In this document: piece by piece, positions 1 through 64,000 of the stretch
How the letters are laid out: each line of letters starts with the position of its first letter
Numbering within the stretch: position 1 is the stretch's first letter
Source: Salinirussus salinus
Lineage (GTDB): Archaea; Halobacteriota; Halobacteria; Halobacteriales; Haloarculaceae
NCBI RefSeq assembly: GCF_009831455.1
Contig: NZ_WOWO01000002.1
Coordinates: 1,116,001-1,180,000 of the forward strand
Reading direction: 5' to 3'
Length of the DNA: 64,000 nt
The notes under the pieces: model-generated
Told to the model about the DNA's origin: nothing
What the model saw: the letters and a program-made list of their open reading frames with translations, nothing else
Database searches by the model: none
Translations under genes and position numbers: made by a program

Positions 1-174
1 CGGCGTCCAGCGAGTCTGCGCGATACAGGTGTCGAAGGACTCCCCCGCAGGCCGGTCGGCGATCCGCTGGATGTTCGGGGTCGTGTCCCGCGCGTGCCCT
101 CCCATGGTCGTCCGGTCGGCCCGGATGCTGTCGATGGTGACCCAGACGACGTTCGGACCGGTCACACCCGTCAT
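1..174 (-). CDS. Sulfatase / alkaline phosphatase superfamily protein, N-terminal fragment
   Basis: Only the first 58 codons are inside the window; the gene runs off the left edge. The translation starts MTGVTGPNVVWVTIDSIRAD and continues with a TTPN segment, the usual N-terminal pattern of sulfatases and phosphoglycerate-mutase-like hydrolases. In that family the Asp of the TIDS segment is a metal ligand and TTPN lies early in the fold. The expected substrate is a sulfate or phosphate ester, but the catalytic Ser/Cys motif is outside the window. The ATG at 174 sits about 26 nt downstream of a TATA-like box, which suggests a leaderless transcript. Specific function cannot be assigned. Confidence 0.75.
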   Translation of the reverse strand, partial: MTGVTGPNVVWVTIDSIRADRTTMGGHARDTTPNIQRIADRPAGESFDTCIAQTRWTP

Positions 175-196
175 GGAGTTGTGACGGCCGCGCTCG

Positions 197-208
197 GGTA
201 AATTTATA
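197..208 (-). promoter_or_regulatory. TATA box for the sulfatase-like gene
   Basis: The reverse strand reads AGTTTATAAATTTA around these positions, in an otherwise GC-rich intergenic region, about 26-30 nt before the ATG at 174. This spacing is typical of haloarchaeal leaderless promoters. Confidence 0.6.
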
Positions 209-358
209 AACTCCTTACGGCCGGCCGGAGTTCGGCGGACTGGTCCCCTCAACCGACCCCGGGCGGAGCCGCGGCTCGATGACGCCGGCCTCCCCATACC
301 GGCCGACTGTCGCACCGGTCAGTCGCGGTGAGGTTACCGGGACCGGGTGGCCGCCCGG

Positions 359-955
359 TCAGTGGCCCGTGTGGTCGTGAGGGTCGGCCGGCTCTCCCGG
401 GAAATCCTTCTCCCCGGCTTCGATACGGACGTCCAGCCAGTTTTCCATCGGGATCAGCGGACACTCGTAGGCGTAGTTGTAGGCACACGTCGGGTTGTAC
501 GCCTCGTTGAAATCCAGTATCCAGCCGTCCTCGGTCCGGTGGGTCGCCGGTTCGAGGTCGAGATAGCGCCCCGCGTCGTAGGTCTCCTCGCCGTTGGTGT
601 CGTCGCGGAACGGCACCCAGAAGCGGTCGGCGTCGCGGTCCGGCCGGTACGCCTGCAGGACGTACGCCTCGCCGTCGACCTGGAACCGGAACTCGCCCCA
701 CCGCAGGTACGTCTGTTCGCCGTCGGCCGTGGTCTCGACGGTGACCTGCTCTTTCTCGTCGTGTTCGTCGAGCGAGACGACGAAGCGATATTCCGGGTCG
801 ACCTCGTAGTAGTCGAGCCCGGGGAACGATTCCCCCTGCATGTCCCGGGGGAGCGGCGAGCGCGCCGACTCCCGGAAGTGCTCGGCTTTCGCCTCCCGCG
901 CCTCTTCGAGCTGTCGGGCCCAGTCGTCCGTGGCGTCTGTCGTTGTCACTGTCAC
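359..955 (-). CDS. DUF1684 family protein
   Basis: A soluble acidic protein of about 198 residues. The C-terminal part carries the family signature: FNEAYNPTCAYNYAYECPL, then PMENWLDVRIEAGEKDF. DUF1684 members share this Asn/Tyr/Pro-Cys-Cys-Pro-Glu-Asn-Gly-Glu block; their biochemical role is not established. The open frame extends upstream to 1150, but that extension is basic and unlike a haloarchaeal protein, so I start at the GTG at 955 (a second GTG lies at 949). No signal peptide or membrane segment is visible. It stands alone, divergent from the next gene. Family assignment is secure; function unknown. Confidence 0.8.
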   Translation of the reverse strand: MTVTTTDATDDWARQLEEAREAKAEHFRESARSPLPRDMQGESFPGLDYYEVDPEYRFVVSLDEHDEKEQVTVETTADGEQTYLRWGEFRFQVDGEAYVLQAYRPDRDADRFWVPFRDDTNGEETYDAGRYLDLEPATHRTEDGWILDFNEAYNPTCAYNYAYECPLIPMENWLDVRIEAGEKDFPGEPADPHDHTGH

Positions 956-1052
956 ACCTAATATTGTATTTTGTGCACAATAACAATTGCGGTTAAGGAG
1001 AAAAGTACGCATTTTGCGGGATAGTGCGGTAGTAGTATTGCAAGGTGAAAGA

Positions 1053-1062
1053 AACATTAAAT
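1053..1062 (+). promoter_or_regulatory. TATA-like box for the small membrane protein gene
   Basis: CATTAAATGG lies 25-34 nt before the GTG at 1087. The spacing fits a leaderless start there and argues against the upstream ATG at 1045. Confidence 0.45.
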
Positions 1063-1086
1063 GGTGTGCAGCCCCTATCGTGGGTC

Positions 1087-1341
1087 GTGTTCGACAGAAC
1101 GAACTGCCAGAAGTTCGGCGCAGTCGCAGCAGTCGCACAGGGGCTCGCAACCGCCGTCGCGCCGCGGTTGAGTGCCCGCCTCGGGTCGAAGCTGGTCGAG
1201 CAGAACTACGAGAATGCCGGTGGTCTCGAACCCAGGCCCGGGTACCTCCGGCAGCTACGGGCGCTCGGGGTCGGAATGGCGGCTGCCGGCGTGGCTGGAC
1301 TGCTCCTCGAAGCCGCCGCTGACGACGGGGAGAACGAGTAG
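1087..1341 (+). CDS. Small conserved haloarchaeal membrane protein
   Basis: About 84 residues from the GTG start (VFDRTNCQKFGAVAAV). It has an alanine-rich helix (residues about 9-27), a central segment with ENAGGLEPRPGYLRQLRALG, and a C-terminal hydrophobic helix (GVGMAAAGVAGLLLEAAA). The pattern suggests one or two membrane-associated helices. I believe similar short proteins occur in other haloarchaea, but I recognise no function. The ATG at 1045 would add 14 residues; I prefer GTG 1087 because of TATA spacing. It stands alone between divergent and convergent neighbours. Confidence 0.6.
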   Translation: MFDRTNCQKFGAVAAVAQGLATAVAPRLSARLGSKLVEQNYENAGGLEPRPGYLRQLRALGVGMAAAGVAGLLLEAAADDGENE

Positions 1342-1376
1342 CATAAGAAGCGCGGGACCTGCAGTGTCGTCGACAG

Positions 1377-3140
1377 TCAGTCGGCTATCCTGACAGTGTT
1401 TGCACTGATGTGGAGATACGAGACCTCCGCGAACTCGGTCTCGACAGATTCGATAACGCGGTCGTCCAGGGAATCGTCGTACCCGATATTTGCGTTGCCG
1501 GTCATCTCGACGTCGTCTGCCGTCGAGACGACAGCACCTTCGACGTTGGGCGAGTACTTCCCTCCGCCCGCGACCTCGACCGCACCCGTGTATATCGCCC
1601 CGTAGTACTTCGTGAACCGGTCGACGTCCCGCGAGTAGGTGACCAGCGAGTCGGTCTCGTCCGGGCTACCCCACACCGCCTGTCCCGTCATGTCGTAGGT
1701 TCCGTTCACGTACACGCGAACGGTTCCGTCTCCGACGATCTGCAGATCCGGCGTCCCCGTGTTGCCGTTTCCATTCCCGTTCCCCTTTCCGTTGCTGTTG
1801 CCGTTTCCGTTCTCGTCACTACCGTCGTCGTTGTCACTGTCGTCACCCTCGTCATTGTCGTTTCCGCCACCCTGGCCGTCGTTGCCCCCCTGACCCGGAT
1901 TAGAGGGGTTGCCACCGCTGTTACTCCCGCTTTCTCCTTCATCGCTGCTGTCGCCCCCACCAGCCTGAGGTGGTTTTGAACCGCCGGGTTTCGCGTGCGT
2001 CTGGAGCGTCACTTTCGGATTGGCGCCCCCCTTACTCCCCGGGCCGGCGTCGACATCCCCGTCGACGAAGACCACGATGTCCCCGTCGGTCGTGTCGAAC
2101 GTGGTTTGGGTCCCGAATATCGTATCGTCGTCGACGAAGTATTGGCCGGCAGTCACTGTCGAGAAGTTCCCCGGCGCGCTCTCGTTTCGCAGGCGTGTGC
2201 GCGCGGCACTGATCTTGTCGGCTGCGGGTGTGAGTTGCGACACCGCGTCGACGTTCTCTCTGGTCGTCCCGGTAATCTTGCCTTCGTCATCCGTCGTTCC
2301 CCCCAAGGTGATGTTGCCGTCCACGCCGGAGGCACCCGACTTGATGCTCAGGTTCCCGCTCGCGGTGACCGCCGAATCGAACGTGACGGGCTGGGGCGGG
2401 GGCACGAGCGTCACGTGGACGATATCCCGCGACGGGACGTAGCGGACCTCGCTGCTGGTCCGCTGCTCGAAGTACTGCCCCCACGCGCGGTAGAACTCGC
2501 TTTGGACCGTGACGTTGATCCGCTGGTCCTGGAGCGGGTTCCGCAGGTCCGGACTGCCGGGGTTCGGGAACACCTGGCGGTTGCCGACAGCCTCGATCGT
2601 CGCCCTCCCGCTCACTGACCCCTGGCCGGTCACGTTGATCATCGGGAGTGTGAGTGTCCCGTTGCGGTATTTGAACTCCGGCGGCGAGACCATCTGTCCG
2701 CCGCCGTCGGCGTTCTTCCAGACCCCGCCGCCTTGGTAAGCGAGAGTCACCGCCTCCGTCTCGTACTCGACTTTCCCCAGGGTCAGATTCATCACTCGCG
2801 TCGCCGTCCCCGACCGGTCGGTGGCGGTGACGTTCATCCAGCCGGCAGACCCGTCAACCCGGTACTCCCCCGTCCCTCCGTCCGACAGCCGCACCGTGTC
2901 GGTAGATGGGCCACCCAGCGCGACCAGAGCAGCCCTCGAATCGACGAGTTTGAGGACTTTCTCCGACTGTGCAGCGGACAGCCGGGATTCCGTTTCCTGA
3001 AAGAAGCCGGCGCTGAGCGCGACGATAACTGTCGACCCCCCGATGACCAGTGCAAGGAGCAGCACTATACCGATGACCGACGCTTGGCCCCGGTCGTCCG
3101 AGCGACCGGGCAGGTTCGGTGGCGTTCGGGCGAGGGGCAT
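1377..3140 (-). CDS. Large type IV pilin-like surface protein
   Basis: A 587-residue protein with an archaeal class III (prepilin) signal: a charged leader ending DDRG, then QASVIGIVLLLALVIGG, the form cleaved before Gln by the prepilin peptidase PibD. The hydrophobic helix should anchor it in the membrane or in a pilus-like assembly. The ectodomain has many N-x-S/T sequons and a Gly/Asn/Asp/Ser-rich low-complexity linker at about residues 390-465, followed by a folded C-terminal domain of about 120 residues. Ordinary haloarchaeal pilins are 130-200 residues, so this is a pilin-anchored surface protein rather than a standard subunit. It resembles the large haloarchaeal flagellin-like/DUF7289-type proteins; function unknown. 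Confidence 0.75.
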   Translation of the reverse strand: MPLARTPPNLPGRSDDRGQASVIGIVLLLALVIGGSTVIVALSAGFFQETESRLSAAQSEKVLKLVDSRAALVALGGPSTDTVRLSDGGTGEYRVDGSAGWMNVTATDRSGTATRVMNLTLGKVEYETEAVTLAYQGGGVWKNADGGGQMVSPPEFKYRNGTLTLPMINVTGQGSVSGRATIEAVGNRQVFPNPGSPDLRNPLQDQRINVTVQSEFYRAWGQYFEQRTSSEVRYVPSRDIVHVTLVPPPQPVTFDSAVTASGNLSIKSGASGVDGNITLGGTTDDEGKITGTTRENVDAVSQLTPAADKISAARTRLRNESAPGNFSTVTAGQYFVDDDTIFGTQTTFDTTDGDIVVFVDGDVDAGPGSKGGANPKVTLQTHAKPGGSKPPQAGGGDSSDEGESGSNSGGNPSNPGQGGNDGQGGGNDNDEGDDSDNDDGSDENGNGNSNGKGNGNGNGNTGTPDLQIVGDGTVRVYVNGTYDMTGQAVWGSPDETDSLVTYSRDVDRFTKYYGAIYTGAVEVAGGGKYSPNVEGAVVSTADDVEMTGNANIGYDDSLDDRVIESVETEFAEVSYLHISANTVRIAD

Positions 3141-3165
3141 AGATATTCTTTACTGGCTGGCTGAT

Positions 3166-3176
3166 CGAAATAAACC
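3166..3176 (-). promoter_or_regulatory. TATA-like box for the pilin-like gene
   Basis: The reverse strand reads GGTTTATTTCG about 30 nt before the ATG at 3140. The rest of 3141-3426 shows no supported gene. Confidence 0.4.
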
Positions 3177-3426
3177 CCGCCGAGCGGTTTCTATCCTTGA
3201 AAATGGCGTACCGGCCCCGGACTAGGTGACCGACGACTGCCTTATCGAGCGCTTCCCGGACCAGCGAAACCGGCGGTACAAGCCCAACTCGCCGGAGTTC
3301 GCGACATGCAGCTCGCGCCGGCCGGTTGCGGCGCGATTATCAAACCCGACTACGGGCTCCGTAGGAGGGGTGAGGTCGGACCGCCTCCGGAAGCCGAGTG
3401 TGAAGACGGGCGCCCGCTGTGGATGC

Positions 3427-3999
3427 TTACCGTCCGATAGTGTAGAATTCCTCGTTCGGACGCATGTCCGTGAGGTGTGCCATCCGGTTCGAGAGGTTGT
3501 AGAAGCTGGTGACGGCGCCGATGTCCCAGACGGCCTCGCGGCTGAACCCGTGGTCGAGCAGCCTCTCGATGTCGTCCTCCTCGACGGCGGCGGGCTCTTC
3601 GGTCAGTTTGACAGCCAGGTCGAGCATCGCGCGGTGTTTCTCGTTGATCTCGGCGCTGCGGTAGTCGGTCGCGAGCTGGTCGGCCAGCCGCGGGGCCTGC
3701 GCGTAGATCCGCACCAGCGCTCCGTGGGCGACGACGCAGTACAGGCAGTCGTTGACCCCGCTGATCGTGACGACGATCATCTCGATCTCCTCTCGCTCCA
3801 GCGCGGTCTCCTCCAGCAGCGCGTCGTGGTAGTCGAAGAAGGCCCGGGCCTGCTGTGGCCGGTAGGCCATCGCCGGGAAGACGTTGGGCGTGAATCCGGC
3901 TTCCTCGGTCTCCTCCTCGATGCGCTCCTGCAGGTCTGCGGGCAACTCCTCTACGTCCGGAACGGGAAAGCGCGTCATCGGTGGCTCGGAATCTGCCAT
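3427..3999 (-). CDS. AhpD-fold peroxidase-related protein (carboxymuconolactone decarboxylase family)
   Basis: A 190-residue protein with the AhpD/CMD core. The motif NDCLYCVVAHGALV (residues about 89-102) supplies the Cys-x2-Cys and the following His that form the redox/proton-relay site in AhpD-like enzymes, with Glu residues just upstream (EREEIEMIVV). The N-terminal extension and the NLSNRMAHLTDMRPNEEFY tail match the peroxidase-related (TIGR01926-like) branch, so a role in peroxide or alkylhydroperoxide detoxification is inferred. The open frame continues to 4554, antisense to the ZIP gene; I start at the ATG at 3999 where family similarity begins. Cytoplasmic, monocistronic. Confidence 0.85.
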   Translation of the reverse strand: MADSEPPMTRFPVPDVEELPADLQERIEEETEEAGFTPNVFPAMAYRPQQARAFFDYHDALLEETALEREEIEMIVVTISGVNDCLYCVVAHGALVRIYAQAPRLADQLATDYRSAEINEKHRAMLDLAVKLTEEPAAVEEDDIERLLDHGFSREAVWDIGAVTSFYNLSNRMAHLTDMRPNEEFYTIGR

Positions 4000-4079
4000 A
4001 CGCGACCCCTCGGCACACGTCGGCTTAGGTTTTGTCACCCCGGCCGACTCGCCTCCGAACCGGGTGAACCGACCGACAG

Positions 4080-4089
4080 CCTTATACTG
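4080..4089 (+). promoter_or_regulatory. TATA box for the ZIP-like gene
   Basis: CCTTATACTG lies about 24-32 nt before the ATG at 4112, consistent with a leaderless message. Confidence 0.5.
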
Positions 4090-4111
4090 AAACACCGTCT
4101 CGTTCCCGGTA

Positions 4112-4969
4112 ATGAGTATTAACGAACGCACTTCGATTAATAATCCGTTCGACTGGCTCTCGCCGCTCGGGCTCGTCGCGACGGTGATGCTCGTGGTGCT
4201 GTCGGCGGTCGGGCTCGCCGCAGGGGCGGAGAAGGTGACAGTCATCGCGTGGGTCGCCTTCGTGGCGATGGCGGCCGGCGCACTCGCGGGTGCGCGCGCG
4301 ACAACGTCGTACCCGACGCGGCTCGTCTGGGGGTACGGACTGGCGAGCGGCGCGATGGTCGCCAGCTCGGCAGTCTTCCTGTTGCCGCAGGCGATCGGGC
4401 TCTCGCCCCGGGTCGGCGGGTTCGGCGTCGCCGCCGGCCTCCTGCTGGGGTACGCCGCCCACGTGATCGGCCACCGGCTGGCCCACGTCGACGTGGGGCT
4501 GGACCTGACGGCCGCCCAGATATCCGCCCACGCGCTCTCGGCGGGGGCGATCATCGGGCTCGTCTACGGGGCGATGCCCGAACTCGGGCTGTTGCTCGGG
4601 CTGGCGATCGTCTCCCACAAGGGGCCGGCCGGCTATGCCGCCGCTCACCGGCTTCGGACCGGCGAGTTTCCGGTCTCCGCGCTGCTGTTGCCCGCGGCCG
4701 GCGTCGGGCTGACGGCCATCCCGGCCGCGCTCCTGCCCGTCCCGGAGGTCGCTGCGCTCAACGCCGCCGTCTTCGGCTTCGCCACCGGCATCTTCCTGCA
4801 CGTCGCGATGGACTTCCTGCCCTCGTGTGAGGTCGGCGGCGAGGTCGACGAGGTCTGTTCGCTGTCGGAACACTCCCACGCACAGCTCGACCGGCTCCGG
4901 CTCCACGCCGTCGCGAGCACGTTCGTCGGCGGATTCGCGGTCTTCGTCGCCTGGCTGGCAGTGGCCTGA
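4112..4969 (+). CDS. Divergent ZIP-family permease
   Basis: A 285-residue integral membrane protein with about eight hydrophobic segments arranged as in ZIP metal transporters. The segment corresponding to TM4 reads AHALSAGAIIGLVYGA where a canonical ZIP has HNxPEG, and the TM5 counterpart reads VSHKGPAGYAA. The two histidines are kept, but the Asn/Glu metal ligands are replaced. A cytoplasmic-looking loop near the C-terminus (SCEVGGEVDEVCSLSEHSH) has Cys, Glu and His that could bind metal. Zinc or other divalent transport is the family role; the altered ligands make substrate and activity uncertain. Monocistronic, facing the CBS gene. Confidence 0.7.
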   Translation: MSINERTSINNPFDWLSPLGLVATVMLVVLSAVGLAAGAEKVTVIAWVAFVAMAAGALAGARATTSYPTRLVWGYGLASGAMVASSAVFLLPQAIGLSPRVGGFGVAAGLLLGYAAHVIGHRLAHVDVGLDLTAAQISAHALSAGAIIGLVYGAMPELGLLLGLAIVSHKGPAGYAAAHRLRTGEFPVSALLLPAAGVGLTAIPAALLPVPEVAALNAAVFGFATGIFLHVAMDFLPSCEVGGEVDEVCSLSEHSHAQLDRLRLHAVASTFVGGFAVFVAWLAVA

Positions 4970-5004
4970 CCCCGTGGCCGGGCCGCCGGCGGACCGACCG
5001 TCTT

Positions 5005-6075
5005 TCAGGTGTACTCCGAGTCGAGGTCGAAGCGGTCGTCGAGCGGGTCGCTGAGCTCGCCCGTGATCTCCTCGAGGGCGTCGGTCGCCGTGACGAGGCC
5101 GACCACGCGCTCGCCTCTCACCACCACCGCGAGCTCCTGTCGTTCGGCCTGGAACTGGTCGATGAGGTCGCTGACGGCGGTGTCCGGGCTGACCGTCATC
5201 GTCGGAATGGCGACCGACTCCAGGTCGACCGCCCCGTCTTCGGCTCCGACGAACAGCGCCGGCGTGTAGACGACGCCACGGACGTCGTCCAGACTCTCGC
5301 CGACCAGCGGGAACCGGGCGTGTGGCGAGTTCCGGATCCGCTCGGCGTTGGTCTCCCAGTCGTCGTCGGTCGACAGCGCGACGACCTCCTCCCGGGCGAC
5401 CATGATGTCAGCGACGGTCCGGTCGCCGATCTCCAGGGCGTTCATCACCTCCTCGCGGCGCTCCTCGGGGAGGTCGCCCTCCGCCAGGACCTCCCCCAGC
5501 CGGTTGCGCAGGTCCGCGCGGGACTCGATGACGTCCTCCTCGGTCTCCAGCCACGCGCCGGTCATCTCGACCCCGAACAGCCGCAGCGTCCACTTCGCGA
5601 CGCCGTCCCCGAGCTTGATCACCGGCGAGATGAGCACGTAAAACCAGTGCAGCGGCGCCGCGCCGTACCGACAGACCACCCGCGAGCGCTCGACGCCCAG
5701 GTAGGTCGGCGTCTGCTCGCCGTGGGTCAGGTGGACCAGATTGATGATCAGGTAGGCGATCAGCGCCCCGGCTCCCACCGTCGCGAAGAAGGAGCCGGCA
5801 AACAGCGGCTCGAACAGCGCCGCCAGCGCCGGCTCGGCAACGATCCCGACGGCGATACTCGAGGCAGTGATCCCGACCTGGCAGGTCGTCAGGTACAGTT
5901 CGAGTTCCTGTGTCATCTCCCAGGCGCGCTCGAGCCTGGCGTCCCCGTCGATGAACTCCTCCTCGGTGAACTGCCGGGCGCGTGTCAGCGCGAATTCGAT
6001 GGCGACGAAGAAGCCGTTTGCCAGGATGAGCAGCAGTCCGGCCACCAGGCGGACGGCGATCTCGAGGGGTGTCAC
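5005..6075 (-). CDS. CNNM/CorC-like membrane protein with CBS pair (hemolysin-related)
   Basis: 356 residues. The N-terminal half is a DUF21/CNNM transmembrane domain (ANGFFVAIEFALTRAR, then TCQVGITASSIAVG and further hydrophobic helices, to about residue 190). The C-terminal half holds a tandem CBS module (about 205-345; e.g. DIMVAREEVVALSTDDDWE). CBS pairs usually bind adenosine ligands and gate transport; CNNM/CorC proteins are linked to Mg2+ or Na+ export. The C-terminal CorC_HlyC domain of bacterial homologues is absent, as in other short archaeal members. The start is a GTG at 6075, close to the first hydrophobic helix. Plasma membrane; substrate unproven. Confidence 0.82.
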   Translation of the reverse strand: MTPLEIAVRLVAGLLLILANGFFVAIEFALTRARQFTEEEFIDGDARLERAWEMTQELELYLTTCQVGITASSIAVGIVAEPALAALFEPLFAGSFFATVGAGALIAYLIINLVHLTHGEQTPTYLGVERSRVVCRYGAAPLHWFYVLISPVIKLGDGVAKWTLRLFGVEMTGAWLETEEDVIESRADLRNRLGEVLAEGDLPEERREEVMNALEIGDRTVADIMVAREEVVALSTDDDWETNAERIRNSPHARFPLVGESLDDVRGVVYTPALFVGAEDGAVDLESVAIPTMTVSPDTAVSDLIDQFQAERQELAVVVRGERVVGLVTATDALEEITGELSDPLDDRFDLDSEYT

Positions 6076-6140
6076 ACCTGCGACCTACGCCCGGTCAGGC
6101 GGATAAAAGACACGACCTGGGCTGTCGGCGGCCCCACGTC

Positions 6141-7025
6141 TCACTCCTGCGGGGCGACCTCGACGGTCCGCTGGGACCGGTCGCCGGGCCAGTGCAGGTG
6201 GTAGGTCGCCTCCGTCGGGCCGTCCGTTTCCGACCACTCCCCCGGCTCGCCCAGCGCGTGCGTCCCGGGGGTCCACGTCTCGGTCCCGCCGGCCGGGACC
6301 AGCCGGGAGACGGAGGCGACGGGGGTGTACGCGACCCGCGGTCCGGAGCGGTTCAGCGCCCCGACGAACCGGCCGTCCCGGTCCCCCCCGTTGGTGACCG
6401 AGACCTCGACGGCCGGCGACGCGCCCGCCTCGACCGAGTCCGGCACCGACCAGGACACGGACAGCGGCGGCGACCCGGCGGCCAGCCGCTCCCGGACATC
6501 CGGCGATGGGACCCAGACGTTGTCAGACCACGTCAGTCCGGCCCCCTCGGGCGCGCCGGTCGCGGGCAGCGGGAAGCAGACCCACCCCTCGCCGCTGTCG
6601 GCGTCGTAGCGTCCCCCCTCGTCGTCGTAGAGCCGCCAGAGGTCCGTCGGGCCGTCGGCCTCGATGGGGTCGTAGTGCTCGCCGTCGAACCGGAAGGCGA
6701 GGTCGGAACGGGCCGGCGGCTCCCCTCCGGTGACCGACAGCGAGAGGAACAGGTACTGCGTGTCGGCCTCGCTGGAGACGCCAAGCGAGTCCGGGGTTGC
6801 GAGGTGGACCAGGGCCGGCTGGAGCGCCAGGACCGACGCGTCCAGCGAGCCGCTGGGAGTCGACCCGTCCGGCGTCGGGGTCGTGTCGTCCCCGTCGGAG
6901 CCACCAGTCCCGTCGCCGGGCGCGTCGTCGCTCGGGCTCGCGGGTTCGGCCGGCTGTCCGGACGCGCACCCAGCCAGGCCAGCGAGGCCGGCCCCACAGA
7001 GCGCGAGCAGGTGTCGTCGTCTCAT
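6141..7025 (-). CDS. Tat-exported lipoprotein of unknown function
   Basis: 294 residues. The N-terminus MRRRHLLALCGAGLAGLAGC combines a twin-arginine motif with a lipobox (LAGC), so export by Tat and lipid anchoring at Cys20 are predicted. A Gly/Asp/Ser/Pro-rich linker (residues about 22-62) leads to two beta-rich regions; the second (about 190-290) looks like an Ig-like/CARDB-type domain (VEAGASPAVEVSVTNGGDRDG). No catalytic motif is seen. A surface-anchored binding or structural protein is the most that can be inferred. Next to another Tat-signal protein on the same strand but separated by 95 nt. Confidence 0.7.
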   Translation of the reverse strand: MRRRHLLALCGAGLAGLAGCASGQPAEPASPSDDAPGDGTGGSDGDDTTPTPDGSTPSGSLDASVLALQPALVHLATPDSLGVSSEADTQYLFLSLSVTGGEPPARSDLAFRFDGEHYDPIEADGPTDLWRLYDDEGGRYDADSGEGWVCFPLPATGAPEGAGLTWSDNVWVPSPDVRERLAAGSPPLSVSWSVPDSVEAGASPAVEVSVTNGGDRDGRFVGALNRSGPRVAYTPVASVSRLVPAGGTETWTPGTHALGEPGEWSETDGPTEATYHLHWPGDRSQRTVEVAPQE

Positions 7026-7120
7026 GGACTGGCGTTTCGGGGGGCGGATAAAGTGCTTTCAGGAGGCTACAGCGGTCGTTTCACACTCCGGGAGTTGCTC
7101 CGGTCGCGGCGGGAGGGAGG

Positions 7121-8272
7121 TCAGGACCCGCCGATCGGGTTGTCACCGTCGGTCCCACCGGTACCCGCGCCACCGGAGAGTGCCGTCCGGGTGTCTGAGA
7201 CGACGTTGAGGACGATACTCGGGCCCTGGTAGTCCGCGTCGACGTCGCGGATCCCGGGACCGAAACCCTGGTTCCGCTCGGCATATCCGAACCCGGCATC
7301 GAGCAGCTGGACGAGTCCGGTCTGCCGTGCAGCGTCCGGCGTCACGTAGGTCAGCACGACAGTAGTCTCGGTTTCCTCCGGCCCGACGTTCACCCCGGCG
7401 CCGGCCGCCCGGGCGTCCTCGTAGAGCCGCTGGAACAGTTCGGCGAGGGCTCCGCCCGGCCCCCCGAGGTTCTCGAGCAGCAGGCTCGTCCCCGCGACCA
7501 TCAGCGTGACGAAGGCGGGGTCCCAGACGGCCCCCATGTACATCGTGTGGTCCCCGAAGATGGACTGGTAGTTCCCGGTGTACTTGTTCGCGTCCCGTAA
7601 CAGCGGGGCGTTGCCCCGTTTTGCCTCTATCGCCTGCTCGACGGCGGCGGTCGCCGGGAGGTCGCCGCTGGCGAGTGTGCTGCCGGCGACCAGGCCGCCG
7701 CCGTCGGCCTTGATTCCGATGGCGGTCTCCTCGACCGCGGCGGGCTGTGTCGCTACAGCGGAGCCGTCGTCGCCCCCACCGGGCCCGCCAGCCGTGACAT
7801 CCGCGACGCCGGCGGTCTGGAGCGCGTTCGTCTCTGCGGTGTACACCTCGTAGTCGCCGACCTCCCCCGCCGACTCGACCGAGGGAGCCGAGCTCACCAG
7901 ACCGCGGAACGGTGCCGTCCGGAAGCCCCCGCTCATCGCGACCGTCCCCATCCCGACCGGCAGCCCGGTGTCGCCGACGAAGCTCCCGCCGGTGACCATC
8001 GCCACCTCGTCGACCTCTGTCGGGCTGACCGGCGAGCCCGTCATCCCGCCGCTCCCGCCACCGGTGACCTGCTGGCGGTACGCCGACGGCAGGTTCTCGA
8101 GAAACGAGGCGACGTCGGCGGTCAGGAAGAACATGTTGTGTGCTTCCGTCCGCGCGGACGGGTCGTACAGCCACGACCGCGGCCCCAGCACTTCGCTGGC
8201 TGCGAACCCCCCGGCCCCGACGACACTCGCGGCACCGAGCCCCTGCAACAGGAGACGACGTGTGATCTCCAT
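7121..8272 (-). CDS. Tat-signal exported protein, conserved haloarchaeal type
   Basis: 383 residues beginning MEITRRLLLQGLGAASVVGAGG, a twin-arginine-like signal (RR followed by a hydrophobic run) without a lipobox Cys. The mature part starts with an HNMFFLTADVASFLENLPSAY segment and contains Gly/Ala-rich stretches, with conserved-looking blocks such as YTGNYQSIFGDHTMYMGAVW and a C-terminal segment VLNVVSDTRTALSGG. It contains no Cys and no recognisable catalytic motif. Probably secreted or membrane-associated; function unknown. Its start lies 139 nt from the end of the tfs gene upstream on the same strand. Confidence 0.65.
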   Translation of the reverse strand: MEITRRLLLQGLGAASVVGAGGFAASEVLGPRSWLYDPSARTEAHNMFFLTADVASFLENLPSAYRQQVTGGGSGGMTGSPVSPTEVDEVAMVTGGSFVGDTGLPVGMGTVAMSGGFRTAPFRGLVSSAPSVESAGEVGDYEVYTAETNALQTAGVADVTAGGPGGGDDGSAVATQPAAVEETAIGIKADGGGLVAGSTLASGDLPATAAVEQAIEAKRGNAPLLRDANKYTGNYQSIFGDHTMYMGAVWDPAFVTLMVAGTSLLLENLGGPGGALAELFQRLYEDARAAGAGVNVGPEETETTVVLTYVTPDAARQTGLVQLLDAGFGYAERNQGFGPGIRDVDADYQGPSIVLNVVSDTRTALSGGAGTGGTDGDNPIGGS

Positions 8273-8411
8273 GCGCGCCGATCATGGTAAGAGCTGCTTA
8301 ATCCGACCGGTTGCGGCACACTTCGCAGACTTCCGTACCTACTGCACGCAGTCCCCGGGTCAACCGCACGGCGTCGTGCGGTCGACCCCGAGAGCAGCAC
8401 AGCAGCCCGTA

Positions 8412-8738
8412 TCAGCTGTACTCGCGCCAGCGGTTGCCACACTCCGTGCACTTGAAAAATCGGGTTGGAGGTTCGTCGGCGGAGCCGGTCTGTTTGATCG
8501 TGTACCACGCCACACCGTGGCCACACTCCGCACACGTCACGTCCTCGGAAGTCGGCTTGCCCTCGAAGTTGGCCCCCTCCTCGGTCTCGACGAGTTCCTC
8601 CCCGCTTTGTTCGTCGGTCGTGACGAAGGCGGCCGCCCGCTCCTCGTCCTTGCTGACGGTCGCCCCGCAGGAAGAACAGACCATCTCGTCGCCGTCCGAA
8701 TGCATCATCGAGCCACACTCGTCGCAGAACTGGACCAT
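8412..8738 (-). CDS. tfs: Transcription factor S (TFIIS/RPA12-like cleavage factor)
   Basis: 108 residues with two zinc ribbons: N-terminal FCDECGS ... VCSSCGA and C-terminal TCAECGHG ... FFKCTECGNRW. The C-terminal ribbon carries SADEPPTRFFKC, whose acidic Asp-Glu pair is inserted into the RNA polymerase secondary channel to stimulate cleavage of backtracked transcripts. This matches archaeal TFS in length and architecture. I choose the ATG at 8738 (MVQFCDECGS) over an in-frame start four codons upstream because the family begins there. Cytoplasmic, RNA-polymerase-associated. Confident. Confidence 0.92.
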   Translation of the reverse strand: MVQFCDECGSMMHSDGDEMVCSSCGATVSKDEERAAAFVTTDEQSGEELVETEEGANFEGKPTSEDVTCAECGHGVAWYTIKQTGSADEPPTRFFKCTECGNRWREYS

Positions 8739-8875
8739 AGCTGTGACCACCTCTCTCCTGCCCCTAGCTTATCGTCCGGACGGTATATACCCGGCGTCAT
8801 GCGGGAGACCCCGCGGCTCTCGTTCCCGGCCGGCGAGGACCAAGCTACAAGACGACTGCGGACGGACCGGGAGGT

Positions 8876-9151
8876 ATGCAAGTCGAGTGTGTCTTCTTCG
8901 GGCCCTTCCGCGACGAGGTCGGCGAGAAGACCGTGACCAGGGGGACTGACGCGGCGACGGTCGGCGAACTCCTCGCAGAGGTCGAGGCCGCGTACCCGGG
9001 ACTCGAGGGGCGGCTCCTGGACGGGGAGGAGGTCGTCTCCGAGGTCGCGGTGACGCTCAACGACACTCACGTCCAGCACATCGACGGCGCCGAGACGGAA
9101 CTATCCGAGGGGGATGTCCTCCGGATGACCCCCGCCGTTTACGGCGGATAG
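8876..9151 (+). CDS. SAMP/MoaD-like ubiquitin-fold small modifier
   Basis: 91 residues with a beta-grasp pattern (VECVFFGPFRDEVGEKTV ... ELLAEVEAAYPGLE ... VAVTLNDTHV) and the diagnostic C-terminal Gly-Gly (PAVYGG). In haloarchaea this family serves as SAMP ubiquitin-like modifier or as the MoaD sulfur carrier for molybdopterin; both need adenylation by an E1/UbaA-like enzyme at the terminal Gly. The convergent neighbour is a tungsten/pterin aldehyde oxidoreductase, which fits a cofactor role, but protein modification is equally possible. The ATG at 8876 gives the standard length. Confidence 0.88.
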   Translation: MQVECVFFGPFRDEVGEKTVTRGTDAATVGELLAEVEAAYPGLEGRLLDGEEVVSEVAVTLNDTHVQHIDGAETELSEGDVLRMTPAVYGG

Positions 9152-9186
9152 CGGGGAGGAAACGGCCGGCTCCGGGGGCGGGGACG

Positions 9187-10863
9187 TCAGTCGTCGGCCG
9201 GCGCCGGCGTGGAGGTCGACGTGACCCGGTCGTCCGGGACCGTCCCGTCGTCGTTGTACCCGCGGAGCTCGTAGTACTCCCGGACCGAGGACTCGAGGTC
9301 CGGGATATCGTAGGGCAGACGGTCGTCGTCGGCGTCCCGACCGCGCTTGTTGTTGAAGTGTCGCTCGCGCTCGATGACGCTCGCGCCGACCTCCAGCAGC
9401 TCCTCGTAGTCGGCGTCGAACAGCGCCTCGAACCCTTCCTCGTCGATGTAGCTGCCCGAGAAGGCACAGACGACACCGGAGTCCCGGAACGCACAGAAGT
9501 TCTCCTGCTCGACGACGGTCTCGGCTTTCCCCTCGGTGCCCTCCGGGTCCAGCCCGCCGCGGTACTCGATGGACTGCATGGTCGCGAACATGTGGTCGGC
9601 GCCGCGGTTGGCGACGGCGTACTGCAGGCCCAGGCCGTGGAGCACCCGCCCGTCGTGGGCGGCGAACTCCATGCCCTTGACCGTCATGTCCTCGACGCCG
9701 AGCTCGTCGTGTGCGCGGTGGACCCCCTCCGCGAGCAGGTCGCCGACCCCCTCGCGGTGGGCGATCTTCTCCGTGACCTCGCGGGCCAGCTCGGCGTTGC
9801 CGAACTCGTCCTCGCTGGCGAGATACGCCGAGACCGTCACGCCCGCGGAGATGGTGTCCATCCCCAGCTCGTCACACAGCTCGTTTGCCTTCATCACGTC
9901 GACGATGTCGCCGACGCCCTGGTTCGAGCCGAAGGAGTAGACCGTCTCGAACTCCGGCCCCTCCGTCTCGACGCCCTCCGCCTCGTCGCGGGTGGGGAGC
10001 TTGCAGGCGAAGGCACACGCCGAACACGACCCTTTCTTGTACTTTTTCTCCTCGACGGCGTTGCCGCCGATGTCCGCGGCGTGCTCGAAGTGCATCTCCG
10101 AGAAGTAGCGGGTCGGCAGCGAGAAGTTGTCGTTGATGAACTCCGTTCCCGAAGTGGTGCCCTGCCGTTTCATGATGTCGTCGGCGGTGGCGGCCTCCCG
10201 GTGGATCTCGCTTGCGGCCTCCGCGGGGACCTCCACCTGCGGCGGAGCGTCACCCTCGAAGGTGACACACTTGACGTTCTTCGAGCCGAGCACCGCCCCC
10301 AGCCCGCCGCGCCCGAACGCGCGGGAGTCGAAGGTCATCACGCTCGCAAACCGCACCTGGTTCTCGCCGGCCGGGCCGATCGCCAGGCAGTGCTCCGGTC
10401 CGAGGCCGTGTTCGGCCTCCATGTAGTCGCTGACCGCCGAGACCTCCGCGCCCTCGAGGTCGGGGATTTCCTCGAATTCGACGCCGTCGTCGGTGACGTG
10501 GACCGCCAGGAGTTCGTCGCTCGCACCCGCGAGTTCGAGGACGCTGATCCCCGCGTCCGCGAAGTTGCGGGACATGTAGCCGCCGGCGTTGGTCGAGGCG
10601 AGCCCGTCTGTCAGCGGCGAGAGGGCGGTCATGTTCATCCGGCCGGTGAAGCTCATCTGGGAGAGCTGGAGCGGCCCGGTCGAGACGTACGCCCGGTTCT
10701 CCGGCCCGAACGGGTCGGCGTCGAAGGGGATCCGGTCGTGGGCGAGGTGTGTCGCGGTCGCGCGTCCCCCGACCGTCTCCGCGAGCAGGTCGGAGATGTC
10801 GACCCGCTCGGCCGTCCGTTCGCCGACGTCCACAGTGAGAAGCGGCCCTCGTGCGTGAAGCAT
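9187..10863 (-). CDS. aor: Aldehyde ferredoxin oxidoreductase (tungsten pterin enzyme)
   Basis: 558 residues from the ATG at 10863 (MLHARGPLLTVDVGERTAE). The N-terminal AOR domain has the expected GRGGLGAVLGSKNVKC segment; mid-protein SCSACAFACK gives the Cys-x2-Cys-x3-Cys of the 4Fe-4S site, and a later NFCAFRDSGVVCAF block supplies the fourth Cys region. The family oxidises aldehydes to acids with ferredoxin as acceptor, using a tungsto-bispterin cofactor. The open frame extends to 11145 antisense to the next gene, which I discard. It ends 36 nt from a MoaD-like gene on the opposite strand, which suggests cofactor-related clustering. Substrate specificity unknown. Confidence 0.9.
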   Translation of the reverse strand: MLHARGPLLTVDVGERTAERVDISDLLAETVGGRATATHLAHDRIPFDADPFGPENRAYVSTGPLQLSQMSFTGRMNMTALSPLTDGLASTNAGGYMSRNFADAGISVLELAGASDELLAVHVTDDGVEFEEIPDLEGAEVSAVSDYMEAEHGLGPEHCLAIGPAGENQVRFASVMTFDSRAFGRGGLGAVLGSKNVKCVTFEGDAPPQVEVPAEAASEIHREAATADDIMKRQGTTSGTEFINDNFSLPTRYFSEMHFEHAADIGGNAVEEKKYKKGSCSACAFACKLPTRDEAEGVETEGPEFETVYSFGSNQGVGDIVDVMKANELCDELGMDTISAGVTVSAYLASEDEFGNAELAREVTEKIAHREGVGDLLAEGVHRAHDELGVEDMTVKGMEFAAHDGRVLHGLGLQYAVANRGADHMFATMQSIEYRGGLDPEGTEGKAETVVEQENFCAFRDSGVVCAFSGSYIDEEGFEALFDADYEELLEVGASVIERERHFNNKRGRDADDDRLPYDIPDLESSVREYYELRGYNDDGTVPDDRVTSTSTPAPADD

Positions 10864-10919
10864 ACCCACACTGTCGGCCGAACGACCTAAAGAGGTTTCG
10901 GGGGCCGGGCCGTCCCGGG

Positions 10920-11630
10920 TCAGTCCTCGCGAATGGCGCGTCGCTCCTCGACCACCGGACAGCTCAGGAGCCGGACCGTCTCCATATCCAGAAACTCGAC
11001 GATCTCGGTGCCCTCGCGGGTACACGAGACCTCCGGAGGCTCCGAGAACCACTCGCAGTTCTCGCAGTAGGTGTGTTTCGACACCTCGGCGTAGCGGCGT
11101 CCCTCCTCGCCGCCGACCTGCTCGGTCGCTTCGAGGGCCTCCCACACCTCGTCGGGGTCGACGTCACCGACCTCCTGTCGCTCGAAGACCCCCTCGTCCC
11201 CGAAAGGGTCCCCGCGGGGGTCCGGGTCGCCGAACGGGTCCTCGACCCCCTCGTCCGGCTCCAGGCCCGCGGTCCCGCCGAGCGCGCCGGCCCCGCTCGC
11301 GGTGGATATCCCGCCGTCGTCCGCCTCGCGTGCTTCATCGGCTTCGGAAACTTCCGGCAGGGGCTGCCACGCGCTCGCGTCGTCCGTGGAGCCACTGTCG
11401 CCGGACCGGTCGTCGTCGGAGCGCGTTCCGACGGGCTCGTCTCCGGTGTCGTCGGCCGCCCCCGCCGGCCCGCCTGACGGGGCTCCGAGCCCGTCGAAGG
11501 GGTCGCCCGCCCGGTCGGTCGCCACGTCGGCGAACGGGTCCGTGTTGTCGGCCGTGTCCGCGCCGTCCGACAGCCGCTCCCGGTCTTCGCCGTCGCGCCG
11601 GTCGTCGTTGTCGGGCGGTTCCTCGCTCAT
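10920..11630 (-). CDS. Acidic protein with C-terminal zinc-binding-like domain
   Basis: 236 residues. Residues 1-150 are low complexity and very acidic (Asp/Glu/Gly/Ser/Pro with repeated DPFGD/DPFAD motifs) and probably disordered. The C-terminal 80 residues are ordered-looking, with HTYCENCEWFSEPPEVSCT and a later SCPVVEERRA, giving four Cys that could hold zinc. The start overlaps the stop of the upstream coiled-coil gene by 4 nt (ATGA), so the two are translationally coupled. The repeated DPF tripeptides resemble short linear docking motifs, which is inference. Function unknown. Confidence 0.72.
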   Translation of the reverse strand: MSEEPPDNDDRRDGEDRERLSDGADTADNTDPFADVATDRAGDPFDGLGAPSGGPAGAADDTGDEPVGTRSDDDRSGDSGSTDDASAWQPLPEVSEADEAREADDGGISTASGAGALGGTAGLEPDEGVEDPFGDPDPRGDPFGDEGVFERQEVGDVDPDEVWEALEATEQVGGEEGRRYAEVSKHTYCENCEWFSEPPEVSCTREGTEIVEFLDMETVRLLSCPVVEERRAIRED

Positions 11631-12520
11631 TGCTCCTCACCGGATTCGAGCTGCGAGGCGACGAGCAGTTTCGGCTTGGAGAAGAAACCGCTCGCCTCCT
11701 CGACGTCGGTGACGGTCGCCTCGCAGTGGGGACAGTGCGGGTCGGTCAGCAGCGCGATGTCGACGCCGTTGCCGCAGTTCTCGCATCTGGCGCGGTCGAC
11801 GTCGGCCTTGGCGGCCGCCCGCTTGACGCGCTCGACGGCGTCCAGTCCGGTCTCCGCCTCCACGCTGTCCCGCAGGTCCCTGACCGCCCAGGCGACCGTT
11901 CGGAGCCGTTCCTGGACCGTGTCCAGGTCCGCCTCTATCTCCTCGACAGCCGTCTCCTGTTCGGGGATCGTGGCGTCGAGGCGCTCGGTCAGGTGCCCGA
12001 CCTCCTCCTCGAGGTCGTCGACCTGCTTGCCGAGGGCGACGAGGCGCTCGAACTCCTCGTGGTCGTGGTCGGCAGGGGCCTTGGCGTCGGCCTCCTGTTT
12101 GACCTGGATCACCCGCTCGCGGACGTCCTCGATCTTCTCCTGGAACTCCCGTTCGACGCTGTCGACGCGGCTCTTCAGCCGCCCCTCGACAGCCTCGGTA
12201 GCCCCGGAGAGCGACGCCTCGACGGCCTCCTCGACCCGCTGGTCGACCGCCGCCTCGACGCGCGTGTCAAGCTGCTCGCCGAGCCGCTGGTCGACCCGGG
12301 AGTCGACCACCTCCGCGACCTCCTCGTCGCTGGGCGCGCCGACTTCGAGCTCCGCGGCGTCGAGGTCGCCGTCGAGTTCGGCCGTCGCGCGGTAGGAAGC
12401 GAGCATCTGGACCAGCACCGTCTCGCGGGTCACCTCCAGCTCCCGGGCCTGCTCGTCGAGCCAGCTGTCGAGCTCCGACGGCAGCCGAACCGTCACCGTC
12501 TCCGTCGACTCGCTCGCCAT
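11627..12520 (-). CDS. Ribbon-helix-helix / coiled-coil / zinc-ribbon protein
   Basis: 297 residues in three parts. Residues 1-45 form a CopG/MetJ-like ribbon-helix-helix (ETVTVRLPSELDSWLDEQA). Residues about 60-215 are a long heptad-rich coiled coil (VDQRVEEAVEASLSG, EREFQEKIEDVRERV, DDLEEEVGHLTERL). Residues about 243-270 are a zinc ribbon (RCENCGNGVDIALL ... HCPHCEATV). A DNA-binding dimer with a long spacer and a zinc end suggests an architectural or partner-recruiting role, which is inference. It lies between a RecA-fold gene (145 nt upstream) and an acidic zinc protein (4-nt overlap). Confidence 0.78.
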   Translation of the reverse strand: MASESTETVTVRLPSELDSWLDEQARELEVTRETVLVQMLASYRATAELDGDLDAAELEVGAPSDEEVAEVVDSRVDQRLGEQLDTRVEAAVDQRVEEAVEASLSGATEAVEGRLKSRVDSVEREFQEKIEDVRERVIQVKQEADAKAPADHDHEEFERLVALGKQVDDLEEEVGHLTERLDATIPEQETAVEEIEADLDTVQERLRTVAWAVRDLRDSVEAETGLDAVERVKRAAAKADVDRARCENCGNGVDIALLTDPHCPHCEATVTDVEEASGFFSKPKLLVASQLESGEEQ

Positions 12521-12665
12521 TGTCCTCCTTTGTCAAACGAGCCAGTTAAGCGTTTGCCGTCGGCTCCGGCGCGAGTAGCGGGTCTTTACGGCGGAGAGTA
12601 GGACCCGTCTACCCGCTCCGAGAGGAGGACACTCGCGTCCCGCTGGTGGCTACTCCGCCGTTGCG

Positions 12666-13505
12666 TTACCGGATCTTGCGGACGTCGCTGATGTCGAAGC
12701 CGGCCTGGCCGAGGTCCGTCTCGAACTGGACGATGTTCTCGGCCTCGATCTGCGAGAGGACCCCCCTGAACTGCTTGACCACGAGCGTCCGGGCGCGGGT
12801 CGAGCCGCCGGTCTCCCACTGGAACCGGAGCGTCCCGCTGCAGGCCTCCACCAGCTGGCCCAGCTCCACGTCGGTGAGCGTCTCGTGGTTGACGTGGAGC
12901 AGGATGAGTCCCTGCCACTGGTGAGCAGCCTTCTGGATGCCCGAGACGAGGTAGGTGATGTCCGACCACGACAGCTCCTCCCCGACGGCCCCGACCAGGT
13001 CCGACAGCGAGTCGACGACGACCAGGCTGTTGGGCGCCCGCTCGCTCAGGGCGTTGCCGAGCGCGCTGAGCAGTCCCTCCCGCTCCTCGTGGCGCTTCCG
13101 GAGGTTCTTGATGTCCGGTGTCTCCCCGGCGTACCAGCTCCGCGGGACCGGGCTGACGTGGAAGTACTGCCGGGACAGCGACTCGAAGCGCACCGGCTCC
13201 AGCCCCGCCTCCGCGAGCTCGCTGTCCATCGACAGCCCGATCTCCTCGCGGAGCTGGTCCTCCTCGCCGGTAAAGGAGATGTAGTGGACCTCTTCCGGGA
13301 GTCGGGCTCCGTCCCCGACGTCGCCGTAGTGGAGGTCGAACAGCTCCTCGCCCGCCTGCGCGAGCCCGTTCATCACGGCACTCGTGTAGAGGAACTCCCG
13401 GGAGCCCGCGCCCGCCTCCCCGGCCAGCAGGACGACACTTCCCGGCGGCGCGCCGCCGTCGATGAGCCCGTCGAGACGGCTGATCCCGAAGGGGATGCGG
13501 TCCAT
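12666..13505 (-). CDS. RecA/KaiC-fold protein with degenerate Walker A
   Basis: 279 residues with the RadA/KaiC-type core: FGISRLDGLIDGGAPPGSVVL, then GEAGAGSREF in the P-loop position, a Walker-B-like LVVVDSLSDLV, and LILLHVNHET. In active members the P-loop ends GK(S/T); here Lys-Thr is replaced by Ser-Arg, so ATP hydrolysis is doubtful. Haloarchaeal genomes carry such HTR-like/RAD55-type paralogues, whose role is not settled. Start at ATG 13505. It lies upstream of the RHH/coiled-coil gene on the same strand, possibly in one transcript. Confidence 0.78.
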   Translation of the reverse strand: MDRIPFGISRLDGLIDGGAPPGSVVLLAGEAGAGSREFLYTSAVMNGLAQAGEELFDLHYGDVGDGARLPEEVHYISFTGEEDQLREEIGLSMDSELAEAGLEPVRFESLSRQYFHVSPVPRSWYAGETPDIKNLRKRHEEREGLLSALGNALSERAPNSLVVVDSLSDLVGAVGEELSWSDITYLVSGIQKAAHQWQGLILLHVNHETLTDVELGQLVEACSGTLRFQWETGGSTRARTLVVKQFRGVLSQIEAENIVQFETDLGQAGFDISDVRKIR

Positions 13506-13604
13506 GCCCCGAAAAATCCGCCGAGCCGGTTAAATCCCTAGCCGCACCCGGAGCGGCAGCGGGTCTACGGAGAGGCGGACCGCCGTGCGCACGCACGGGA
13601 CTGG

Positions 13605-13661
13605 GGCCGGTTCGCCTCTTCCGGGCCGGTTCGCCTCTTCCGGACCGATTCGCCCCTTCTG
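13605..13661. repeat. Three tandem 19-bp repeats
   Basis: Two perfect copies of GGCCGGTTCGCCTCTTCCG (13605-13623 and 13624-13642) are followed by a diverged third copy with three mismatches (13643-13661). They lie just past the 3' end of the beta-RFAP synthase homologue and upstream of the RecA-fold gene on the same strand. Their role is unknown; they could belong to the promoter region of the RecA-fold gene. Confidence 0.75.
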
Positions 13662-13668
13662 AAGCGAC

Positions 13669-14646
13669 TCACTCCGCGAGGGCAGCACCCGTATTTCGCG
13701 GCGCGACGACACGGGCGATCCCGTCTACACCCGCAGCGTCGAGCGCCGCCTCCCCGGCCGCCCGCGCCGCCGCGGCGTCGTCGGCGCGGGTGACCCCGTA
13801 GACCGTCGGCCCCCAGGAGGACTGGCCGGCCCCGCGTATCGCGGGGTCGTCGCCCAGCGCGTCGACAAGCGTCCCCGCCGGCGGGCGGTAGACCCCGCCC
13901 TGCTCGTCGGCGTACCAGGCACCGTTGAGACGGCCCAGCCGGGCCACCGCGCTCCCGAACGCTTGCAGGTCCCGCTCGGCGACCGCCGGCAGCATGCGGC
14001 GGGTCAGCAGGCCCGCGATGTCGTCCGCGATCCCCGGGTCCGCGCGCTCAACGGCCGTCCGCATGCTCGCGTCCTCGCTTTCGCCGTGGCGGCCCGCCTC
14101 GACCCCGGGAGTCACCAGCAGGAACCGCCAGTCGGCGGGCACGTCGCGCCGGACGATAGGCTCCGGGACGTCCCAGGCGCCGCGCTCGGGCGGGGCGGTG
14201 GTGAAGCGCTCGGTGGGGTGGCCGGCGTCGACAACGAAGCCGCCGGACTCGAAGGTAGCGACCCCGACGCCGCTGCGTCCGCCCCGTCCGAGAGTGGGCG
14301 CGGCCGTCCGCGCGTCGACGTAGGTGCCGTGGGCGCGGGCGACGGCGACCAGCGTGGCGAGCGCGTACTGCGTCCCGCTGCCGAGGCCGACGTGACGCTC
14401 GAAGCCCTCCTCGAGGGTGACCTCGGAGCCCGCGACGTCGTGGCCCCGCTCGCGCAGGAGGGCGACGGCGTCTGTCGCGAAGTCCTCGAGGGGGTCGGGA
14501 GCGTGGATGCCGTCGGCGGGTTCCGCGGAGACGACCGCGCGTGGCTCGTCGAGCGCGACGCCCACGCCGCCGTAGAGGCGCTCGTGGGCGAGCGCGAGGT
14601 TCTGGAAGCCGAAGTGCAGGCGCGCCCCGGTCTCGACGGTCGCCAT
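13669..14646 (-). CDS. Beta-ribofuranosylaminobenzene 5'-phosphate synthase family protein (GHMP fold)
   Basis: 325 residues from ATG 14646 (MATVETGARLHFGFQNLA). The N-terminal RLHFGF segment, the Gly/Ser-rich GLGSGTQYALA motif and the GRGGRSGVGVATFESGGFVVD block are typical of beta-RFAP synthase, the GHMP-like enzyme that joins 4-hydroxybenzoate and PRPP in methanopterin biosynthesis. Haloarchaea do not make methanopterin in the methanogen manner, so the actual substrate here is uncertain, perhaps a folate-like pterin precursor or another ribosylation. The frame extends to 14970 through a repeat element; family similarity fixes the start. Confidence 0.82.
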   Translation of the reverse strand: MATVETGARLHFGFQNLALAHERLYGGVGVALDEPRAVVSAEPADGIHAPDPLEDFATDAVALLRERGHDVAGSEVTLEEGFERHVGLGSGTQYALATLVAVARAHGTYVDARTAAPTLGRGGRSGVGVATFESGGFVVDAGHPTERFTTAPPERGAWDVPEPIVRRDVPADWRFLLVTPGVEAGRHGESEDASMRTAVERADPGIADDIAGLLTRRMLPAVAERDLQAFGSAVARLGRLNGAWYADEQGGVYRPPAGTLVDALGDDPAIRGAGQSSWGPTVYGVTRADDAAAARAAGEAALDAAGVDGIARVVAPRNTGAALAE

Positions 14647-14730
14647 ACCCTGATCTGTGGACCCCGGTGTATCAACCCCGCGACCCCGCTTCGGTGATGT
14701 GGATTCTGATTGAACTGCCGCTGTCAACAG

Positions 14731-15150
14731 CAAGAAAGCCCCCGGTGTCGTCGGGCGCGAAGTGCCCGACTGCCCGGGAGACCAGTGGTCTCCCGCTGGC
14801 TCGCGGGCTGCGACTCGCTGCGCGCTTCCATCGCTCACCCCGTTCGCTCCGTCCAGTGCTTGCGTCGTCTCGCTCGGCGAGCCACCGGCCCCTTTCAGTC
14901 CCACCCTGCTCGCGGCTTCGCCGCTCGCGTTTCCGTTGCGCTCACTCCGTTCGCGCAACGCACGCCACACGCCTCCCCGGCCGACTGCGGTGTCTGCTCA
15001 CGGGTGCTTCGCGCCCGTTCGCACGGGCCGAGGCGCCGTAGGCGCCTCGCGGCTCACTCGCTTCGCTCGCCTTCCGAGCCTTCCCTCGTTGCACTCGGGA
15101 AGACCTCGCACGGCGCTCGTCGCGCGAGAACACGCGCGACAGCGCGCGCC
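14731..15150. repeat. Structured intergenic repeat element, copy 1 (arm plus core)
   Basis: This 420-bp non-coding stretch between the beta-RFAP synthase homologue and ilvD starts with CAAGAAAGCCCCC and continues through an arm ending GGCCCCTTTCAGTCCCACC. Its core has GCCGACTGCGGTGTCTGCTC, the hairpin GCCCGT-TCGC-ACGGGC and the hairpin GAGGCGCC-GTA-GGCGCCTC. The same arm and core recur at 53295-53705, where the arm is also present inverted. Here the inverted right arm is missing. Frames through it give only Arg/Ser-rich shadow translations. It could be a degenerate non-autonomous mobile element or a structured RNA gene. Confidence 0.7.
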
Positions 15151-15229
15151 GGATGGTCAGCTCAGTCTGCATGGATCCGGGATGTATGAGCACTCCATCC
15201 GAGGCACGACGCTTCCGCCGACAGCCGAA

Positions 15230-15236
15230 CTTAAGT
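15230..15236 (+). promoter_or_regulatory. TATA-like box for ilvD
   Basis: ACTTAAG ends 24 nt before the ATG at 15260, supporting a leaderless ilvD transcript starting downstream of the repeat element. Confidence 0.4.
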
Positions 15237-15259
15237 CCGGCCGGCGCGAGGCTCCGGGC

Positions 15260-17020
15260 ATGAGCCAGCAGCGCCCCAGCCGGGTCGACAGCGACTCGAT
15301 GGAGTACGACAAGGACCCGGACCTGCCGAGCAACGAGGTGACCCAGGGCGCCGAGCGCGCCCCCCACCGCGCGATGTTCCGCGCGATGGGCTACGACGAC
15401 GAGGACCTGGCCTCGCCGATGGTCGGCATCGCCAACCCCGCCGCCGACATCACCCCCTGCAACGTCCACCTCGAGGACGTCGCCGACGCCGCCTACGAGG
15501 GGATCGACGACGCGGAGGGGATGCCCATCGAGTTCGGCACGATCACCATCTCCGACGCCATCTCCATGGGCACCGAGGGGATGAAGGCCTCCCTCATCTC
15601 GCGGGAGGTGATCGCCGACTCCGTCGAACTGGTGGCCTTCGGCGAGCGGATGGACGGCCTGGTCACCATCGGGGGCTGTGACAAGAACATGCCGGGGATG
15701 ATGATGGCCGCGATCCGCACCGACCTGCCCTCGGTCTTTCTGTACGGCGGGTCGATCATGCCCGGCGAGCACGAGGGCCGCGAGATAACGGTCCAGAACG
15801 TCTTCGAGGGCGTGGGGGCGGTCGCCTCCGGGGACATGACCGAGGAGGAACTCGACGAGATGGAACGCCACGCCTGCCCCGGCGCGGGCTCCTGTGGCGG
15901 GATGTTCACCGCGAACACGATGGCCTCGATCAGCGAGGCGCTGGGCTTTGCCCCGCTGGGCAGCGCCAGCCCGCCCGCCGAGGACCAGTCCCGCTACGTC
16001 GAGGCCGAGCGCGCCGGCGAACTCGCTGTCGAGGCCGTCGAGGCCGGCCGCAAGCCCTCCGAGTTCCTGACCGAGGACTCCTTCGAGAACGCCATCACAC
16101 TCCAGGTCGCCATCGGCGGCTCGACCAACGCCGTGCTCCACCTGCTCGCGATGGCCGCCGAGGCCGGCATCGACCTCGAGATCGAGGAGTTCGACGAGAT
16201 CAGCCGGCGCACCCCCAAGATCGCCAACCTCCAGCCCGGCGGCACCCGGGTGATGAAGGACCTGCACGAACTCGGTGGCGTGCCCGTGGTGCTCCGCCGG
16301 CTGCTGAACGCCGACCTGATCCACGGCGACGCGATGACCGTGACCGGCCGCACCATCGCCGAGGAGATCGACCACCTGGAAGACCAGGGTCGACTCCCGC
16401 CCGAGGAGGAGGTCGAGGCCGACTGGCTCTACACCGTCGACGAGCCCAAACAGGAGGAGGGCGCCATCAAGATCCTGAAGGGCAACCTCGCGCCCCGCGG
16501 GGGCGTGCTGAAGGTCACCGGCGACGACAAGTTCCACCACGAGGGCCCTGCCCGGGTCTTCGAGAGCGAGGAGGACGCCATGCGCTACGTCCAGGAAGGG
16601 CACATCGAGTCCGGCGACACCCTCGTGATCCGCAACGAGGGGCCCCGCGGCGGCCCGGGGATGCGGGAGATGCTCGGCGTCACCGCGGCGGTCGTCGGCC
16701 AGGGCCACGAGGAGGACGTCGCCCTTCTCACGGACGGCCGCTTCTCCGGAGCGACCCGGGGGCCGATGATCGGCCACGTCGCTCCCGAGGCCTACGTCGG
16801 CGGACCCATCGCAGCCCTCGAGGACGGCGACCAGGTCACCGTGGACATCCCCGACCGGACGCTGGCGGTCGACCTCTCCGAAGAGGAGATCGACCGTCGA
16901 CTGGAAGAGCGCGACGCCCCTGACCCGCCGTACACGGCCGGCATCCTCGCGAAGTACGTCCGTGACTTCGGGTCGGCCGCCAACGGTGCGGTGACCAATC
17001 CCGGCGCCAAGGAGCAGTAG
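15260..17020 (+). CDS. ilvD: Dihydroxy-acid dehydratase
   Basis: 586 residues, the usual IlvD/Edd length. It converts 2,3-dihydroxy-isovalerate and 2,3-dihydroxy-3-methylvalerate to the 2-keto acids in valine and isoleucine synthesis, using an Fe-S cluster. The cluster and active-site motifs are present: [31 protein letters not shown], and C-terminal [18 protein letters not shown]. The frame is open from 14762, but the first 166 codons run through the upstream repeat; ATG 15260 has a TATA-like box at leaderless distance. The last 59 nt plus following sequence are duplicated downstream (17132-17213). Cytoplasmic, monocistronic. Confidence 0.95.
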
Positions 17021-17213
17021 TCGCCCTCCCCCCTCTCGCGTCCGAACGGAGTGAGGACGCGGCTTTTTTCGCCCACGTTTTTGCCGTGAGTGGTTCGCCG
17101 GAGGCGAACCCGAGCGGGAAAAAGGTGGTCTGTGACTTCGGGTCGGCCGCGAACGGTGCGGTGACCAATCCCGGCGCCAAGGAGCAGTAGTCGCCCTCCC
17201 CCCTCCCGCGTCC
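16962..17213 (+). repeat. Duplicated 3' end of ilvD (two 82-bp copies)
   Basis: Positions 16962-17043 (the last 59 nt of ilvD including the stop, plus 23 nt of 3' flank) recur at 17132-17213 with only two mismatches, offset by 170 bp. The second copy has no upstream coding part. The spacer holds a terminator-like hairpin. One mismatch lies in the coding part and is silent-looking, so the copy is recent or gene-converted. Confidence 0.9.
17037..17079 (+). terminator. Terminator after ilvD
   Basis: The inverted repeat GCGTCC...GGACGC is followed by GGCTTTTTTC and then a second T5 run. T-rich runs after genes are the known archaeal termination signal. Confidence 0.6.
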
Positions 17214-17224
17214 TCACTCCGTTC

Positions 17225-18154
17225 TCAGACCGTCTCTTCGGCCCTCGCGTACTCGGCCAGCGGTTCCTCGACATCGAGCAGCCGCGCACTCTCGGCCCAG
17301 AGCCGGCGGGCGTTCTGTGGGTTCCGGGCCGCCCCGGAGGGTTGGGTCGGCTCCTGGCCGGCGAAGTATCGCCCGGTCACGTCGGCGGCCCGGTCCGAGA
17401 CCGCGACGAAGAGCAGTTCGGCGGCGCCGTCCGCGACCGACGTCACTCCGGGCACGGCGTCGAGCAGCTGGACCAGCCGCGGGAGCGGCCCGGGGAGAAA
17501 CCGGGTGAAGCCGCTGCCGGGGATCGCGCCAGGATGGACGCTGTTCGAGGTCACGGAGCGGCCGGCGGCCTCGAGCCGGCGGGCGAGTTCGGCCGCGAAG
17601 AGGACGTTCGCGAGTTTGGAGTGGCTGTAGGCCCAGCTCCCGGCATCCGGGTCGGGCTCGGTCGTCCGCTCGATGTCCAGCGAGGTGCCCGTATGGGCCG
17701 CGGAGGCAGTCGTGACGATGCGAGCTCCCTCGCGCAGGTGGTCGAGCAGCTCCGCCGTCAGCAGGTACGGCGAGAGGTGATTGACGTGGAAGGTGTACTC
17801 GACGCCGAGGCCGGTCCGGCGGCTCTCCCGGAAGAAGCCCCCGGCGTTGTTCAGGAGGAGGTCGAGCCCGCCGGTCTCCGCGCGGACCGTCGCCGCCAGC
17901 TCCCGGACGGCGTCGACGTCGGCGAAGTCCGCGCGGACGAACTCGGCGTCGGTACCTGTCCCGGCGAGGTCGTCGACCAGTTCCGCGCCCGCCTTGCCGT
18001 CCCGGCCGTGGACGACGACGGTGTCGGCGCCGAGCCGGCCGAGCGCGAGCGCTGCCTCGCGGCCGATCCCGCTCGTGGAGCCGGTGACGAGTGCCTCCAT
18101 CCCCGAGAGGTCGGTGCCGTCGACACCCGCCAGTCGCTCCGGTTGCTTGGCCAT
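17225..18154 (-). CDS. Short-chain dehydrogenase/reductase (retinol dehydrogenase/WW-oxidoreductase-like)
   Basis: 309 residues with a Rossmann NAD(P) site TGSTSGIGREAAL (about residues 24-36), the structural NNAG motif, and the catalytic Tyr-x3-Lys (YSHSK) preceded by the Ser of TTASAAH. The FHVNHLSPYLLT block and the C-terminal length match the retinol-dehydrogenase/protochlorophyllide-reductase-like branch of SDRs, whose substrates are diverse. Start at ATG 18154, 14 codons before the Rossmann strand. Substrate not inferable; neighbours give no pathway context. Confidence 0.85.
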   Translation of the reverse strand: MAKQPERLAGVDGTDLSGMEALVTGSTSGIGREAALALGRLGADTVVVHGRDGKAGAELVDDLAGTGTDAEFVRADFADVDAVRELAATVRAETGGLDLLLNNAGGFFRESRRTGLGVEYTFHVNHLSPYLLTAELLDHLREGARIVTTASAAHTGTSLDIERTTEPDPDAGSWAYSHSKLANVLFAAELARRLEAAGRSVTSNSVHPGAIPGSGFTRFLPGPLPRLVQLLDAVPGVTSVADGAAELLFVAVSDRAADVTGRYFAGQEPTQPSGAARNPQNARRLWAESARLLDVEEPLAEYARAEETV

Positions 18155-18258
18155 ACGCCCTTTCGGGGCTCGTCGGAGGAAAACCTGTGCTCGCGTGGGG
18201 GACAACGGGCTGTCGTGAGCGGGGCCAGCCACAAGAGTCTCCGGCGCGTGCCGGCGGT

Positions 18259-18591
18259 ATGGACCAGCCCGAACCCGCGGAAGGGTGGCCGGAGGAGCCG
18301 CTGTCAGCCGAGGAGGCCGCCAGCCTGCTCGACGACCGCCCCGACGCCGTCGCCGTCTGGGTGATGCACCACGACGACGGCGTCCGGTCGAGCGTCGTCC
18401 CCGCTGACGCGCCCGAGGACGCGGTCGTCGACATCGTCCTCGAGACCGCCGAGGCCTTCGAGATGTACAGCTACAGCCGCGGCCGGTGGATGGACTACGG
18501 GGCACAGCGGAAAGACGACGAGGACGCCCCCTCGATGGCGGGCACGCTCGACAGCTACGAGGTGCTCGCGGGGGAGTCGGCGTCGTTCTGA
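18259..18591 (+). CDS. Conserved acidic protein of unknown function
   Basis: 110 residues, strongly acidic and soluble: EEPLSAEEAASLLDDRPDAV at the N-terminus, then a beta-strand-like VAVWVMHHDDGVRSSVVPAD and an aromatic segment EMYSYSRGRWMDYG. No Cys, no transmembrane segment, no motif I recognise. The composition and third-position GC match neighbouring genes, and the frame has a sensible ATG after a short upstream spacer, so I accept it as coding. Single gene, divergent from the SDR. Confidence 0.65.
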   Translation: MDQPEPAEGWPEEPLSAEEAASLLDDRPDAVAVWVMHHDDGVRSSVVPADAPEDAVVDIVLETAEAFEMYSYSRGRWMDYGAQRKDDEDAPSMAGTLDSYEVLAGESASF

Positions 18592-18692
18592 GCAGCCGTT
18601 CCGGTCGGAGGAGTCGCCGTCAGCCGTCGACCGCCGGCTTGCAAGACGGTGCCGTCGCTAGCCGGTCGAATAAACGCAAAATGGAAGTCACC

Positions 18693-18887
18693 TTACAGCC
18701 GGGTCAGGTTCTGCGCCCGCGGCCCTTTCGGTGCGTCTTCGATTTCGAACTCAACCTCTTGACCTTCTTCGAGATCCGGGCCGCCGACGTCCTCCATGTG
18801 GAAAAAGACGTCCTCGTCCGCATCCTCAGTGTCGATAAAGCCGTAACCGCCGGTGTCGTTGAAGAAATCAACCTTACCTTTCGCCAT
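18693..18887 (-). CDS. cspA: Cold-shock domain protein
   Basis: 64 residues, a complete cold-shock fold with both nucleic-acid-binding motifs: the RNP1-like GGYGFIDTE and the RNP2-like DVFFHMEDV. It binds single-stranded RNA/DNA as an RNA chaperone. The length equals that of bacterial CspA-type proteins, while the surface is acidic as usual in haloarchaea. A TATA-like box (CCTTATCTG on the reverse strand, about 18916-18924) sits about 30 nt before the ATG. Confidence 0.95.
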   Translation of the reverse strand: MAKGKVDFFNDTGGYGFIDTEDADEDVFFHMEDVGGPDLEEGQEVEFEIEDAPKGPRAQNLTRL

Positions 18888-18973
18888 TGCAACTGTATAG
18901 ACGCGGACCCAACAGATAAGGCTTGTGTAAGTGATACGTCCGTGACTCCCGGTGACACGGCGCCGGCTCGGCG

Positions 18974-20269
18974 CTACCTCCCGCTTTCCCCACAGCCGTC
19001 ATCGGCCGCGCCGTCCCCGCCGGCCTCCTCGCCAGCACTGTCGTCGGTATCGCCTCCGCTCCCATCCTCCTCGTCCCGGTCGGTCGGGACGCCACAGAGG
19101 TCTCCGTCCTCGAAGCGCTTGGCCCGGAGAAACCGGGCCCGGTAGCGGTTGGCGCCGTCGGCGAAGTCGGCCTCCCGCACCTCCCCGGCCCGGCCGTCGG
19201 CCACGGCGTCGACGATCTCCTCGACCTGGGCTTTCTCGCTCGGCGTCAGTTCGAACTCGTAGGTGCGTGACTCCTCTGCCTCCAGCCTGGTCCACCGGCG
19301 GGCGGCCGCGACGACCAGCGAGCAGGGCTCCCGGCAGGGGAAGACGCCGTCGCCGCTGTCGACCGAGAGCGGCGTGTCGGCGTCGTACTCCCACTCCCGG
19401 CGTTTCAGACACTGCGAGTCGTCACAGCAGGCCTCGGCCACCCAGTCGACATGCTCGTGACCCTCCCCGCGGTTCCAGGTCTGGACGACGCCGTAGATCC
19501 CCGTCTGCCGGGCGACGGTCTCCTCCCAGTGGGTCACGTCCAGCTCCCCCTCGCGCTCGCGGTGCCAGTTTGCCACCGTCGCCGGATAGAAGCCCTCGAC
19601 CGCCCGGACGAGCTCCGCGGGTTCGAGGTCGACGAAGGCCCAGCCGCGCTGGAGCGTGGGGGCCGTCGAGAGCGGCCGGTAGCGGCCGCGGTCGTCCTCT
19701 TTCCTGAGTCTGCGGGCGTCGTGGGGGTCGGTGTACCCCTCCAGCTGCCCGGCCGGCGTGTCGGCGTCGTCGACGTGCCGGAGCGTGTAGCGGCGCCGGC
19801 GTCGGTCCCCGTCGGCACCCCGACTGCTTCCCCCAGCGTCCCGGCCGCGCTCCCGCCCGGGGTCGGCCAGCCGGACCTGCACCGAGAGCTGGCCCCACTC
19901 GCGAGCGACACCGCCTCCCCGCGTGAGCCTGCCGCGGCGGTCCGGAGGGTGGTACTCGTCGGCCCGTTCGACCCACCGCAGGAAGTCCCACTGTGCTGGC
20001 TCTTGTGGCATCTCCTGGTGCCAGACGTACCACTCCCGGACGTGAGCGGCGTGCTCGCGAGCGCGCGCGTCGAAGTCCGCGGCGTCGAGTCCGCGGTGCT
20101 CCGCTCCGGGAACGGCGAACCGGAGACCGTCGCTGCCCCGCCGGACCACCAGCCCGTCGAAGTCGACCCCGTCGTCTGCGACCGTCCGCAGCGCCGCGAC
20201 CGCCTCCGACAGCCGGTCTCCACGCCCGCCGCTCGCGTCGCCGCCGTCGCCCTCGCCCGCTCCGGTCAT
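18974..20269 (-). CDS. DR2241-type Fe-S protein, CbiX partner
   Basis: 431 residues from ATG 20269. It begins one base after the cbiX stop codon, so the two are almost certainly co-translated. The central part (EYHPPDRRGRLTRGG, RGWAFVDLEPAELVRAVEGFY) is followed by a Cys-rich region: ACCDDSQCLKRREW, then FPCREPCSL. This can ligate a 4Fe-4S cluster, as proposed for DR2241-family proteins found next to CbiX. A role assisting sirohydrochlorin metallation or related tetrapyrrole chemistry is inferred from the context. The C-terminal 45 residues are an acidic Gly/Asp tail. An upstream in-frame start at 20329 would overlap cbiX. Confidence 0.78.
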   Translation of the reverse strand: MTGAGEGDGGDASGGRGDRLSEAVAALRTVADDGVDFDGLVVRRGSDGLRFAVPGAEHRGLDAADFDARAREHAAHVREWYVWHQEMPQEPAQWDFLRWVERADEYHPPDRRGRLTRGGGVAREWGQLSVQVRLADPGRERGRDAGGSSRGADGDRRRRRYTLRHVDDADTPAGQLEGYTDPHDARRLRKEDDRGRYRPLSTAPTLQRGWAFVDLEPAELVRAVEGFYPATVANWHREREGELDVTHWEETVARQTGIYGVVQTWNRGEGHEHVDWVAEACCDDSQCLKRREWEYDADTPLSVDSGDGVFPCREPCSLVVAAARRWTRLEAEESRTYEFELTPSEKAQVEEIVDAVADGRAGEVREADFADGANRYRARFLRAKRFEDGDLCGVPTDRDEEDGSGGDTDDSAGEEAGGDGAADDGCGESGR

Positions 20270-20270
20270 C

Positions 20271-21146
20271 TCAGTCCCCACCCGCGCGGGCCGACCCCGC
20301 GGCGTCCGCGCCGGTCCGTGCCTCGACATCTGCCCCGGCGTCGGCCGCCCGTTCGAGGATGACGTCGGCCATCAGCGGCTCGGTCCCGACCGCACCGGCG
20401 TACCAGACGTCGTGGCCGTCGACCCGGGCCGGCACGTCGTACTCCCCGCGGCCGGACCCCTCCTCGCTCAGGCCCATGTCCGCGGGGATGTCCTCCTGGG
20501 TGTGGTAGCCGTCCGCGATGAAAAGCGGGACGACGACGACGTCTTCGCTCTGGAAGTGGTCGGTCACGTCGTCGACCTCGGGCTCCTCGTCCATGAACAG
20601 CGCGCGGACCTCGGCGAAGCGGTCCCGGTCGCGGATCCGGTCGGCGTGGTACTCGACCGCCTTCGCGGAGTTCTCGTTGCGCTTGGTGCCGTGGCCGACG
20701 ACCGCCAGTCCCACGTCCGGTCCCACGCCGGGGTCGCCGGTGACGGTCTCGGCGCGGCGGATAATGACGTCGCTCATCGCGTCGTGGGTTCCGACCGGCC
20801 CACAGTAGTGGACGGTCTTGTCGACGTCGGCGGGTTCGAGGGTGACAGAGCCGGCGCCGGTCCCGTCGGAGTCCCAGTCTGCAGCCTCGAAGTCCAGGCG
20901 GAGTTCGCGGGGGATGACTTCCTCGGTGAAGTAGCCCTCGCTGACGAACAGGGGGACGACGTACACCTCCTCGGCGACGACGGTCCGGAGGCCGTTTCGC
21001 AGCGACGGCTCCTCCTTCCAGTAGGCTTCCCGGACCTCGCCGACGGCCCCGGCGGCGCGGATCCGGTCGGCGTGGTCCCGAGCAGGCGCACTCGAGGCGG
21101 GGTTCAGGTGCGAGCCGTGGGCGACGACCAGCAGTGCCTCGCTCAT
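20271..21146 (-). CDS. cbiX: Sirohydrochlorin chelatase CbiX, two-domain form
   Basis: 291 residues made of two homologous chelatase halves: LLVVAHGSHLNPASSAPA at residue 4, and LAVVGHGTKRNENSAKAVEY near residue 145. Each half has the metal-binding His of the HGS/HGT motif, and a second motif VVPLFVSEGYFTEEVIP / VVPLFIADGYHTQEDIP is repeated. The enzyme inserts Co2+ (cobalamin) or Fe2+ (siroheme) into sirohydrochlorin. It heads a two-gene operon with the DR2241-type Fe-S protein (1-nt gap). Which metal is used in vivo cannot be read from the sequence. Confidence 0.9.
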   Translation of the reverse strand: MSEALLVVAHGSHLNPASSAPARDHADRIRAAGAVGEVREAYWKEEPSLRNGLRTVVAEEVYVVPLFVSEGYFTEEVIPRELRLDFEAADWDSDGTGAGSVTLEPADVDKTVHYCGPVGTHDAMSDVIIRRAETVTGDPGVGPDVGLAVVGHGTKRNENSAKAVEYHADRIRDRDRFAEVRALFMDEEPEVDDVTDHFQSEDVVVVPLFIADGYHTQEDIPADMGLSEEGSGRGEYDVPARVDGHDVWYAGAVGTEPLMADVILERAADAGADVEARTGADAAGSARAGGD

Positions 21147-21294
21147 CGGCCTCCCTAGACCCGGCGCGCTCTTAGCCTCTGTCCCTCGCTGCCGGCGCCC
21201 GCGCTCGCTGTCGGGGTCCGGCCGCCATCGGGCTGTCGCGACCCGTCAGGGTTTTGTTCCCGACAGTTCGAGCACGCAACATATCGGTGACGCC

Positions 21295-22539
21295 ATGGGA
21301 ACCGGAACGCGCGGTCGGTCGGCGGGTGTCATCCTGGCCGGGGTGGGCGTCGTGGTGGCGCTCGCGCTCGGCGCGGGGCTGCTCCTGACCGGCGGCACCC
21401 CCCTGCCATCGGCCGACGAGGCCGCCCAGCAGTACTCGGGACTCGACGCGTACAACGCGACCTACACGGTCACGTTCGATGAGCCCGGGGAGACGCGTAC
21501 CGTCAGAGTCCGGAACACGGTGAGTCCCGACTCGGGTGAACTCCGGTCGGAGGCGCTCGCGCCGCCCAGCCGGGCCGGCAACCTCCGCGTGTACAATGGC
21601 AGCGTCGCCTGGCTCTACAACGCGACGAGAGACACCGTGACCAGGGTCACGCAGGCGGAGCCCCAGGTCGTCCCCCGGCAGCGGGCGGTGGTCCGGAGCG
21701 TCGTCGCCGCCGCCAACGGCGAGGACCCCTCCTCGCGGGTCTCGCCGCTCCCGGTCGTGCCGGGGTCGGAGGGCGGGTCGGCCGTCGAGAACGCCACCGG
21801 TGAGCTGGAAGCGTCCTACGAGGGGACCGCGACGGTCGCCGGCCGGGAGACCCACGTCATCTCCCTGACGCCCGCGGCGAACGCCACCACGTCGATCACC
21901 GAGCAGACGCTCTGGCTCGACGCCGAGTACTTCGTCCCGCTCAGGGTCAACGCCACCCTCGTGTTCGAGGGGAACCGGACCGTCATCTCACAGGAGGCCA
22001 CCGAGGTCTCCTTCGAGCCCGACCTCCCGCCGGGGGTGTGCGAGTTCGACCCGCCCGCGGGCGGAGACCCCGAGCGCACGACCGCGGCGGTCACCACCTA
22101 CGAGTCGCGGGCCGACCTGGCAACGGCGACGGCGTTCCCGGTCCCCGACCCCGCCGTCCCCGGCCGGTTCGAACTCTCGCGGGCACAGCTGACCGTCCGC
22201 CCCGACCGGGCGGCGGCGGTCCTCCGGTACACCAGCGGCGTGAACGTCATCTCGGTCGTCGCGGGCAACGGCACGGAGTTCGACACCGCGACCGGGGAGC
22301 CGGTGAGGATTGGCAACCGGACCGGCCGCTTCGATGTCTCCGGGCAGGTCGGCCGGGTCGTCTGGACCTGCGGGAACTACGAGTACGCGGTCGCCGGAAC
22401 GGTCCCGCGGGAGACGCTCACGGAAGTGGCCCGCTCGGTGGCCGACAGCGCCGACGCGTGTATCCCCGCCACTGCCTCCGACCCCGCCCCCATGCCCGCC
22501 ATGGACACGGCCGCTACCGCTGGTACAGCGAGTACGTGA
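21295..22539 (+). CDS. Membrane-anchored LolA-like / DUF4367 domain protein
   Basis: 414 residues. A single hydrophobic helix (about 11-35) anchors the N-terminus. The extracellular part begins with a LolA/LppX-like beta-barrel pattern (YNATYTVTFDEPGETRTV, NGSVAWLYNATRDTVTRV, EQTLWLDAEYFVPLRVNATL) with many N-x-S/T sequons. A second domain (about 270-395) resembles DUF4367, with two Cys that could form a disulfide. In bacteria LolA-like proteins carry lipids; in haloarchaea the role is unknown. Its 3' end overlaps the convergent membrane gene by 26 bp. Confidence 0.75.
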   Translation: MGTGTRGRSAGVILAGVGVVVALALGAGLLLTGGTPLPSADEAAQQYSGLDAYNATYTVTFDEPGETRTVRVRNTVSPDSGELRSEALAPPSRAGNLRVYNGSVAWLYNATRDTVTRVTQAEPQVVPRQRAVVRSVVAAANGEDPSSRVSPLPVVPGSEGGSAVENATGELEASYEGTATVAGRETHVISLTPAANATTSITEQTLWLDAEYFVPLRVNATLVFEGNRTVISQEATEVSFEPDLPPGVCEFDPPAGGDPERTTAAVTTYESRADLATATAFPVPDPAVPGRFELSRAQLTVRPDRAAAVLRYTSGVNVISVVAGNGTEFDTATGEPVRIGNRTGRFDVSGQVGRVVWTCGNYEYAVAGTVPRETLTEVARSVADSADACIPATASDPAPMPAMDTAATAGTAST

Positions 22540-22816
22540 TGAAGGCCAGGCCGGCGAACTGCAGTGTCTGAGCGAGCAGGAAGGCCGGCTGTCTGAACCC
22601 GACCAGCGAGGCGTCCAGCCGGATGAGAAGCGTCGTGAGGAACGTGAGGGTGAAGGGGACCGCGGTGAGGAGGATCAGCCCGGCAGACAGCAGGCGCATC
22701 GACCGGCTGTCGTTGCGCCGGAAGCCGCGGTAGGCCTGGTACCCGACGACCAGCCCGAGCACGACCGAGCCCAGCGAAACGCCGAGCACCGCCATCGAGA
22801 GCAGGTGCGAACTCAT
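22514..22816 (-). CDS. Three-helix membrane protein of HTH/membrane pair (copy 1)
   Basis: 100 residues with three hydrophobic segments (about 6-28, 42-64, 72-95) and a basic loop GYQAYRGFRRNDSRSMR after the first. Its ATG overlaps the stop of the upstream HTH gene by 4 nt (ATGA), so the two are coupled. A paralogous pair with the same order sits at 46717-47458. The membrane protein could sense a signal for its HTH partner, or anchor it; that is inference. The family resembles short DUF7521-type haloarchaeal proteins. Confidence 0.78.
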   Translation of the reverse strand: MSSHLLSMAVLGVSLGSVVLGLVVGYQAYRGFRRNDSRSMRLLSAGLILLTAVPFTLTFLTTLLIRLDASLVGFRQPAFLLAQTLQFAGLAFITYSLYQR

Positions 22817-23160
22817 AGTTCCTCCCACATCTCGGTGAAGCGGTCGGCGGGGTCCTCGGCCTCGGCGCGCTCGACCGCGGTGTGCATCTCGCCGTCCTCG
22901 AACTCCACCGCGAAGGAGTCCAGGCGGGCGACGAAGACCTTGTAGTGGTTGCCGTCGGGCTGGGGCTGGAGCTGTTCCTCGACGAGGTCACACTCCTTGA
23001 GGCGGTCGATACGCCGGTAGACCGTGGTCAACGACGCGTCACATCGCTCGCTCAGTGTTTTGGCGGACATGGGTTCGGCGCTGGTCTCCGTGAGGATCGC
23101 CCGAGCGTACTCGTCGTTGAGCAACGCGAGTACCTCCCGGTCGTCGCACTCCTCACTCAC
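22813..23160 (-). CDS. Winged-helix (ArsR-like) regulator of HTH/membrane pair (copy 1)
   Basis: 115 residues. The winged-helix core runs from REVLALLNDEYARAILTET through LSERCDASLTTVYRRIDRLKECDLVEE (recognition helix TTVYRRIDRLK), followed by a beta-rich C-terminal half (NHYKVFVARLDSFAVEFEDG) that may form a ligand or dimer module. It is the first gene of a translationally coupled pair with a three-helix membrane protein. The paralogue at 46717 shares the same order of blocks. Probably a DNA-binding regulator of its own operon or a distant target; target unknown. Confidence 0.82.
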   Translation of the reverse strand: MSEECDDREVLALLNDEYARAILTETSAEPMSAKTLSERCDASLTTVYRRIDRLKECDLVEEQLQPQPDGNHYKVFVARLDSFAVEFEDGEMHTAVERAEAEDPADRFTEMWEEL

Positions 23161-23320
23161 ACGCGGCCCGTCGGCCCCGCGACACTTAAATCCGGAACGG
23201 TCTTTGCAGACCCGGCGGATCCGCCGGGTCGAGGATGCAGTCTAACCCCGGGAGCGGTGCGGCGAGCGGGGCGGCCGCGGGTCGCTCCCTTTTTTACCGT
23301 GGCTGTGTCACCTCCGGGTG

Positions 23321-24799
23321 ATGACACTGCGGGTGACGAACAGCCTCACGGGCGAACGCGAAGCCTTCGAGCCACAGGACGACGAGGTGCTGCTCTACTA
23401 CTGTGGCCTGACGACCTCCGACCCCGCCCACCTCGGCCACGCCCGCGGGTGGGTCCACGTCGACGTCATGCACCGGTGGCTGGAACACCTGGGCTACGAC
23501 GTCCGTCACGTCGAGAACTTCACCGACGTCAACGAGAAGATCGTCGCCCGCGTCGGCGAGGCCGGCGACAGCGAGGCCGACGTCGCCCGCTCGTACATCG
23601 GGTCGATCATCCGCGATATGCGCTCGCTGAATCTCCTGCGGGCCGACGTCTACCCGCGCGTCTCCGAGTCGATAAGGGAGGTCATCGACCTCGTCGAGAC
23701 GCTGGTCGAGAAGGGCTACGCCTACGAATCGGGCGGGTCCGTCTACTTCGACGTCACCGCCTTCGAGGACTACGGCAAGCTCTCGAACCAGCGCGTCGAG
23801 GAGATCAAATCCCAGGGCGAGGAGACCGGCGAGAAACGCCACCCCGCGGACTTCGCGCTCTGGAAGGCCGACGGCGTCGCCCCGGAGGACATCGCCGAGC
23901 ACCGCCACGAGGGGGCCGCTCCCGCGGAGGAAGCCGTCGAGACCGCCCGGACCTGGGACTCGCCGTGGGGCGAGGGGCGGCCGGGCTGGCACATCGAGTG
24001 CTCGGCGATGAGCATGACCCACCTCGGCGAGACCATCGACATTCACGTCGGCGGCCAGGACCTGGTCTTCCCCCACCACGAGAACGAGGTCGCCCAGAGC
24101 GAGGCCGCCACGGGCGAGCAGTTCGCCCGCTACTGGCTGCACGTCCGGCTGCTGGACGCCGCCGACGAGGAGAAGATGTCTTCCTCGCTCGGTAACTTCG
24201 AGACCGTCGCCGAGGCCGTCGACCGGTACGGGCCGAACGTCGTCCGGACCTTCCTGCTCTCGACGGCCTACCACAGCGAGGCGGTCTACAGCACGGCGAC
24301 GATGGCCGAGGCCCGCCAGCGCTGGCAGAGTCTCGAACGGGGCTACGAGCGGGCGGTCGAAGCCTGCGACAGCGTCGACGCGCGGACCACCGTCGACGAC
24401 CCGACGCTCCGGGGAGCCGTCGACGGGGCCCGCGAGGACTTCACCGAGGCGATGAACGACGACTTCAACACCCGGCGGGCGCTCGCCGCGCTGGAGGAGC
24501 TCGTATCGGCGGTCAACGCCCACGTCGACGACCACGGGGAGTACGACTACCGCGGGCTGCGCCGGGCGGTCGAGGCCATCGAGGAGCTCGGCGGCGGGGT
24601 CTTCGGCCTCGAATTCGGCGACGGGGAGCCGGGCGGCGAGGTCTCGGTCGCCGCGGACCTCGCAGAGCTCCTGCTGGAGGTGCGCGAGCGCGAGCGGGCG
24701 GCCGGCAACTACGACCGCGCCGACGAACTCCGGGACGAACTCGAGGCGCTGGGCGTGGAGGTCCAGGACACCGACGACGGCCCGACTTACCGGCTATAG
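23321..24799 (+). CDS. cysS: Cysteinyl-tRNA synthetase
   Basis: 492 residues, class I synthetase that charges tRNA-Cys. It has the HIGH-type motif HLGHARG (about residues 37-43), zinc ligands YYCGLT and HIECSAM, the [10 protein letters not shown] block, and the KMSKS-type loop EKMSSSLGN. The C-terminal helical anticodon-binding DALR-like domain is present. The ATG at 23321 follows an in-frame GTG (23318); a T-rich TATA-like run (CCTTTTTTACC) lies about 26-32 nt upstream. The 3' end overlaps the convergent TctA-like gene by 6 bp. Confident. Confidence 0.96.
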
Positions 24800-26026
24800 G
24801 CCGACCGCGAGCGGAACGAGCAACACCCCCATCAGCGACACCCGGCGGGCGCCGAACCGGGCGGGGACGAGTCCGACCGCGGCGCTGACGGCGAAGATTC
24901 CGACGCCGACGGCGCCGGCCAGCGCACCCACGACCAGGCAGAGCAGGGCGAGCACCCCCACGGAGATGTAGGTCTGGTCGGCGCGGTTGGCTGCCGCGAG
25001 GTAGCGGTCGCCGGCCCAGGGCACCAGCAGGAAGCCGACGGCCGCGGCGAGCGCGCAGCCGGCGAGCAGGAGCGGCAGGTTCAGCGGGACGCCCGCGCCG
25101 TCGAGCGCGACCAGCACCCCGGTGTGGGCGTCCCGGAGCGCGACGAGCGCAAAGAGAGCAAAAACCGTATTGGCGGTGTTGACGCCGCTGGTGACGACCA
25201 CGTAGGTCCGCGGACCGCGGCCGGGCAGGACTGCAAGCGCCCCCACGGCGGCAACCCCGCTGGAGATACCGGAGATGTAGCCGACGATGGCGCCCGAGAG
25301 GGTACCGACCAGCGCGGTTCCCGCCAGTGCTCGCTTCCCGACAGTGACCGCGGCATCGGCCTGTGGCGGGACGCCGTCACCGCCCAGCGCCTCGACCAGC
25401 ACCGGCGCGCCGAACAGGCCGGCGAAAAGCGGCGCGAGCGTCCCGCCGGCCGCGAGTCCGCCGGTCTCGAGGTCGAGGGTCGCGAGCCCGAGCAGGCCGC
25501 TGGCGCCGACCGCGAGTGCGGCACCGAGCCGGGCCCGCCAGCTTCGCTCCCCGACGACAAGGAGGACCGCGATGGCCCCCAGCACGAGCGGGAGGTGGGG
25601 TTCGAGCGCCGGATAGACTCGGGACATGACAGCGGTCACGGGGAGCGCGAGCGGGACCGCCAGCGCGATGGCGAGCCCGCTGCCCAGCGCCGAGAGCCGG
25701 AGCGCCTCCCGGCCCCGGCCCTGGATGACCAGGCGGTGGCCAGGGACCGCCGTCGCGGCCATCGCGGCGTCGGGCACGCCCAGCGCGAGCGCGGGCACCA
25801 CGTCCAGGAAGGTGTGGACGACGCCGGCCGCGAGCATGGCCGCGCCGACGAAGCGGGGCGGCCCGGGGACGACCGGCACCGCGGCCGCCAGCAGGAGCGC
25901 GAAGTTGTTGGCGTGCAGGCCAGGAACGAGTCCGCTGACGGTGCCCAGCACAACACCCCCAAAGACAAACAGCAGGGCGGCCGCCGCCGTCCCCGGGTCC
26001 GTGACGACCGTGACACCGACGTCCAT
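24794..26026 (-). CDS. TctA-like multi-pass membrane permease
   Basis: 410 residues, very hydrophobic, with about ten transmembrane segments. The N-terminal SGLVPGLHANNFALLLAA and the mid-protein SGISSGVAAVGALAVLPGRG resemble the two inverted glycine/proline-rich motifs of tripartite tricarboxylate transporter TctA (PGxG...) and related archaeal TctA-like proteins. No TctB or TctC partner is adjacent, so this looks like the stand-alone archaeal form whose substrate is unknown. ATG at 26026. Its end overlaps cysS tail-to-tail. Confidence 0.75.
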   Translation of the reverse strand: MDVGVTVVTDPGTAAAALLFVFGGVVLGTVSGLVPGLHANNFALLLAAAVPVVPGPPRFVGAAMLAAGVVHTFLDVVPALALGVPDAAMAATAVPGHRLVIQGRGREALRLSALGSGLAIALAVPLALPVTAVMSRVYPALEPHLPLVLGAIAVLLVVGERSWRARLGAALAVGASGLLGLATLDLETGGLAAGGTLAPLFAGLFGAPVLVEALGGDGVPPQADAAVTVGKRALAGTALVGTLSGAIVGYISGISSGVAAVGALAVLPGRGPRTYVVVTSGVNTANTVFALFALVALRDAHTGVLVALDGAGVPLNLPLLLAGCALAAAVGFLLVPWAGDRYLAAANRADQTYISVGVLALLCLVVGALAGAVGVGIFAVSAAVGLVPARFGARRVSLMGVLLVPLAVGL

Positions 26027-26201
26027 CCGGGCAGTCTGGCCCCGTCACCGGCCATAAGGCTACGGCTGGCTCGCCCGTCTCTCGACCGTCAAGACCCGAC
26101 TGTGGACGGCGAGAGCGTGGACCGTCGCCAGCCGGCCCGGGGGAACGAAGAGGGAAGACGGCGACGTGGTGACGGCGCTGTCGCTGTCGGTCGACGGCGC
26201 C

Positions 26202-26210
26202 AAAAGAAAT
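26202..26210 (-). terminator. T-rich terminator after rpl12
   Basis: The reverse strand reads ATTTCTTTT about 10-18 nt past the rpl12 stop, the oligo-T signal expected at the end of a strongly transcribed archaeal operon. Confidence 0.55.
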
Positions 26211-26219
26211 GTCGCGGGT

Positions 26220-26567
26220 TCAGCCGAACAGCTCGCCGAGGCCCTCGCCGGAGGCCTCCTCGTCGTCGTCGTCGCCGGCTTCCTCTTCCTCGGCCGCTTC
26301 CTCCTCGGCTTCCTCTTCTTCAGCCTCGGCTTCCTCCTCGGCCTCCTCGGCCGCGGGGGCCGCGCCGCCACCGCCGGTCGCGGCGGGGACTGCGGCGGCC
26401 TCCTCGACGGCCTCGTCGATGTCGACGTCCTCGAGGGCCGCGACCAGCGCCTTGACGCGGGATTCCTCCACGTCGACGCCGGCGGCCTCGAGCACGCCCG
26501 TCAGGTTGTCCTCGTTGATCTCCTCGCCCGATTCGTTCAGGATGAGTGCTGCGTATACGTACTCCAT
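26220..26567 (-). CDS. rpl12: Ribosomal protein P1/L12
   Basis: 115 residues: the dimerisation helices [20 protein letters not shown] and [22 protein letters not shown], an Ala/Gly hinge, a long Glu/Ala tail, and the conserved C-terminus GLGELFG that contacts translation factors. Several dimers bind L10/P0 to form the GTPase stalk. It is the last gene of the L1-L10-L12 operon, starting 2 nt after the L10 stop. Confident. Confidence 0.97.
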
Positions 26568-26569
26568 TG

Positions 26570-27628
26570 TTAGTCACCGAACATGTCTCCGAGGGCCTCG
26601 CCGGCGTCGCCGCCGTCGTCGTCATCGTCGTCCGCATCGGCTTCTGTGGCGTCGTCAGCATCGGCGTCGTCGGCGTCCTCGGTGTCGTCCGGTTCGGTCT
26701 CGGACGACTCGGTCTGGTCGTCAGCCTGTTCCACTTCCTCGACGCCCTGCAGCTCCTCGGGCAGGGCTTCGGGGTCCTCGACCCGCGCGGCGAGCGCGCG
26801 GACCTGACCGTCGGCCTTCCCGATGAGGTCGGGCAGGACGTCGGGGTCCTCGATGGCAGCCTGAATCCCCAGGCTCTTGGCCTCGCCGCTTGCCTTCCCC
26901 AGCAGGGCCGGCAGCGTCGACGCGGTCGGGAACTCCGCGTTGAGCGCGAGGTTGCGTCCCCGTGCGGCAGCGGCCTCGATGTCGGCGCGGTACTCCTCGA
27001 GGTCCAGTTCGAGGTCTTCGGGCTCGAAGAGCACGCCCTCGGCGACCACGCCGCGCAGGTCGAGCCCGACCTCCTTGGGCTCGATGCCCAGCTCCGAGAG
27101 GACGTTCGCGAGGTCAGCCGAGACCTCGCCGCCCGCTTCCAGGACGGTCGAGTCCTCGAGCACCTTGATCGACCCCTCCTCGATCCGGGCGTTCGCGCCG
27201 ACGGTCTGCAGTTCGCCGACGAAGGGCCCGGGGTCCATCCCCGTGTCGCCCTCGGGGATGACGATGTCGTTGGGTGCGACTTCGCCCGCGTTGATCGGCG
27301 CGGAGGTCTTCGAGGCCTCCAGTTGCTGGTAGAGCCCGAAGGGGTTCTCGTTGGTGCCGACCAGGCCGACCTGGCCGCTCACGTAGCCCGGCAGCTCGTC
27401 GAGGCCGGCCTCCTCCAGGGCCCGCACCAGCAGGGTGTTCCGGGAGACCCGGATCTCGGCCGTGCCGTGCAGGTCACGGCGCATGTCCTGGAGCTGGCGG
27501 CTCGGGATGCCGGTGATGTCGATGACGCCGACGCTCTCGTAGCGCTCGAGGAAGTCGGCGATCTCGTCGACCTCTTCCCGTTTCCACTCGGGGATGGTCT
27601 CGGTCTTGCGCTCGCTCTCTGCGCTCAT
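26570..27628 (-). CDS. rpl10: Ribosomal protein L10 (P0)
   Basis: 352 residues. The N-terminal rRNA-binding L10 domain ([21 protein letters not shown]) is followed by the archaeal/eukaryal insertion domain and the helical spine that holds L12 dimers. An acidic Asp/Glu-rich tail ends [10 protein letters not shown], resembling the L12 C-terminus, as is usual for archaeal P0. Its ATG overlaps the rpl1 stop by 4 nt (27625-27628), indicating coupled translation. Forms the stalk base with L11. Confidence 0.97.
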
Positions 27629-28266
27629 TGGGCCACCTCCACGGCCGGGCCCATGGTCGTCTTCACGAACACGGAGTCGACGTTCATCGGCCCCTTCTCG
27701 AGGTCGGCGTGGAGTCGCCTGATGATGACGTCGATGTTGTCGGCGATCTCCTCGGCGGACATGTCCTCGGCACCCACGCGGGTGTGGAACGTCCGCCGGT
27801 CGCCGCTGCGGACCTGCACGGAGTTTTTCAGCCGTTCGACCTGCTCGACGATGTCGTCGTCGGGGCTGACCGGCTCGGGCATCTTCCCCCGGGGGCCGAG
27901 CACGGTCCCCAGGTAGCGCCCGATGTCCTGCATCAGCGCCTCCTCCGCGAGGAAGAAGTCGGTCCGCTCGGCCAGGTCCTTGGCCGCGTCGTCGTCGTCA
28001 CCGAGGTCGGCCAGCTCGTCGGGGCTGAGCACCTCGTCGGCGACCTCCTCGGCACGGACCGCGGTCTCGCCGTCTGCGAAGACCACGATCGACGTCTCCT
28101 GGCCGGTCCCCTCCGGCAGTACGATACTCTCGTCGATACGGTTCGATGGGTCGTCGAGGTCGATGTCGCGCAGGTTGACCGCGAGGTCTACCGTCTCACG
28201 GAAGTTCCGTGGTGGGGCATCCTCGAGTGCGCGCGAAACCGCCTCCTCTATGTCCTGGTCTGCCAT
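27625..28266 (-). CDS. rpl1: Ribosomal protein L1
   Basis: 213 residues with the L1 fold: [20 protein letters not shown] near the N-terminus, [14 protein letters not shown] in the hinge region, and C-terminal [21 protein letters not shown]1 binds the mobile 23S rRNA stalk at the E site and, in archaea, represses its own operon by binding its mRNA leader. A strong Shine-Dalgarno (GGAGGTG, 28271-28277) sits 4 nt before the ATG, unusual among the leaderless genes here and consistent with a regulated leader. First gene of the L1-L10-L12 operon. Confidence 0.97.
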
Positions 28267-28330
28267 TGTTCACCTCCGTAGTGCGCCGATGGCTCCTACG
28301 GGTCAGTGAAACAGGCCTGCGCCTGTCTCG
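28267..28330 (-). promoter_or_regulatory. Candidate L1 autoregulatory mRNA leader
   Basis: From a TATA box at 28354-28359 (TTTAAA) transcription should start near 28330, giving a leader of about 64 nt. It begins near the hairpin ACAGGC-GCAG-GCCTGT (28311-28326), then TTCACTGACCCGTAGGAGCC, and ends in the Shine-Dalgarno. Archaeal L1 is known to bind such a leader or early coding site that mimics its 23S rRNA target. The location fits; the binding site itself is inferred. Confidence 0.55.
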
Positions 28331-28447
28331 TCCGTGTCCATGCCCACGCCGAATTTAAACCCGTCGAAGGCTCGTCGGCCCGTCTGCCGGAGAAACCGGC
28401 GGGTCGACGGGCCACAGAACCGACTGGCCGGGCGGAGACACCGAGGG

Positions 28448-28786
28448 TCGTCGCCGGCGGCTTACGCCGCCGCCTCCTCCGCAAACACACCGAAAAACTC
28501 CCTCAGGTCGCGTTTCGAGCCGTTCGAAGCCTACGCTGTCGCTTCGGCTTCGAAGACAGGACACCAGCGGACTCACACCGCTCGTCCGTCGAGCCGTCGC
28601 CTCGTCAGCGGCCTACGCGGCCGCTTCCTCGGCGAAGACACCGAAAACTCGCTTCGCTCGTTTTCGAGCGTTTGCGTCGTCGCCGGCGGCTTACGCCGCC
28701 GCCTCCTCCGCAAACACACCGAAACGCTCCTTCCAGTCGCGTTTCGAGCCGTTCGAAGCCTACGCTGTCGCTTCGGCTTCGAAGAC
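28448..28786 (-). repeat. Array of five stop-codon hairpins downstream of rpl11
   Basis: The 3' end of rpl11 and its hairpin are repeated through the rpl11-rpl1 spacer. A 110-bp unit at 28677-28786 (including the last 9 rpl11 codons) recurs at 28448-28557, offset 229 bp. Five inverted repeats occur at about 28752-28783, 28685-28700, 28607-28625, 28523-28554 and 28456-28471. On the reverse strand each holds TAG or TAA in its loop and is preceded by codons reading VFEAEATA or VFAEEAAA. Spacings are 69, 78, 82 and 69 bp. Confidence 0.85.
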
Positions 28787-29248
28787 GTCGTCGTACTCGC
28801 CGGCGTCGATCTTCTCTTTGAACTCCCGGGGGTTCTCGCCCTCGATGGTCACGCCCAGGGAGGTGCAGGTGCCGACGACCTCCTTGGCGGCGTTTTTCAG
28901 GTCGTAGGAGAGCAGGTCGGGGTGTTTCTGCTCGGCGATCTGACGGACCTGGTCGACGCTCAGGTCGGCGACGAAGTTCTCCTGGGGTTCGCCGCTGCCG
29001 GTCTCGAAGCCGGCCTCGTCCTTGATGAGCTCCGCGGTCGGCGGGACGCCCACCTCGATGGAGAAGGAGCCGTCCTCCTCGTACTCGACGGTGACGGGAA
29101 CCTCGGTGCCGTCGAACGCCTCGGTCCGGTCGTTTATCTCCTGAACGACCGCCTGGACGTCCACCGGCGTGGGGCCCAGTTCCGGGCCCAGCGGCGGGCC
29201 GGGGTCGGCCTGCCCGCCGGGGACGAGTACCTCGATGGTTTCAGCCAT
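28760..29248 (-). CDS. rpl11: Ribosomal protein L11
   Basis: 162 residues. The N-terminal factor-binding domain (EVLVPGGQADPGPPLGPELG) is followed by the C-terminal rRNA-binding domain (QVRQIAEQKHPDLL, VGTCTSLGVTIEGENPREFKE). L11 binds the GTPase-associated centre together with L10-L12. The gene is separated from rpl1 by 493 bp of repetitive DNA, and each unit has its own TATA box (TTAAA near 29268-29276 for rpl11), so they are separate transcripts. The very end (VFEAEATA then TAG) is the part duplicated downstream. Confidence 0.97.
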   Translation of the reverse strand: MAETIEVLVPGGQADPGPPLGPELGPTPVDVQAVVQEINDRTEAFDGTEVPVTVEYEEDGSFSIEVGVPPTAELIKDEAGFETGSGEPQENFVADLSVDQVRQIAEQKHPDLLSYDLKNAAKEVVGTCTSLGVTIEGENPREFKEKIDAGEYDDVFEAEATA

Positions 29249-29318
29249 ACCATCAGGTCCGTCGGGGCGCGTTTAAGGATTTCTTTACGCGGCGGAGACG
29301 CCGGGGGACGCGGCGGCA

Positions 29319-29519
29319 TCACGCGACCGTGACGCCGTTACGGGCCAGAAAGTCGGAGACGTCCTTGATCTCGACGGGGCTGCCAATGATGCGGACCCGC
29401 GAGTCCTCCTCCCGGACGGTGACGGTAAAGCGCTCCTCGAGGGCGCCGTCGAACCCGTCCATCGCCGCCCGCGGGAGGAGGATCTGCGTGCTGTCGCGGA
29501 AACGGGCCGCGTCTGTCAT
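29319..29519 (-). CDS. VNG_1110C-type small conserved protein
   Basis: 66 residues: ARFRDSTQILLPRAAMDGF, then a beta-rich segment ERFTVTVREEDSRVRIIGSP and EIKDVSDFLARNGVTVA. Short proteins of this type sit beside rpl11 in haloarchaea (VNG_1110C in Halobacterium), and the location here agrees. No catalytic motif; the basic-acidic beta pattern could be a small nucleic-acid- or protein-binding module, which is speculation. Divergent from drg; 70 nt upstream of rpl11 on the same strand. Confidence 0.8.
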   Translation of the reverse strand: MTDAARFRDSTQILLPRAAMDGFDGALEERFTVTVREEDSRVRIIGSPVEIKDVSDFLARNGVTVA

Positions 29520-29617
29520 TGTCGGTGATCCCGTCGCTCGTCGTATTAGTGTATCGAAACAATCCGGGCTGGAGCGGACGGAAGCGCTTTTCCCCGCCGG
29601 CGGCCGACGGACAGTCG

Positions 29618-30730
29618 ATGGGCCTCGAGGAGGAGATCGAGGAGCTCGAACAGGAGATCGCCGAGACTCCCTACAACAAGTCGACCGAGCAGCACATCGG
29701 CCGGCTGAAGGCCAAGCTCGCCGAAAAAAAAGAGAAGCTCGAGCGGCAACAGTCCTCCTCCGGCGGCGGCCCCGGCTACGCCGTCGAGAAGACCGGCGAC
29801 GCCACCGTCGCGCTCGTGGGCTTTCCCAGCGTCGGCAAGTCCACGCTGCTGAACGCGCTCACGAACGCCGACAGCGAGACCGGGGCCTACGAGTTCACCA
29901 CGCTGGACGTCAACCCCGGCATGTTGCAGTACCGCGGTGCGAACATCCAGCTTCTGGACGTCCCCGGCCTCATCTCCGGGGCGGCGAGCGGCCGCGGCGA
30001 CGGCCAGGAAGTTCTGTCGGTGATCCGGACCGCCGACCTCGTCGTCTTCATGCTCTCCGTCTTCGAGATCCAGCAGTACGACCGCCTGCGCGAGGAGCTC
30101 CGGAAGAACAAGATCCGGCTGGACACCGAACCGCCCCGCGTCTCGGTCCGCAAGAAGGCCAAAGACGGCATCTCGGTCACCGCCAGCGTCGACCTCGACC
30201 TGGACGAGGAGACCGTCAAGGGCGTGCTCCGGGAGCGGGGCTTTGTCAACGCCGACGTGACCATCGGCGAGCAGGTGGACATCGACCGGCTGCTCGACGG
30301 CGTACTGGACAACCGCGTCTATCTGCCCTCCATCGTCACCGTCAACAAGGTCGACCTCATCGAGCGGGACTACCTCGACACCGTCCACGCGGAGCTGCGC
30401 GAGCGCGACATCGACCCCGAGGAGGCCGTCTTCATCAGCGCCGAACAGGAGAAAGGGCTCGACGCCCTCAAGGAGCGCATCTGGGAGGAGCTGGGCCTGA
30501 TCCGTATCTACATGGACAAGCCCGGCCGGGGAGTCGACAAGGAGGAGCCGCTCGTTTTACGCGAGGGCGACACCGTCGACGACGCCTGTCACAAGCTCGG
30601 TGGCAGTTTCGAGGAGCGCTTCCGGTTCGCCCGCGTGACCGGCCCCAGCGCCAAACACGACGAACAGCAGGTCGGCCGCGACCACGAACTCGCCGACGAG
30701 GACGTGCTCCGGATCGTCACCCGGAAGTGA
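29618..30730 (+). CDS. drg: Drg-family GTPase (OBG/HflX-like)
   Basis: 370 residues from ATG 29618. An N-terminal helix-turn region (EEEIEELEQEIAETPYNKST) is followed by the G domain: G1 GFPSVGKST, G3 DVPGLISGAA, and the NKVD motif for guanine, with the S5D2L-type insert typical of Drg. A C-terminal TGS domain (RIYMDKPGRGVDKEEPLVL ... DEDVLRIVTRK) completes it. Drg proteins act on ribosomes or translation. The open frame begins at 29519, but those 33 residues lack family similarity and overlap the divergent gene start. Confidence 0.95.
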   Translation: MGLEEEIEELEQEIAETPYNKSTEQHIGRLKAKLAEKKEKLERQQSSSGGGPGYAVEKTGDATVALVGFPSVGKSTLLNALTNADSETGAYEFTTLDVNPGMLQYRGANIQLLDVPGLISGAASGRGDGQEVLSVIRTADLVVFMLSVFEIQQYDRLREELRKNKIRLDTEPPRVSVRKKAKDGISVTASVDLDLDEETVKGVLRERGFVNADVTIGEQVDIDRLLDGVLDNRVYLPSIVTVNKVDLIERDYLDTVHAELRERDIDPEEAVFISAEQEKGLDALKERIWEELGLIRIYMDKPGRGVDKEEPLVLREGDTVDDACHKLGGSFEERFRFARVTGPSAKHDEQQVGRDHELADEDVLRIVTRK

Positions 30731-30734
30731 CGAC

Positions 30735-31181
30735 ATGGACCGCGAGCACCGTCGGCTGCTGGTCTACGCCGCGCTCTTTCTGGTCCCCTGGTCGGTGGTG
30801 AACGCCCGCGGGGTCGTGACCTTCGTGTTCCCCTTCGGCCTGCTGAACTTCGCCCCGCTGGAACTGACCGACGTCGTCTCCTTCGCCACGGTGTACACCG
30901 AGCGGCTCCCCGAGTTCCTGCTGGGCTGGCCGGTCGGCGTCGGACTCTACGTCGCCGGGCTCGCGAGCGTCCTCTCCGGCCTGCTCTTCGACCGCGAGGA
31001 CCCCCGGGTCACCGCCGGGCTGTTCGCCTTCGCCGGCGTGACGCAGGTCACGCTCGCGCTGGGGTTCTCCCGGCGGGTCGGGACCACCGCCGTCCCCGTC
31101 GGGGCGGCCCTCCTGTGGCTCGCCGTCTGGTGGTACGACTGGCCGGCCATCCGACGAACTCTCTCCGTCGAGGAATCCTGA
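30735..31181 (+). CDS. Four-helix membrane protein (TIGR04206-like)
   Basis: 148 residues with about four hydrophobic segments (LLVYAALFLVPWSVVNA; FPFGLLNFAPLELTDVVSF; VGLYVAGLASVLSGLLF; GAALLWLAVWWY). The RRLLVYAALFLVPWSVV start and the DRED loop before the third helix resemble the small haloarchaeal TIGR04206 membrane family; I am not certain of the match. It begins 4 nt after drg stops and is probably co-transcribed with it. Plasma membrane, function unknown. Confidence 0.65.
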   Translation: MDREHRRLLVYAALFLVPWSVVNARGVVTFVFPFGLLNFAPLELTDVVSFATVYTERLPEFLLGWPVGVGLYVAGLASVLSGLLFDREDPRVTAGLFAFAGVTQVTLALGFSRRVGTTAVPVGAALLWLAVWWYDWPAIRRTLSVEES

Positions 31182-31275
31182 CGGCCCGTGACGGCCCGCG
31201 AGCGTCCCGGCAACTCTCGACCACCCGCGGCGGGTCGGACAGGTTTTTGCGGCTGGTGGGCCTACTCCGGTCCGT

Positions 31276-32034
31276 ATGAACGACTATCTGCTCGACCACG
31301 TGATGATGCGCGTCGAGGACCTGGAGGCGTCGCTGGAGTGGTACACCGGGCACCTGGGCTACGAAGAGACCGGCCGCTGGGAGGCCGACACCTTCACCAA
31401 CGTCTTCCTCCAGGCGCCGGGCGCCCACGACGACGGCGCCCTCCTCGAACTCACGTACAACCACGACGGGCGGAGCTACGACATGGGGGACTCCTGGGGC
31501 CACATCGCCGTCCGGTGTGAGGACGTCTACGACGCCTACGAGGAGCTGATGGACAGCGGCGTCGAGGACTACCGCGACCCCGACTCCTGTGGCGGCTCGT
31601 ATGCCTTCGTGAAAGACCCCGACGGCCACGAAATCGAAATCGTCGAGCGCGACCACGGCGCCACGTACAGCCTCGACCACACCATGATCCGCGTCGAGGA
31701 CGCCGACGAAGCCATCGGCTGGTACACCCGGAAGTTCGACTACGAGCTGTTCCGGCGCGAGGAGTTCGAGGATTTCGCGCTCTACTTCCTCAAGCCCGGC
31801 GACGCCCCCGACGAGGCGATGTCGGTGGAGCTGACCTACAACTACGACGGCCGCAGCTACGACCTGGGCGACGCCTGGGGCCACGTCGCGGTCCGGGCCG
31901 ACGACCTCCACGAGTCCTGGGACGAACTCATGGGTCGCCACGCGGAGGACTACCGCGACCCCGAGAGCTGCAACGACATGTACGCCTTCACCAGGGACTG
32001 CGACGGCCGCGAGATCGAGGTCGTCACGCGGTAG
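31276..32034 (+). CDS. Tandem VOC (glyoxalase-like) metalloprotein
   Basis: 252 residues made of two similar vicinal-oxygen-chelate domains: LDHVMMRVEDLEASLEWYT (residue 6) and LDHTMIRVEDADEAIGWYT (about residue 134), each followed by a VELTYNYDGRSYDLGD-type strand and a GHVAVR / GHIAVR metal His, and ending in DGHEIEIVER / DGREIEVVTR with the Glu ligand. The pattern is that of lactoylglutathione-lyase-like enzymes (methylglyoxal detoxification) fused in one chain, but haloarchaea generally lack glutathione, so the thiol cofactor or substrate is uncertain. Confidence 0.88.
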   Translation: MNDYLLDHVMMRVEDLEASLEWYTGHLGYEETGRWEADTFTNVFLQAPGAHDDGALLELTYNHDGRSYDMGDSWGHIAVRCEDVYDAYEELMDSGVEDYRDPDSCGGSYAFVKDPDGHEIEIVERDHGATYSLDHTMIRVEDADEAIGWYTRKFDYELFRREEFEDFALYFLKPGDAPDEAMSVELTYNYDGRSYDLGDAWGHVAVRADDLHESWDELMGRHAEDYRDPESCNDMYAFTRDCDGREIEVVTR

Positions 32035-32064
32035 CGCGGCGGCCGTCGGCCGGCGATTCCCGCC

Positions 32065-32883
32065 TCAGCCTCCCTCGCCGACGCCGTCGGGCAGCCCGCC
32101 GAACGCCGCCAGCGCCTCGCGTTCGAGCGGGTGGAGCTCCCCGGGAACCACGAGCAGGTGCAGCGGCGGACCGAAGTCCCCGCCGGCGAGCGCGTCGAGC
32201 CGGTCGGCCCGGACCGTCGGGTCGTCGCTGCCGGCCCGGCCGACCACGACGCCCGCGCCCGAGAGGCCGGCGTCGGCGAGCAGCCCGGCCGCGTGGTCGC
32301 CGGTCATGTAGCGGTCCCCGTGTTCCCCCGTGCCCGCCCCGCGCCCCCCGGGGTCGTGTCCCTTGTCCCGGTCGATGTCCAGGTAGACCAGCGTGTGCAG
32401 CCCGCGTTCGCGGTTGTCACCGATAGTGGCGAGGACGCTGTCGGGGACGCCCTCGCCGCCATGAGAGGACTCGAAAGGCAGGGTGGTGGCCTTCCCGAAG
32501 CGGTAGTTCTGGAGGCCGGTCAGCGAGGCCGCCGCTGTGCTCGCCGTGGTTCCGTGGATCACCTGGGTTTCGACCCCGCGTTCGTGGGCGCGCAGCCGCA
32601 GGTCCGCGTGCGTGGTCGAGACCATCGGGTCGCCGCCGGTCAGGAAGACCGCGTCGCCATCGCTCGCGGCGTCGAGTATCGGCCCGGGGTCGCGCTCGAC
32701 GCCGGCCCGGTCCCGGACCTCGATGTCGACTCCGTGGGCGTCCTCCAGATCCGCGACGGTCGCCCCGGCCAGCCGGCTGGTGTAGAACTCCGCGAAGACC
32801 CGGTCGGCTCCCCGGACCGCATCCCGGCCCCGGACCGTGACCGAGCGCTCGTCGTACAGCCCCAGGCCGACAAAGGTGAGCAT
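32065..32883 (-). CDS. dph5: Diphthine synthase
   Basis: 272 residues. MLTFVGLGLYDERSVTVRG and the FLTGGDPMVSTTH and HGTTASTAAASLTGLQNYRFG motifs are those of the Dph5 S-adenosylmethionine methyltransferase, a tetrapyrrole-methylase-fold enzyme that methylates the modified histidine of elongation factor aEF2 on the diphthamide pathway. A Gly/Asp-rich insert (HDPGGRGAGTGEHGDRYM) after YLDIDRDKG is longer than in most archaeal homologues. Start at ATG 32883. Convergent with the VOC gene, divergent from trm5. Confidence 0.94.
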   Translation of the reverse strand: MLTFVGLGLYDERSVTVRGRDAVRGADRVFAEFYTSRLAGATVADLEDAHGVDIEVRDRAGVERDPGPILDAASDGDAVFLTGGDPMVSTTHADLRLRAHERGVETQVIHGTTASTAAASLTGLQNYRFGKATTLPFESSHGGEGVPDSVLATIGDNRERGLHTLVYLDIDRDKGHDPGGRGAGTGEHGDRYMTGDHAAGLLADAGLSGAGVVVGRAGSDDPTVRADRLDALAGGDFGPPLHLLVVPGELHPLEREALAAFGGLPDGVGEGG

Positions 32884-33130
32884 ACCCGCCCTCGACGCGA
32901 GAAGGGCATAAGTCGTGTGCCCGCGGCCGGAGGGCTGAGTTCGAAGGACCTCGCTGGTAGACGTCGGCCGCCCTCGCCGCGCTCGACCGGCATCCGCCAG
33001 GCGGGAGTAGGTCCCACCGGCTACAGGCAGTGGTGGCCTTGCTCCGCCGCTTGGACCGTGTGCCCGGTTTCTTCCCGACGGTTTCCCGCCACATCGTCAC
33101 GCTTACCGCCCGCCGTCGCCCAGGTCGTGT

Positions 33131-34156
33131 ATGGTCCACTGCGTGCGCGTCGCCCGCGAGGACGGGGAAGCGGCCCGCCAGCGCCTCGCCGAGCGCGACC
33201 TCGTGGACGGGAGCCACGAGATCCGGGCCGAAGACGGCACGCTCTACATCCCCGTCACAGACCCCGCTGCGGTCCCCGGGACCTTCGAGGTGGTCGACCG
33301 CGACGTCCCCCGTCGCGAGACCGAGACGATGCCCGCGGACCTGCTCGACTTCGAGCCCTCCTACGAGCGGCTCGGCGACATCGCCATCGTCGACGAGGAC
33401 GACCCCGAGCGGGCGCGGGCGCTGGCCGACGCCATCGTCGCGTCGGCGCTACCCGTCGAGACCGTCCTCAATCGCGCCTCGAAGGTCCGCGGCGAGAAGC
33501 GGGTTCGCGACTGGGAGGTGCTCGCGGGCGAGGGCACAGAGACCGTCCACCGGGAGTACGGCCACGAGTTCGCCCTCGACCTCGCGGCGGTGTACTTCTC
33601 GCCGCGGCTGGCCACCGAGCGCCACCGCGTCGCCGAGCAGGTGAGCGCCGGCGAGCACGCCTTCGACATGTTCGCCGGCGTCGGCCCCTTCGTCGTCCCC
33701 TTCGCCGCCCGCGGCGCCGAGGCGGTGGGGGTGGACATCAACAGGACCGCGGTCGAGTACCTCCGGGAGAACGCCCGCCGGAACGGCGTCGCCGACCGGG
33801 TGACCGCCATCCACGGGGACGTCCGAGACGTAGTCTCGGGCTCGTCACGAGCACAGCGAAGTGACGGTGTCCGGGACGTGGTACCCGACTACGCCGACTG
33901 GGCCGACCGGCTGGTGATGAACCTTCCCCACAGCGCCGACGAGTTTCTGGAGACTGCGGTCGCGCTCGCAGGCGAGGAGGCCGTACTCCACTACTACGAC
34001 ATCCAGGGCGAGGACGACCCCCACGGGCCGGGCGAGGCTGCCATCCGCGAGGTCGCCGAACCCGAGTACGAGGTGACGGTCGAAACCCGCCACACGGTCC
34101 GGTCGTACGCCCCCCATGAACTGAACGTCGTGCTGGATGTCCGGCTGTCGCGGTGA
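33131..34156 (+). CDS. trm5: tRNA (guanine37-N1)-methyltransferase, archaeal Trm5
   Basis: 341 residues. SAM-binding motif DMFAGVGPFVVPFAARG and the later NLPHSADEFLETAVALA active-site block identify the Trm5 family, which makes m1G37 in the anticodon loop. A segment between the SAM strand DVRDVV and VPDYADWADRL carries a 16-residue insertion, caused by a 48-bp insertion at about 33821-33882, see findings. Start at ATG 33131. The gene ends 49 nt upstream of tRNA-Thr. Confidence 0.92.
   Translation: MVHCVRVAREDGEAARQRLAERDLVDGSHEIRAEDGTLYIPVTDPAAVPGTFEVVDRDVPRRETETMPADLLDFEPSYERLGDIAIVDEDDPERARALADAIVASALPVETVLNRASKVRGEKRVRDWEVLAGEGTETVHREYGHEFALDLAAVYFSPRLATERHRVAEQVSAGEHAFDMFAGVGPFVVPFAARGAEAVGVDINRTAVEYLRENARRNGVADRVTAIHGDVRDVVSGSSRAQRSDGVRDVVPDYADWADRLVMNLPHSADEFLETAVALAGEEAVLHYYDIQGEDDPHGPGEAAIREVAEPEYEVTVETRHTVRSYAPHELNVVLDVRLSR
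33821..33882 (+). repeat. In-frame 48-bp insertion within trm5
   Basis: GTCCGAGACGTAGT (33821-33834) recurs as GTCCGGGACGTGGT (33869-33882), offset by exactly 48 bp (16 codons). Between them lies CGTCACGAGCACAGCGAAGTGACG, an imperfect palindrome. Removing 48 bp would leave an uninterrupted GDVRDVVPDYADW. Confidence 0.75.
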
Positions 34157-34170
34157 CGCGATTCGCAATT

Positions 34171-34178
34171 CTTATTGT
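34171..34178 (+). promoter_or_regulatory. TATA-like box for tRNA-Thr
   Basis: CTTATTGT lies about 27-34 nt before the first base of the tRNA, as expected for an archaeal tRNA promoter. Confidence 0.5.
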
Positions 34179-34204
34179 GGACATCCGCCCATCTGGGGAT
34201 GAGT

Positions 34205-34279
34205 GCCGGTGTAGCTCAGACTGGCTAGAGCGATTCCTTCGTAAGGAATAGGCCGAGGGTTCAAATCCCTCCACCGGCT
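34205..34279 (+). tRNA. trnT: tRNA-Thr (anticodon CGU)
   Basis: 75 nt. The acceptor stem GCCGGTG pairs with CACCGGC and the discriminator is U. The D arm is GCTCAGACTGGCTAGAGC; the anticodon stem ATTCC/GGAAT encloses the loop TTCGTAA with anticodon CGT; the T arm is AGGGTTCAAATCCCT. It reads the ACG threonine codon. Its 3' 29 bp form the attL core and are repeated at 41479-41507. No intron; CCA is not encoded. Confidence 0.95.
34251..34279 (+). other. attL (3' end of tRNA-Thr)
   Basis: 29-bp core GGCCGAGGGTTC...CCACCGGCT shared exactly with 41479-41507. Bases on both outer sides differ between the two copies, which defines the repeat boundary. Confidence 0.92.
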
Positions 34280-34805
34280 CTCGCTCCGCTACGCTTCGCG
34301 AAGTACCGTAACCAACCGTTAGAGCCCGCTAGACATAAGTTTTCGCCTCAGGGTATCCTCAGTACGACCCGAATTGAATAGTTCTACCAGCCGAAATTGC
34401 CGGTAATCTGCCTTCCGAATTGAATAGCTGAACTACCTGCGGCCGACCCGTCCCGTGTTTTCGGAAAATCCCACTCGTTACCAATTCACCAGATATGAGA
34501 GTGAGAGGGAGCCCGGAGAAGCGCGAAATTGCTCCCGGTGATGGGTACGGGAGCCTTGTGAGCTACAGGGTGTCTCGGCTCTTGCACCGACAGCAAGTGA
34601 TTGACGCGGAAGGGACAGCAGGTATCAAGTAAGTCTTCCGATAGTTACCCCACATCGCCTACGCGGAGGAGATAGCTGGTCCTTCATCAGACTGGGAGGG
34701 CGTGACTCACGCAAAGTTGAAGCAAAGGGTGCTTGCCCATACCTAGCGAGAGGTGGGTTGGGAGTTCTGCCTGAGTAGCAGTGGAATCCAATCGATTAAC
34801 AATTC
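34280..34805. other. Non-coding left flank of the element with short direct repeats
   Basis: 526 bp between tRNA-Thr and the cargo pair. CCGAATTGAATAG occurs twice, at 34369-34381 and 34415-34427, spaced 46 bp; these could be recombinase arm-type sites. One short frame, 34495-34632 (+, 45 codons, MRVRGSPEKREIAPG), is open but has no recognisable features; I do not call it a gene. Nothing else is supported. Confidence 0.5.
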
Positions 34806-35606
34806 CTATCCCTGTCCGTTTTCTGTAGATATATTCAATTCTCGGCGGACATATAAGAGAGTGTCCGTAGAATTAGTCGCGATTTGAGAGAACTGTTCCA
34901 TCTCTTCTTCATTCCGGTCAATCTCAATGGAATGTGCATCCGAATTGGCTGAGTCTCTAAATTCATCCATTTTATTCACTAACTCCTCGTCCATACGGTT
35001 CGAGAAATGCGCGAAGTCTGCCATATTATCTTCCAAGTTTTGTAATAAATCAGAAAATTTCTTAAACTGACCGTTTTCTATATTATAGTAGAGTCCAACA
35101 CCATCTTTGGAATCGCCATATTGACGCCGCAAGAGGTCAATAACGAGATTCTCGAGAAGTTTACGAGTGAGAACAAACGTTGCATCGTCAACCCCAATCC
35201 GATAGCACTTATTAATATCACGGATGAGGGTTTCATAGAACTCTTCATCAACTTCGGTCACTTCAATGAAAGAGCCGTGGCGAACCTCTCTGGAATGTTC
35301 TGGAATGTCAACTAACTCTCCGTAATGGTCGATTCCGGGGTATGTCAGACGATAGCCATTCTCGACCTGGGTGAAATGGTCATCATCTTCTTCAAGTCGG
35401 TTGATATACGTGCTTACGTGTCTGGAATTAATAGTCTCTCGAGAGGATTCAACAGTATCAATAATATCGGCCGATGTGAACGATTTTCGTCCATATATTT
35501 CATCAAGATAGTAGCCCGTTAATCCGACTAATTCTTTTTTTGAAATATCGCGATGCTCAGAATGTCGCAAGAACTCGTCGAATGAAATAGTACCTCCTCG
35601 CGACAT
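34806..35606 (-). CDS. Cargo protein B: HTH-like N-terminus with DUF4145/HEPN-like C-terminus
   Basis: 266 residues in AT-rich DNA. Residues about 20-95 look like a winged helix (KKELVGLTGYYLDEIYGRKS ... ESSRETINSRHVSTYINRLEE, then GYRLTYPGI). The C-terminal half is helical, with FVLTRKLLENLVIDLLRRQYG and, later, RDSANSDAHSIEI. The last resembles the R..GN.AAH signature of DUF4145/HEPN-related domains, some of which are RNases in abortive-infection systems. The similarity is weak and the catalytic R-x4-6-H is not exact. Its ATG abuts the stop of the upstream gene, so the two are one operon. Function unknown. Confidence 0.72.
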   Translation of the reverse strand: MSRGGTISFDEFLRHSEHRDISKKELVGLTGYYLDEIYGRKSFTSADIIDTVESSRETINSRHVSTYINRLEEDDDHFTQVENGYRLTYPGIDHYGELVDIPEHSREVRHGSFIEVTEVDEEFYETLIRDINKCYRIGVDDATFVLTRKLLENLVIDLLRRQYGDSKDGVGLYYNIENGQFKKFSDLLQNLEDNMADFAHFSNRMDEELVNKMDEFRDSANSDAHSIEIDRNEEEMEQFSQIATNSTDTLLYVRRELNISTENGQG

Positions 35607-36335
35607 TCAGACACCTGCGTTGTCTGCCATTTCCTTTATTAATTCATACCCGCGGTCCTGTCCCAATGGTACGATACCAAGTTCAGTGCCTCTCTTCTCG
35701 CCTTTCTTCTGGAGATATTTTTCCCAATCTGAATGATTGTATATCCGTTTGAATCGGTCGTCCTTGAGACCAGACTGTTCGAGGTCATCCACTATATCAA
35801 CGGTATTCCGCCAGAACACGTCGTGAACCGAGGACCACAGGGTGAGAAGAACGACAGAGGCGTTGAGTGTCTTTTCGCGCTTGGAATCCCCCGGCAAGAA
35901 GTTGCTCGCCAGTATTCTTGGTCCAGAATCGGAATCCCCAATTTCAATTACTTTCTTTAACTGGTTTTTGTCCAAGCCCGTCTCTTCTGCTATTAGACGG
36001 TACTCATCACTTTCGTCATCTTCATCTGGCTCTTCGGTTCCGGAGTCTTGTTCCGTATCGCCAGTTACCGCCTCGTCCACCGGCTCTTCAACGTGTGATT
36101 CCGGCTCTTCAACCGCCTCCGAGCTGCTCCCATCATCTTCTATCTCATCCCACGTGACTTGCTCTTCCTTACCCTCCCAGTCGAAACGAGTCGCTTGAAG
36201 GTCGCCATTTACCATCTGATGATAGTCGCTCACGAACTCTGCAAGTTCATCGAGTGCTGAACAGAAGTCGTCGCCGTCCTCTGCTTCTATATCAGCTGAT
36301 ATTGGGCCATCCTCGAAATGAACTTCAACCCTCAT
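35607..36335 (-). CDS. Cargo protein A: acidic-linker protein of unknown function
   Basis: 242 residues from ATG 36335 (MRVEVHFEDGPISADIEAED). The N-terminal 55 residues form a small alpha/beta domain; residues about 60-112 are a Glu/Asp/Ser linker. The C-terminal half is helical (LIAEETGLDKNQLKKVIEIG, an HTH-like helix pair; then ASVVLLTLWSSVHDVFWRNT) and ends in a basic lysine-rich region (WEKYLQKKGEKRGTELGIV). An upstream in-frame Met six codons earlier is possible. Its stop codon is followed directly by the next ATG. I recognise no family. Adjacency to a DUF4145/HEPN-like gene and cargo position suggest a two-component accessory system. Confidence 0.7.
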   Translation of the reverse strand: MRVEVHFEDGPISADIEAEDGDDFCSALDELAEFVSDYHQMVNGDLQATRFDWEGKEEQVTWDEIEDDGSSSEAVEEPESHVEEPVDEAVTGDTEQDSGTEEPDEDDESDEYRLIAEETGLDKNQLKKVIEIGDSDSGPRILASNFLPGDSKREKTLNASVVLLTLWSSVHDVFWRNTVDIVDDLEQSGLKDDRFKRIYNHSDWEKYLQKKGEKRGTELGIVPLGQDRGYELIKEMADNAGV

Positions 36336-36355
36336 CTTCGATATTAAGCACAAAA

Positions 36356-36384
36356 TTACGGCGCTTATTATTACTTACGGCGCT
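36356..36384. promoter_or_regulatory. Two 10-bp direct repeats upstream of the cargo operon
   Basis: TTACGGCGCT occurs at 36356-36365 and 36375-36384, centres 19 bp apart (about two helical turns), 21 bp upstream of the cargo A start. TATA-like AT-rich sequence surrounds them (TAATAATAAG on the reverse strand between the repeats and GATATAAAATAAC farther upstream). Arrangement and position suggest an operator. Confidence 0.5.
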
Positions 36385-36442
36385 GGGGGTAATGGCGTGT
36401 GTAAACAGATAATGATATGTTTGTTATTTTATATCCACATAT

Positions 36443-36886
36443 CTACACATCGGCTCGATAGCACGGCCAGCACGGAAGGTCGCCTGAGCCCGGCCCATCG
36501 CAGTCCGAGTCTCCGTTGGGACAGCTCCCCTCGGAGACAGCTTCACCAGACTTCACAGGCCTCGAACAGGTGCGGGCCGCATCAAGTACGACCGGGTTCC
36601 CAATGAGTGCCAGTGCGACCTTGTGTTTGCAGTCCTGCTCGCGGTGAATATCAGCAGGACACTCGCATTCGGCAGGGAACGCTACCCCGTCCCGCACCGC
36701 CACGCCGACCGTATAGGTGTGGTCGGCTTTCTCGAACCCGTAACTCGCGTTGGCCACTTCCACCAGGTGCGGGCCCACAATTGTGAACTCGAAGGCTTCC
36801 CACTCGGCCCGTTTGGCGGTCTTCTTGTCGAACGAGAGGTATTCAACAGCGGTACGCTTTTCTGCCGGCTTGGCGTCGGTTTGCAT
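36443..36886 (-). CDS. SWIM zinc-finger protein
   Basis: 147 residues from ATG 36886 (MQTDAKPAEKRTAVEYLSFD). The SWIM motif is clear: CECPADIHREQDCKHKVALAL, that is C-x-C, then C-x-H. SWIM domains bind DNA or proteins and occur in bacterial SNF2 partners and haloarchaeal mobile elements. A Cys-rich tail (CPNGDSDCDGPGSGDLPCWPC) may hold a second zinc. The frame continues upstream to 37021, but without similarity. Divergent from the winged-helix gene at 37058. GC is nearer host level than in the cargo pair. Confidence 0.82.
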   Translation of the reverse strand: MQTDAKPAEKRTAVEYLSFDKKTAKRAEWEAFEFTIVGPHLVEVANASYGFEKADHTYTVGVAVRDGVAFPAECECPADIHREQDCKHKVALALIGNPVVLDAARTCSRPVKSGEAVSEGSCPNGDSDCDGPGSGDLPCWPCYRADV

Positions 36887-36984
36887 TGCTTCTGGTCTCC
36901 ACAGAAGCACCGGTCGCGTGTCCCACCACGCGGCCACTTTCCTCGTGACAGAACCGGGCTTCCTACTCACTCGTAGGAGCGTGT

Positions 36985-36995
36985 CAGTATATAAC
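36985..36995 (-). promoter_or_regulatory. TATA-like box between the SWIM and wHTH genes
   Basis: The reverse strand reads GTTATATACTG. It would give a SWIM message with a leader of about 70 nt that contains the inverted repeat CCTAC...GTAGG (about 36962-36977). Confidence 0.4.
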
Positions 36996-37057
36996 ACTTG
37001 TGAACGTATGCATTTGTTCATAAGACTAATGCACGCCCGCGCCCGAACAAGGAACTA

Positions 37058-37264
37058 ATGGCAGACATTGACCTCAGTCCGACCGACCGCGCCATTCTCG
37101 AAATGCTCCGGGAGGGTCGCGCCACACCGGCCTACATCGCCGCCGAGACCGACTACTCGCGCCAGCACGTCCGCAACCGACTCCAGCGTCTAACGGAGCA
37201 CGGGTACGTCACACGGCTCCACAAGGGCCTCTACGAGCTGGCAGACGACCCCGAACAGGGGTGA
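37058..37264 (+). CDS. Winged-helix regulator
   Basis: 68 residues that are nearly all one winged helix: LSPTDRAILEMLREGRATPA, recognition helix SRQHVRNRLQRLTEHGYV, and wing TRLHKGLYELADD. Such short MarR/PhiH1-like repressors are common in haloarchaeal viruses and plasmids, where they control lysogeny or copy number. An AGGAAC run 5 nt before the ATG may serve as a ribosome-binding site. It lies divergent from the SWIM gene, the usual position for a regulator that controls both. Confidence 0.85.
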   Translation: MADIDLSPTDRAILEMLREGRATPAYIAAETDYSRQHVRNRLQRLTEHGYVTRLHKGLYELADDPEQG

Positions 37265-37463
37265 ATACAGGAGGGGGCGTGGGTTAGAACACCGTACCCG
37301 AACGCTGGCCCGTGTCCGATGGTGCCCACCTCGATAAAATGCACCAAAATCCAAACGCAAAGGCGGTTTAGTCAACGAGGCGGTACTGTTCGGGGAAGCA
37401 ACGAACGCGGTCGGCGGGGCTTCCTTGCTACTCCCGAGTTCTGGAACCCGGGTTGAACCCGGA

Positions 37464-37508
37464 CACACCCCATATTGTATAGTATATGGCCTATGTCGGG
37501 GTGGTGTG
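37464..37508. promoter_or_regulatory. Nested inverted repeats at the helicase 3' end
   Basis: CCATATTGTATAGTATATGG (37470-37489) is a near-palindrome. It is flanked by CACACCCC (37464-37471) and GGGGTGGTGTG (37498-37508), which pair. It could be a terminator for the helicase-like gene on the reverse strand or a protein-binding site; no decision is possible here. Confidence 0.45.
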
Positions 37509-39359
37509 CCCAAAGGTAACGTGACCGTAGGGAATGGCCTCCTCAGCACGGAGGTTCCAATACCGATACCCAATCCCCTCCCCCAGATGCTTTCTGCCAA
37601 TGTACCCGTACTCCGCTAACGTCTTGAGATTGCGTCTCACCTGCCTCGGGCTGAGTTCGACTACCGGGTTATCAACAATGTCGGATGTTTTCCACTCCGT
37701 ACCCGACGCTTTAGAGCCGATGGCGGCCAGGACTTGTTCCATTCCGTTTCGATTGCCGGTATCCCATTGGTGGACATTGACGTGCTGATAGGATACTGGA
37801 ACCCATTCCGGAAGAGCCCCAGTATGGACGTAGACGGTCGCACCTCGTGTGCCATCAACTTCCTCTCGTCCAAACCGCAGGACTGCCTGCAATACCTCGT
37901 TTTCACGCAGCCCGTGTAGGAATCTATCCCCAAAGTCGCCGTATGAGCGTTTGACTCCCCTTTCCCCATTCCACTCAATCGATTCGCCTGCCAATGCCCC
38001 GAGCAATACCAATTGTGGGTCACCGGGCGCAGGGGAACCGGCTATCACACCTAAGCGTATCTCTCCAAAATCGTTCATCCCCTTAATATCGTAGTAGTGT
38101 CCAATCCGGTCGATGTGGCGTAGCGCATCCGCTTCTTCGTACTGCTCAATTGCCTTCTTGCTGGTGATGAGCGATGGGCTGCTGCTCTCTCGTTGCTCGA
38201 TGGCAGCGAAGAGCGCTCTGTCCTTTGAGCGGCTGACCCATTTTCCACTATTATACGGCTTTATATCACCAGTTGTCTGAATGATGGTCAGGCCGAGGCC
38301 GTCTCGCACATATCTTCCTTTGTCTTTGTCGTTAAGAACCGGCACAGATTCCATCTGGTCACCGAGTACCAGCCGCCACAACTCTACAGTCGGGGTGCCG
38401 TCAAGTGCCACAATACTCTCCGAGGCCGTCAAATCCGGACGGCGGAGAATGGTTAGTTCCCCATTTGAAGGGTTGCGTGCCGTGACTTCGCCTGTTGGAA
38501 GTTCTGTCCGTTCCCAGCCGTTTTCAAGTTCGTGGCAAGCAAGAAGCGCGTAGGTCAACCGAGCGCCGTCAGGGTGAATGGGATAGAGCCCATCTCGTAA
38601 TTCACTGCTCTGCTCAACTCTTAAGCCTGGGTTTCGGTCGTTGAACCATTCGATAGCCTTGGCAACCAGACTGAGGTCCCCGCAGCTTACAATGTCCTTG
38701 GCGAACCGGAAGGGAATGTCTTCGTGCTGCTGAAGATAGTCACCGACCGCTGAGGTAACAGCATTAGCATCGAACGTGGTCATATATTCCCCTTCCGGAA
38801 ATTCGTCTATGGCCAAATACCGGCCTGCAATCCTCTCACGAACGTACGAGTGCCTGTAGTGTCCAATCAATACATCAATATCACCGGTCTCAGTTGAGTG
38901 GGCCTCACAGTAGGGACACGCACCCTCCCGCTCGCAGGGGAGTTCCTTGCCGAATAATTCCGACGCGTGGGTGTGAATGCTCCTGCCGCCCGTGTCAGTG
39001 CCTTCATACGCCTCGGTGACACGGTCGGCCCACTCCTCGCCGTATTCGCCACTTGCAGTCGGGCAGTCGTGGTGGAACGATGGGAGTATATGATAGGTCA
39101 GGCCGTGGTCCTTGCACCACCCAGCATATTCCTGGTACAGGTCACGTCGGGCGGTCAGGACGGTGAGCGGCTCCCCTGTCTTCGCCGCCCATCGGATGAC
39201 ACCCGAGCTCTTTCCCATTGCCGGAAGCGCGTCCAAGAGAACGGGCGACGGGTTCTGAAATGCCTCGACAATGGCTTTCTCGCAGAGACTGCGTGCCGTG
39301 TTGAGAATCGTTGTGTAGTCAGAATCGGTACCGCTCGGCAATTGGGTGTTTGAGCTCAT
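37491..39359 (-). CDS. Superfamily-2 helicase-like replication protein
   Basis: 622 residues from ATG 39359, which has an AGGTGA Shine-Dalgarno about 9 nt upstream. The P-loop is PVLLDALPAMGKSSG (about residue 45), and YLAIDEFPEGEY (about 185) serves as a Walker B. Between them are Cys and His residues (SFHHDCPT, LPCEREGACPYCEAH) that could form a zinc or Fe-S site as in XPD-like helicases. VALDGTPTVELW resembles motif III. The C-terminus is a winged helix (VVELSPRQVRRNLKTLAEYG). Similar proteins occur in haloarchaeal plasmids and proviruses; a replication role is inferred. Codon use is intermediate between host and AT-rich cargo. Confidence 0.78.
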   Translation of the reverse strand: MSSNTQLPSGTDSDYTTILNTARSLCEKAIVEAFQNPSPVLLDALPAMGKSSGVIRWAAKTGEPLTVLTARRDLYQEYAGWCKDHGLTYHILPSFHHDCPTASGEYGEEWADRVTEAYEGTDTGGRSIHTHASELFGKELPCEREGACPYCEAHSTETGDIDVLIGHYRHSYVRERIAGRYLAIDEFPEGEYMTTFDANAVTSAVGDYLQQHEDIPFRFAKDIVSCGDLSLVAKAIEWFNDRNPGLRVEQSSELRDGLYPIHPDGARLTYALLACHELENGWERTELPTGEVTARNPSNGELTILRRPDLTASESIVALDGTPTVELWRLVLGDQMESVPVLNDKDKGRYVRDGLGLTIIQTTGDIKPYNSGKWVSRSKDRALFAAIEQRESSSPSLITSKKAIEQYEEADALRHIDRIGHYYDIKGMNDFGEIRLGVIAGSPAPGDPQLVLLGALAGESIEWNGERGVKRSYGDFGDRFLHGLRENEVLQAVLRFGREEVDGTRGATVYVHTGALPEWVPVSYQHVNVHQWDTGNRNGMEQVLAAIGSKASGTEWKTSDIVDNPVVELSPRQVRRNLKTLAEYGYIGRKHLGEGIGYRYWNLRAEEAIPYGHVTFGHTTPT

Positions 39360-39889
39360 TCTATTTTTCACCTGAAAGCCAAATTTGGCCAGTAGGAGTT
39401 CAGCAACTCAAAGATGCGATTAACCGGCAGCCCGGGAGAATCGCTCTCTCACTATTCTATTCTCATAGTATATCTTATATTTATTGGCATATGGCTGCCT
39501 TTAGATACAATTTGAATGCCTGGTGCGTGTTGCGACCGTGGCAGAGAGCTAATATGACGAGCGGGCCCCACAGATAATAACCATAAGTAATTAAATTGCT
39601 GCCGGGCTCATACAATCACTCCTGGTCGCAACCGTTTAGTTGGTTCTCCTGTCTACCGGTGCTCCGCTGCTGTTGCTTCGTCGTAATGGTTCCTTGCTAT
39701 ATCCAGGGCCGAGCCGGAACAACCGGGAAGCTCAACTGGAGATGGGCTTCAAAAGCTGTGCTGAATGGGGAGCGGGGTCTTGCGACGGGACAGGTGTTCC
39801 ATACAGAGCGTGTACGCAGCAGTCGGCCTTCGTTGGTTTCAGCCCGGTTTTGATGAATCAGCCGGTCAGTAGGCGTGCAGATTGAGGAC
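39360..39889. other. AT-rich non-coding region, possible origin/control region
   Basis: About 530 bp. A perfect 12-bp palindrome GCCAAATTTGGC (39378-39389) lies 19 bp upstream of the helicase start. AT-rich tracts follow (about 39463-39488 and 39578-39598). Frames at 39596-39885 are open on the forward strand but Arg/Ser/Cys-rich without family features; I do not call them genes. Palindrome plus AT-rich tract beside a replication gene would suit an origin or an autoregulated promoter. Confidence 0.45.
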
Positions 39890-40195
39890 TCACAGCCAGT
39901 CGTCGGGGAGTTCATCGGCGTGGTTGTGTAACAACTCAAGAAGCGGTCGGATTTCGTCGAATCTTGGTCCCCTCATTACTTCGTGAGTGTCCCGATTCCA
40001 GAGGATGAATCCCGCCTCTTCCAACTGAGGGAGGTGTACGTGATAGAATTCTATCTGAAGAGCCTCCAGCGATTTCTCCCCCTCGTGAACATCCTCTGGA
40101 ACAACTATGGAGTCTCGCTGTGGATTGTGTTCGAGTAAGGCGACGAGTAATCGCCGGCGATGAGCATCCGCTAACGCCTGGAAATACTCGTCCAT
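39890..40195 (-). CDS. ArsR-like HTH regulator (DUF7344 type)
   Basis: 101 residues from ATG 40195: MDEYFQALADAHRRRLLVAL, then a short linker, and IEFYHVHLPQLEEAGFILWN, the recognition helix and wing of the haloarchaeal DUF7344/ArsR-like winged helix. It probably regulates element genes. The frame extends upstream to 40300, but those residues are basic and unrelated. TATA-like TGTATTAAC (reverse strand, about 40219-40227) lies about 27 nt before the ATG. Between the helicase and integrase genes. Confidence 0.82.
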   Translation of the reverse strand: MDEYFQALADAHRRRLLVALLEHNPQRDSIVVPEDVHEGEKSLEALQIEFYHVHLPQLEEAGFILWNRDTHEVMRGPRFDEIRPLLELLHNHADELPDDWL

Positions 40196-40386
40196 TTGCC
40201 CCAAACATATTGGACTGTTAATACAAGTGCGTTCCGCATTAACCATCAGGTGTCGTCTCCGTATCAACCGATTTGGATAGGACTGATTCCGGCACCCCAC
40301 GGTGACCGATACGCGTGCTCTCGGTAACGCTCTGTTGAATACACCCTTACTGTCAGTCCCGGGGGTTGCAAAGGAGCCCGAATGAG

Positions 40387-41394
40387 CTATATGTCTTTCA
40401 GGTGCCCTCTCCTGCGTTCGGCTTTTTCGTCGTAAGAGCCCTTGTCGTAGTGCTTTTCGAGGATTTTCCCACTCATATTGACCCGTTCACCGGTAACGTC
40501 CTTTGGCTGTCCAGCGTTACGGGCAGCAGTGACGTATCCCCTCCTGAGCGCGTGCGGGCTGACTGAACCCGGACACTTGCTGGCTTGGTCGAACCGCGTT
40601 GCTTCGCAGGCGTCGGGTTCTTTGCCGAATGGGCAGTCGCCGTTGTTGTAGGTACAGGGCCGGGTAGCAGTGTAGACGTACTTTTGGATGGTAGTCCGGG
40701 CAACCCTTCCTTGGTCGCTGGCAATCAGTGGTCTCCTGCCGCTATCGTCTTCGACGTTGGGGCGCCCGTTTTCGATGTAGTCTGTTATTGTGTCGGCCAC
40801 CTCAGGCTGAATGAGAACGTCGCGCTGGCCCTTGGATTTCTTTTTGAGTGGCGTTCTGCTTTCAGGTCTGTGCCGTAGTTCGAGCGCGGGCCTGCCGTCA
40901 TCGAAGTCTTCTACATCAAGTGCCCGAAGACCGCTGATTCTCATTCCCGTTTTCCAGAGTATGAGGACGGACAGGTGCCGGTTGCTGAGATAGTCGTATT
41001 TCCCGAGGTAGTCCAGAACGGCTTGAGCTTCTTCGCGGGTCAGGAGTTCTTCGCAGATTTCGTCTTCTTCGGAGACCTTGGGGATTCGGATAAGTTCATT
41101 CAGCCCGACCGGAACCGCCTGGATGGTCTCGCAGAACTCAATGAAGTTCTTGATTGTCCGCATATCGTTGCGGGCGGTTATCGGCTTCACGTTGTCGAGG
41201 CGGTGTTCTTTGAATTGGTCTATGGTATCTGAGTCCACGTCTCTGAACTCGGTGTACCCGTTGTCGGTGAGCCAGTCCACGAATTGGCTGGTCGCGGTGT
41301 CGTAGTTGTATAGGGTCTTGTCGGTGACGTGTGAGCGTTTTTCTTTCAGGTAGCGAGTCTTGGCGTCGTGCGGCGGGATTGGTTTCAGTTCCAT
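40387..41394 (-). CDS. Tyrosine recombinase/integrase
   Basis: 335 residues from ATG 41394 (MELKPIPPHDAKTRYLKEKR). The N-terminal SAM-like core-binding domain (TLYNYDTATSQFVDWL) is followed by the catalytic domain: first Arg in KTGMRISGLRALD, then the His-x2-Arg HALRRGY, and the nucleophile Tyr in KILEKHYD. A Cys-rich insertion (CTYNNGDCPFGKEPDACEA ... SKCPG) is common in haloarchaeal integrases. It lies 84 bp from attR, as expected for the enzyme that made this insertion into tRNA-Thr. Upstream in-frame codons reach into attR and are not used. Confidence 0.95.
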   Translation of the reverse strand: MELKPIPPHDAKTRYLKEKRSHVTDKTLYNYDTATSQFVDWLTDNGYTEFRDVDSDTIDQFKEHRLDNVKPITARNDMRTIKNFIEFCETIQAVPVGLNELIRIPKVSEEDEICEELLTREEAQAVLDYLGKYDYLSNRHLSVLILWKTGMRISGLRALDVEDFDDGRPALELRHRPESRTPLKKKSKGQRDVLIQPEVADTITDYIENGRPNVEDDSGRRPLIASDQGRVARTTIQKYVYTATRPCTYNNGDCPFGKEPDACEATRFDQASKCPGSVSPHALRRGYVTAARNAGQPKDVTGERVNMSGKILEKHYDKGSYDEKAERRRGHLKDI

Positions 41395-41478
41395 TGGCGC
41401 AAACCTCTGCTCACGGTACCCGAGCACGAAGCGTCTGTAAGGAGCGTAACCGCCCGAGGGCGTTAGCCCGAGCGGCGG

Positions 41479-41507
41479 GGCCGAGGGTTCAAATCCCTCC
41501 ACCGGCT
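41479..41507 (+). other. attR
   Basis: Exact copy of the 29-bp tRNA-Thr 3' end at 34251-34279. The 5' part of a tRNA is absent here, so this is a recombination scar, not a second tRNA. Confidence 0.92.
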
Positions 41508-41568
41508 TTCTGCGACGACCAGACGCGAGGAGTGAAATCTACGACTGTGACGAAGGTCCAAAGCCGCT

Positions 41569-41988
41569 TCACCGGACGACGGTCACCGGAACGGGAGACC
41601 GGCGGAACACCTTCTGTGCGACGTTCCCAACCAGAAGCCGGTCGGCCAGGGACCCGCCGTGGCTCCCGAGTACGACCGCGTCGTACTCCCCGACACGGTT
41701 CAGGATCGCCCGTGCCGGATGGCCGAACTCGACCTCGGTGTCGACCTCGACACCGTACTCGGCGGCGAGTTCCCTGGCGGGAGCGAACACCGCCCCGGCA
41801 CGCTCCCGGGCGGCACTGTCGGGGTCGTCCTCGAGGGCCAGCCCCGTCGCTTCGCCGCCCATCAGCGACGGACCGCCGACGACGTGCAGGACGGTCACCT
41901 CGGCGTCCGGGTGGTTCTCGAGGGCGTATTCGAGCGCGCGCCGGGCCATCTCCGAGTCGTCCATCGGGACGAGGATCCGGGAAACCAT
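41569..41988 (-). CDS. uspA: Universal stress protein
   Basis: 139 residues from ATG 41988, the normal single-domain UspA length. MVSRILVPMDDSEMARRALE is the N-terminal strand-helix, and GSHGGSLADRLLVGNVAQKV carries the Gly-x2-Gly-x9-Gly ATP-binding motif, ending in SPVPVTVVR. UspA proteins bind ATP and respond to stress, often as dimers; precise role unknown. It lies 61 bp outside attR on the host side, monocistronic. Confidence 0.93.
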   Translation of the reverse strand: MVSRILVPMDDSEMARRALEYALENHPDAEVTVLHVVGGPSLMGGEATGLALEDDPDSAARERAGAVFAPARELAAEYGVEVDTEVEFGHPARAILNRVGEYDAVVLGSHGGSLADRLLVGNVAQKVFRRSPVPVTVVR

Positions 41989-42126
41989 GTGAACACTACG
42001 GTCAGAGCACCGATAAAGGGGCGGACGGGCCGGGGCTCGGGGCCGGGGTCGGCACCGGCCCACCCACTCTTCGGGCGCCCGGGTGTGCCACAGGCTTACA
42101 ATCCCCCCCTACGAAGTGGACGTGTC

Positions 42127-43383
42127 ATGGAATACCACGACCCGGAGAAAGCACAGCAAGTCGCGAGCCGCGTGGAGGCGTTCATGGAGGAGGAGGTCCT
42201 CCCCCGCGAGCGGGAGGCGCTGCGGACCGGCAACCGCGTCTCGATGGACGAACTCGAGGAGTACTGGGAGATGGCCAAAGAGCGGGACATCTTCGCCCCG
42301 CAGGCGCCCACGGAGTACGGCGGGCAGGGGTTCGAGTTCCGGAACATGCTTCCCTCCTTCGAGCAGGTGGGCCGGTCGCTGTTCGGCGCGCTCGCCATCC
42401 GCGCGAACGCCCCCGACGAGGGGAACATGCACACGCTGGAGATCGGCGCCAACGAGCGCATCAAAGAGGAGTACCTCCGGCCGCTGGTCCAGGGCGAGAA
42501 GTGGAGCTGTTTCTCGATGACCGAGCCGATGAACGGCGGCGGGTCGGACCCGAAGATGCTCCAGACCACCGCCCACAAGGACGGCGACGAGTGGGTCATC
42601 AACGGCCACAAGTGGTGGTCCTCGCAGGCGAAGATCGCCGACTTCCTTCTGGTGTTCGCCCGCACGGACCACGATGCCCACCCCTACGAGGGCTCTTCGA
42701 TCATCCTCGTGCCCAAGGATACTGATGGTGTCGAGATCGTCCGCAACTACGGGGTGCTGGGCGGGCACGGCGTCATGGAGACGGAGTTCGGCCACGCCGA
42801 GATCAAGTACGACAACGTCCGCGTCCCGGTCGAGAACACCATCGGCGAGGAGGGCGGCGGCTTCCGGCTCGCCCAGCTTCGGCTGGGTGGGGGCCGGCTG
42901 ACCCACTGCATGCGCTACTCGGGGATGGCCGAGCGGGCGCTGGACATCGCCAAGGCCTACATGGCCGAGCGGGAGGCCTTCGGCGAGCCGCTGTCGAACA
43001 AGCAGGCGCTGCGCCACCGGATCGCCGACGCCGAGACGAAACTCCACGTCGCCCGGACGGCCTCCCGGCACGCCGCCCGCGAGCTCGACCGCAGCGACGC
43101 CCGCATCGAGGTCGCGATGGCCAAGACCTTCACCGCGAACGTCACAAACGAGATCATCGACCTGGCGGTGCAGTGCTGTGGCGGCAACGGGATCGCCAAG
43201 GACCTGCCGCTGGCGCACTTCTACGAGGACGTGCGCGCGTTCCGGATCTTCGACGGCGCCGACGAGGTCCACCGTCGCACCATCGCCCGTGACGCCTTCG
43301 AGGACCTCAAGACCGAGGAGGTCGAGCACGTCCTCCGGTTCGACCCGCCCCAGAGCCGGACGGCCGCCGCCGACGACGACTGA
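42127..43383 (+). CDS. Acyl-CoA dehydrogenase
   Basis: 418 residues. The N-terminal helical domain (EAFMEEEVLPREREALR) is followed by the FAD-binding mid domain (CFSMTEPMNGGGSDP, WVINGHKWWSSQAKIADF) and the C-terminal helices with CCGGNGIAKDLPLAHFYEDVR and FDGADEVHRRTIAR. It oxidises acyl-CoA to enoyl-CoA, passing electrons to ETF. The length and FDGADEVH motif match the ACAD10/11-like group of medium size. Start at ATG 42127. No other beta-oxidation genes are beside it. Confidence 0.93.
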   Translation: MEYHDPEKAQQVASRVEAFMEEEVLPREREALRTGNRVSMDELEEYWEMAKERDIFAPQAPTEYGGQGFEFRNMLPSFEQVGRSLFGALAIRANAPDEGNMHTLEIGANERIKEEYLRPLVQGEKWSCFSMTEPMNGGGSDPKMLQTTAHKDGDEWVINGHKWWSSQAKIADFLLVFARTDHDAHPYEGSSIILVPKDTDGVEIVRNYGVLGGHGVMETEFGHAEIKYDNVRVPVENTIGEEGGGFRLAQLRLGGGRLTHCMRYSGMAERALDIAKAYMAEREAFGEPLSNKQALRHRIADAETKLHVARTASRHAARELDRSDARIEVAMAKTFTANVTNEIIDLAVQCCGGNGIAKDLPLAHFYEDVRAFRIFDGADEVHRRTIARDAFEDLKTEEVEHVLRFDPPQSRTAAADDD

Positions 43384-43522
43384 CCGGGCAGCCGACGACC
43401 GGTCAGCATTCGCCCGCCACGCCCGTGCCGAGGCGGGGACGGTCCGTGTGATCGTCCCGCAAATGAAAAGCGCGGTTTGAGCTTACGTTGCTCCTTTGAT
43501 ATGCCCCCGGGAACGTGTACGT

Positions 43523-43894
43523 ATGCACTCGAACGAGTCCAGGGGCCGCCCGGCCGGGAGCGTCGAACGCGCCGGCGGACGGCCCGGCGGCGCGTCGGTC
43601 GACACCGAGGACGTCCACCTCCGGAACTACGACCCCTTCAGCGAGTACGACCTCACGGTGACGGTCAGCGACGAGAGCGGCAGACGGGTGTTCCGGCGGC
43701 GCTACTACTTCCAGCCGGGCGAGGTCGAAAGCGAGCGCGGCCTGCTCGAGCCCGGGACCTACGAGGTGACCGTCGAACTCGACAACCGCCGGCGCGAGAC
43801 CGCGACCTGCCGCGTCGGGCCGGACCCGGACCGGACGGTCCACGTCGAACTCGGCAACGGCACCGTCAGCGTCACCGAGGGGCTGTACGGCTGA
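43523..43894 (+). CDS. Beta-rich acidic protein of unknown function
   Basis: 123 residues from ATG 43523. After an Arg/Gly-rich head (about 35 residues) comes a beta-sandwich-like pattern: VHLRNYDPFSEYDLTVTV, RVFRRRYYFQPGEVESE, EPGTYEVTVELDNRR, TVHVELGNGTVSV. This looks like a small Ig/carboxypeptidase-regulatory-like domain. No signal peptide, so probably cytoplasmic. Stands alone between two opposed genes. I do not recognise it. Confidence 0.6.
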   Translation: MHSNESRGRPAGSVERAGGRPGGASVDTEDVHLRNYDPFSEYDLTVTVSDESGRRVFRRRYYFQPGEVESERGLLEPGTYEVTVELDNRRRETATCRVGPDPDRTVHVELGNGTVSVTEGLYG

Positions 43895-43929
43895 CCCCGG
43901 ACCGGGATGGCCCGCTCCGTAGCGGAGTG

Positions 43930-44721
43930 CTACGACCCCCGGAGCGACGGCGCCGTCGACGGCCGGCGAACCAGCCACAGCCCGAGGCCGCCGGCGGCTC
44001 CGAGCAGCCCCAGCAGGCGCTCGAACCCCGGCGAGAGCGCCAGCGCGACGGCCGCGAGCAGGGCCGCGCCCGCGAGCGCCGGGGCCGGCGAGCGGGTGTC
44101 GGCGCGGCCGGCGTCGGTGGTGTCGGAGGTCCGGCGCTCCGCGCCGAGCCGCCGGCCGAGCGCGAGCAGCGTCCCGAGCACGGCGAGCCCGAGCAGGACG
44201 CCGGCGACCACGTCCACGAGGTAGTGCACGCCGATGACGACCCGCGAGAGCGCGACCGTCGTCACGACCGCCGCGGCGGCGGCGTAGCGCAGCCGGCGCG
44301 TCCCCGCCCGGAGGAGCACCGCCATCCCGCCGTAGACCGCCGTCGCCGCCGTCGCGTGCCCGCTGGGGAAGCCGTAGCCGTCGGCGGTCACCATCGCCTC
44401 GTAGACCGGCGACGCTGCCGGCGGGAGCCACGCGGGCAGGACGGCCGTCCCCGCGCCGGGCGGACGGGGAAACGCGAAGGCGGACTTGAGGGCAGCGGCG
44501 GCCGCGTAGGACCCGACTGCCAGCGCCAGCAACAACAGACAGTCGCGGAACGGCATCGGAGTGAATCCCGGAGCCGCGCCGCCGCGTGCCCGCCAGTAGA
44601 GAGCCCCGATGGCGAGCAGCAGAAACCACATGTCCCCGAGCTGGGTGAGGAGGCCGCCGGCGGCGACGACCGCGTCGGGAAGCGAACCGGCGAACTCGAC
44701 GCCACCGATACCACGAGTCAC
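43930..44721 (-). CDS. PAP2-family membrane phosphatase
   Basis: About 263 residues with five or six transmembrane helices and all three PAP2 signature motifs: KSAFAFPRPP (K-x6-R-P), GFPSGHA (P-S-G-H), and SRVVIGVHYLVD (S-R-x5-H-x3-D). The family hydrolyses lipid phosphates such as phosphatidate or isoprenyl pyrophosphates on the outer face. The exact substrate is unknown. Both candidate starts are GTG (44742 and 44721); I prefer 44721 because of a TTAG-containing box near leaderless distance, with low certainty. Confidence 0.85.
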   Translation of the reverse strand: MTRGIGGVEFAGSLPDAVVAAGGLLTQLGDMWFLLLAIGALYWRARGGAAPGFTPMPFRDCLLLLALAVGSYAAAAALKSAFAFPRPPGAGTAVLPAWLPPAASPVYEAMVTADGYGFPSGHATAATAVYGGMAVLLRAGTRRLRYAAAAAVVTTVALSRVVIGVHYLVDVVAGVLLGLAVLGTLLALGRRLGAERRTSDTTDAGRADTRSPAPALAGAALLAAVALALSPGFERLLGLLGAAGGLGLWLVRRPSTAPSLRGS

Positions 44722-44883
44722 GCCCGCCGGTCGCCCGCGCACAGACTAAGCGCTGTTGTTCCCGGCGCGGTTGTTCCAGGCTCCTGCCGTTACCCCGGTG
44801 TCGCCGCTCCTGGGCCGGTGTCGTCCGAAAAAACGGGCTCCCGTCGGTCAGCTTTCGCCGCGAGGTGCCTGCCGGGGCTTCGG

Positions 44884-45168
44884 TCAGTCGATGTGGCCTT
44901 CTTCGCGCAGCTGGGCGGCGTCCTTGCTGTCGTAGCGCCACTCGATGTTGGCCTTCTCGTCCTGCCAGTCCCACGGCTCGACGAGGACGATGTCGTCCTC
45001 CTCGATCCAGGTCCGGTACTTCATGCGGCCGGGGATCCGCCCCATCCGCTCTTTCCCGTCCTCGCAGCGGACGCGGACGTGGTTCCCGCCGTCGTGGCGG
45101 GTCACGACCGCGAACAGCTCGTCGTCGTTGGGCATCCGGAGGTTCCGGCGCCCGTCTGTTTCACTCAC
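44884..45168 (-). CDS. eif1A: Translation initiation factor aIF1A
   Basis: 94 residues with the S1/OB fold of eIF1[40 protein letters not shown] and [17 protein letters not shown]. It binds the A site of the small subunit during initiation. Length and motifs match archaeal aIF1A exactly. ATG at 45168. Monocistronic. Confident. Confidence 0.97.
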
Positions 45169-45323
45169 ACCTCAAGTAAGTGACGGCGTGGGATAAACAC
45201 TCCGTAATCCGCGGTAGCGTGTCACACGTCTGAGAGTAACTGTGGCCGGCGGGTCCGTGCGGGAGCTTGTCCGGGCCCGTCCGTGATGGCCGCGCTGAGC
45301 GGGTCCGGTCGGCGGGCCCTCGC

Positions 45324-45794
45324 TCAGCCGGTCACGTCCGCAGGGATGGCGTCGGCGGCCTCGACGAGACGGTCGGGCGCGAGCGGAAAGAGCGTCTCGG
45401 GGGTTCCGGCGGCGGCCCACACCTCCTCGTGGGAGAGCAGCGTCTCGTCGATGAGGACTTCAGGGTCGCCGTCGTGACAGAAGGGCGGGACGCCCCCGAC
45501 GCTGTAGCCGGTCGCCTCGGTGACCTCCTCCGGGTCGGCCATCCGCACGTCCGCCGCGTCGAGGACGTCGGCCAGCCGCCCCTCGTCGACGCGGTTGGCG
45601 CCGCTCGTGACCACGACCACCGGCGTCCCGTCGGCGACGAAGACGAGGCTACTCGCGACCTGTGCGAGGTCACACCCGACCACGTCGGCGGCCTCGGCTG
45701 CGGTTTCGGTCCCTTCCGGGAACTCCTCGATGTCGATCTGGAGGCCGTACCGCTCCGTTGCCTGGCGTCCGAACTCGGCGGCGCGCTCGTCCAT
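45324..45794 (-). CDS. YbaK/ProX-type aminoacyl-tRNA deacylase domain protein
   Basis: 156 residues from ATG 45794. The YbaK fold is clear: AAEAADVVGCDLAQVASSLVF, PVVVVTSGANRVDEGRLADV, and GYSVGGVPPFCHDGDPEVLI, the Gly-Val/Gly-Pro-x-Gly-type substrate-pocket loop of these editing enzymes. They hydrolyse mischarged Cys- or Ala-tRNA-Pro. Specificity cannot be assigned without comparison. The frame extends to 45878, but the extension is not conserved-looking. Confidence 0.9.
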   Translation of the reverse strand: MDERAAEFGRQATERYGLQIDIEEFPEGTETAAEAADVVGCDLAQVASSLVFVADGTPVVVVTSGANRVDEGRLADVLDAADVRMADPEEVTEATGYSVGGVPPFCHDGDPEVLIDETLLSHEEVWAAAGTPETLFPLAPDRLVEAADAIPADVTG

Positions 45795-45911
45795 GGGGAC
45801 ACCATCCGCCGCCGGTAAAAGAAGGCTACTCTCCGGCCCGGCCGCGGTGTCTCGCGGGTCCTCGGTGGAGGGCCACAAGAGGGATAATCGGCCACGCCCT
45901 GACCGGACAGC

Positions 45912-46298
45912 ATGTCACGAGGGGCCGGCGTCGACGGCCGCGACGAGCCCGCCCGGGACGGCGACGACCACGCCGAGTTGCTCTCCACGCTCGACTCCCA
46001 CGACCTCGCGCTCGGGATGGACCTGGTGGAAGCCAGCGAGTCCGGCGCCTTCGAGTTCGAGCCCGACGCCGACCCGGCGGAGGCGTTCCCGCAGTCGGTC
46101 GCCAGCGGCGGCCCCACACCCACGGGTGTCATCCTCTGGACGCGGGTCCATCTCGAGGGCCGGCTCGCCCCGGACTCCGAGTACCACTGCCGGTTCAGTT
46201 ACGACGGCGTCCCCTCCCGTCCCGGACGGTATCGGACCTTCCCCCGTCCGGACGACCACGCCGACTCGGTCCGTTTTGACGTACTCACCTGCCAGAAC
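45912..46298 (+). pseudogene. phoD: Truncated phoD-like alkaline phosphatase
   Basis: Similarity to PhoD runs from DPAEAFPQSVASGGPTPTGVILWTRV through LAPDSEYHCRFSYDGVPS and ends at DSVRFDVLTCQN, the point where intact PhoD continues into the metal-binding catalytic domain. The gap between the WTRV strand and LAPDSEYHCRF is shorter than in full PhoD, so there may also be an internal deletion. After position 46298 the frame continues with unrelated residues to a stop at 46412. The active site is gone; this is a remnant cut by the insertion or rearrangement that brought in the following DNA. Confidence 0.75.
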
Positions 46299-46300
46299 GA

Positions 46301-46549
46301 CCTGAAGCAGCCTCGAAACAGCCAGATCCCGACTATGACCTCCTCATCGGTAACTTCGAAGTGGTCGAATCAGGGACAACGGTCGTGTGTAGCGACGGGG
46401 AAGAATACGTAGCCGATGGCCCCTCCGTTTCGAGTCTGATGTCCGAAACAGGGTATGACGACACCCCCGGGTACGAAGGTGCTGTCGCCGGCAAGACGCT
46501 TCCGTCAGCACTCGAAGCTTGGCGAGCCACCCCGATACCCATGAACTGA
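46301..46549 (+). pseudogene. Fragment of an unidentified coding region
   Basis: An open segment in another frame, starting at the phoD break: PEAASKQPDPDYDLLIGNFE, then VVESGTTVVCSDGEEYVADG and a C-terminal TPGYEGAVAGKTLPSALEAW, with a stop at 46549. Composition is protein-like, and the segment has no start of its own at the left end. The C-terminal remnant of a gene joined to the phoD fragment is the simplest reading. Translation from the GTG at 46361 (62 residues) cannot be excluded. Confidence 0.45.
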
Positions 46550-46716
46550 TTTCCCCGTGCCGTTGTGTAGAGAGTAACTGTTCTTTGATGCAAACATCCC
46601 CCCTGTCTCGAGTAGCTACCGGGACCTCACCTCGCCGGAGGGAGGGGGTGCCAACCGTTCTGTGACACTCCCATCCGTATCTGAACTGTGAGTACGTACG
46701 TCAACGGCGGTTTCTC

Positions 46717-47139
46717 GTGGCTTCACTGACTGAAGCCAATCAGAACGCCTGGAACGGCACAACACCTATTGACACGACAGGAGATGCACCAATCATCGTG
46801 TCCGACGTGCGAGACCCCGAAGCCCTCGCAGACCTCTTGGGCGATGAGTGTGCGCGCACGATCCTTGTTGAAGCGAAGAGGGAGCCCCGCTCGGCGGAGG
46901 AGCTCAGCGACTTTGCAGGAGTTTCCGAACCGACGGTCTACCGGCGGCTGGAACGCCTCCGCGAGTACGATCTGGTTACCGAAGACATCCAGCCTGTCAC
47001 CGACGGAAAGAATTACAAGCTCTATCGGACGGAACTCGACGGAATTGAACTCGACCTCAGCGAAGACGGCTTCGAGGTCACGGTCTCACGTCGGGAACGG
47101 ATGGTCGACCGCTTCACACAGTTCGTAGAGGGAACCTGA
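46717..47139 (+). CDS. Winged-helix regulator of HTH/membrane pair (copy 2)
   Basis: 140 residues from GTG 46717. The winged-helix core is EALADLLGDECARTILVEAKREP, ELSDFAGVSEPTVYRRLERLREYDLVTE, and the C-terminal half NYKLYRTELDGIELDLSEDG mirrors the paralogue at 22813-23160. The two share the VYRR-x-xRL recognition helix and the beta tail. The N-terminus is longer here (about 30 extra residues); a GTG at 46798 is an alternative start. The next gene begins 1 nt after its stop. A+T-richer than the host average, in a patch that interrupts phoD. Confidence 0.8.
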   Translation: MASLTEANQNAWNGTTPIDTTGDAPIIVSDVRDPEALADLLGDECARTILVEAKREPRSAEELSDFAGVSEPTVYRRLERLREYDLVTEDIQPVTDGKNYKLYRTELDGIELDLSEDGFEVTVSRRERMVDRFTQFVEGT

Positions 47140-47140
47140 C

Positions 47141-47458
47141 ATGCTCGATACGCCGCTCCAATTGATCGACCTCGAAACGCTACGAACAGTTCGGCAGGTG
47201 AGTGAGCTGATCCCTATGATCCTCGGACTGGCGATCAGTTACCTCGCCTACACCGCATACCGGCAAAACCGGAGTCGTCCGATGCTATACGTCGCAGCCG
47301 GGTTCGTGTTAGTACTGTTTGTTCAGCTTCCGCTGAGTCTGATACTGCTCTATCTGCTGGAGCTTCCAACTCCGGTTCTCAACAGCATCGTTCAGATACC
47401 CGAGTTCATCGGGCTAGGACTGATTCTCTACGGACTGTGGGTGCCGCGTCGGGACTGA
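47141..47458 (+). CDS. Three-helix membrane protein of HTH/membrane pair (copy 2)
   Basis: 105 residues with three hydrophobic segments: SELIPMILGLAISYLAYTAY, MLYVAAGFVLVLFVQLPLSL, and IVQIPEFIGLGLILYGLWV. Between the first two is a basic loop (YRQNRSRP) that matches the paralogue at 22514-22816 (YRGFRRNDSR). It starts one base after the HTH stop. Probably a membrane partner of the regulator. Function unknown. Confidence 0.78.
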   Translation: MLDTPLQLIDLETLRTVRQVSELIPMILGLAISYLAYTAYRQNRSRPMLYVAAGFVLVLFVQLPLSLILLYLLELPTPVLNSIVQIPEFIGLGLILYGLWVPRRD

Positions 47459-47747
47459 CCTGGCGGCTCACATCCGTGTCTATGACAGGTGGCCGAACGA
47501 GCACTAACCGTGTGTTATCGTCGATAAATTCTCGTGTGTAGCCCGGTTGAGGGGCGAGCAGACCAGGCGACCTCGGCGACATCAACACTGGCCTCAAGTG
47601 CATACCGGAGTCGTATAGATATTCCACATCTGGTGGGTGTCGACATTCTTGGGGAACTCCGTCCAGCAGCCCCAGCAGGATGTTAGCTTCAGCGAGTGAA
47701 GCCAGCAAAACCGCCCTTTTCTCATGCGTCCATATCTTCAGGTGTCG
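47459..47747. other. Intergenic region, no supported gene
   Basis: 289 bp between the HTH/membrane pair and the CPBP gene. A reverse-strand frame gives residues such as SLAEANILLGLLDGVPQE, which might be a decayed coding piece, but there is no supporting start or motif. Confidence 0.4.
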
Positions 47748-48761
47748 ATGACCGAAGCAGATACCGACACCAACTTCGAACGAACCGCATCCCGGTCGGC
47801 CGATGACGACCGGCGAGCCGATCGCGGTGGAATCACGGGACACGTCGCCTCCGTGCTGTGGAATCGAACCGAGAATCGCCCCCGTGCACTCTGGCGGATC
47901 CTCGGAGTGTACGGCGCCTCGTTCGTGGGGATTTTCGTGCTCCCGGCGCTGGCGCTCGCGGGAACCGAACTCCCGCCGTCGGTGGCCGGAGCCGCCCAGA
48001 ACCTCATCGCTGCCCTTACCGGGCTCCTCATGGCGGTTGGTGTCGCGAAGTACGTCGACCGGCGACCGTTGACCGACTACGGACTCGCGTTCAGCCCGTC
48101 GTTCCTGAAGGACTTCGGCGCTGGCAGCGTCATCGCCCTGGCGGGGATGGCGGTGGCACTCCCCGCGAGTCTGATCGCCGGGTGGGCGACCGTCTCCGAG
48201 GTGTTCTCGGGTGGCGTCGGTACGAACGTGTTGCCGTTTGCCGCCGCGTTCGGAGTGTACACCATCCAGTGGGCGTTTACAGCCTTCTGGGAAGAACTGG
48301 TCTTCCGGGGTATCATCCTGACGAGTGCCGTCGAAGGGTTCCAGAGTCGGTGGCTGTCCGACCGTGGCGCGGTCGTGGCAGGGGTGGTGGCGTCCTCGCT
48401 GATATTCAGTCTCGGGCACTTCCCGGGTACGCTGGAAAAGTTCGGATTCCGGCTGGCTTTAGGGCTCCTTCTCGGGGCCGCGTACGTGTGGACCGACTCG
48501 CTGGCGCTGCCGATCGGCCTTCACTTTCTGGTCAACTTCGCGATGAACAACATCTACGGCCTGTCGAACTTTCTTGAGGCTGCGGAAACAGCGATGCTGA
48601 TCCGGCCGACGTTCACCGGCCCGGCACAGTTCGTAGGGGTGTACGGGGCAGTCAACGGCGCAGCGGTGCTCTGTGTCGCTGCGCTCACTGTCGGATACGT
48701 TGCCCTCCGGAACGGCGATCTTGGGTCGCGGCTGTCGTCGGCGTACCTACAGCGAGACTGA
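47748..48761 (+). CDS. CPBP-family intramembrane metalloprotease
   Basis: 337 residues from ATG 47748 (MTEADTDTN); an in-frame ATG at 47724 would add eight. Multi-pass membrane protein with the CPBP/CAAX-Rce1-like motifs: AFWEELVFRGIIL (Glu-Glu-x3-Arg), SLIFSLGHF (His), and LPIGLHFLVNFAMNN (His/Asn). These residues form the putative active site of the family, which includes CAAX prenyl proteases and immunity proteins. Natural substrates in haloarchaea are unknown. It lies at the right end of the patch that starts at the broken phoD. Confidence 0.85.
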   Translation: MTEADTDTNFERTASRSADDDRRADRGGITGHVASVLWNRTENRPRALWRILGVYGASFVGIFVLPALALAGTELPPSVAGAAQNLIAALTGLLMAVGVAKYVDRRPLTDYGLAFSPSFLKDFGAGSVIALAGMAVALPASLIAGWATVSEVFSGGVGTNVLPFAAAFGVYTIQWAFTAFWEELVFRGIILTSAVEGFQSRWLSDRGAVVAGVVASSLIFSLGHFPGTLEKFGFRLALGLLLGAAYVWTDSLALPIGLHFLVNFAMNNIYGLSNFLEAAETAMLIRPTFTGPAQFVGVYGAVNGAAVLCVAALTVGYVALRNGDLGSRLSSAYLQRD

Positions 48762-48873
48762 CCCGAACAGCCACCCGCAACCGACGAGTGGTCGTAGCCA
48801 CTGCCAGTTTCCGGCCCCGTGGAAATGGATCAGGGAGTACCAGTAGGAGCCGCGCCCGCCGGGAGAGGCCGGG

Positions 48874-49461
48874 TCAGCCCGTCTGCGTCCCCCCGGCGGG
48901 ACGCGTGTACGTGACGCTGATGCGCGTGCTGGCGAGCTGCGCCCGGGTGACCGCATCCGCGGCGGCCTCGGCGGGCGTGCCGCCCTCGAGGTCCAGCGGC
49001 TCCTCGAGCGCGAAGGTGTCGAACAGCAGGGTGGTCTCCCGGCCCAGCGGCGGACAGGGGGGGTCGTATCCGGGCTCGGTGCCGGGCTGGCTGCTCTGTC
49101 TGGCCCCGTTCAGGCTATCGACCGTCGCCGTCCGCGGGACGCCCTCGGGGACCCGCTCGGTGTCCGCCGGGAGATTCCACAGCACCCAGAACAGCGGCTT
49201 GTTGAACACGCCCAGGTCGGCCTCGGCGACGACCGCGAGCGCCGCCGTCGGGTCGGGCGTCGACTCGACGGTCAGCGGCGGCGACACCCCCTCACCCTCG
49301 CAGGCGTACCGGTCGGGGAGCCGCCCGCCGTCGGTGAGCGCGGGGCTGGAGACGCTCAGGGGCGCCCCGCCGGACGCGCGGCGCTGGACACAGCCGGCCA
49401 GGCCCGCAAGCCCGCCGGTCGCCAGCCCCCCCAGCGCCGCCAGCAGCCGTCGGCGTCGCAT
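48874..49461 (-). CDS. YbhB/YbcL (PEBP-like) lipoprotein
   Basis: 195 residues. The N-terminus MRRRRLLAALGG...GLAGC combines twin-arginine-type basic residues with a lipobox. The mature part matches the PEBP fold: YACEGEGVSPPLTVESTP, FWVLWNLPADTERVPEG, and PGYDPPCPPLGRETTLLFDTFA. The canonical Asp-Pro-Asp/His pocket is altered (EADLGVFN). PEBP proteins bind phosphorylated ligands; in archaea the role is unknown. Surface-anchored by Cys24. Single gene. Confidence 0.85.
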   Translation of the reverse strand: MRRRRLLAALGGLATGGLAGLAGCVQRRASGGAPLSVSSPALTDGGRLPDRYACEGEGVSPPLTVESTPDPTAALAVVAEADLGVFNKPLFWVLWNLPADTERVPEGVPRTATVDSLNGARQSSQPGTEPGYDPPCPPLGRETTLLFDTFALEEPLDLEGGTPAEAAADAVTRAQLASTRISVTYTRPAGGTQTG

Positions 49462-49502
49462 ACCTCAAGGAAGGGGCCGAACGGGTCCTGTCTTTCGCTT
49501 TC

Positions 49503-49802
49503 CTACCGCAGCCAGTCGAGAAGCATCCGGAACTCCTCGACCATTCCGTCGACGACCTGCATCGGCCGGAAGCCGGCGTCGGGGTTCTCGGCGGGCTCGA
49601 ACCCCCCCAGGTCCTCGCGGGGAACGGCCAGGACGCGGCCGGTGTTCACGCGACGGCCGTCCGCGTCGCTCACCTCGAGTAGCCGGACCGTGTCGTCACC
49701 CCCGCCGTTTCCGGCCGTGCCGACGACGCGGTAGACCCCCTCCGGGTAGTCGGCGTCGACGGGGCGGTAGTGGTCGTAGGGCTGTGGGTCGGGGTCGGAC
49801 AC
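49503..49802 (-). CDS. Small conserved protein of unknown function
   Basis: 99 residues from GTG 49802 (VSDPDPQPYDHYRPVDADYP). Beta-rich: EGVYRVVGTAGNGGGDDTVRLLEVSDADGRRV, then GRVLAVPREDLGGFEPAENPDAG and a C-terminal helix MVEEFRMLLDWLR. Resembles a small RNA/DNA-independent beta-barrel protein; no catalytic residues stand out. The frame extends to 49859 into the divergent spacer; I start at the GTG where the acidic, protein-like sequence begins. Unknown function. Confidence 0.62.
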   Translation of the reverse strand: MSDPDPQPYDHYRPVDADYPEGVYRVVGTAGNGGGDDTVRLLEVSDADGRRVNTGRVLAVPREDLGGFEPAENPDAGFRPMQVVDGMVEEFRMLLDWLR

Positions 49803-49895
49803 ACCCGCCGTTCGAGCGCCCGAGGGCAAAAACCGTCGGCCTCCGGCCGGCCCGGCCACAGAACCGACTTGTTGCTGGCCGCCCTATCCCTGCCG

Positions 49896-50387
49896 ATGCC
49901 AGGCAACGCCGACCTCGGTGCGTTTGGCGAGAGCGACGACCCGGCCGACGACGCGCCGGCGGACGCGGCGGTCTGTACGGTCGCCACCCAGACCGAAACC
50001 TTCCAGCGTTGCCGCGAGGGCTTTTACCCCTGTCCGCGCTCGTACCCCCGAACCGACCGCGAGTTCGACTACATGGCTTTCTACCGAACGGCGCCCACCT
50101 CCGCCATCACCCACTACGCGCCAGTCACGGACCGCACGCTCGAACGGGCCGACGAGGCCGGCAGCGAGGGGGCGACGATGGACGACGGGGACTGGCGGGA
50201 CCTGATCGAACCGTTCTCCGAGGAACGGGAGGTCGTGGTCTTCCACCTCGGTAACCTGGTCGCGCTCGACTCCCCGGTAGTCAACGACCTGACCGGCGTT
50301 CGGGGCGCGTGGTACCACACCGCCGGAGACCTCCGAGCGGCCGCGTCGCTGTCGGAACTCTCCGGGCGGGCAGAACGGACACCCTGA
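49896..50387 (+). CDS. Conserved acidic protein of unknown function
   Basis: 163 residues from ATG 49896. Two Cys in ERCREGFYPCPRSYPRTDREFDYMAFYRT-like context (Cys about residues 39 and 46), followed by TSAITHYAPVTDRTLE and EREVVVFHLGNLVALDSPVVN. The length and strand pattern suggest a compact alpha/beta fold. I recall similar proteins in haloarchaea without a known function. Not membrane-bound. Confidence 0.62.
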   Translation: MPGNADLGAFGESDDPADDAPADAAVCTVATQTETFQRCREGFYPCPRSYPRTDREFDYMAFYRTAPTSAITHYAPVTDRTLERADEAGSEGATMDDGDWRDLIEPFSEEREVVVFHLGNLVALDSPVVNDLTGVRGAWYHTAGDLRAAASLSELSGRAERTP

Positions 50388-50405
50388 GCGTGACGCGACC
50401 GCGGT

Positions 50406-50588
50406 TCAGGGTCCGAGCCTGTCGCGGGCGCTACCGGCGAGGTAACCCGTCGCGCCGCCGAAGCCCGCGCCGATGCCGGCGCCAAAGGGGCCGAGCCGGC
50501 TGCCAAGCGCCGCACCGACGCTGGCACCCATCGACGCGCCACGCTTTGCGTGCTTGTCCTTCGACCGCTTGCAACAGGGCATACCCAT
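50406..50588 (-). CDS. Small glycine-zipper protein
   Basis: 60 residues: MGMPCCKRSKDKHAKRGASM, then the Gly-rich helix ASVGAALGSRLGPFGAGIGAGFGGATGYLAG, a glycine-zipper pattern. The basic Cys-Cys head could be acylated or bind metal. Glycine zippers often form membrane-inserted helical bundles. Start at ATG 50588 (50582 is an alternative). Short and unproven, but compositionally sensible. Confidence 0.6.
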   Translation of the reverse strand: MGMPCCKRSKDKHAKRGASMGASVGAALGSRLGPFGAGIGAGFGGATGYLAGSARDRLGP

Positions 50589-50700
50589 GGGTAGGGCTGG
50601 ACGCTCAAAACGGTTCGGCCGCGGCGGCCGGGGCCGGGCGGTCGGCCCGGCGGTCAGGGGCCAGTTCCTCCGCGTGGGCCGGTGCGCACGAGCAGGGGTG

Positions 50701-50886
50701 TTACTCCCCGGAGTTGACGAACAGGACGACGAGTGCGAGAGCCGAGGTCGCTGCGAACAGCGGAAACGGGTTCCCGGTCTGTCCCGTGTAGTAGGTGGCA
50801 CCCAGCACCGCCAGGATCCCCAACAGGGACGCTCCGACCTCGACACGCCTGTCGACGGCAACCGTCGGGAGGGCAGTTTCGGACAT
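50701..50886 (-). CDS. Small two-helix membrane protein
   Basis: 61 residues from ATG 50886: MSETALPTVAVDRRVEVGAS, a hydrophobic helix LLGILAVLGATYYTG, a short turn TGNPFP and a second helix LFAATSALALVVLFVN. Two transmembrane segments connected by a short loop. Haloarchaeal genomes hold many such orphans; function unknown. Divergent from the NAD-epimerase gene. Confidence 0.6.
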   Translation of the reverse strand: MSETALPTVAVDRRVEVGASLLGILAVLGATYYTGQTGNPFPLFAATSALALVVLFVNSGE

Positions 50887-51025
50887 CGGATCGGGCCTGA
50901 CGTGTCGGTGGTTTAGCAGTTGCCCTTTCCCGGCGGCGTGTGGGTCCTTGCCGCCCGAGCCAGCCCGCGCAGTAGATGGCCCCGCGGCATCTGAACCGTT
51001 TTGTCCGTCCGGGCCAACCCCAGGT

Positions 51026-51685
51026 ATGCACATCCTGGTGACCGGCGGCAACGGCTTCATCGGGCGGCAGGTCTGCCGGCGGGCCGTCGAGGCGGGCCAC
51101 GAGGTGACCAGCGTCGCCCGCAGCGGACCGCCCGACCCCGGCAAGCGCGGGGACTGGGCCGACGACGTGGCCTGGATCGCGGCCGACGTCTTCTCCCCAC
51201 ACGAGTACCGCGAGCACCTCCGGGGGGTGGACAGCGTCGTCCACTCCATCGGGATCATCGCCGAGCAGCCGGGGGCGGGCGTGACATTCGAGCGGGTCAA
51301 CGGCGACGCGGGCATCCTTGTCGCGCTGGAGGCCGAGCGGGCGGGCGTCGACCGCTTCGTCTACGTCTCCTCCTCGACGACCCCGCCGACGGTCAGAAGG
51401 GCCTACATCGAGGCCAAGCGCCGCGCCGAGGCCGCCGTCGAGGGGCTGGACATGGAGACTGTCGTCCTCCGGCCCGGCCCCGTCTACGGCCCCGACCAGC
51501 CACACTTCCCGCCCGTCCTGAACCGCCTGCTCGCCGCCGTCGGGCGCTTCGAAGTCGTCGCCGGACAGTTCGGCGACGACCGGCCGCTGTCGGTCGAGAC
51601 GGTCGGCCGGGCCACCTACGCCTGCGCCGTCGGGGACGAGGTCGAGGGCCGCCTCGACGGCCCTGACATCGCCGCCTACCGGTGA
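51026..51685 (+). CDS. NAD(P)-binding epimerase/NDUFA9-like protein
   Basis: 219 residues. Rossmann motif MHILVTGGNGFIGRQVCRRA at the start, VDSVVHSIGII, SSSTTPPTVRRAYIEAKRRAE with a Tyr-x3-Lys (YIEAK), and LRPGPVYGP. The sequence is of the atypical SDR group that includes NDUFA9/complex I-associated proteins and sugar-nucleotide epimerases. The C-terminus is shorter than in typical epimerases (about 300). ATG 51026. Role unknown; no complex I genes nearby. Confidence 0.85.
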   Translation: MHILVTGGNGFIGRQVCRRAVEAGHEVTSVARSGPPDPGKRGDWADDVAWIAADVFSPHEYREHLRGVDSVVHSIGIIAEQPGAGVTFERVNGDAGILVALEAERAGVDRFVYVSSSTTPPTVRRAYIEAKRRAEAAVEGLDMETVVLRPGPVYGPDQPHFPPVLNRLLAAVGRFEVVAGQFGDDRPLSVETVGRATYACAVGDEVEGRLDGPDIAAYR

Positions 51686-51698
51686 CCGAGTCGCCCGG

Positions 51699-53183
51699 TC
51701 ACTCGGGAAAGAACCGCCCGTGGAAGCCGAAGGGATGGTGGTGCGGGAGCGGGGCGCGGGCCAGTTCCTCCAGCGTGCGGGCGTCGAAGACCAGCAGCAT
51801 CGACCGCTCGGCGTCGACGTCGAGCGCGGGCGCGAGCACGACGCCGCGGTCCTCGTCGTCTCCCCAGTCCTCGTCGTCTGCCTCGCCGTCGGCGGCGTCG
51901 CCGTCCCCCGGACCACCCTCGACGGGGTCGCCGGCCTCGGGGTGACGAACCACTCGCGGTTCCTCGACGTAGACCCCGCGCTCCCACCATTCGCGGGCGC
52001 TGCCGGTCTTCGTGTCGACCTTCACGAGGCCGTTCGCGCCCTCGCGGTCGGTCGCCTGCCCGTAGGCGTAGCGGTACTCGCGGGCCCGGACAGCGCGGGG
52101 GACCGTCGGGAGTTCCATCCCGCCGTCGTAGAGCCGTTCGCGGGTGACCGCGCCGCCTGAATCCCCGCCGGATCCGTCGCCCCCGCCGGGGTCGACCCGG
52201 TAGCGGGCCAGCCGGCCCGCCGGCACTCCCGGAAAGCCCTCCGCCTCGAGGGTGTCAAGCGCGAGCGCGTCGACGATGCCGTCGTCCTCGAAGTCGACGA
52301 TGTCGAGAACGGTCTCGGAACCGTCCTCGTAGGCGTTGACCGCGTGGAAGCTGAAGGCGTTGGGAGCCGGGACCGCGCGTACGTCGCCGGTCTCGCGGTC
52401 GACGAGCAGGACCCGCGCCCCGCTCTCGGGGCGCCAGTCCAGCATCTCGAAAAAGCCCTCCGTGAACGGGGAGAGCGCCCGGAGGATGGCGATCCGCAGC
52501 GGCGTCTCCACGAGCACCACGTGGTCGGCGGTGACCGCGCAGTCGTGGATGTAGGCGGGCTCGTCAGTGGGGATGGAAGCGACGAGTTCGCGCCGGCGCT
52601 CGCCGCGGGGGATGCGGTAGACGTGGTACTCGTGGGTCCGGCCGAAGGTGAGCCCGAAGCCGAAGAGGTCCCCCGAGCGGGGGTCCTCGCTGAGGTGGGC
52701 CGTCGTCATGTCGAGGTCGAGGCCGTCCTCGAAGGCGAAGTCGCCGCGGCTGTGGAGGCTCCCGGGGTCGAAGCTCACCCACCGGGGCACCTCCGTCAGC
52801 GCGACGTGCTCGCCGCCGATGCGGGCGACGTGGACGTTGGCGTTGTCGGTCGGTTCCGGGGGTCCGAGCCGGCGCAGCCACCCCAGGACCTTCCCCAGGC
52901 CGCGCTCGTCGGTCCCGAACTGCCCGGTCGCCTGCCCAGCCTGCGCGTCGGCGTAGGCCTCCGTGCGGAGAAAGCGGTTTGTGTACCGGACCTGGCCGTC
53001 CGCGAAGTCGTACTTCCGGAGCATCGCCAGCCCGTCGAACCAGTGGGTGAGCCGCTGACCGCCGGCGTCGAACTTTCCGGGCCCGTTGCGGACCAGCGAG
53101 CCCGACAGCCACTCCGGGATGGTGCCCTGGACCGGGAGCTGGTAGTTCTCGACCTCGGCATCCAGCGAGCGAAACCCCGGCAT
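51699..53183 (-). CDS. Carotenoid cleavage oxygenase
   Basis: 494 residues from ATG 53183 (MPGFRSLDAEVENYQLPVQG). RPE65/CCD family seven-bladed propeller with iron-binding histidines in MTTAHLSED, AYIHDCAV, FSFHAVNAYED and the final FGFHGRFFPE. NGPGKFDAGGQRLTHWFDG is the conserved N-terminal block. The family splits carotenoids or apocarotenoids, for example to retinal. In haloarchaea retinal is usually made by Brp/Blh, so this enzyme could make other apocarotenoids. An acidic insert (GDAADGEADDEDWGDDED) at about 430 is unusual. A P450 gene lies just upstream. Confidence 0.92.
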   Translation of the reverse strand: MPGFRSLDAEVENYQLPVQGTIPEWLSGSLVRNGPGKFDAGGQRLTHWFDGLAMLRKYDFADGQVRYTNRFLRTEAYADAQAGQATGQFGTDERGLGKVLGWLRRLGPPEPTDNANVHVARIGGEHVALTEVPRWVSFDPGSLHSRGDFAFEDGLDLDMTTAHLSEDPRSGDLFGFGLTFGRTHEYHVYRIPRGERRRELVASIPTDEPAYIHDCAVTADHVVLVETPLRIAILRALSPFTEGFFEMLDWRPESGARVLLVDRETGDVRAVPAPNAFSFHAVNAYEDGSETVLDIVDFEDDGIVDALALDTLEAEGFPGVPAGRLARYRVDPGGGDGSGGDSGGAVTRERLYDGGMELPTVPRAVRAREYRYAYGQATDREGANGLVKVDTKTGSAREWWERGVYVEEPRVVRHPEAGDPVEGGPGDGDAADGEADDEDWGDDEDRGVVLAPALDVDAERSMLLVFDARTLEELARAPLPHHHPFGFHGRFFPE

Positions 53184-53294
53184 GAAGGCGGCGTCTGGCA
53201 CGCGATCACCTGAGGGCGCCGGGCGTATAGCTGTGTGGGGAGTGGAACCGAAGTGCGTGTTGAGAAGTCCCGGGTCCGGGAGAGCCGAGCACAG
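53184..53294. other. Intergenic spacer before repeat copy 2
   Basis: Holds the 5' flank of the carotenoid oxygenase gene on the reverse strand. No other feature supported. Confidence 0.4.
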
Positions 53295-53705
53295 CAAGAA
53301 AGCCCCCGGGCGCTCGTCGGCTGCGCCTCGCTGCGCTCCTCAGTCGCTTCGCTCCTTGCGGTGCTTGCTTCGTCTCGCTCGACGAGCGCCCGGCCCCTTT
53401 CAGTCCCGCCCGATACCACATACCTCCCCAGCCGACTGCGGTGTCTGCTCACGAGCCTCCGGCCCGTTCGCACGGGCCGAGGCGCCGCAGGCGCCTCGCG
53501 GCTCGCTCGCTCCGCTCCTCATCCCTCGCGCAGTGTCGTCGCGGCACGGGGCCGCGACAGCGCGCGCCCGATTCAACTGTCTAGATCGGGCGGGACTGAA
53601 AGGGGCCGCTCGCTCGGCGCCTGAGACGACGCAAGCACCGCAAGGAGCGAAAGCGACTGAGGAGCGCAGCGAGTCGCAATAGCCGAGCGAGCGGGGGCTT
53701 TCTTG
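53295..53705. repeat. Structured repeat element, copy 2 (arm-core-inverted arm)
   Basis: A 411-bp palindromic element. Left arm 53295-53411 starts CAAGAAAGCCCCC and ends CCCCTTTCAGTCCCGCCC. Right arm 53588-53705 is its near-complete inverted copy, ending GGGGGCTTTCTTG. The core (about 53412-53587) contains GCCGACTGCGGTGTCTGCTC, hairpin GGCCCGT-TCGC-ACGGGCC, and hairpin GAGGCGCC-GCA-GGCGCCTC, shared with 14731-15150. No convincing ORF. It lies between carotenoid oxygenase and P450 genes. Confidence 0.82.
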
Positions 53706-53765
53706 CCGTACTCCATACTCTCGACAGCTGCATTGTTCGGCCGAATACCGGATCCGCCTCGACCC

Positions 53766-55115
53766 TCACTCCACCCGCGAGAGCGTCGCGTCGACGCCGT
53801 TGCCAGGCCGAAGCGTCGGCGTCACCGTCAGGTTCGAGAGCTGGTCCCGGGGAACATCGAGGTCGAAGTCCTTCACCAGCGTCGCAAGCGCGACCCGGGC
53901 GCCGTTGATAGCGAACCCGCGGCCGATACAGGAGTGGGGGCCGCTGGCGAAGGCGAAGTACGGGCCCTGGCCGCTCGGGTCGCGGTCGTCCCACCGCGAG
54001 GGGTCGAACTGCCGGGGGTTCTCGAAGTAGCGGCCGTCCCGGTGGACCGACCACTGGGGCATGAGCACGAGCGCCCCGTCGGGGACGTGGTACTCCCCGA
54101 GTAGCTGGTCGCCGTCGGCCTGCCGGAAGACCGACCAGGCCGGCGGGTACAGCCGCAGGGCCTCGGTGAACACCTTCCCCGTGTAGGTGAGGTCGGCGGC
54201 GTGCTCGTAGCCGGGCTCGTCGTCGCCGATGACCTCGCGGGCCTCGGCGCGGACCCGCTCTCGAATTTCGGGGTGCCAGGACAGCAGCGTCTGGGTGTAG
54301 GTCGTCCCCAGCGCCGTCGTCTCGTGGCCGGCGATCAGGAAGGTGACGACCTGGTCCCGGAGGTGGTTCTCGGGGTACTCGCGGTCGCCGGATTCCTCCG
54401 CCAGCATGAGGAAATCCAGCATGTCACTCGGCGGGCCGGCAGGGTCGCGCTCGGCCCGCTTGGTCTCGATGATCTCCTCGCCCATCCGGCGCAGGCTCGC
54501 GGCCATCTCCTCGGTCTCGTCGGGGAGGCGACGGGGGAACCACTCGGGGGTGACCGTCGTGGTCGAGATCTCGAACTCGACGGCCGCCTGCTTCATCAGT
54601 TCGTGGAGCTCGGCGGCACGGTCGGGACCGATGTCGACACCGAACAGGGCCTCCGTGGCCGCCCGGACCGTCACGCTCGTCATGTCGCGGTGCAGGTCCC
54701 GGTCGGGCTCGCCGGCCGCGACGGCGTCGTCCCACTCCCCGCGGAGCCGCGCCGCCCCCTCGCCGACGGCGTCGACGTAGGTCTCCAGCGGCCCGCTGCC
54801 AAAGCCCGGCGAGACCGCCGTCCGCTGGTCGCGCCAGAGCTCCCCCTCTGTCTGGACGAGCCCGTTCTCCGAGATGAGCGCCGCCGCGCCCGAGGCGGGC
54901 AGGCGGGTGAAATCGTCGACCTGGGCCATGGCCTCGTGACACAGGTCGGGGTTCGTCACGACGACGATGGAGGGGCCCGCCGGGACGTCCACCTCGGCGA
55001 GGTCGGCGTAGCGCGACTGGATCCCCTCCACGAAGCGGAGCGGGCTGCGCGCGAAGCGCAGGGCGTTGACGATGCCGGCCTCGGGCGGACGCGGGGGGCT
55101 GCGTCCCTGACTCAT
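53766..55115 (-). CDS. Cytochrome P450
   Basis: 449 residues from ATG 55115 (MSQGRSPPRPPEAGIVNALR); a GTG two codons upstream is possible. Hallmarks: I-helix AGHETTALGTTYTQ, K-helix Glu-x-x-Arg in FTEALRLYPP, and heme-binding FASGPHSCIGRGFA with the axial Cys. The fold and the ERR-triad region match the CYP102/CYP110-like and haloarchaeal CYP174-type soluble P450s. It hydroxylates or epoxidises lipophilic substrates. Proximity to a carotenoid oxygenase (across the repeat) raises apocarotenoids or fatty acids as candidates, but this is inference. Confidence 0.94.
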   Translation of the reverse strand: MSQGRSPPRPPEAGIVNALRFARSPLRFVEGIQSRYADLAEVDVPAGPSIVVVTNPDLCHEAMAQVDDFTRLPASGAAALISENGLVQTEGELWRDQRTAVSPGFGSGPLETYVDAVGEGAARLRGEWDDAVAAGEPDRDLHRDMTSVTVRAATEALFGVDIGPDRAAELHELMKQAAVEFEISTTTVTPEWFPRRLPDETEEMAASLRRMGEEIIETKRAERDPAGPPSDMLDFLMLAEESGDREYPENHLRDQVVTFLIAGHETTALGTTYTQTLLSWHPEIRERVRAEAREVIGDDEPGYEHAADLTYTGKVFTEALRLYPPAWSVFRQADGDQLLGEYHVPDGALVLMPQWSVHRDGRYFENPRQFDPSRWDDRDPSGQGPYFAFASGPHSCIGRGFAINGARVALATLVKDFDLDVPRDQLSNLTVTPTLRPGNGVDATLSRVE

Positions 55116-55202
55116 AGCCACTAGTACGGCTGTACGAAAATGACTGTTCGGGTCCGCGGGAAGGCGCGCGGACCGGGGCGTCGACGGCCCCGGGCTGGCC
55201 GG

Positions 55203-55844
55203 TCAGTCGACCATCCCCGCGACCAGCTCGCGGACGTGAGCGAGTTCGTCGGGGACGACCGTGTGGCCCATCCCCTCGTAGACCTCCTCGGTCACGTCGG
55301 CCCCGAGTGCCGCCAGCGCCTCGGCGGTTTCGTGGACGCGCTCGACGGGGATGTGCGGGTCGACGTCGCTACAGCCGAGGAAGGCGGGCGTCCCGTCCAG
55401 CGACCCCTCGTAGTCGAAGTCGGTGCCTTCCGGGCCGATCAGCCCGCCGGAGAGGGCGACGATACCGCCGTACCTGGTGGGGTTACGCGCCGCGTACTCG
55501 GTAGCGAGACACGCCCCCTGCGAGAAGCCGCCGACTGCGACGCGCTCGGTCGGGACGCCCGCCCCGGTGAGCCGCTCGGCTGTCCGGCCGACGGTGGCGA
55601 GCGCCCCGGAGAGGTAGGGCTCGTTCGAGTCGATTGGCGCCATGAAGGAGTTGGGGTACCAGGTGCCGCGGACGGCCTGTGGGGCGAGGTAGGCGACGCC
55701 GTCGACGTCGACCTGGCGGGCGATGTCGAGCATCGACTCCGCCCGCGCCCCGCGGCCGTGACAGAGCACCACGCCGGCGCGGGCGTCTTCGGGCTCGGCC
55801 CCGGCGGTCCGGACGGGCTGGCCGGCGTGTGGGTCGTCGGTCAT
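55203..55844 (-). CDS. Phospholipase/carboxylesterase (alpha/beta hydrolase)
   Basis: 213 residues from ATG 55844. VVLCHGRGARAESML is the oxyanion region, GGFSQGACLATEYA the nucleophile elbow (Ser in G-F-S-Q-G), and Asp (DVDPHIPVERV) and His (EGMGHTVVPDE) complete the triad. This is the acyl-protein-thioesterase/YtpA-like carboxylesterase family of about 210 residues. Likely substrates are short-chain esters or lysophospholipids. Cytoplasmic. Monocistronic on the reverse strand. Confidence 0.92.
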   Translation of the reverse strand: MTDDPHAGQPVRTAGAEPEDARAGVVLCHGRGARAESMLDIARQVDVDGVAYLAPQAVRGTWYPNSFMAPIDSNEPYLSGALATVGRTAERLTGAGVPTERVAVGGFSQGACLATEYAARNPTRYGGIVALSGGLIGPEGTDFDYEGSLDGTPAFLGCSDVDPHIPVERVHETAEALAALGADVTEEVYEGMGHTVVPDELAHVRELVAGMVD

Positions 55845-56060
55845 CGCCGCTCCGCGTCGGCTGTCGGCTGGCGTGCGTGCATACCCCTCCGTCGGTCCGC
55901 GGGGGACAAAAGCGGGCCGTGACCCGCCCGTTACCGACCTGGAAGCCAGGTGGTAGGTCCCGGGAAACGCCCGCGAACGTCGGGAAGGCGGCGTGTAAGC
56001 ACGACCCACGGGGCGAACGATTCCGTAGCTTTATTCGGGTCGCTGAACTGGAGAGGGTAC

Positions 56061-57605
56061 ATGGCGCGTCAACGGGCGGAGCAGGCCGGACTACACGAGG
56101 AATTCCCCGACCCGGCGGCCGCACCGAACGTGACGTACGAGCCGACGTTCGCCGAGCTCCGCGAGTTCGCCGAGCACGACGAGACGACCACGGAGTTCGG
56201 GAGCCCGGCCTACGTCAGCGAGCAGAAGTCCCGCAGCGCCGACCGCACGAAAAACCTCGTCGACCACGAGTTCGACGAGGCCGACTGGGACGCCATCGAC
56301 GCGGCGCTCGAGGTGGCGGACGAACGCGACCTGGTCTGCCTCGACCGGCAGGTCGGCCGCCACCACGAGACCTCCTTCGTCTGCCGGCTCTTCGTCCCCC
56401 GCGAGTTCGCCCGGATCGCCCTGGCCTGGGGGAAGCTCATGGAGCCCGCGCCAGAGGGCGCCGAGCCGGACTTCCAGACGCTCCAGCTTCCCGAGTGGGA
56501 GAAGCGGCGTATCCGCGTACTCCCCGAGGCCGGACTGACCTTCGTGCTCGGCAGCGACTACACCGGCGAGGCCAAGAAGTCCTTCCTCCGGCTGTACATG
56601 TACCGCGCGAAACAGCGGGGTGGACTGGGGATCCACGCCGGCACGAAGCGGCTGTTCATCGACCACGAGACCGACGACGGCGACGAGGAGGGGAACGGTG
56701 ACGACGGCCTGACCACGGTCGGGCAGGCCTTCCTCGGGCTGTCGGCGACCGGCAAGTCGACGCTGACCGGCCACCGCTGCTGGCTCGACGACCCCGAAGG
56801 GGCGGAGATGCTCCAGGACGACGTCTGTGCCCTGCTGCCGGACGGGACCGTGGCCGGCAGCGAGGGCGCGGGGCTGTACATCAAGACCATCGGGCTCGAC
56901 CGGGAGGAACAGCCAGCCCTCTACGACGCCGCCACCGATGACTCGGCGGTCTTCGAGAACGTCGACGTCGCCCCGGACGGCAGCGTCGACTTCGACGACG
57001 GCTCGCTCACCACGAACGGCCGGGCGGTCATCCGGCGAGCGTGTCTGGACAGCGCGAGCGCGGACATCGACCTCGACCGGCTCGACCAGCTGTTCTTTAT
57101 TACGCGCAACCCCCTGATGCCGCCGGTCGCCCGGCTGGACGACCGCCAGGCTGCCGTCGCCTTCATGCTCGGTGAATCGATCCAGACCAGCGCCGGCGAC
57201 CCCGACGCCGCCGGCGAGGCCATCCGCGTGGTCGGGACCAACCCCTTCATCGTCGGCCCGGAGGGCGAGGAGGGTAACCGCTTCTACGAGCTGGTCCGGG
57301 ACAACGACATCGAGACCTTCCTGATCAACACCGGCCACGTCGGGCCCGGGGAGGCGGACATCGGCGTCGAGGACTCGGTGAACATCCTCACCAGCGTCGC
57401 CCGCGACGAGGTCGACTGGCGGGCAGACGACCGCTTCGGCTTCGAGGTACCCGAGGACGTCCCCGGCGTCCCCGTCGGGGAGCTGTACCCGCCCGACCAC
57501 TACGACGAGTTCACCGCCGAGCTCGCCGACCTCCGGGCCGAGCGTCGCGCCTACCTCGCGCAGTTCGAGACGCTTGCCCAGGAGATCCGCGAGGCCGTCT
57601 ACTGA
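56061..57605 (+). CDS. pckA: Phosphoenolpyruvate carboxykinase (ATP)
   Basis: 514 residues. The ATP-PEPCK signature: the P-loop GLSATGKSTLTGH and the metal/substrate residues in LQDDVCALLPDG, YIKTIGLDREEQPA and FFITRNPLMPPV, with the N-terminal domain holding RLYMYRAKQRGGLGIHAGTK. It converts oxaloacetate and ATP to phosphoenolpyruvate, CO2 and ADP, the entry to gluconeogenesis. ATG at 56061. Monocistronic; followed about 100 nt later by the glutamate-cysteine ligase gene. Confidence 0.95.
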   Translation: MARQRAEQAGLHEEFPDPAAAPNVTYEPTFAELREFAEHDETTTEFGSPAYVSEQKSRSADRTKNLVDHEFDEADWDAIDAALEVADERDLVCLDRQVGRHHETSFVCRLFVPREFARIALAWGKLMEPAPEGAEPDFQTLQLPEWEKRRIRVLPEAGLTFVLGSDYTGEAKKSFLRLYMYRAKQRGGLGIHAGTKRLFIDHETDDGDEEGNGDDGLTTVGQAFLGLSATGKSTLTGHRCWLDDPEGAEMLQDDVCALLPDGTVAGSEGAGLYIKTIGLDREEQPALYDAATDDSAVFENVDVAPDGSVDFDDGSLTTNGRAVIRRACLDSASADIDLDRLDQLFFITRNPLMPPVARLDDRQAAVAFMLGESIQTSAGDPDAAGEAIRVVGTNPFIVGPEGEEGNRFYELVRDNDIETFLINTGHVGPGEADIGVEDSVNILTSVARDEVDWRADDRFGFEVPEDVPGVPVGELYPPDHYDEFTAELADLRAERRAYLAQFETLAQEIREAVY

Positions 57606-57707
57606 CGGACTGGTACACTTTTACTCCCCCGGACCGACCCCCGGGTATGGGTTCGTACGCGCCCGGTCGGCCGCGCCGCGCCGGGACACGGGAGTGGGTG
57701 AGCGGCC

Positions 57708-59291
57708 GTGGATGAGGACGACCTGGGGCTCGTCGCGGAGTCGCTGACCGAGGCGACCGCCGCGGAGTTCGCCGCCCGCGTCGAGTCACAGGCCGCGGAC
57801 CTGAAGCGGGCCATCGCGGCCGGCGAGTTCGACAGCCCCGGCTTCGCTGTCGGGCTGGAAATGGAGGTCTACGCCGTCGACGGCGACGGGCGGCTGGCGC
57901 CGCTCCCCGACCGGGTGTTCGAGGGGGGAGCGAACAAGGAACTCGGCCTGCACAACGCGGAGCTGAACACCGACCCCGACCCCCTCGACGCGGCGGGACT
58001 GGCCGCACAGGCCGAGGAGATCCGCGAGCGGACCCAGCGGGCCCGCGAGGGGGCCGACGAGGCCGGGCTGGAGCTGGTGCTGGACGCGATGTGGACGGTG
58101 CCGCCGGCGGAGGGTAGCCGGGCGTACCTCGAGGCGACCCGCGACCACGGAGCTGGCACCGGTCCGGAGGGCGAGACCGACGGGACAGGCGAGGCAAGCG
58201 AGCCGGACGCGCCGACCGCGGTCCCCGAGAACATGCGCCCGGACCCGCGGTATCTCGCCATCGACGCCGACATCCGGGAGGCGGCCGGCGGCGACCTCCC
58301 CTTCGCCGTTCCGGGCGCCGACACGGCCTTCCCGAGTATCCTCTTCGAGTCGCTGGCCACCTCGATCCAGCCCCACCTCCAGATTCCCGACGCCGGGGCC
58401 TTTCCCGACTACTACAACGCCGCCATCCGCACGCTCGGGCCCGTGCTCGCGCTGTCGGCGAACTCCCCGTTTCTCCCGCCGGACCTCTATACCGACGCCG
58501 ACGACCCCGAGGGGCTGGTCGCCGAAACGCCCCACGAACTCCGGATCGAGGTGTTCGAGCAGTCGGTCAACCACACGCCCTCGCCGAAGGTTCGCGTGCC
58601 GAGCGATATCGCGGACGCCGGAGAGACCGCCGACCGCGTGGTCGCCGACGACCTGGTCGCTCCCTTCCTGCGGGAATGGCTGGAAGACGGCGAGCGGGCG
58701 GGGCTGGAGGACGACCTCTGGGAGTTCACCCACAAGCGCTCGACGTACTGGCGGTGGCTCCGGTGTGTGGCGGGCGGCCAGCCGGTCGGCGGCGGCGACG
58801 AGCGCTCGCTGCGCATCGAGTACCGCCCCATCCCCACCCAGCCGACGGTCAGGGACGTGGTCGGGATGCAGGCGCTCACGGCCGGGCTGGTCCGCGGGCT
58901 GGTCGCGGCCGACCACCCCATCGCCGAGCTCCCCTGGTCGGCCGCCGAAGAATCCTTCTACAACGCCGTCAGCGACGGGATCCGCGCGGACCTCGCCTGG
59001 GTGACCGCGGGCGGCGAGCGCACTGGAAATGCCGACCTGATATTCGACGAGGTGTTCGCCCACGCCCGTCGCGGGCTCCGGGAGGCCGGCCTCCCGGAAG
59101 AGGGGATCGAGTTCTACCTCGAACCGGTCGAGGCTCGCCGGTACGCCGCGATGGCGCCGAGCGACTGGAAGAAGCGGGCGGTCCGCGACCGGCTGGCCGA
59201 GGGCGCCGACCTCGCCGGAGCCATCACCGGCATGCAGCGGGAGTACATCCGGCTGAGCCGGGAGACCGAGACCTTCGCGGAGTGGCTGTAG
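57708..59291 (+). CDS. gshA: Glutamate-cysteine ligase (gamma-glutamylcysteine synthetase)
   Basis: 527 residues from GTG 57708. The GCS2-type motifs are present: FAVGLEMEVYAVDGDGRLAP with the metal-binding Glu, AELNTDPDPLD, FPSILFESLATSIQPHLQIP, and the C-terminal LRIEYRPIPTQPTVRD. Haloarchaea use gamma-glutamylcysteine as main thiol, made by a homologous GshA, and no glutathione synthetase. A variable acidic loop (about residues 145-165, HGAGTGPEGETDGTGEASEP) replaces a shorter one in bacterial homologues. Cytoplasmic. Confidence 0.92.
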   Translation: MDEDDLGLVAESLTEATAAEFAARVESQAADLKRAIAAGEFDSPGFAVGLEMEVYAVDGDGRLAPLPDRVFEGGANKELGLHNAELNTDPDPLDAAGLAAQAEEIRERTQRAREGADEAGLELVLDAMWTVPPAEGSRAYLEATRDHGAGTGPEGETDGTGEASEPDAPTAVPENMRPDPRYLAIDADIREAAGGDLPFAVPGADTAFPSILFESLATSIQPHLQIPDAGAFPDYYNAAIRTLGPVLALSANSPFLPPDLYTDADDPEGLVAETPHELRIEVFEQSVNHTPSPKVRVPSDIADAGETADRVVADDLVAPFLREWLEDGERAGLEDDLWEFTHKRSTYWRWLRCVAGGQPVGGGDERSLRIEYRPIPTQPTVRDVVGMQALTAGLVRGLVAADHPIAELPWSAAEESFYNAVSDGIRADLAWVTAGGERTGNADLIFDEVFAHARRGLREAGLPEEGIEFYLEPVEARRYAAMAPSDWKKRAVRDRLAEGADLAGAITGMQREYIRLSRETETFAEWL

Positions 59292-59326
59292 CGAGGCCGG
59301 GCTGTGGCCGCCCGGGCAGCCACGGG

Positions 59327-59674
59327 TCAGTACACCCGCGTTCCGTCGGGGATGGAACGCTCGGGCTGGAGGTGGACGACGTCCCCGTCAGCGTCGTCGA
59401 CGCCCACCACGAGACACTGGCTCTCGAAGCCCGCGATGGTCACCGTTCCGAGGTTGACGACTGCGACGACCTGCCGGCCCTCCAGGTCGGCCCGGCTGTA
59501 GTTGTCGGTCAGCCCCGCCGCGGACTGCCGGACCTCCGCGCCGAAGTCGACTTCCAGTTTGTAGACGTCCTTGCGGGCCTCGGGGAACTCCCGGACGGAG
59601 CGGACGGTGCCGACGCGCATCTCCACGTCCTCCAGGAACCGTGCGGGGTCGATGTCGGGTTCGTCGATGCCCAT
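59327..59674 (-). CDS. tRNA-binding OB-fold protein (CsaA/EMAP-like)
   Basis: 115 residues. DVEMRVGTVRSVREFPEARK, YKLEVDFGAEVRQSAAGLTDNY, LEGRQVVAVVNLGTVTIAGFES and QCLVVGVDDADG make up the EMAP-II/CsaA OB fold that also ends MetRS. Free-standing members bind tRNA or chaperone exported proteins. Archaeal role unknown. ATG 59674. Confidence 0.92.
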   Translation of the reverse strand: MGIDEPDIDPARFLEDVEMRVGTVRSVREFPEARKDVYKLEVDFGAEVRQSAAGLTDNYSRADLEGRQVVAVVNLGTVTIAGFESQCLVVGVDDADGDVVHLQPERSIPDGTRVY

Positions 59675-59745
59675 GACGGGGGGCGGACCGGCGGGGGCTT
59701 GTGCCCGACGGTTCCGGGCCGTCGCCGGCCGCCGCCGGGAGCCCG

Positions 59746-60777
59746 CTACTCCGCCGGCCGCACGCCCGTCCCCGCGTCGACCGCCCGCAGGTCTATCCGT
59801 CCGTCCACGACGGGGACCCCCTCGTAGGGGTCCTCTCCCAGCAGGAGCGCGCCGTCGAGGTCGGCGTAGTCACACAGCGGCGCGAGGTGACAGGCCGGTG
59901 CGATGGCCGCGTCGCTGGCGACCATGCAGCCGACCATCGTCTCGAGACCGTGGGCGTTCGCGGCCGCGACCTGTCGCGCTGCGGGTCGAAGCCCCCCGCA
60001 CTTGCCGAGTTTCGTGACGACGATGTCGACCGCGTCCGCGACCGCGGGGACGTCCGCCGCGGTCACGCAGGACTCGTCGGCCGCCACGGGGAGGTGCCCG
60101 GCCTCCCGGACCTGCCGGAGCCCCGCCACCGTCGGGCAGGGCTGTTCGATGAACTCCACACCCTGGTCGGCCAGCCACGCCGCCATCTCGACGGCCCGCT
60201 GGGGTTCCCAGGCCTCGTTGGCGTCGACGCGCAGGCGCGTGTCGGGCGCGGCCTCCCGCACCGCGCGGACGCGGGCGCGGTCGTCCTCGGTGCCGACCTT
60301 CACTTTCAGCACCCCGAAGCCCGCATCGCTGGCGCGGGCGGCGCGGGCGGCCATCTCCTCCGGGTCCGCGATCCCCACGGTGTAGGAGGTCGGTGGGGCG
60401 GCCTCGGGGTCCAGCCCCCACCGGCGGTAGACCGGCTCGCCGGCCCGCTTTCCTGCGAGGTCGTGGACGGCCGCGGAGACGGCCGCCCGCGCCGCCGGAG
60501 CCTCGGGTGCCAGGTCGGCAAGCCGGCGGGCGATGGCCTGCTGTGCGTGTGGGTCGCCGGCCTCCTCGACGGCCGTCAGCAGGTCCGGGAGGGCCGCCTC
60601 GACGGAGTCGGGCGTCTCGCCGTAGTAGGTGGCGGGTGCGACGCCGCCGATACCGGTGTGTCGGCTGTCGGAGACCCGGACGACGACCGTCGTCGCGGTC
60701 TCGGTCGTCCCCCGCGAGATGGTGAAGTCGTCGGCGACGGGGCAGGTCGCCCGCTCGACCGCCGTCTCGAGGCTCAT
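59746..60777 (-). CDS. Dipeptide epimerase-like enolase-superfamily enzyme
   Basis: 343 residues from ATG 60777, which overlaps the stop of the upstream aldo-keto reductase by 4 nt. MLE-type motifs: VLKVKVGTED (Lys-x-Lys), the metal ligands LRVDANEAW, VEFIEQPCP and PVAADESC, and IVVTKLGKCGGL. The Lys-x-Lys plus D/E/D triad fits L-Ala-D/L-Glu epimerases and related dipeptide epimerases. The substrate cannot be fixed from motifs alone. Probably co-transcribed with the aldo-keto reductase. Confidence 0.88.
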   Translation of the reverse strand: MSLETAVERATCPVADDFTISRGTTETATTVVVRVSDSRHTGIGGVAPATYYGETPDSVEAALPDLLTAVEEAGDPHAQQAIARRLADLAPEAPAARAAVSAAVHDLAGKRAGEPVYRRWGLDPEAAPPTSYTVGIADPEEMAARAARASDAGFGVLKVKVGTEDDRARVRAVREAAPDTRLRVDANEAWEPQRAVEMAAWLADQGVEFIEQPCPTVAGLRQVREAGHLPVAADESCVTAADVPAVADAVDIVVTKLGKCGGLRPAARQVAAANAHGLETMVGCMVASDAAIAPACHLAPLCDYADLDGALLLGEDPYEGVPVVDGRIDLRAVDAGTGVRPAE

Positions 60778-61772
60778 AGGAGGTCCTCGAAGGGGCCGGC
60801 CTTCGCCTCCGAGAGCCGGTCGAACTGGTCCGCGCTCAGGTCGACCGTCGCGGCCCGGAGGTTCTCCTCGAGTTGCTCGACGGTCCGGGCGCCGACGATG
60901 GGGGCGGTGACCTGGGGGTGCTCGAGCTGCCAGGCGATGGCCACCTGCGCGGGCGTCGCGCCGACCTCCTCCGCGACCGTCCGGACGACGTCGAGCGCGT
61001 CGAAGTTCTCCTCGGTCAGGTAGCGGTCCTCCCACCCCTCCGTGTCAGAGGCCGTCGCATCCCCGGGTACGCCGCCGTCGCGGTCGTACTTCCCGGTGAG
61101 AAAGCCCTGGGCGAGTGGGCTCCAGGAGGCGACGTCGAGCCCGCGCTCGCGACAGAAGTCCAGAAACTCCCCCTCGATCTCCCGGTTGACGACGTTGTAC
61201 CGCGGTTGCGTGACCGAGAACTGTTCGAGCCCCTCGCGGTAGGCGATCCCGTTGGCACGGGCGATCCGCCAGGCGTTGGGAGCCAGCGTGGAGGCACCGA
61301 GGTGGTGGACCTTCCCCTCCTCGACGAGGGCGTTGAGCGAGCGCATCAGCTCGCGGGCGGGCGTCTCCTCGTCCCAGCGGTGGATGTAGAGGATGTCGAT
61401 GTAGTCCGTCCGGAGCCGTTCGAGGCTGTACTGCACCTGCCGGCGGACGTGCTTGCGGTTGAGCCCGCCGGCGTTGGGGTCGTCGCCGGTCGGGAAGTAG
61501 ACCTTCGAGGCGACGACGAACTCGTCGCGGTCGCGCCCGCGGAGCCACTTGCCGATCCAGCGCTCGCTCTCGCCGTCGCCGTAGACGTCGGCGGTGTCGA
61601 TGAAGCGGCCGCCGGCGGCCGCGTAGGTGTCGAGCAGGTCGGCGGCGGTCTCCCGGTCGACCTCCAGCCGTCCCTGGTCGGTCTCGCGGGCGAACCGCCA
61701 CGTTCCGAAGGCGATCTCGCTGACCTGCAGCCCCGTCCGCGTCATCGGGACCGCATCGAGTTGCAGGTCCAT
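60774..61772 (-). CDS. Aldo-keto reductase
   Basis: 332 residues from ATG 61772. The catalytic tetrad is visible: Asp and Tyr in RFIDTADVYGDGESE, Lys in VVASKVYFP, and His in DILYIHRWD. NADPH-dependent reductase, YajO/AKR11-like branch (LAQGFLTGKYDRD). It overlaps the dipeptide epimerase-like gene by 4 nt, forming a two-gene operon of possible sugar-acid or amino-acid metabolism. Physiological substrate unknown. Confidence 0.93.
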   Translation of the reverse strand: MDLQLDAVPMTRTGLQVSEIAFGTWRFARETDQGRLEVDRETAADLLDTYAAAGGRFIDTADVYGDGESERWIGKWLRGRDRDEFVVASKVYFPTGDDPNAGGLNRKHVRRQVQYSLERLRTDYIDILYIHRWDEETPARELMRSLNALVEEGKVHHLGASTLAPNAWRIARANGIAYREGLEQFSVTQPRYNVVNREIEGEFLDFCRERGLDVASWSPLAQGFLTGKYDRDGGVPGDATASDTEGWEDRYLTEENFDALDVVRTVAEEVGATPAQVAIAWQLEHPQVTAPIVGARTVEQLEENLRAATVDLSADQFDRLSEAKAGPFEDLL

Positions 61773-61833
61773 GCACGCAACACGCCCCCGCCCGAAATGA
61801 AGGTTCCCCGGGAGCCCCGCCTCGCTGGCGTCC

Positions 61834-62940
61834 TCAGGCCGGCTCGCTCCCGGGCGCCGCCTCGGCCGACTCGCCGCCACCTTCCCCGCGGCGGTGTCCG
61901 CCACCGCGGCGGAGCGCGAGCGCAGACAGGGCGAGCGCCCCCAGCCCGAGCAGCAGGTACGCGAGGTCGAGCAGCCAGCTCAGCCCGACCAGCGAGACCA
62001 GCGCCGGCAGCGCCAGCCCGACGGCGAGCCCGCCCCACAGGGAGTCGTAGCCCGCACGGTCAAGCAGCCAGGTACCGGTCAGGATGGCCCCGTAGACGAA
62101 CCCGACCCACAGCAGCGGGAAGTAGACGAGCAGCCCGGCGATGCTCACCGGGATCCCGACGATGGTGATGGCGAGGGCGACGAGCACGGCCGGAATGCCG
62201 ACGAGCGTCCCGAGGCCGACGCCGGCGCTGACCCCCGGCCGGCCGGTTCCGGTGTCGGTCACGCGCCGGGCGAACCGCGGAGCGCCGAGCAGGAGGGCGA
62301 CCCCGAGCACGGCGTTGGTCAGAAAGGAGAGCAGGAAGCCCAGCGGCCAGGGGATCAGCGAGTCCCCGAGGTCGATACCCCCGACGAACGGGACGTCGAC
62401 GTCCACGCTGACCCCGTCGACGCGCTCGGTGGTGCCGCCGACCGTCGCACCGTCGGCGATGTCGACCGTCTCGGCGTCGTATCTGACGTTCCCGCCGACC
62501 TGGGCGGTGGGACCGAGCGAGAACCGGTCGGCGCCGGCCGCGACGTCACCGTCGACAGACCCGTCGATGCTGACGTCGCCGGCCCCGGTCGACAGCGACC
62601 CGCCGACCCGGCCCGACTCGGTGACCGTCACCGCGCCCGCGGCCGCCTCGACGTCGCCCTCGACGGTCCCGCTTATCGTGACCGAGCCCGCCGCGACTTC
62701 GACGTCGCCGGTGACGGTCCCGGTGACCAGCACCGAGCCGGCGAAGCCGCTGAGGCTGCCGTCCAGCGTCCCCTCGACCACGACCGTCCCGCCGACGACC
62801 GAGATGTCGCCGGTCTGGGTCGTTCCCGGGGGGACGGTGACCGACCCGCCGACCTGCTGGGCGCCAGCCGCGACGGGGACGGTGGCGAGAGCGATGACGA
62901 GCACGACGGCCGGGAGCACGCGCCGGAGCGGACGGGCCAT
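61834..62940 (-). CDS. Bactofilin-like beta-helix protein with C-terminal membrane domain
   Basis: 368 residues from ATG 62940. Signal peptide (RRVLPAVVLVIALATVPVAAG), then a beta-helical repeat region (about residues 30-185: ISVVGGTVVVEGTLDGSLSG, VTGDVEVAAGSVTISGTVEG and so on) resembling bactofilin/polymer-forming cytoskeletal proteins. The last 180 residues hold four or five transmembrane helices (WPLGFLLSFLTNAVLGVALL, AVLVALAITIVGIPVSI). Ordinary bactofilins are cytoplasmic and lack membrane parts; here an extracellular beta-helix seems anchored by a membrane domain. Function unknown, plausibly cell-surface or scaffold. Confidence 0.82.
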   Translation of the reverse strand: MARPLRRVLPAVVLVIALATVPVAAGAQQVGGSVTVPPGTTQTGDISVVGGTVVVEGTLDGSLSGFAGSVLVTGTVTGDVEVAAGSVTISGTVEGDVEAAAGAVTVTESGRVGGSLSTGAGDVSIDGSVDGDVAAGADRFSLGPTAQVGGNVRYDAETVDIADGATVGGTTERVDGVSVDVDVPFVGGIDLGDSLIPWPLGFLLSFLTNAVLGVALLLGAPRFARRVTDTGTGRPGVSAGVGLGTLVGIPAVLVALAITIVGIPVSIAGLLVYFPLLWVGFVYGAILTGTWLLDRAGYDSLWGGLAVGLALPALVSLVGLSWLLDLAYLLLGLGALALSALALRRGGGHRRGEGGGESAEAAPGSEPA

Positions 62941-63130
62941 GGGACGTTCCCGTTGCGCTACACCGGACTCTGCCGTAAGTATAGGCGGCGTACACGCGGT
63001 ATGGTTGAGATACTGGCGGAGGAGCACGCGGGCTCTTGGGGGGCCTCACGCGGATTTCGCGGTGTCGTCGAGGCGCCGACAGGCCGGCGACCGGGCGTGT
63101 CTTGAAGTGAGCGCGGCCGGAAGAGCTGGC

Positions 63131-63469
63131 ATGGAACTGGTCAACACCGAGACGATCCCGGGCGAGGAGGTCGAGGAGACGCTGGGCATCGCGCGGGGCA
63201 ACACCGTCGAGGCCCGCAACGTCGGCCGGGACATCACCCAGAGCATCCGCAATCTCGCGGGCGGCGAACTCAAGGCCTACTCCGAGCTGCTGACGAAGGC
63301 CCGCGACGAGGCGATCGCGCGGATGGAGGAGGACGCCCGGTCGATGGGTGCCGACGCCGTCGTCAACGTCCGCATGGAGACCTCCTCGATCGCCAACGCC
63401 GGCTCCGAGGTGATCGCCTACGGGACCGCGGTGACGTTAAAACAGCACAGCTACAGCGAGACCTCGTAG
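63131..63469 (+). CDS. YbjQ-family (heavy-metal-binding) protein
   Basis: 112 residues: MELVNTETIPGEEVEETLGI, GNTVEARNVGRDITQSIRNL, AYSELLTKARDEAIARMEED and DAVVNVRMETSSIANAGSEV. This is the YbjQ/DUF74 family, pentamer-forming and of unclear function. Start at ATG 63131. Its 3' end overlaps the convergent enolase-superfamily gene by 19 bp. Standard length for the family. Confidence 0.92.
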   Translation: MELVNTETIPGEEVEETLGIARGNTVEARNVGRDITQSIRNLAGGELKAYSELLTKARDEAIARMEEDARSMGADAVVNVRMETSSIANAGSEVIAYGTAVTLKQHSYSETS

Positions 63470-64000
63470 GTGATCCCCTCCCCGCCGCTGACCCGCAGGT
63501 CCTCGACGCGCTCCCGGGAGACATCGACGCCCAGCCCCGGCCCGTCGGGGACGGTCATCGCGCCGTCGGAGACCTCGAAGCGGTCCTCGACCACGTCGTC
63601 GGCGAGCGCGTAGTTAACCCGGTCCGGCGGCAGGTCCATCACCGGCGAGGCGGCGACGAAATGGAGGACTGCGGCGGTCTTGATCCCCAGGTCGAAACTC
63701 GAGTGGTGGGCCACCGAGACGTTTCCCTCGTCGAGCAGGCCCATCAGCTTCTTCGTGGGGAGGAGGCCGCCGACGGGGACCATGTCGACCACGGCCGCGT
63801 CGATAGCGTCCTCCCGGACGAGTTCGAAGAGGTTGCGGTCGTGGTAGGCGTCCTCGTTGACGCCGATAGGAGTCCGGAGCCGCTGGCGGAGGCGCTTGTA
63901 CCCCCCGATGTTGTCCACCCGGAGGGGTTGCTCGAAGTACTGGAGGTAGACGCCCGCGTCCTCGAGGCGGGCGCCGGTCTCGACGGCCTCGCCGAAGCTC
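63451..64000 (-). CDS. Mandelate racemase/muconate lactonizing enzyme family protein, partial
   Basis: The last 182 codons and the stop are in the window; the start lies beyond the right edge. Visible blocks: VYLQYFEQPLRVDN, TPIGVNEDAY (metal-ligand acidic residue), AVVDMVPVGGLLPTKKL, VAHHSSFDLGIKTAAVLHF (His near the active site) and GPGLGVDVSRERVEDL. The pattern is that of the MR/MLE group of the enolase superfamily, acid-sugar dehydratase-like. It differs from the dipeptide epimerase-like paralogue at 59746-60777, so the two are not recent duplicates. Confidence 0.85.
   Translation of the reverse strand, partial: SFGEAVETGARLEDAGVYLQYFEQPLRVDNIGGYKRLRQRLRTPIGVNEDAYHDRNLFELVREDAIDAAVVDMVPVGGLLPTKKLMGLLDEGNVSVAHHSSFDLGIKTAAVLHFVAASPVMDLPPDRVNYALADDVVEDRFEVSDGAMTVPDGPGLGVDVSRERVEDLRVSGGEGITYEVSL

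Follow-up and report, generated by a model that had tools for sequence, protein, structure and literature searches.

The window, meaning the whole stretch of 64,000 nucleotides of Salinirussus salinus DNA analysed here (GCF_009831455.1, NZ_WOWO01000002.1:1116001-1180000), holds an intact tRNA-Thr(CGU) gene followed by a low-GC block that ends in a second copy of the tRNA 3' end. The features are given below, counted from the first letter of the window.

34205-34280, plus strand: tRNA-Thr(CGU), intact, the integration target (ARAGORN)
34251-34279, plus strand: attL, 29-bp core identical to the 3' end of tRNA-Thr (29/29 exact against attR)
34369-34381, plus strand: direct repeat copy 1 (CCGAATTGAATAG), putative integrase arm-type site
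34415-34427, plus strand: direct repeat copy 2, putative integrase arm-type site
34806-35606, minus strand: gene A, 266 aa, winged helix-turn-helix (wHTH) plus HEPN-like domain, predicted effector cargo (AF2, Foldseek, alignment)
35607-36335, minus strand: gene B, 242 aa, partner of A in a conserved operon
36443-37021, minus strand: gene C, protein with a SWIM zinc finger, start probably near 36886 (Pfam SWIM, E 0.0015)
37058-37264, plus strand: gene D, wHTH regulator of 68 aa, transcribed divergently from C
37491-39371, minus strand: gene E, 626 aa, XPD/DinG-fold superfamily 2 (SF2) helicase with a C-terminal wHTH, probable stand-alone form of a plasmid replication protein
39890-40300, minus strand: gene F, HTH protein resembling DUF7344, start probably near 40195 (E 2e-5, short of the Pfam cut-off)
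40387-41394, minus strand: integrase (int), 335 aa, SNJ2-type tyrosine recombinase with all catalytic residues and a Cys4 insertion
41479-41507, plus strand: attR, second copy of the 29-bp core (repeat comparison)

The original prediction held that an exact 29-bp repeat of the tRNA-Thr(CGU) 3' end bounds the block, and this was confirmed at 34251-34279 and 41479-41507. The match can be extended to 31/32, and the two copies lie 7,228 bp apart, start to start. An exact 29-mer at a tRNA 3' end, with an integrase adjoining the second copy, is far beyond chance. The GC content is 0.65-0.73 in the flanks versus 0.41-0.60 inside, and it recovers just past attR. Seven ORFs lie between the repeats, all of them open (A, B, C, D, E, F, and the integrase), and they include the integrase, HTH regulators, helicase-like protein, and SWIM/wHTH pair that had been predicted. 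Two marks of a tRNA-integrated element are present: an intact tRNA whose 3' end recurs in direct orientation at the distal border, and an integrase inside that adjoins one att site, the int start being 84 bp from attR. No capsid, terminase, spike, or matrix protein was recognised in the element with Pfam and PHROGs, nor any relaxase with Pfam, PHROGs, and NCBIfam, as had also been predicted. A provirus was therefore rejected for want of structural genes, and the relaxase expected of an ICE or IME was not recognised.

The integrase, its target, and its relatives

The integrase start was placed at ATG 41394 rather than at GTG 41502 within attR because the relatives begin with the aligned MSLKPTPPHDAKNRYL. 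Read further upstream, the frame enters attR, and the residues there (MEGFEPSA...) come from the reverse complement of the tRNA end. The catalytic residues R152, K184, H281, R284, and Y316 are present, and the four cysteines of the insertion (C247/C254/C263/C274) are invariant. A published criterion for SNJ2-type integrases asks for 30% identity or more to members across 60% of the length (PMC8371274). The window integrase shows 37% identity to the SNJ2 integrase across 100% of the length and 43% to the HRPV-9 integrase, likewise full-length, and its gene lies whole between the att sites, being uninterrupted after integration (non-suicidal), as in that family.

The closest integrases in sequenced viruses are those of the pleolipoviruses HRPV-9, SNJ2, and HHPV4. 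Moreover, gene D is 56% identical to a protein of halovirus BJ1 and has a relative in halovirus Halfgib1. Together with the lack of structural genes, these matches would suit a satellite that travels in the particles of a helper, such as a temperate pleolipovirus or a similar virus. However, no counterpart of E or C was found among 50,697 phage records, genes for packaging or capsid interference were not recognised, and no link to a helper was seen. We consider a satellite unlikely.

Among 243 genomes of the order, full-length relatives of the integrase above 62% identity were found in 15 other genomes, nearly all of them with the 3' end of a tRNA-Thr located 65-240 bp upstream of int. L183 is the exception: it lacks this tRNA end, and its int is broken at the codon for the catalytic Tyr, where a stop stands. 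At most of the fetched loci an intact tRNA-Thr (CGU or GGU) lies at the opposite end, with an exact repeat of 22-36 bp; the repeat is only 15-18 bp at decayed loci and 19 bp at L211, which has a more distant integrase (51%). Element lengths across the fetched loci run from 1.8 to 11.3 kb. As the more distant family integrases (40-55%) lie at other tRNA ends and those above 62% nearly all at tRNA-Thr, target choice follows integrase lineage. The related elements that the original prediction proposed to seek at tRNA-Thr in other haloarchaea thus exist and have a common integrase type and a common tRNA class. At the level of sequence comparison, the element boundaries, integrase type, and target specificity are established.

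In the window a 13-bp sequence inside attL occurs twice in direct orientation without a mismatch, at 34369 and 34415. Repeats of 11-13 bp, of other sequence, stand at like distances (69-91 and 105-128 bp) in L197, L198, L206, and L209; each of these pairs, that of the window included, was reached in 0/300 shuffles. At corresponding positions, degenerate repeats are seen in several further elements of the GGU type. From their position and recurrence the paired repeats look like integrase arm-type sites.

The full-length SNJ2-type integrase would recombine a circular 7.2-kb form with the tRNA-Thr 3' end and restore the tRNA, although both integration and excision are activities that we infer. 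In a same-genus MAG and most relatives the trm5-tRNA-Thr locus has no second att copy, and the right flank (UspA and acyl-CoA dehydrogenase) lies elsewhere in nearly all relatives; no contiguous empty site with both flanks joined was found among them. Only in G207 do tRNA-Thr and a UspA-like gene stay close, 4.9 kb from each other and separated by an int fragment. The assembly held no second int or E to suggest a free circle, and a genome-contig search with the integrase returned relatives at 38-49% identity only. The element might be an immobile remnant unable to excise, its att sites and int intact by chance or through recent arrival. Related loci do decay in this manner, as is seen in the 2-kb remnant L087, the interrupted int of L183, and the int fragment of G207. 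In the window, however, no ORF is broken, the integrase keeps its catalytic residues, both att cores are preserved, and the two arm-type repeats match exactly, and there is little likelihood that the element is such a remnant.

Exchange of cargo and the B-A operon

Eleven well-bounded relative elements of 4.2-11.3 kb have in common only the integrase, the att sites, and, in several, the paired short repeats inside attL. ORF clustering of the 12 elements gave int as the sole universal gene. A gene of 177-222 aa with no assigned function recurs in 7/12 elements and C in three, while D and E are each found in two. Matches to PADLOC defence models (E<1e-6, Pfam-supported) were obtained in seven of the 11 relatives. 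These are a type IIG restriction-modification (RM) system plus an MBL candidate in L198, a methyltransferase in L202, HNH nucleases in L203 and L207, a SIR2 protein (PDC-S65) plus a kinase in L206, a type IV restriction enzyme in L208, and an ApeA-HEPN protein (PDC-S58) in L209, which also carries an E-type helicase (42%). The other four have no recognised defence gene. None of 10 flanking chromosomal proteins gave a PADLOC match, but this control set is small and the cargo proteins scanned were the largest ORFs, so the enrichment in defence genes is suggestive and carries no formal statistic. That several members carry defence cargo is nonetheless well supported by these family matches, and well supported also is the view of the element as a mobile cassette of an SNJ2-type tRNA-Thr integrase. 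The constant part of the family is the integrase plus an attP with paired repeats of putative arm type, and the remainder is interchangeable cargo, often an antiviral defence system.

Genes C and D are shared more narrowly. Relatives of C occur in L197 (55%), L198, L055, L062, and L063 and are common on haloarchaeal plasmids, and an 82% identical copy of D in L197 adjoins the same integrase type.

The cargo of the window element is the conserved two-gene B-A operon. Relatives of A were found in 21/293 genomes and of B in 10/293, and A is immediately preceded by B in the window, G106, G012, G074, and G150, and with a split frame in G229. In L106, a Halorubrum plasmid, a short antisense ORF separates the two, whereas in G074 the pair resides in a tRNA-Phe element along with a relative of E and an integrase. 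The AF2 model of A (pLDDT 88) has a wHTH plus an all-helical domain. Foldseek matched the helical domain to the HEPN structures 2hsb and 2q00 with TM(target) 0.72-0.73 and probability 1.00 at weak E-values (0.2-0.3), and the N-terminus to wHTH regulators, all Foldseek E-values of A being weak (>0.01). Eight members of the A family have an AbiJ_NTD5 domain followed by the A-type C-terminal domain. In the family alignment RK..E and AH are invariant and the canonical RX4-6H is not conserved; A has R-x7-H and the R is variable. No PADLOC or Pfam defence match was obtained for A, and B had no match in Pfam, PHROGs, PADLOC, or NCBIfam; neither protein matched a family at a useful level. A is a predicted wHTH-HEPN protein. 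A role in defence or as a toxin is its most likely reading, which we rate at even chances or slightly better. A would most likely be a toxin-like effector of abortive infection, kept in check by its partner B or by its own wHTH.

Helicase E and the nature of the element

The AF2 model of E (pLDDT 84) has an SF2 fold with Walker A and B motifs, as expected of the XPD/DinG group, and its best PDB matches in Foldseek are DinG, XPD, and CasDinG. The E family conserves Walker A, the DE box, and motif VI. Four cysteines (C86, C103, C146, and C152), two of them invariant, lie between motifs I and II and are putative Fe-S ligands. An in-frame TAG that recurs in helicase relatives was considered as recoding and rejected: it is a natural stop that the tblastn alignment ran past.

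Relatives of E were found in 57/195 genomes and on 17 plasmids. They are the main large gene of circular plasmids of 8.9, 10.8, and 23.7 kb, two of which also encode an integrase. On the 8.9- and 10.8-kb plasmids and in other elements the relatives have N-terminal primases of two unrelated kinds, either Prim-Pol (L062, E 3e-10; L103, with no Pfam match and assigned by eye and context only) or DnaG_N/Toprim (L104, L070, and L063). E has no fused primase, only ~20 aa preceding the helicase versus N-terminal parts of 358-758 aa in the fused relatives. It belongs to a supported clade (100/98) of nine stand-alone helicases, several of which reside in tRNA-bounded or integrase-bearing chromosomal elements.

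The loci of this clade also contain type I RM, type IIG RM, a Druantia/HEC-06-like protein (PADLOC Orf5/HEC-06), and a methyl-directed restriction enzyme, the defence neighbours at L055, L056, L060, and L061 being counted without mapped element boundaries. With CasDinG among the structural matches, this setting might make E part of a DinG/CasDinG-like defence system rather than a replication helicase. We think this improbable, as E gave no PADLOC match and the fusion of its close relatives to two unrelated primases points to replication. Given these fusions and the small plasmids, E is probably a replication helicase that works without a primase of its own. It would help the excised circle to replicate, using a host primase, since the primase domain fused in the plasmid relatives is absent.

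The original prediction of a small integrated plasmid or satellite is partly right. A small integrated element with intact att sites and recombinase is strongly supported, and sister elements share the integrase at the same tRNA class. The satellite part is backed by the absent structural genes and the viral-type (SNJ2) integrase. The plasmid part fits the helicase family of E, with the primase half missing. An integrated cryptic plasmid, in which E is the Rep protein, int serves a lysogeny-like maintenance, and A and B are maintenance genes rather than defence genes, has in its favor the small circular plasmids led by E relatives and the plasmid-borne relatives of C. It is weakened by the lack of a primase domain in E, by the stand-alone helicase clade with its several members in chromosomal elements, and by sister elements that have the same int and no recognised replication gene. 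We regard this as a real but minority possibility. Our preferred reading, which we think probable, is an integrated, site-specific and likely still mobile cassette of a haloarchaeal family with an SNJ2-type integrase, plasmid-derived parts, and interchangeable, often defensive cargo, in which B-A is the cargo of the window element and E a plasmid-type replication helicase. More tentatively, and at somewhat less than even confidence, we propose a single-integrase family of defence cassettes in which a dedicated haloarchaeal tRNA-Thr module (int plus att arms) shuttles interchangeable antiviral systems. Some members would have recruited the XPD/DinG-type helicase from a plasmid replication family that swaps unrelated primases (Prim-Pol and DnaG type).

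Comparison with known systems

The window element is real and ordinary-looking; the family is the more interesting finding and is apparently undescribed, as no account of the tRNA-Thr elements or of the XPD/DinG-primase fusions was found in the open-access literature. A single island thereby becomes a defined, widespread element family with mapped ends, and new archaeal defence genes may thus be found as cargo between tRNA-Thr and this integrase.

SNJ2-type integrases are restricted to Halobacteria (PMC8371274). The window element resembles the SNJ2-like elements of that review in its full-length, non-suicidal integrase with SAM-like and catalytic domains and in insertion at a tRNA 3' end. It differs in targeting tRNA-Thr, in having no virus structural genes, and in belonging to a distinct clade (>62% within). 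Integrase-bearing genomic islands with RM genes are described in Halorubrum ezzemoulense (PMC11078007). These are likewise low in GC, near tRNA genes, and composed of an integrase plus restriction-modification or hypothetical genes, and some island pairs have just the integrase in common. The parts of that paper considered here, however, do not define a family of tRNA-Thr integrases whose att sites and arm repeats are mapped and whose cargo is swapped. A recalls the AbiJ/ApeA HEPN abortive-infection proteins in its predicted HEPN-like fold and in the joining of its family's C-terminal domain to AbiJ_NTD5 in relatives, but its N-terminus is a wHTH, it is paired with B, and it lacks the canonical RX4-6H.

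Prim-Pol proteins of small archaeal elements, among them homologs without primase, have been described, and the helicases there are of superfamily 1 (PMC4158269). E shares with the XPD/DinG SF2 helicases the fold, Walker A, the DE box, and conserved cysteines between motifs I and II, yet its sequence identity to them is very low, it has a C-terminal wHTH, and its context is not that of a repair gene. The plasmids NZ_CP095486 (8.9 kb), NZ_CP100453 (10.8 kb), and phalar02 encode the helicase module of E at 37-39% identity over ~92% of its length, but fused to a Prim-Pol-like or DnaG_N primase, which E is not. This helicase family would offer an archaeal replication system built on the XPD/DinG fold and a natural experiment in primase exchange.

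Integrase and its recurrent neighbours

Among the relatives of the window's SNJ2-type tyrosine integrase, one copy is broken. In locus L183, from the relative's genome G039, a TAA stop replaces the catalytic tyrosine codon (Y316 in the window integrase), which is a precise inactivation of this member of the family.

Two other proteins recur in elements with this type of integrase at tRNA-Thr. A family of 177-222-aa proteins is common to seven of them (L198, L199, L202, L203, L205, L206, and L208), which differ in cargo, and could be a directionality factor or regulator. A 238-241-aa protein directly adjoins the integrase in three elements whose cargo is otherwise different: L197, where it lies at 17453-18172, L199, and L206. 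The two copies of this protein that were searched, of the three, gave no Pfam or PADLOC match.

Short repeats and base composition

Loci L078 (near 1278) and L091 (near 1770) each repeat 20-24 nt of the tRNA-Thr end at a distance of just 100-160 bp 3' of the tRNA; these short repeats are perhaps att sites left behind once an element was lost. The window has a second low-GC stretch at 46250-47750, where GC falls to 0.55-0.58 versus a background of 0.65-0.75.

Primase fusions of the helicase

Relatives of the XPD/DinG-fold helicase carrying primase fusions were also found on four IMG/VR contigs of about 7.6-26 kb (L159-L162), which are filed as viral but may be plasmids rather than viruses. The helicases of two further elements, L062 (7163-10027) and L063 (6766-9837), have 84% of residues in common, and the surrounding DNA is 80-88% common to both elements. 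The N-terminal primase differs by an exact exchange, being Prim-Pol in one and DnaG_N/Toprim in the other. This difference is a recent swap of primase folds unrelated to each other.

Follow-up and report, generated by a model that had tools for sequence, protein, structure and literature searches.

An AbiJ-like HEPN-type protein and its adjoining partner, a candidate antiviral gene pair on a haloarchaeal mobile element

The gene pair and its mobile element

The window is a 64,000-nucleotide stretch of a Salinirussus salinus contig (NZ_WOWO01000002.1, positions 1,116,001 to 1,180,000). It contains a 7.2-kb element lying in tRNA-Thr and bounded by two copies of a 32-nt direct repeat, 97% identical. 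Two genes, here called P2 and P1, lie at one end of the element and a tyrosine integrase gene lies at the opposite end. Between them are genes for a SWIM zinc-finger protein, a small winged-helix protein, a 626-aa protein and a DUF7344-like protein. The features of the locus are as follows (window coordinates).

34251-34282, plus strand: attachment repeat at the P1-side end of the element, the 3' end of tRNA-Thr (34205-34280)
34806-35606, minus strand: P1, 266 aa, with an N-terminal winged helix (residues ~14-105) and a C-terminal AbiJ/DUF4145-like HEPN domain (~108-262, motif RDSANSDAHS)
34821-35285, minus strand: the C-terminal HEPN-like domain of P1 as in alignment A7
35607-36335, minus strand: P2, 242 aa, with a small alpha/beta N-terminal domain, an acidic linker and a C-terminal winged-helix-like domain
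36356-36365 and 36375-36384, no strand given: two copies of the operator-like direct repeat TTACGGCGCT upstream of P2, from a shuffle test
36425-36433, minus strand: TATA-like string TATAAAATA, ~90 nt upstream of the P2 ATG, found by eye
37491-39371, minus strand: element backbone gene for a 626-aa putative replication/helicase-like protein with a C-terminal HTH and Walker-like motifs seen by eye
40387-41394, minus strand: tyrosine integrase of the element (PF00589, E 4e-7; phrog_1 integrase, E 5e-26)
41479-41510, plus strand: second copy of the attachment repeat, a direct repeat at the integrase-side end

The stop codon of P2 (TGA) abuts the ATG of P1, giving the junction TGAATG. P2 starts at a conserved ATG; a TTG further upstream, at 36353, has no support from homologues. 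The TATA-like string may be a promoter. GC content is 45.4% in P2-P1 compared to 55.3% in the rest of the element and 69.4% and 70.2% in the host flanks. Among stretches of 1530 bp, the one with the lowest GC in the window overlaps P2-P1. An earlier note on this DNA, made from the sequence alone, had described two abutting genes of low GC at the element end opposite the integrase, and all of this holds. It had also described operator-like repeats. These are present in the window, where an equally long direct repeat occurred in 0 of 200 mononucleotide shuffles, but they are not a feature of the related loci: no significant direct repeat was found upstream of P2 in 14 other places. Three of these 14 have inverted repeats upstream of P2 that just 2 to 5.5% of shuffles equal.

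The left side of the locus is 84% identical in a genome of the same genus up to the end of the syntenic tRNA-Thr, after which the element is absent. The other flank is on a different contig that ends short, so no clean empty site can be read. Relatives of the 626-aa protein are also encoded beside the pair at two other loci (L051 and L062). The SWIM zinc-finger gene (36443-36886), on the strand of P2, immediately precedes it; the PF04434 match is just under the cut-off and the match to PADLOC PDC-S62 is weak (E 3e-4). If the element (34251-41510) is circularised, P2, P1, the att site, the integrase, the DUF7344-like gene and the 626-aa gene are all co-directional. By analogy, this order recalls the operon formed by the circularised virus SNJ2, in which circularisation makes a new operon across the att site (PMC13107129).

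Domain composition of P1 and P2

The AlphaFold2 model of P1 has pLDDT of ~74-89 over most of residues 11-100, giving a fairly confident winged helix, and this part aligns with winged-helix structures at Z ~8-11. The winged-helix N-terminus proposed in the earlier note is thus supported. In the HEPN half the helices are weakly modelled, with pLDDT <50 at residues 164-172 and 184-230. Foldseek and VIA rows for P1 cover mainly the winged helix, and these fold searches (Foldseek, VIA-align) returned no HEPN chain for the C-terminal half, which may merely reflect the low model confidence of that half.

The C-terminal domain of P1 carries the motif [RKQ]xx[GAS][ND]xxAH[STVA], which in the window reads RDSANSDAHS. 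This is a motif of the R-x(n)-H type close to the C-terminal helices, as in the HEPN superfamily. The same domain is common to haloarchaeal AbiJ_NTD5 proteins. Window P1 matches the C-terminal part of one such protein (locus L061) with E 1e-36 and 48% identity, and the N-terminus of that protein is above the Pfam cut-off for AbiJ_NTD5 (E 1.3e-8, 35.1 vs 26.7 bits). The 2013 HEPN survey (PMC3710099) describes AbiJ-NTD1-5 fused to AbiJ-family HEPN domains and proposes that the NTD senses viral components or inhibits, with the HEPN domain as a suicidal RNase. It tabulates AbiJ in bacteria and also knows winged-helix fusions to other HEPN families. P1 differs from AbiJ in that its N-terminus is a winged helix and not NTD1-5, it has a coupled partner, and it is archaeal. 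The C-terminal domain makes P1 AbiJ-like; we use this name and not AbiJ because window P1 has no AbiJ_NTD match in Pfam and its sister at L061 passes AbiJ_NTD5. The HEPN/Abi direction taken in the earlier note therefore proved sound.

The same note had pointed to a DUF4145/HEPN-like segment. The motif is there, with spacing equal to the R..GN..AH motif of DUF4145 (PF13643), but window P1 has no Pfam match to DUF4145 at E up to 1 and none to a HEPN family. A beta-hairpin is predicted between the helices of P1, with low confidence, and this would be another difference from DUF4145. When the profile of the C-terminal domain is compared with that of seven haloarchaeal proteins found with DUF4145, the match is weak (P 0.008) and pairs the motif and the helix before it; four unrelated profiles score worse (P 0.21-0.71). 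Abi_C (PF14355) was tried as a marker and discarded: it matched 0 of 145 genomes and no control, so its absence carries no meaning. An hhalign comparison of alignment A7 to A3 was dropped as evidence because it is circular, all seven A3 rows having their C-terminal part in A7. Weak matches of P1 to Cas1, DUF2779, DUF7669, GajB, YejK and phrog_38802 (Pfam, NCBIfam, PADLOC, PHROGs) were read as noise.

The winged helix of some P1 proteins resembles that of the retron type II-A effector (NDT plus winged helix). The PADLOC retron model NDT_II-A matches the winged-helix region in four of the six winged-helix P1 proteins given to it (best E 1.7e-4), window P1 having no match, and the retron Eco1 effector aligns with the P1 winged helix at Z 8.7 (2.9 A over 90 residues). 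This likeness is suggestive only, because many other winged helices score as high. The seven element proteins scanned also include no reverse transcriptase and no NDT domain.

P2 has no match in Pfam, NCBIfam, PADLOC or PHROGs, and its AlphaFold2 model is poor (mean pLDDT 45.9). Its C-terminus aligns with the P1 winged helix in a single profile comparison (hhalign, P 9e-5) and is more plausibly a second winged helix than the helical basic tail that had been suggested. Sequence searches of solved structures found no credible match for P1, P2 or the C-terminal domain.

Relatives, pairing and neighbors

A scan of 391 genomes of the class places P1 relatives in 32 of them, at 34 places (the window and 33 others, all examined with their flanks), and P2 relatives in 14. 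Duplicate loci were counted once (e.g., L138 = L087, L094 = L062, L092 = L065). By N-terminus, 10 of the 34 have a winged helix, 14 are AbiJ_NTD5-like, nine have a zinc ribbon and one (L072) is of another kind. The NTD5-like label rests on a match above the Pfam cut-off in L061, a sub-threshold match in L088 and similarity for the others; a Pfam scan of alignment A5 gave AbiJ_NTD5 at E up to 1 in five of nine members (best 3e-5). The single zinc-ribbon protein tested (L071) matches DUF2321 at E 1e-14. Other scans added two winged-helix proteins, L087 (Halorubrum sp. CBA1125) and L139, for a total of 12.

The C-terminal domain is therefore shared, with an exchangeable N-terminal half. The A-H of its motif is invariant in 22 of 22 alignment rows. 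The arginine is kept in all 14 NTD5-like forms; in winged-helix forms it is R in five of 12 (window included) and K in seven, and all nine zinc-ribbon forms have K or Q. Some P1 forms may thus be inactive.

P2 is specific to the winged-helix form. It adjoins P1 in eight of 10 winged-helix places versus none of 24 places of other types (class-wide, Fisher 2.5e-6), or in 10 of 12 with L087 and L139 included. In nine of the 10 pairs the two genes touch, overlap or have a gap of a few bases; in the other (L050) an opposite-strand gene lies between them. Winged-helix P1 occurs without P2 at L047 and L065, and P2 occurs without P1 at L080 (two copies) and L082-L086. At L069 (7440-11470), P2 is frameshifted into two ORFs and both P1 and a GmrSD-type gene are open. 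Genes near the solitary P2 of L082 encode proteins that share an HTPWDDLTA-like N-terminus, as do those of L083 and L085 judging by similar openings. The homologues do pair across haloarchaea, in variable positions and on mobile elements, as the earlier note had suggested checking.

Matches to the P1 profile are patchy (six of 52 genomes of one genus, seven of 29 of another). Across the phylum, the C-terminal domain was found in 19 of the 294 genomes searched, 13 of which lie outside the class. One outside relative (L110, E 3e-37) has an NTD5-like N-terminus by eye. Ten genomes of one genus outside the class (L111-L119, L121) encode a conserved relative of ~303 aa with an S/T-x-SHS-like motif region in place of GNxxAHS; by its sequence, this is possibly an inactive version. 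In the plasmid collection, relatives are in haloarchaeal records only, and none were found in the viral contigs and the phage collection.

An integrase or its relic is within ~6 kb of the pair or P1 in eight of the 12 winged-helix loci (window, L047, L049, L051, L062, L067, L069, L087). It is directly upstream on the same strand in L051, L062 and L067, and so is the relic of L069, which has two in-frame stops; in L049 it is convergent to the pair. No integrase was recognized near the pairs of L048, L050 and L139. Repeats linked to tRNA genes are found at L051 (tRNA-Phe) and L087 (tRNA-Val), and L048 and L069 (tRNA-Tyr) and L139 (tRNA-Val) are near tRNA genes. The 8032-bp contig of L062 has no terminal overlap, so it is not shown to be circular.

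Some loci include recognized defense genes. The tRNA-Val element of Halorubrum sp. CBA1125 (L087:2807-13456) carries an integrase, P2-P1, Pycsar genes (PycC, E 3e-19; PycTM, E 5e-32), and HKD/DrmC-like and HSDR_N genes. The gene that follows P1 at L069 is the GmrSD-type nuclease gene. At L058, an AbiJ_NTD5-like P1 is 11 bp from an HKD-SNF2 helicase gene, which is followed by a IIG/PglX-like methylase gene. Proximity of some P1 relatives to restriction genes is a further likeness to AbiJ. No known defense gene was recognized near the pair or P1 in the window, L048 or L065. These observations come from chosen neighbors and are not an enrichment figure. They agree with the comparison of the pair to antiviral cargo in the earlier note, in that related pairs are sometimes among defense genes.

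A haloarchaeal cassette recurs beside P1 or P2 relatives (L050:9374-16475, L080:4481-10453, L139:8719-13219, L072:5125-10899). It comprises an XPB-like helicase (by Pfam in L050 and L072, by eye from the N-terminus in L080 and L139), proteins of 175-206 aa that have a winged helix and whose N-terminus resembles LHVSVGDVTVEVEGP, and ~130-aa proteins, the latter in three of the four loci (four copies in L050). It is possibly a multi-gene conflict system. NTD5-like P1 genes are flanked by a convergent conserved gene pair (~330 and 640 aa) in L055, L058 and L063, and by a conserved 487-aa gene in L057 and L059.

Predicted role of the pair

We consider it about an even bet that P2 and P1 form a mobile conflict module of two translationally coupled genes, acting most likely against viruses by abortive infection. 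Three other explanations are each less probable. The nearest, because an integrase is so often next door, is that the pair serves the element as an accessory of integration, excision or replication control. The SNJ2 integrase has two such accessory genes, Orf2 and Orf3 (PMC8371274), and like them P2 and P1 can be small genes adjoining an integrase, with a DNA-binding domain in one product. The same-strand upstream integrases (L051, L062, L067, and the relic in L069) point this way, and once the window element is circularised, the joined att site would leave P2-P1 upstream of the integrase and co-directional with it. However, ~640 bp would separate the P1 stop from the integrase start in that circle, the integrase of L049 is convergent, and the pair occurs with no recognized integrase in L048, L050 and L139 and beside a decayed one in L069, so that it is independent of the integrase. 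The proteins also differ from Orf2 and Orf3 in domains and in size (P1 ~250-266 aa and P2 ~210-242 aa, versus 140 and 111), and a HEPN/AbiJ-type domain is needless for such a role. We regard this explanation as unlikely.

Somewhat less likely again is a type II toxin-antitoxin or addiction module, with P2 as antitoxin and autorepressor and P1 as HEPN toxin. The gene for a putative DNA-binding protein with an acidic linker comes before the HEPN gene, the two are tightly coupled, a direct repeat lies upstream of P2 in the window, and the location is mobile. As a two-gene unit with a HEPN-type protein, the pair is like HEPN-MNT modules, but P2 has no nucleotidyltransferase match in Pfam and P1 occurs without P2. 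A type II toxin should always be found with its antitoxin, yet P2 is missing in L047 and L065 and frameshifted beside an intact P1 in L069, every other P1 type is without P2, and the operator-like repeat is missing from related loci. The persistence of P1 where P2 is missing, and the lack of P2 in the other forms, speak for triggered activity and against a plain toxin-antitoxin. The least probable of the three is that both proteins regulate transcription, the HEPN-like domain serving as a catalytically dead module for binding or dimerisation. Winged helices in P1 and, as predicted, in P2 would suit this, as would the K for R substitution in seven of 12 winged-helix forms. Against it are the invariant A-H, the arginine kept in the window and in all NTD5-like forms, the C-terminal domain common to AbiJ_NTD5 proteins, and the loci among defense genes.

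In the conflict module that we prefer, the HEPN-type domain of P1 is the predicted effector, an RNase. P2 would be a co-expressed partner that forms a complex with P1. The P2 protein, with its own putative winged helix, and the winged helix of P1 (an AbiJ_NTD5-like domain or zinc ribbon in relatives) would be the sensing half, binding DNA or a component of the invader. We infer that in an uninfected cell the HEPN domain is kept off. Incoming viral or plasmid nucleic acid or protein would be the trigger, the HEPN domain would then cut RNA, and the infected cell would stop growing, which may protect the population from the invader. By analogy, P1 fits the AbiJ architecture with its sensor replaced by a winged helix and with P2 assisting.

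A more specific version is tentative. In it, P2 and P1 would make up an archaeal abortive-infection system of two components. Paired winged helices, one in the effector and one in the dedicated partner, would gate the HEPN RNase and sense DNA or an invader complex bound to DNA. The system would then belong to a sensor-swapping archaeal HEPN family (AbiJ_NTD5, zinc ribbon, winged helix) as one of its branches. Already known are the logic of HEPN/AbiJ proteins and the fusion of winged helices to other HEPN families. What is new is the AbiJ-like family in archaea, with its three main types of sensor and a dedicated partner of winged-helix type; no description of the P2-P1 pair was found in the literature searched, in line with the earlier note, which had suggested that the system might be undescribed.

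If the proposal is correct, AbiJ-type HEPN effectors extend to archaea, where they form a modular family whose sensors can be exchanged, and haloarchaeal genetics gains a compact, testable two-gene system. The restriction of P2 to the winged-helix form would then be a handle on how HEPN effectors are silenced and triggered.
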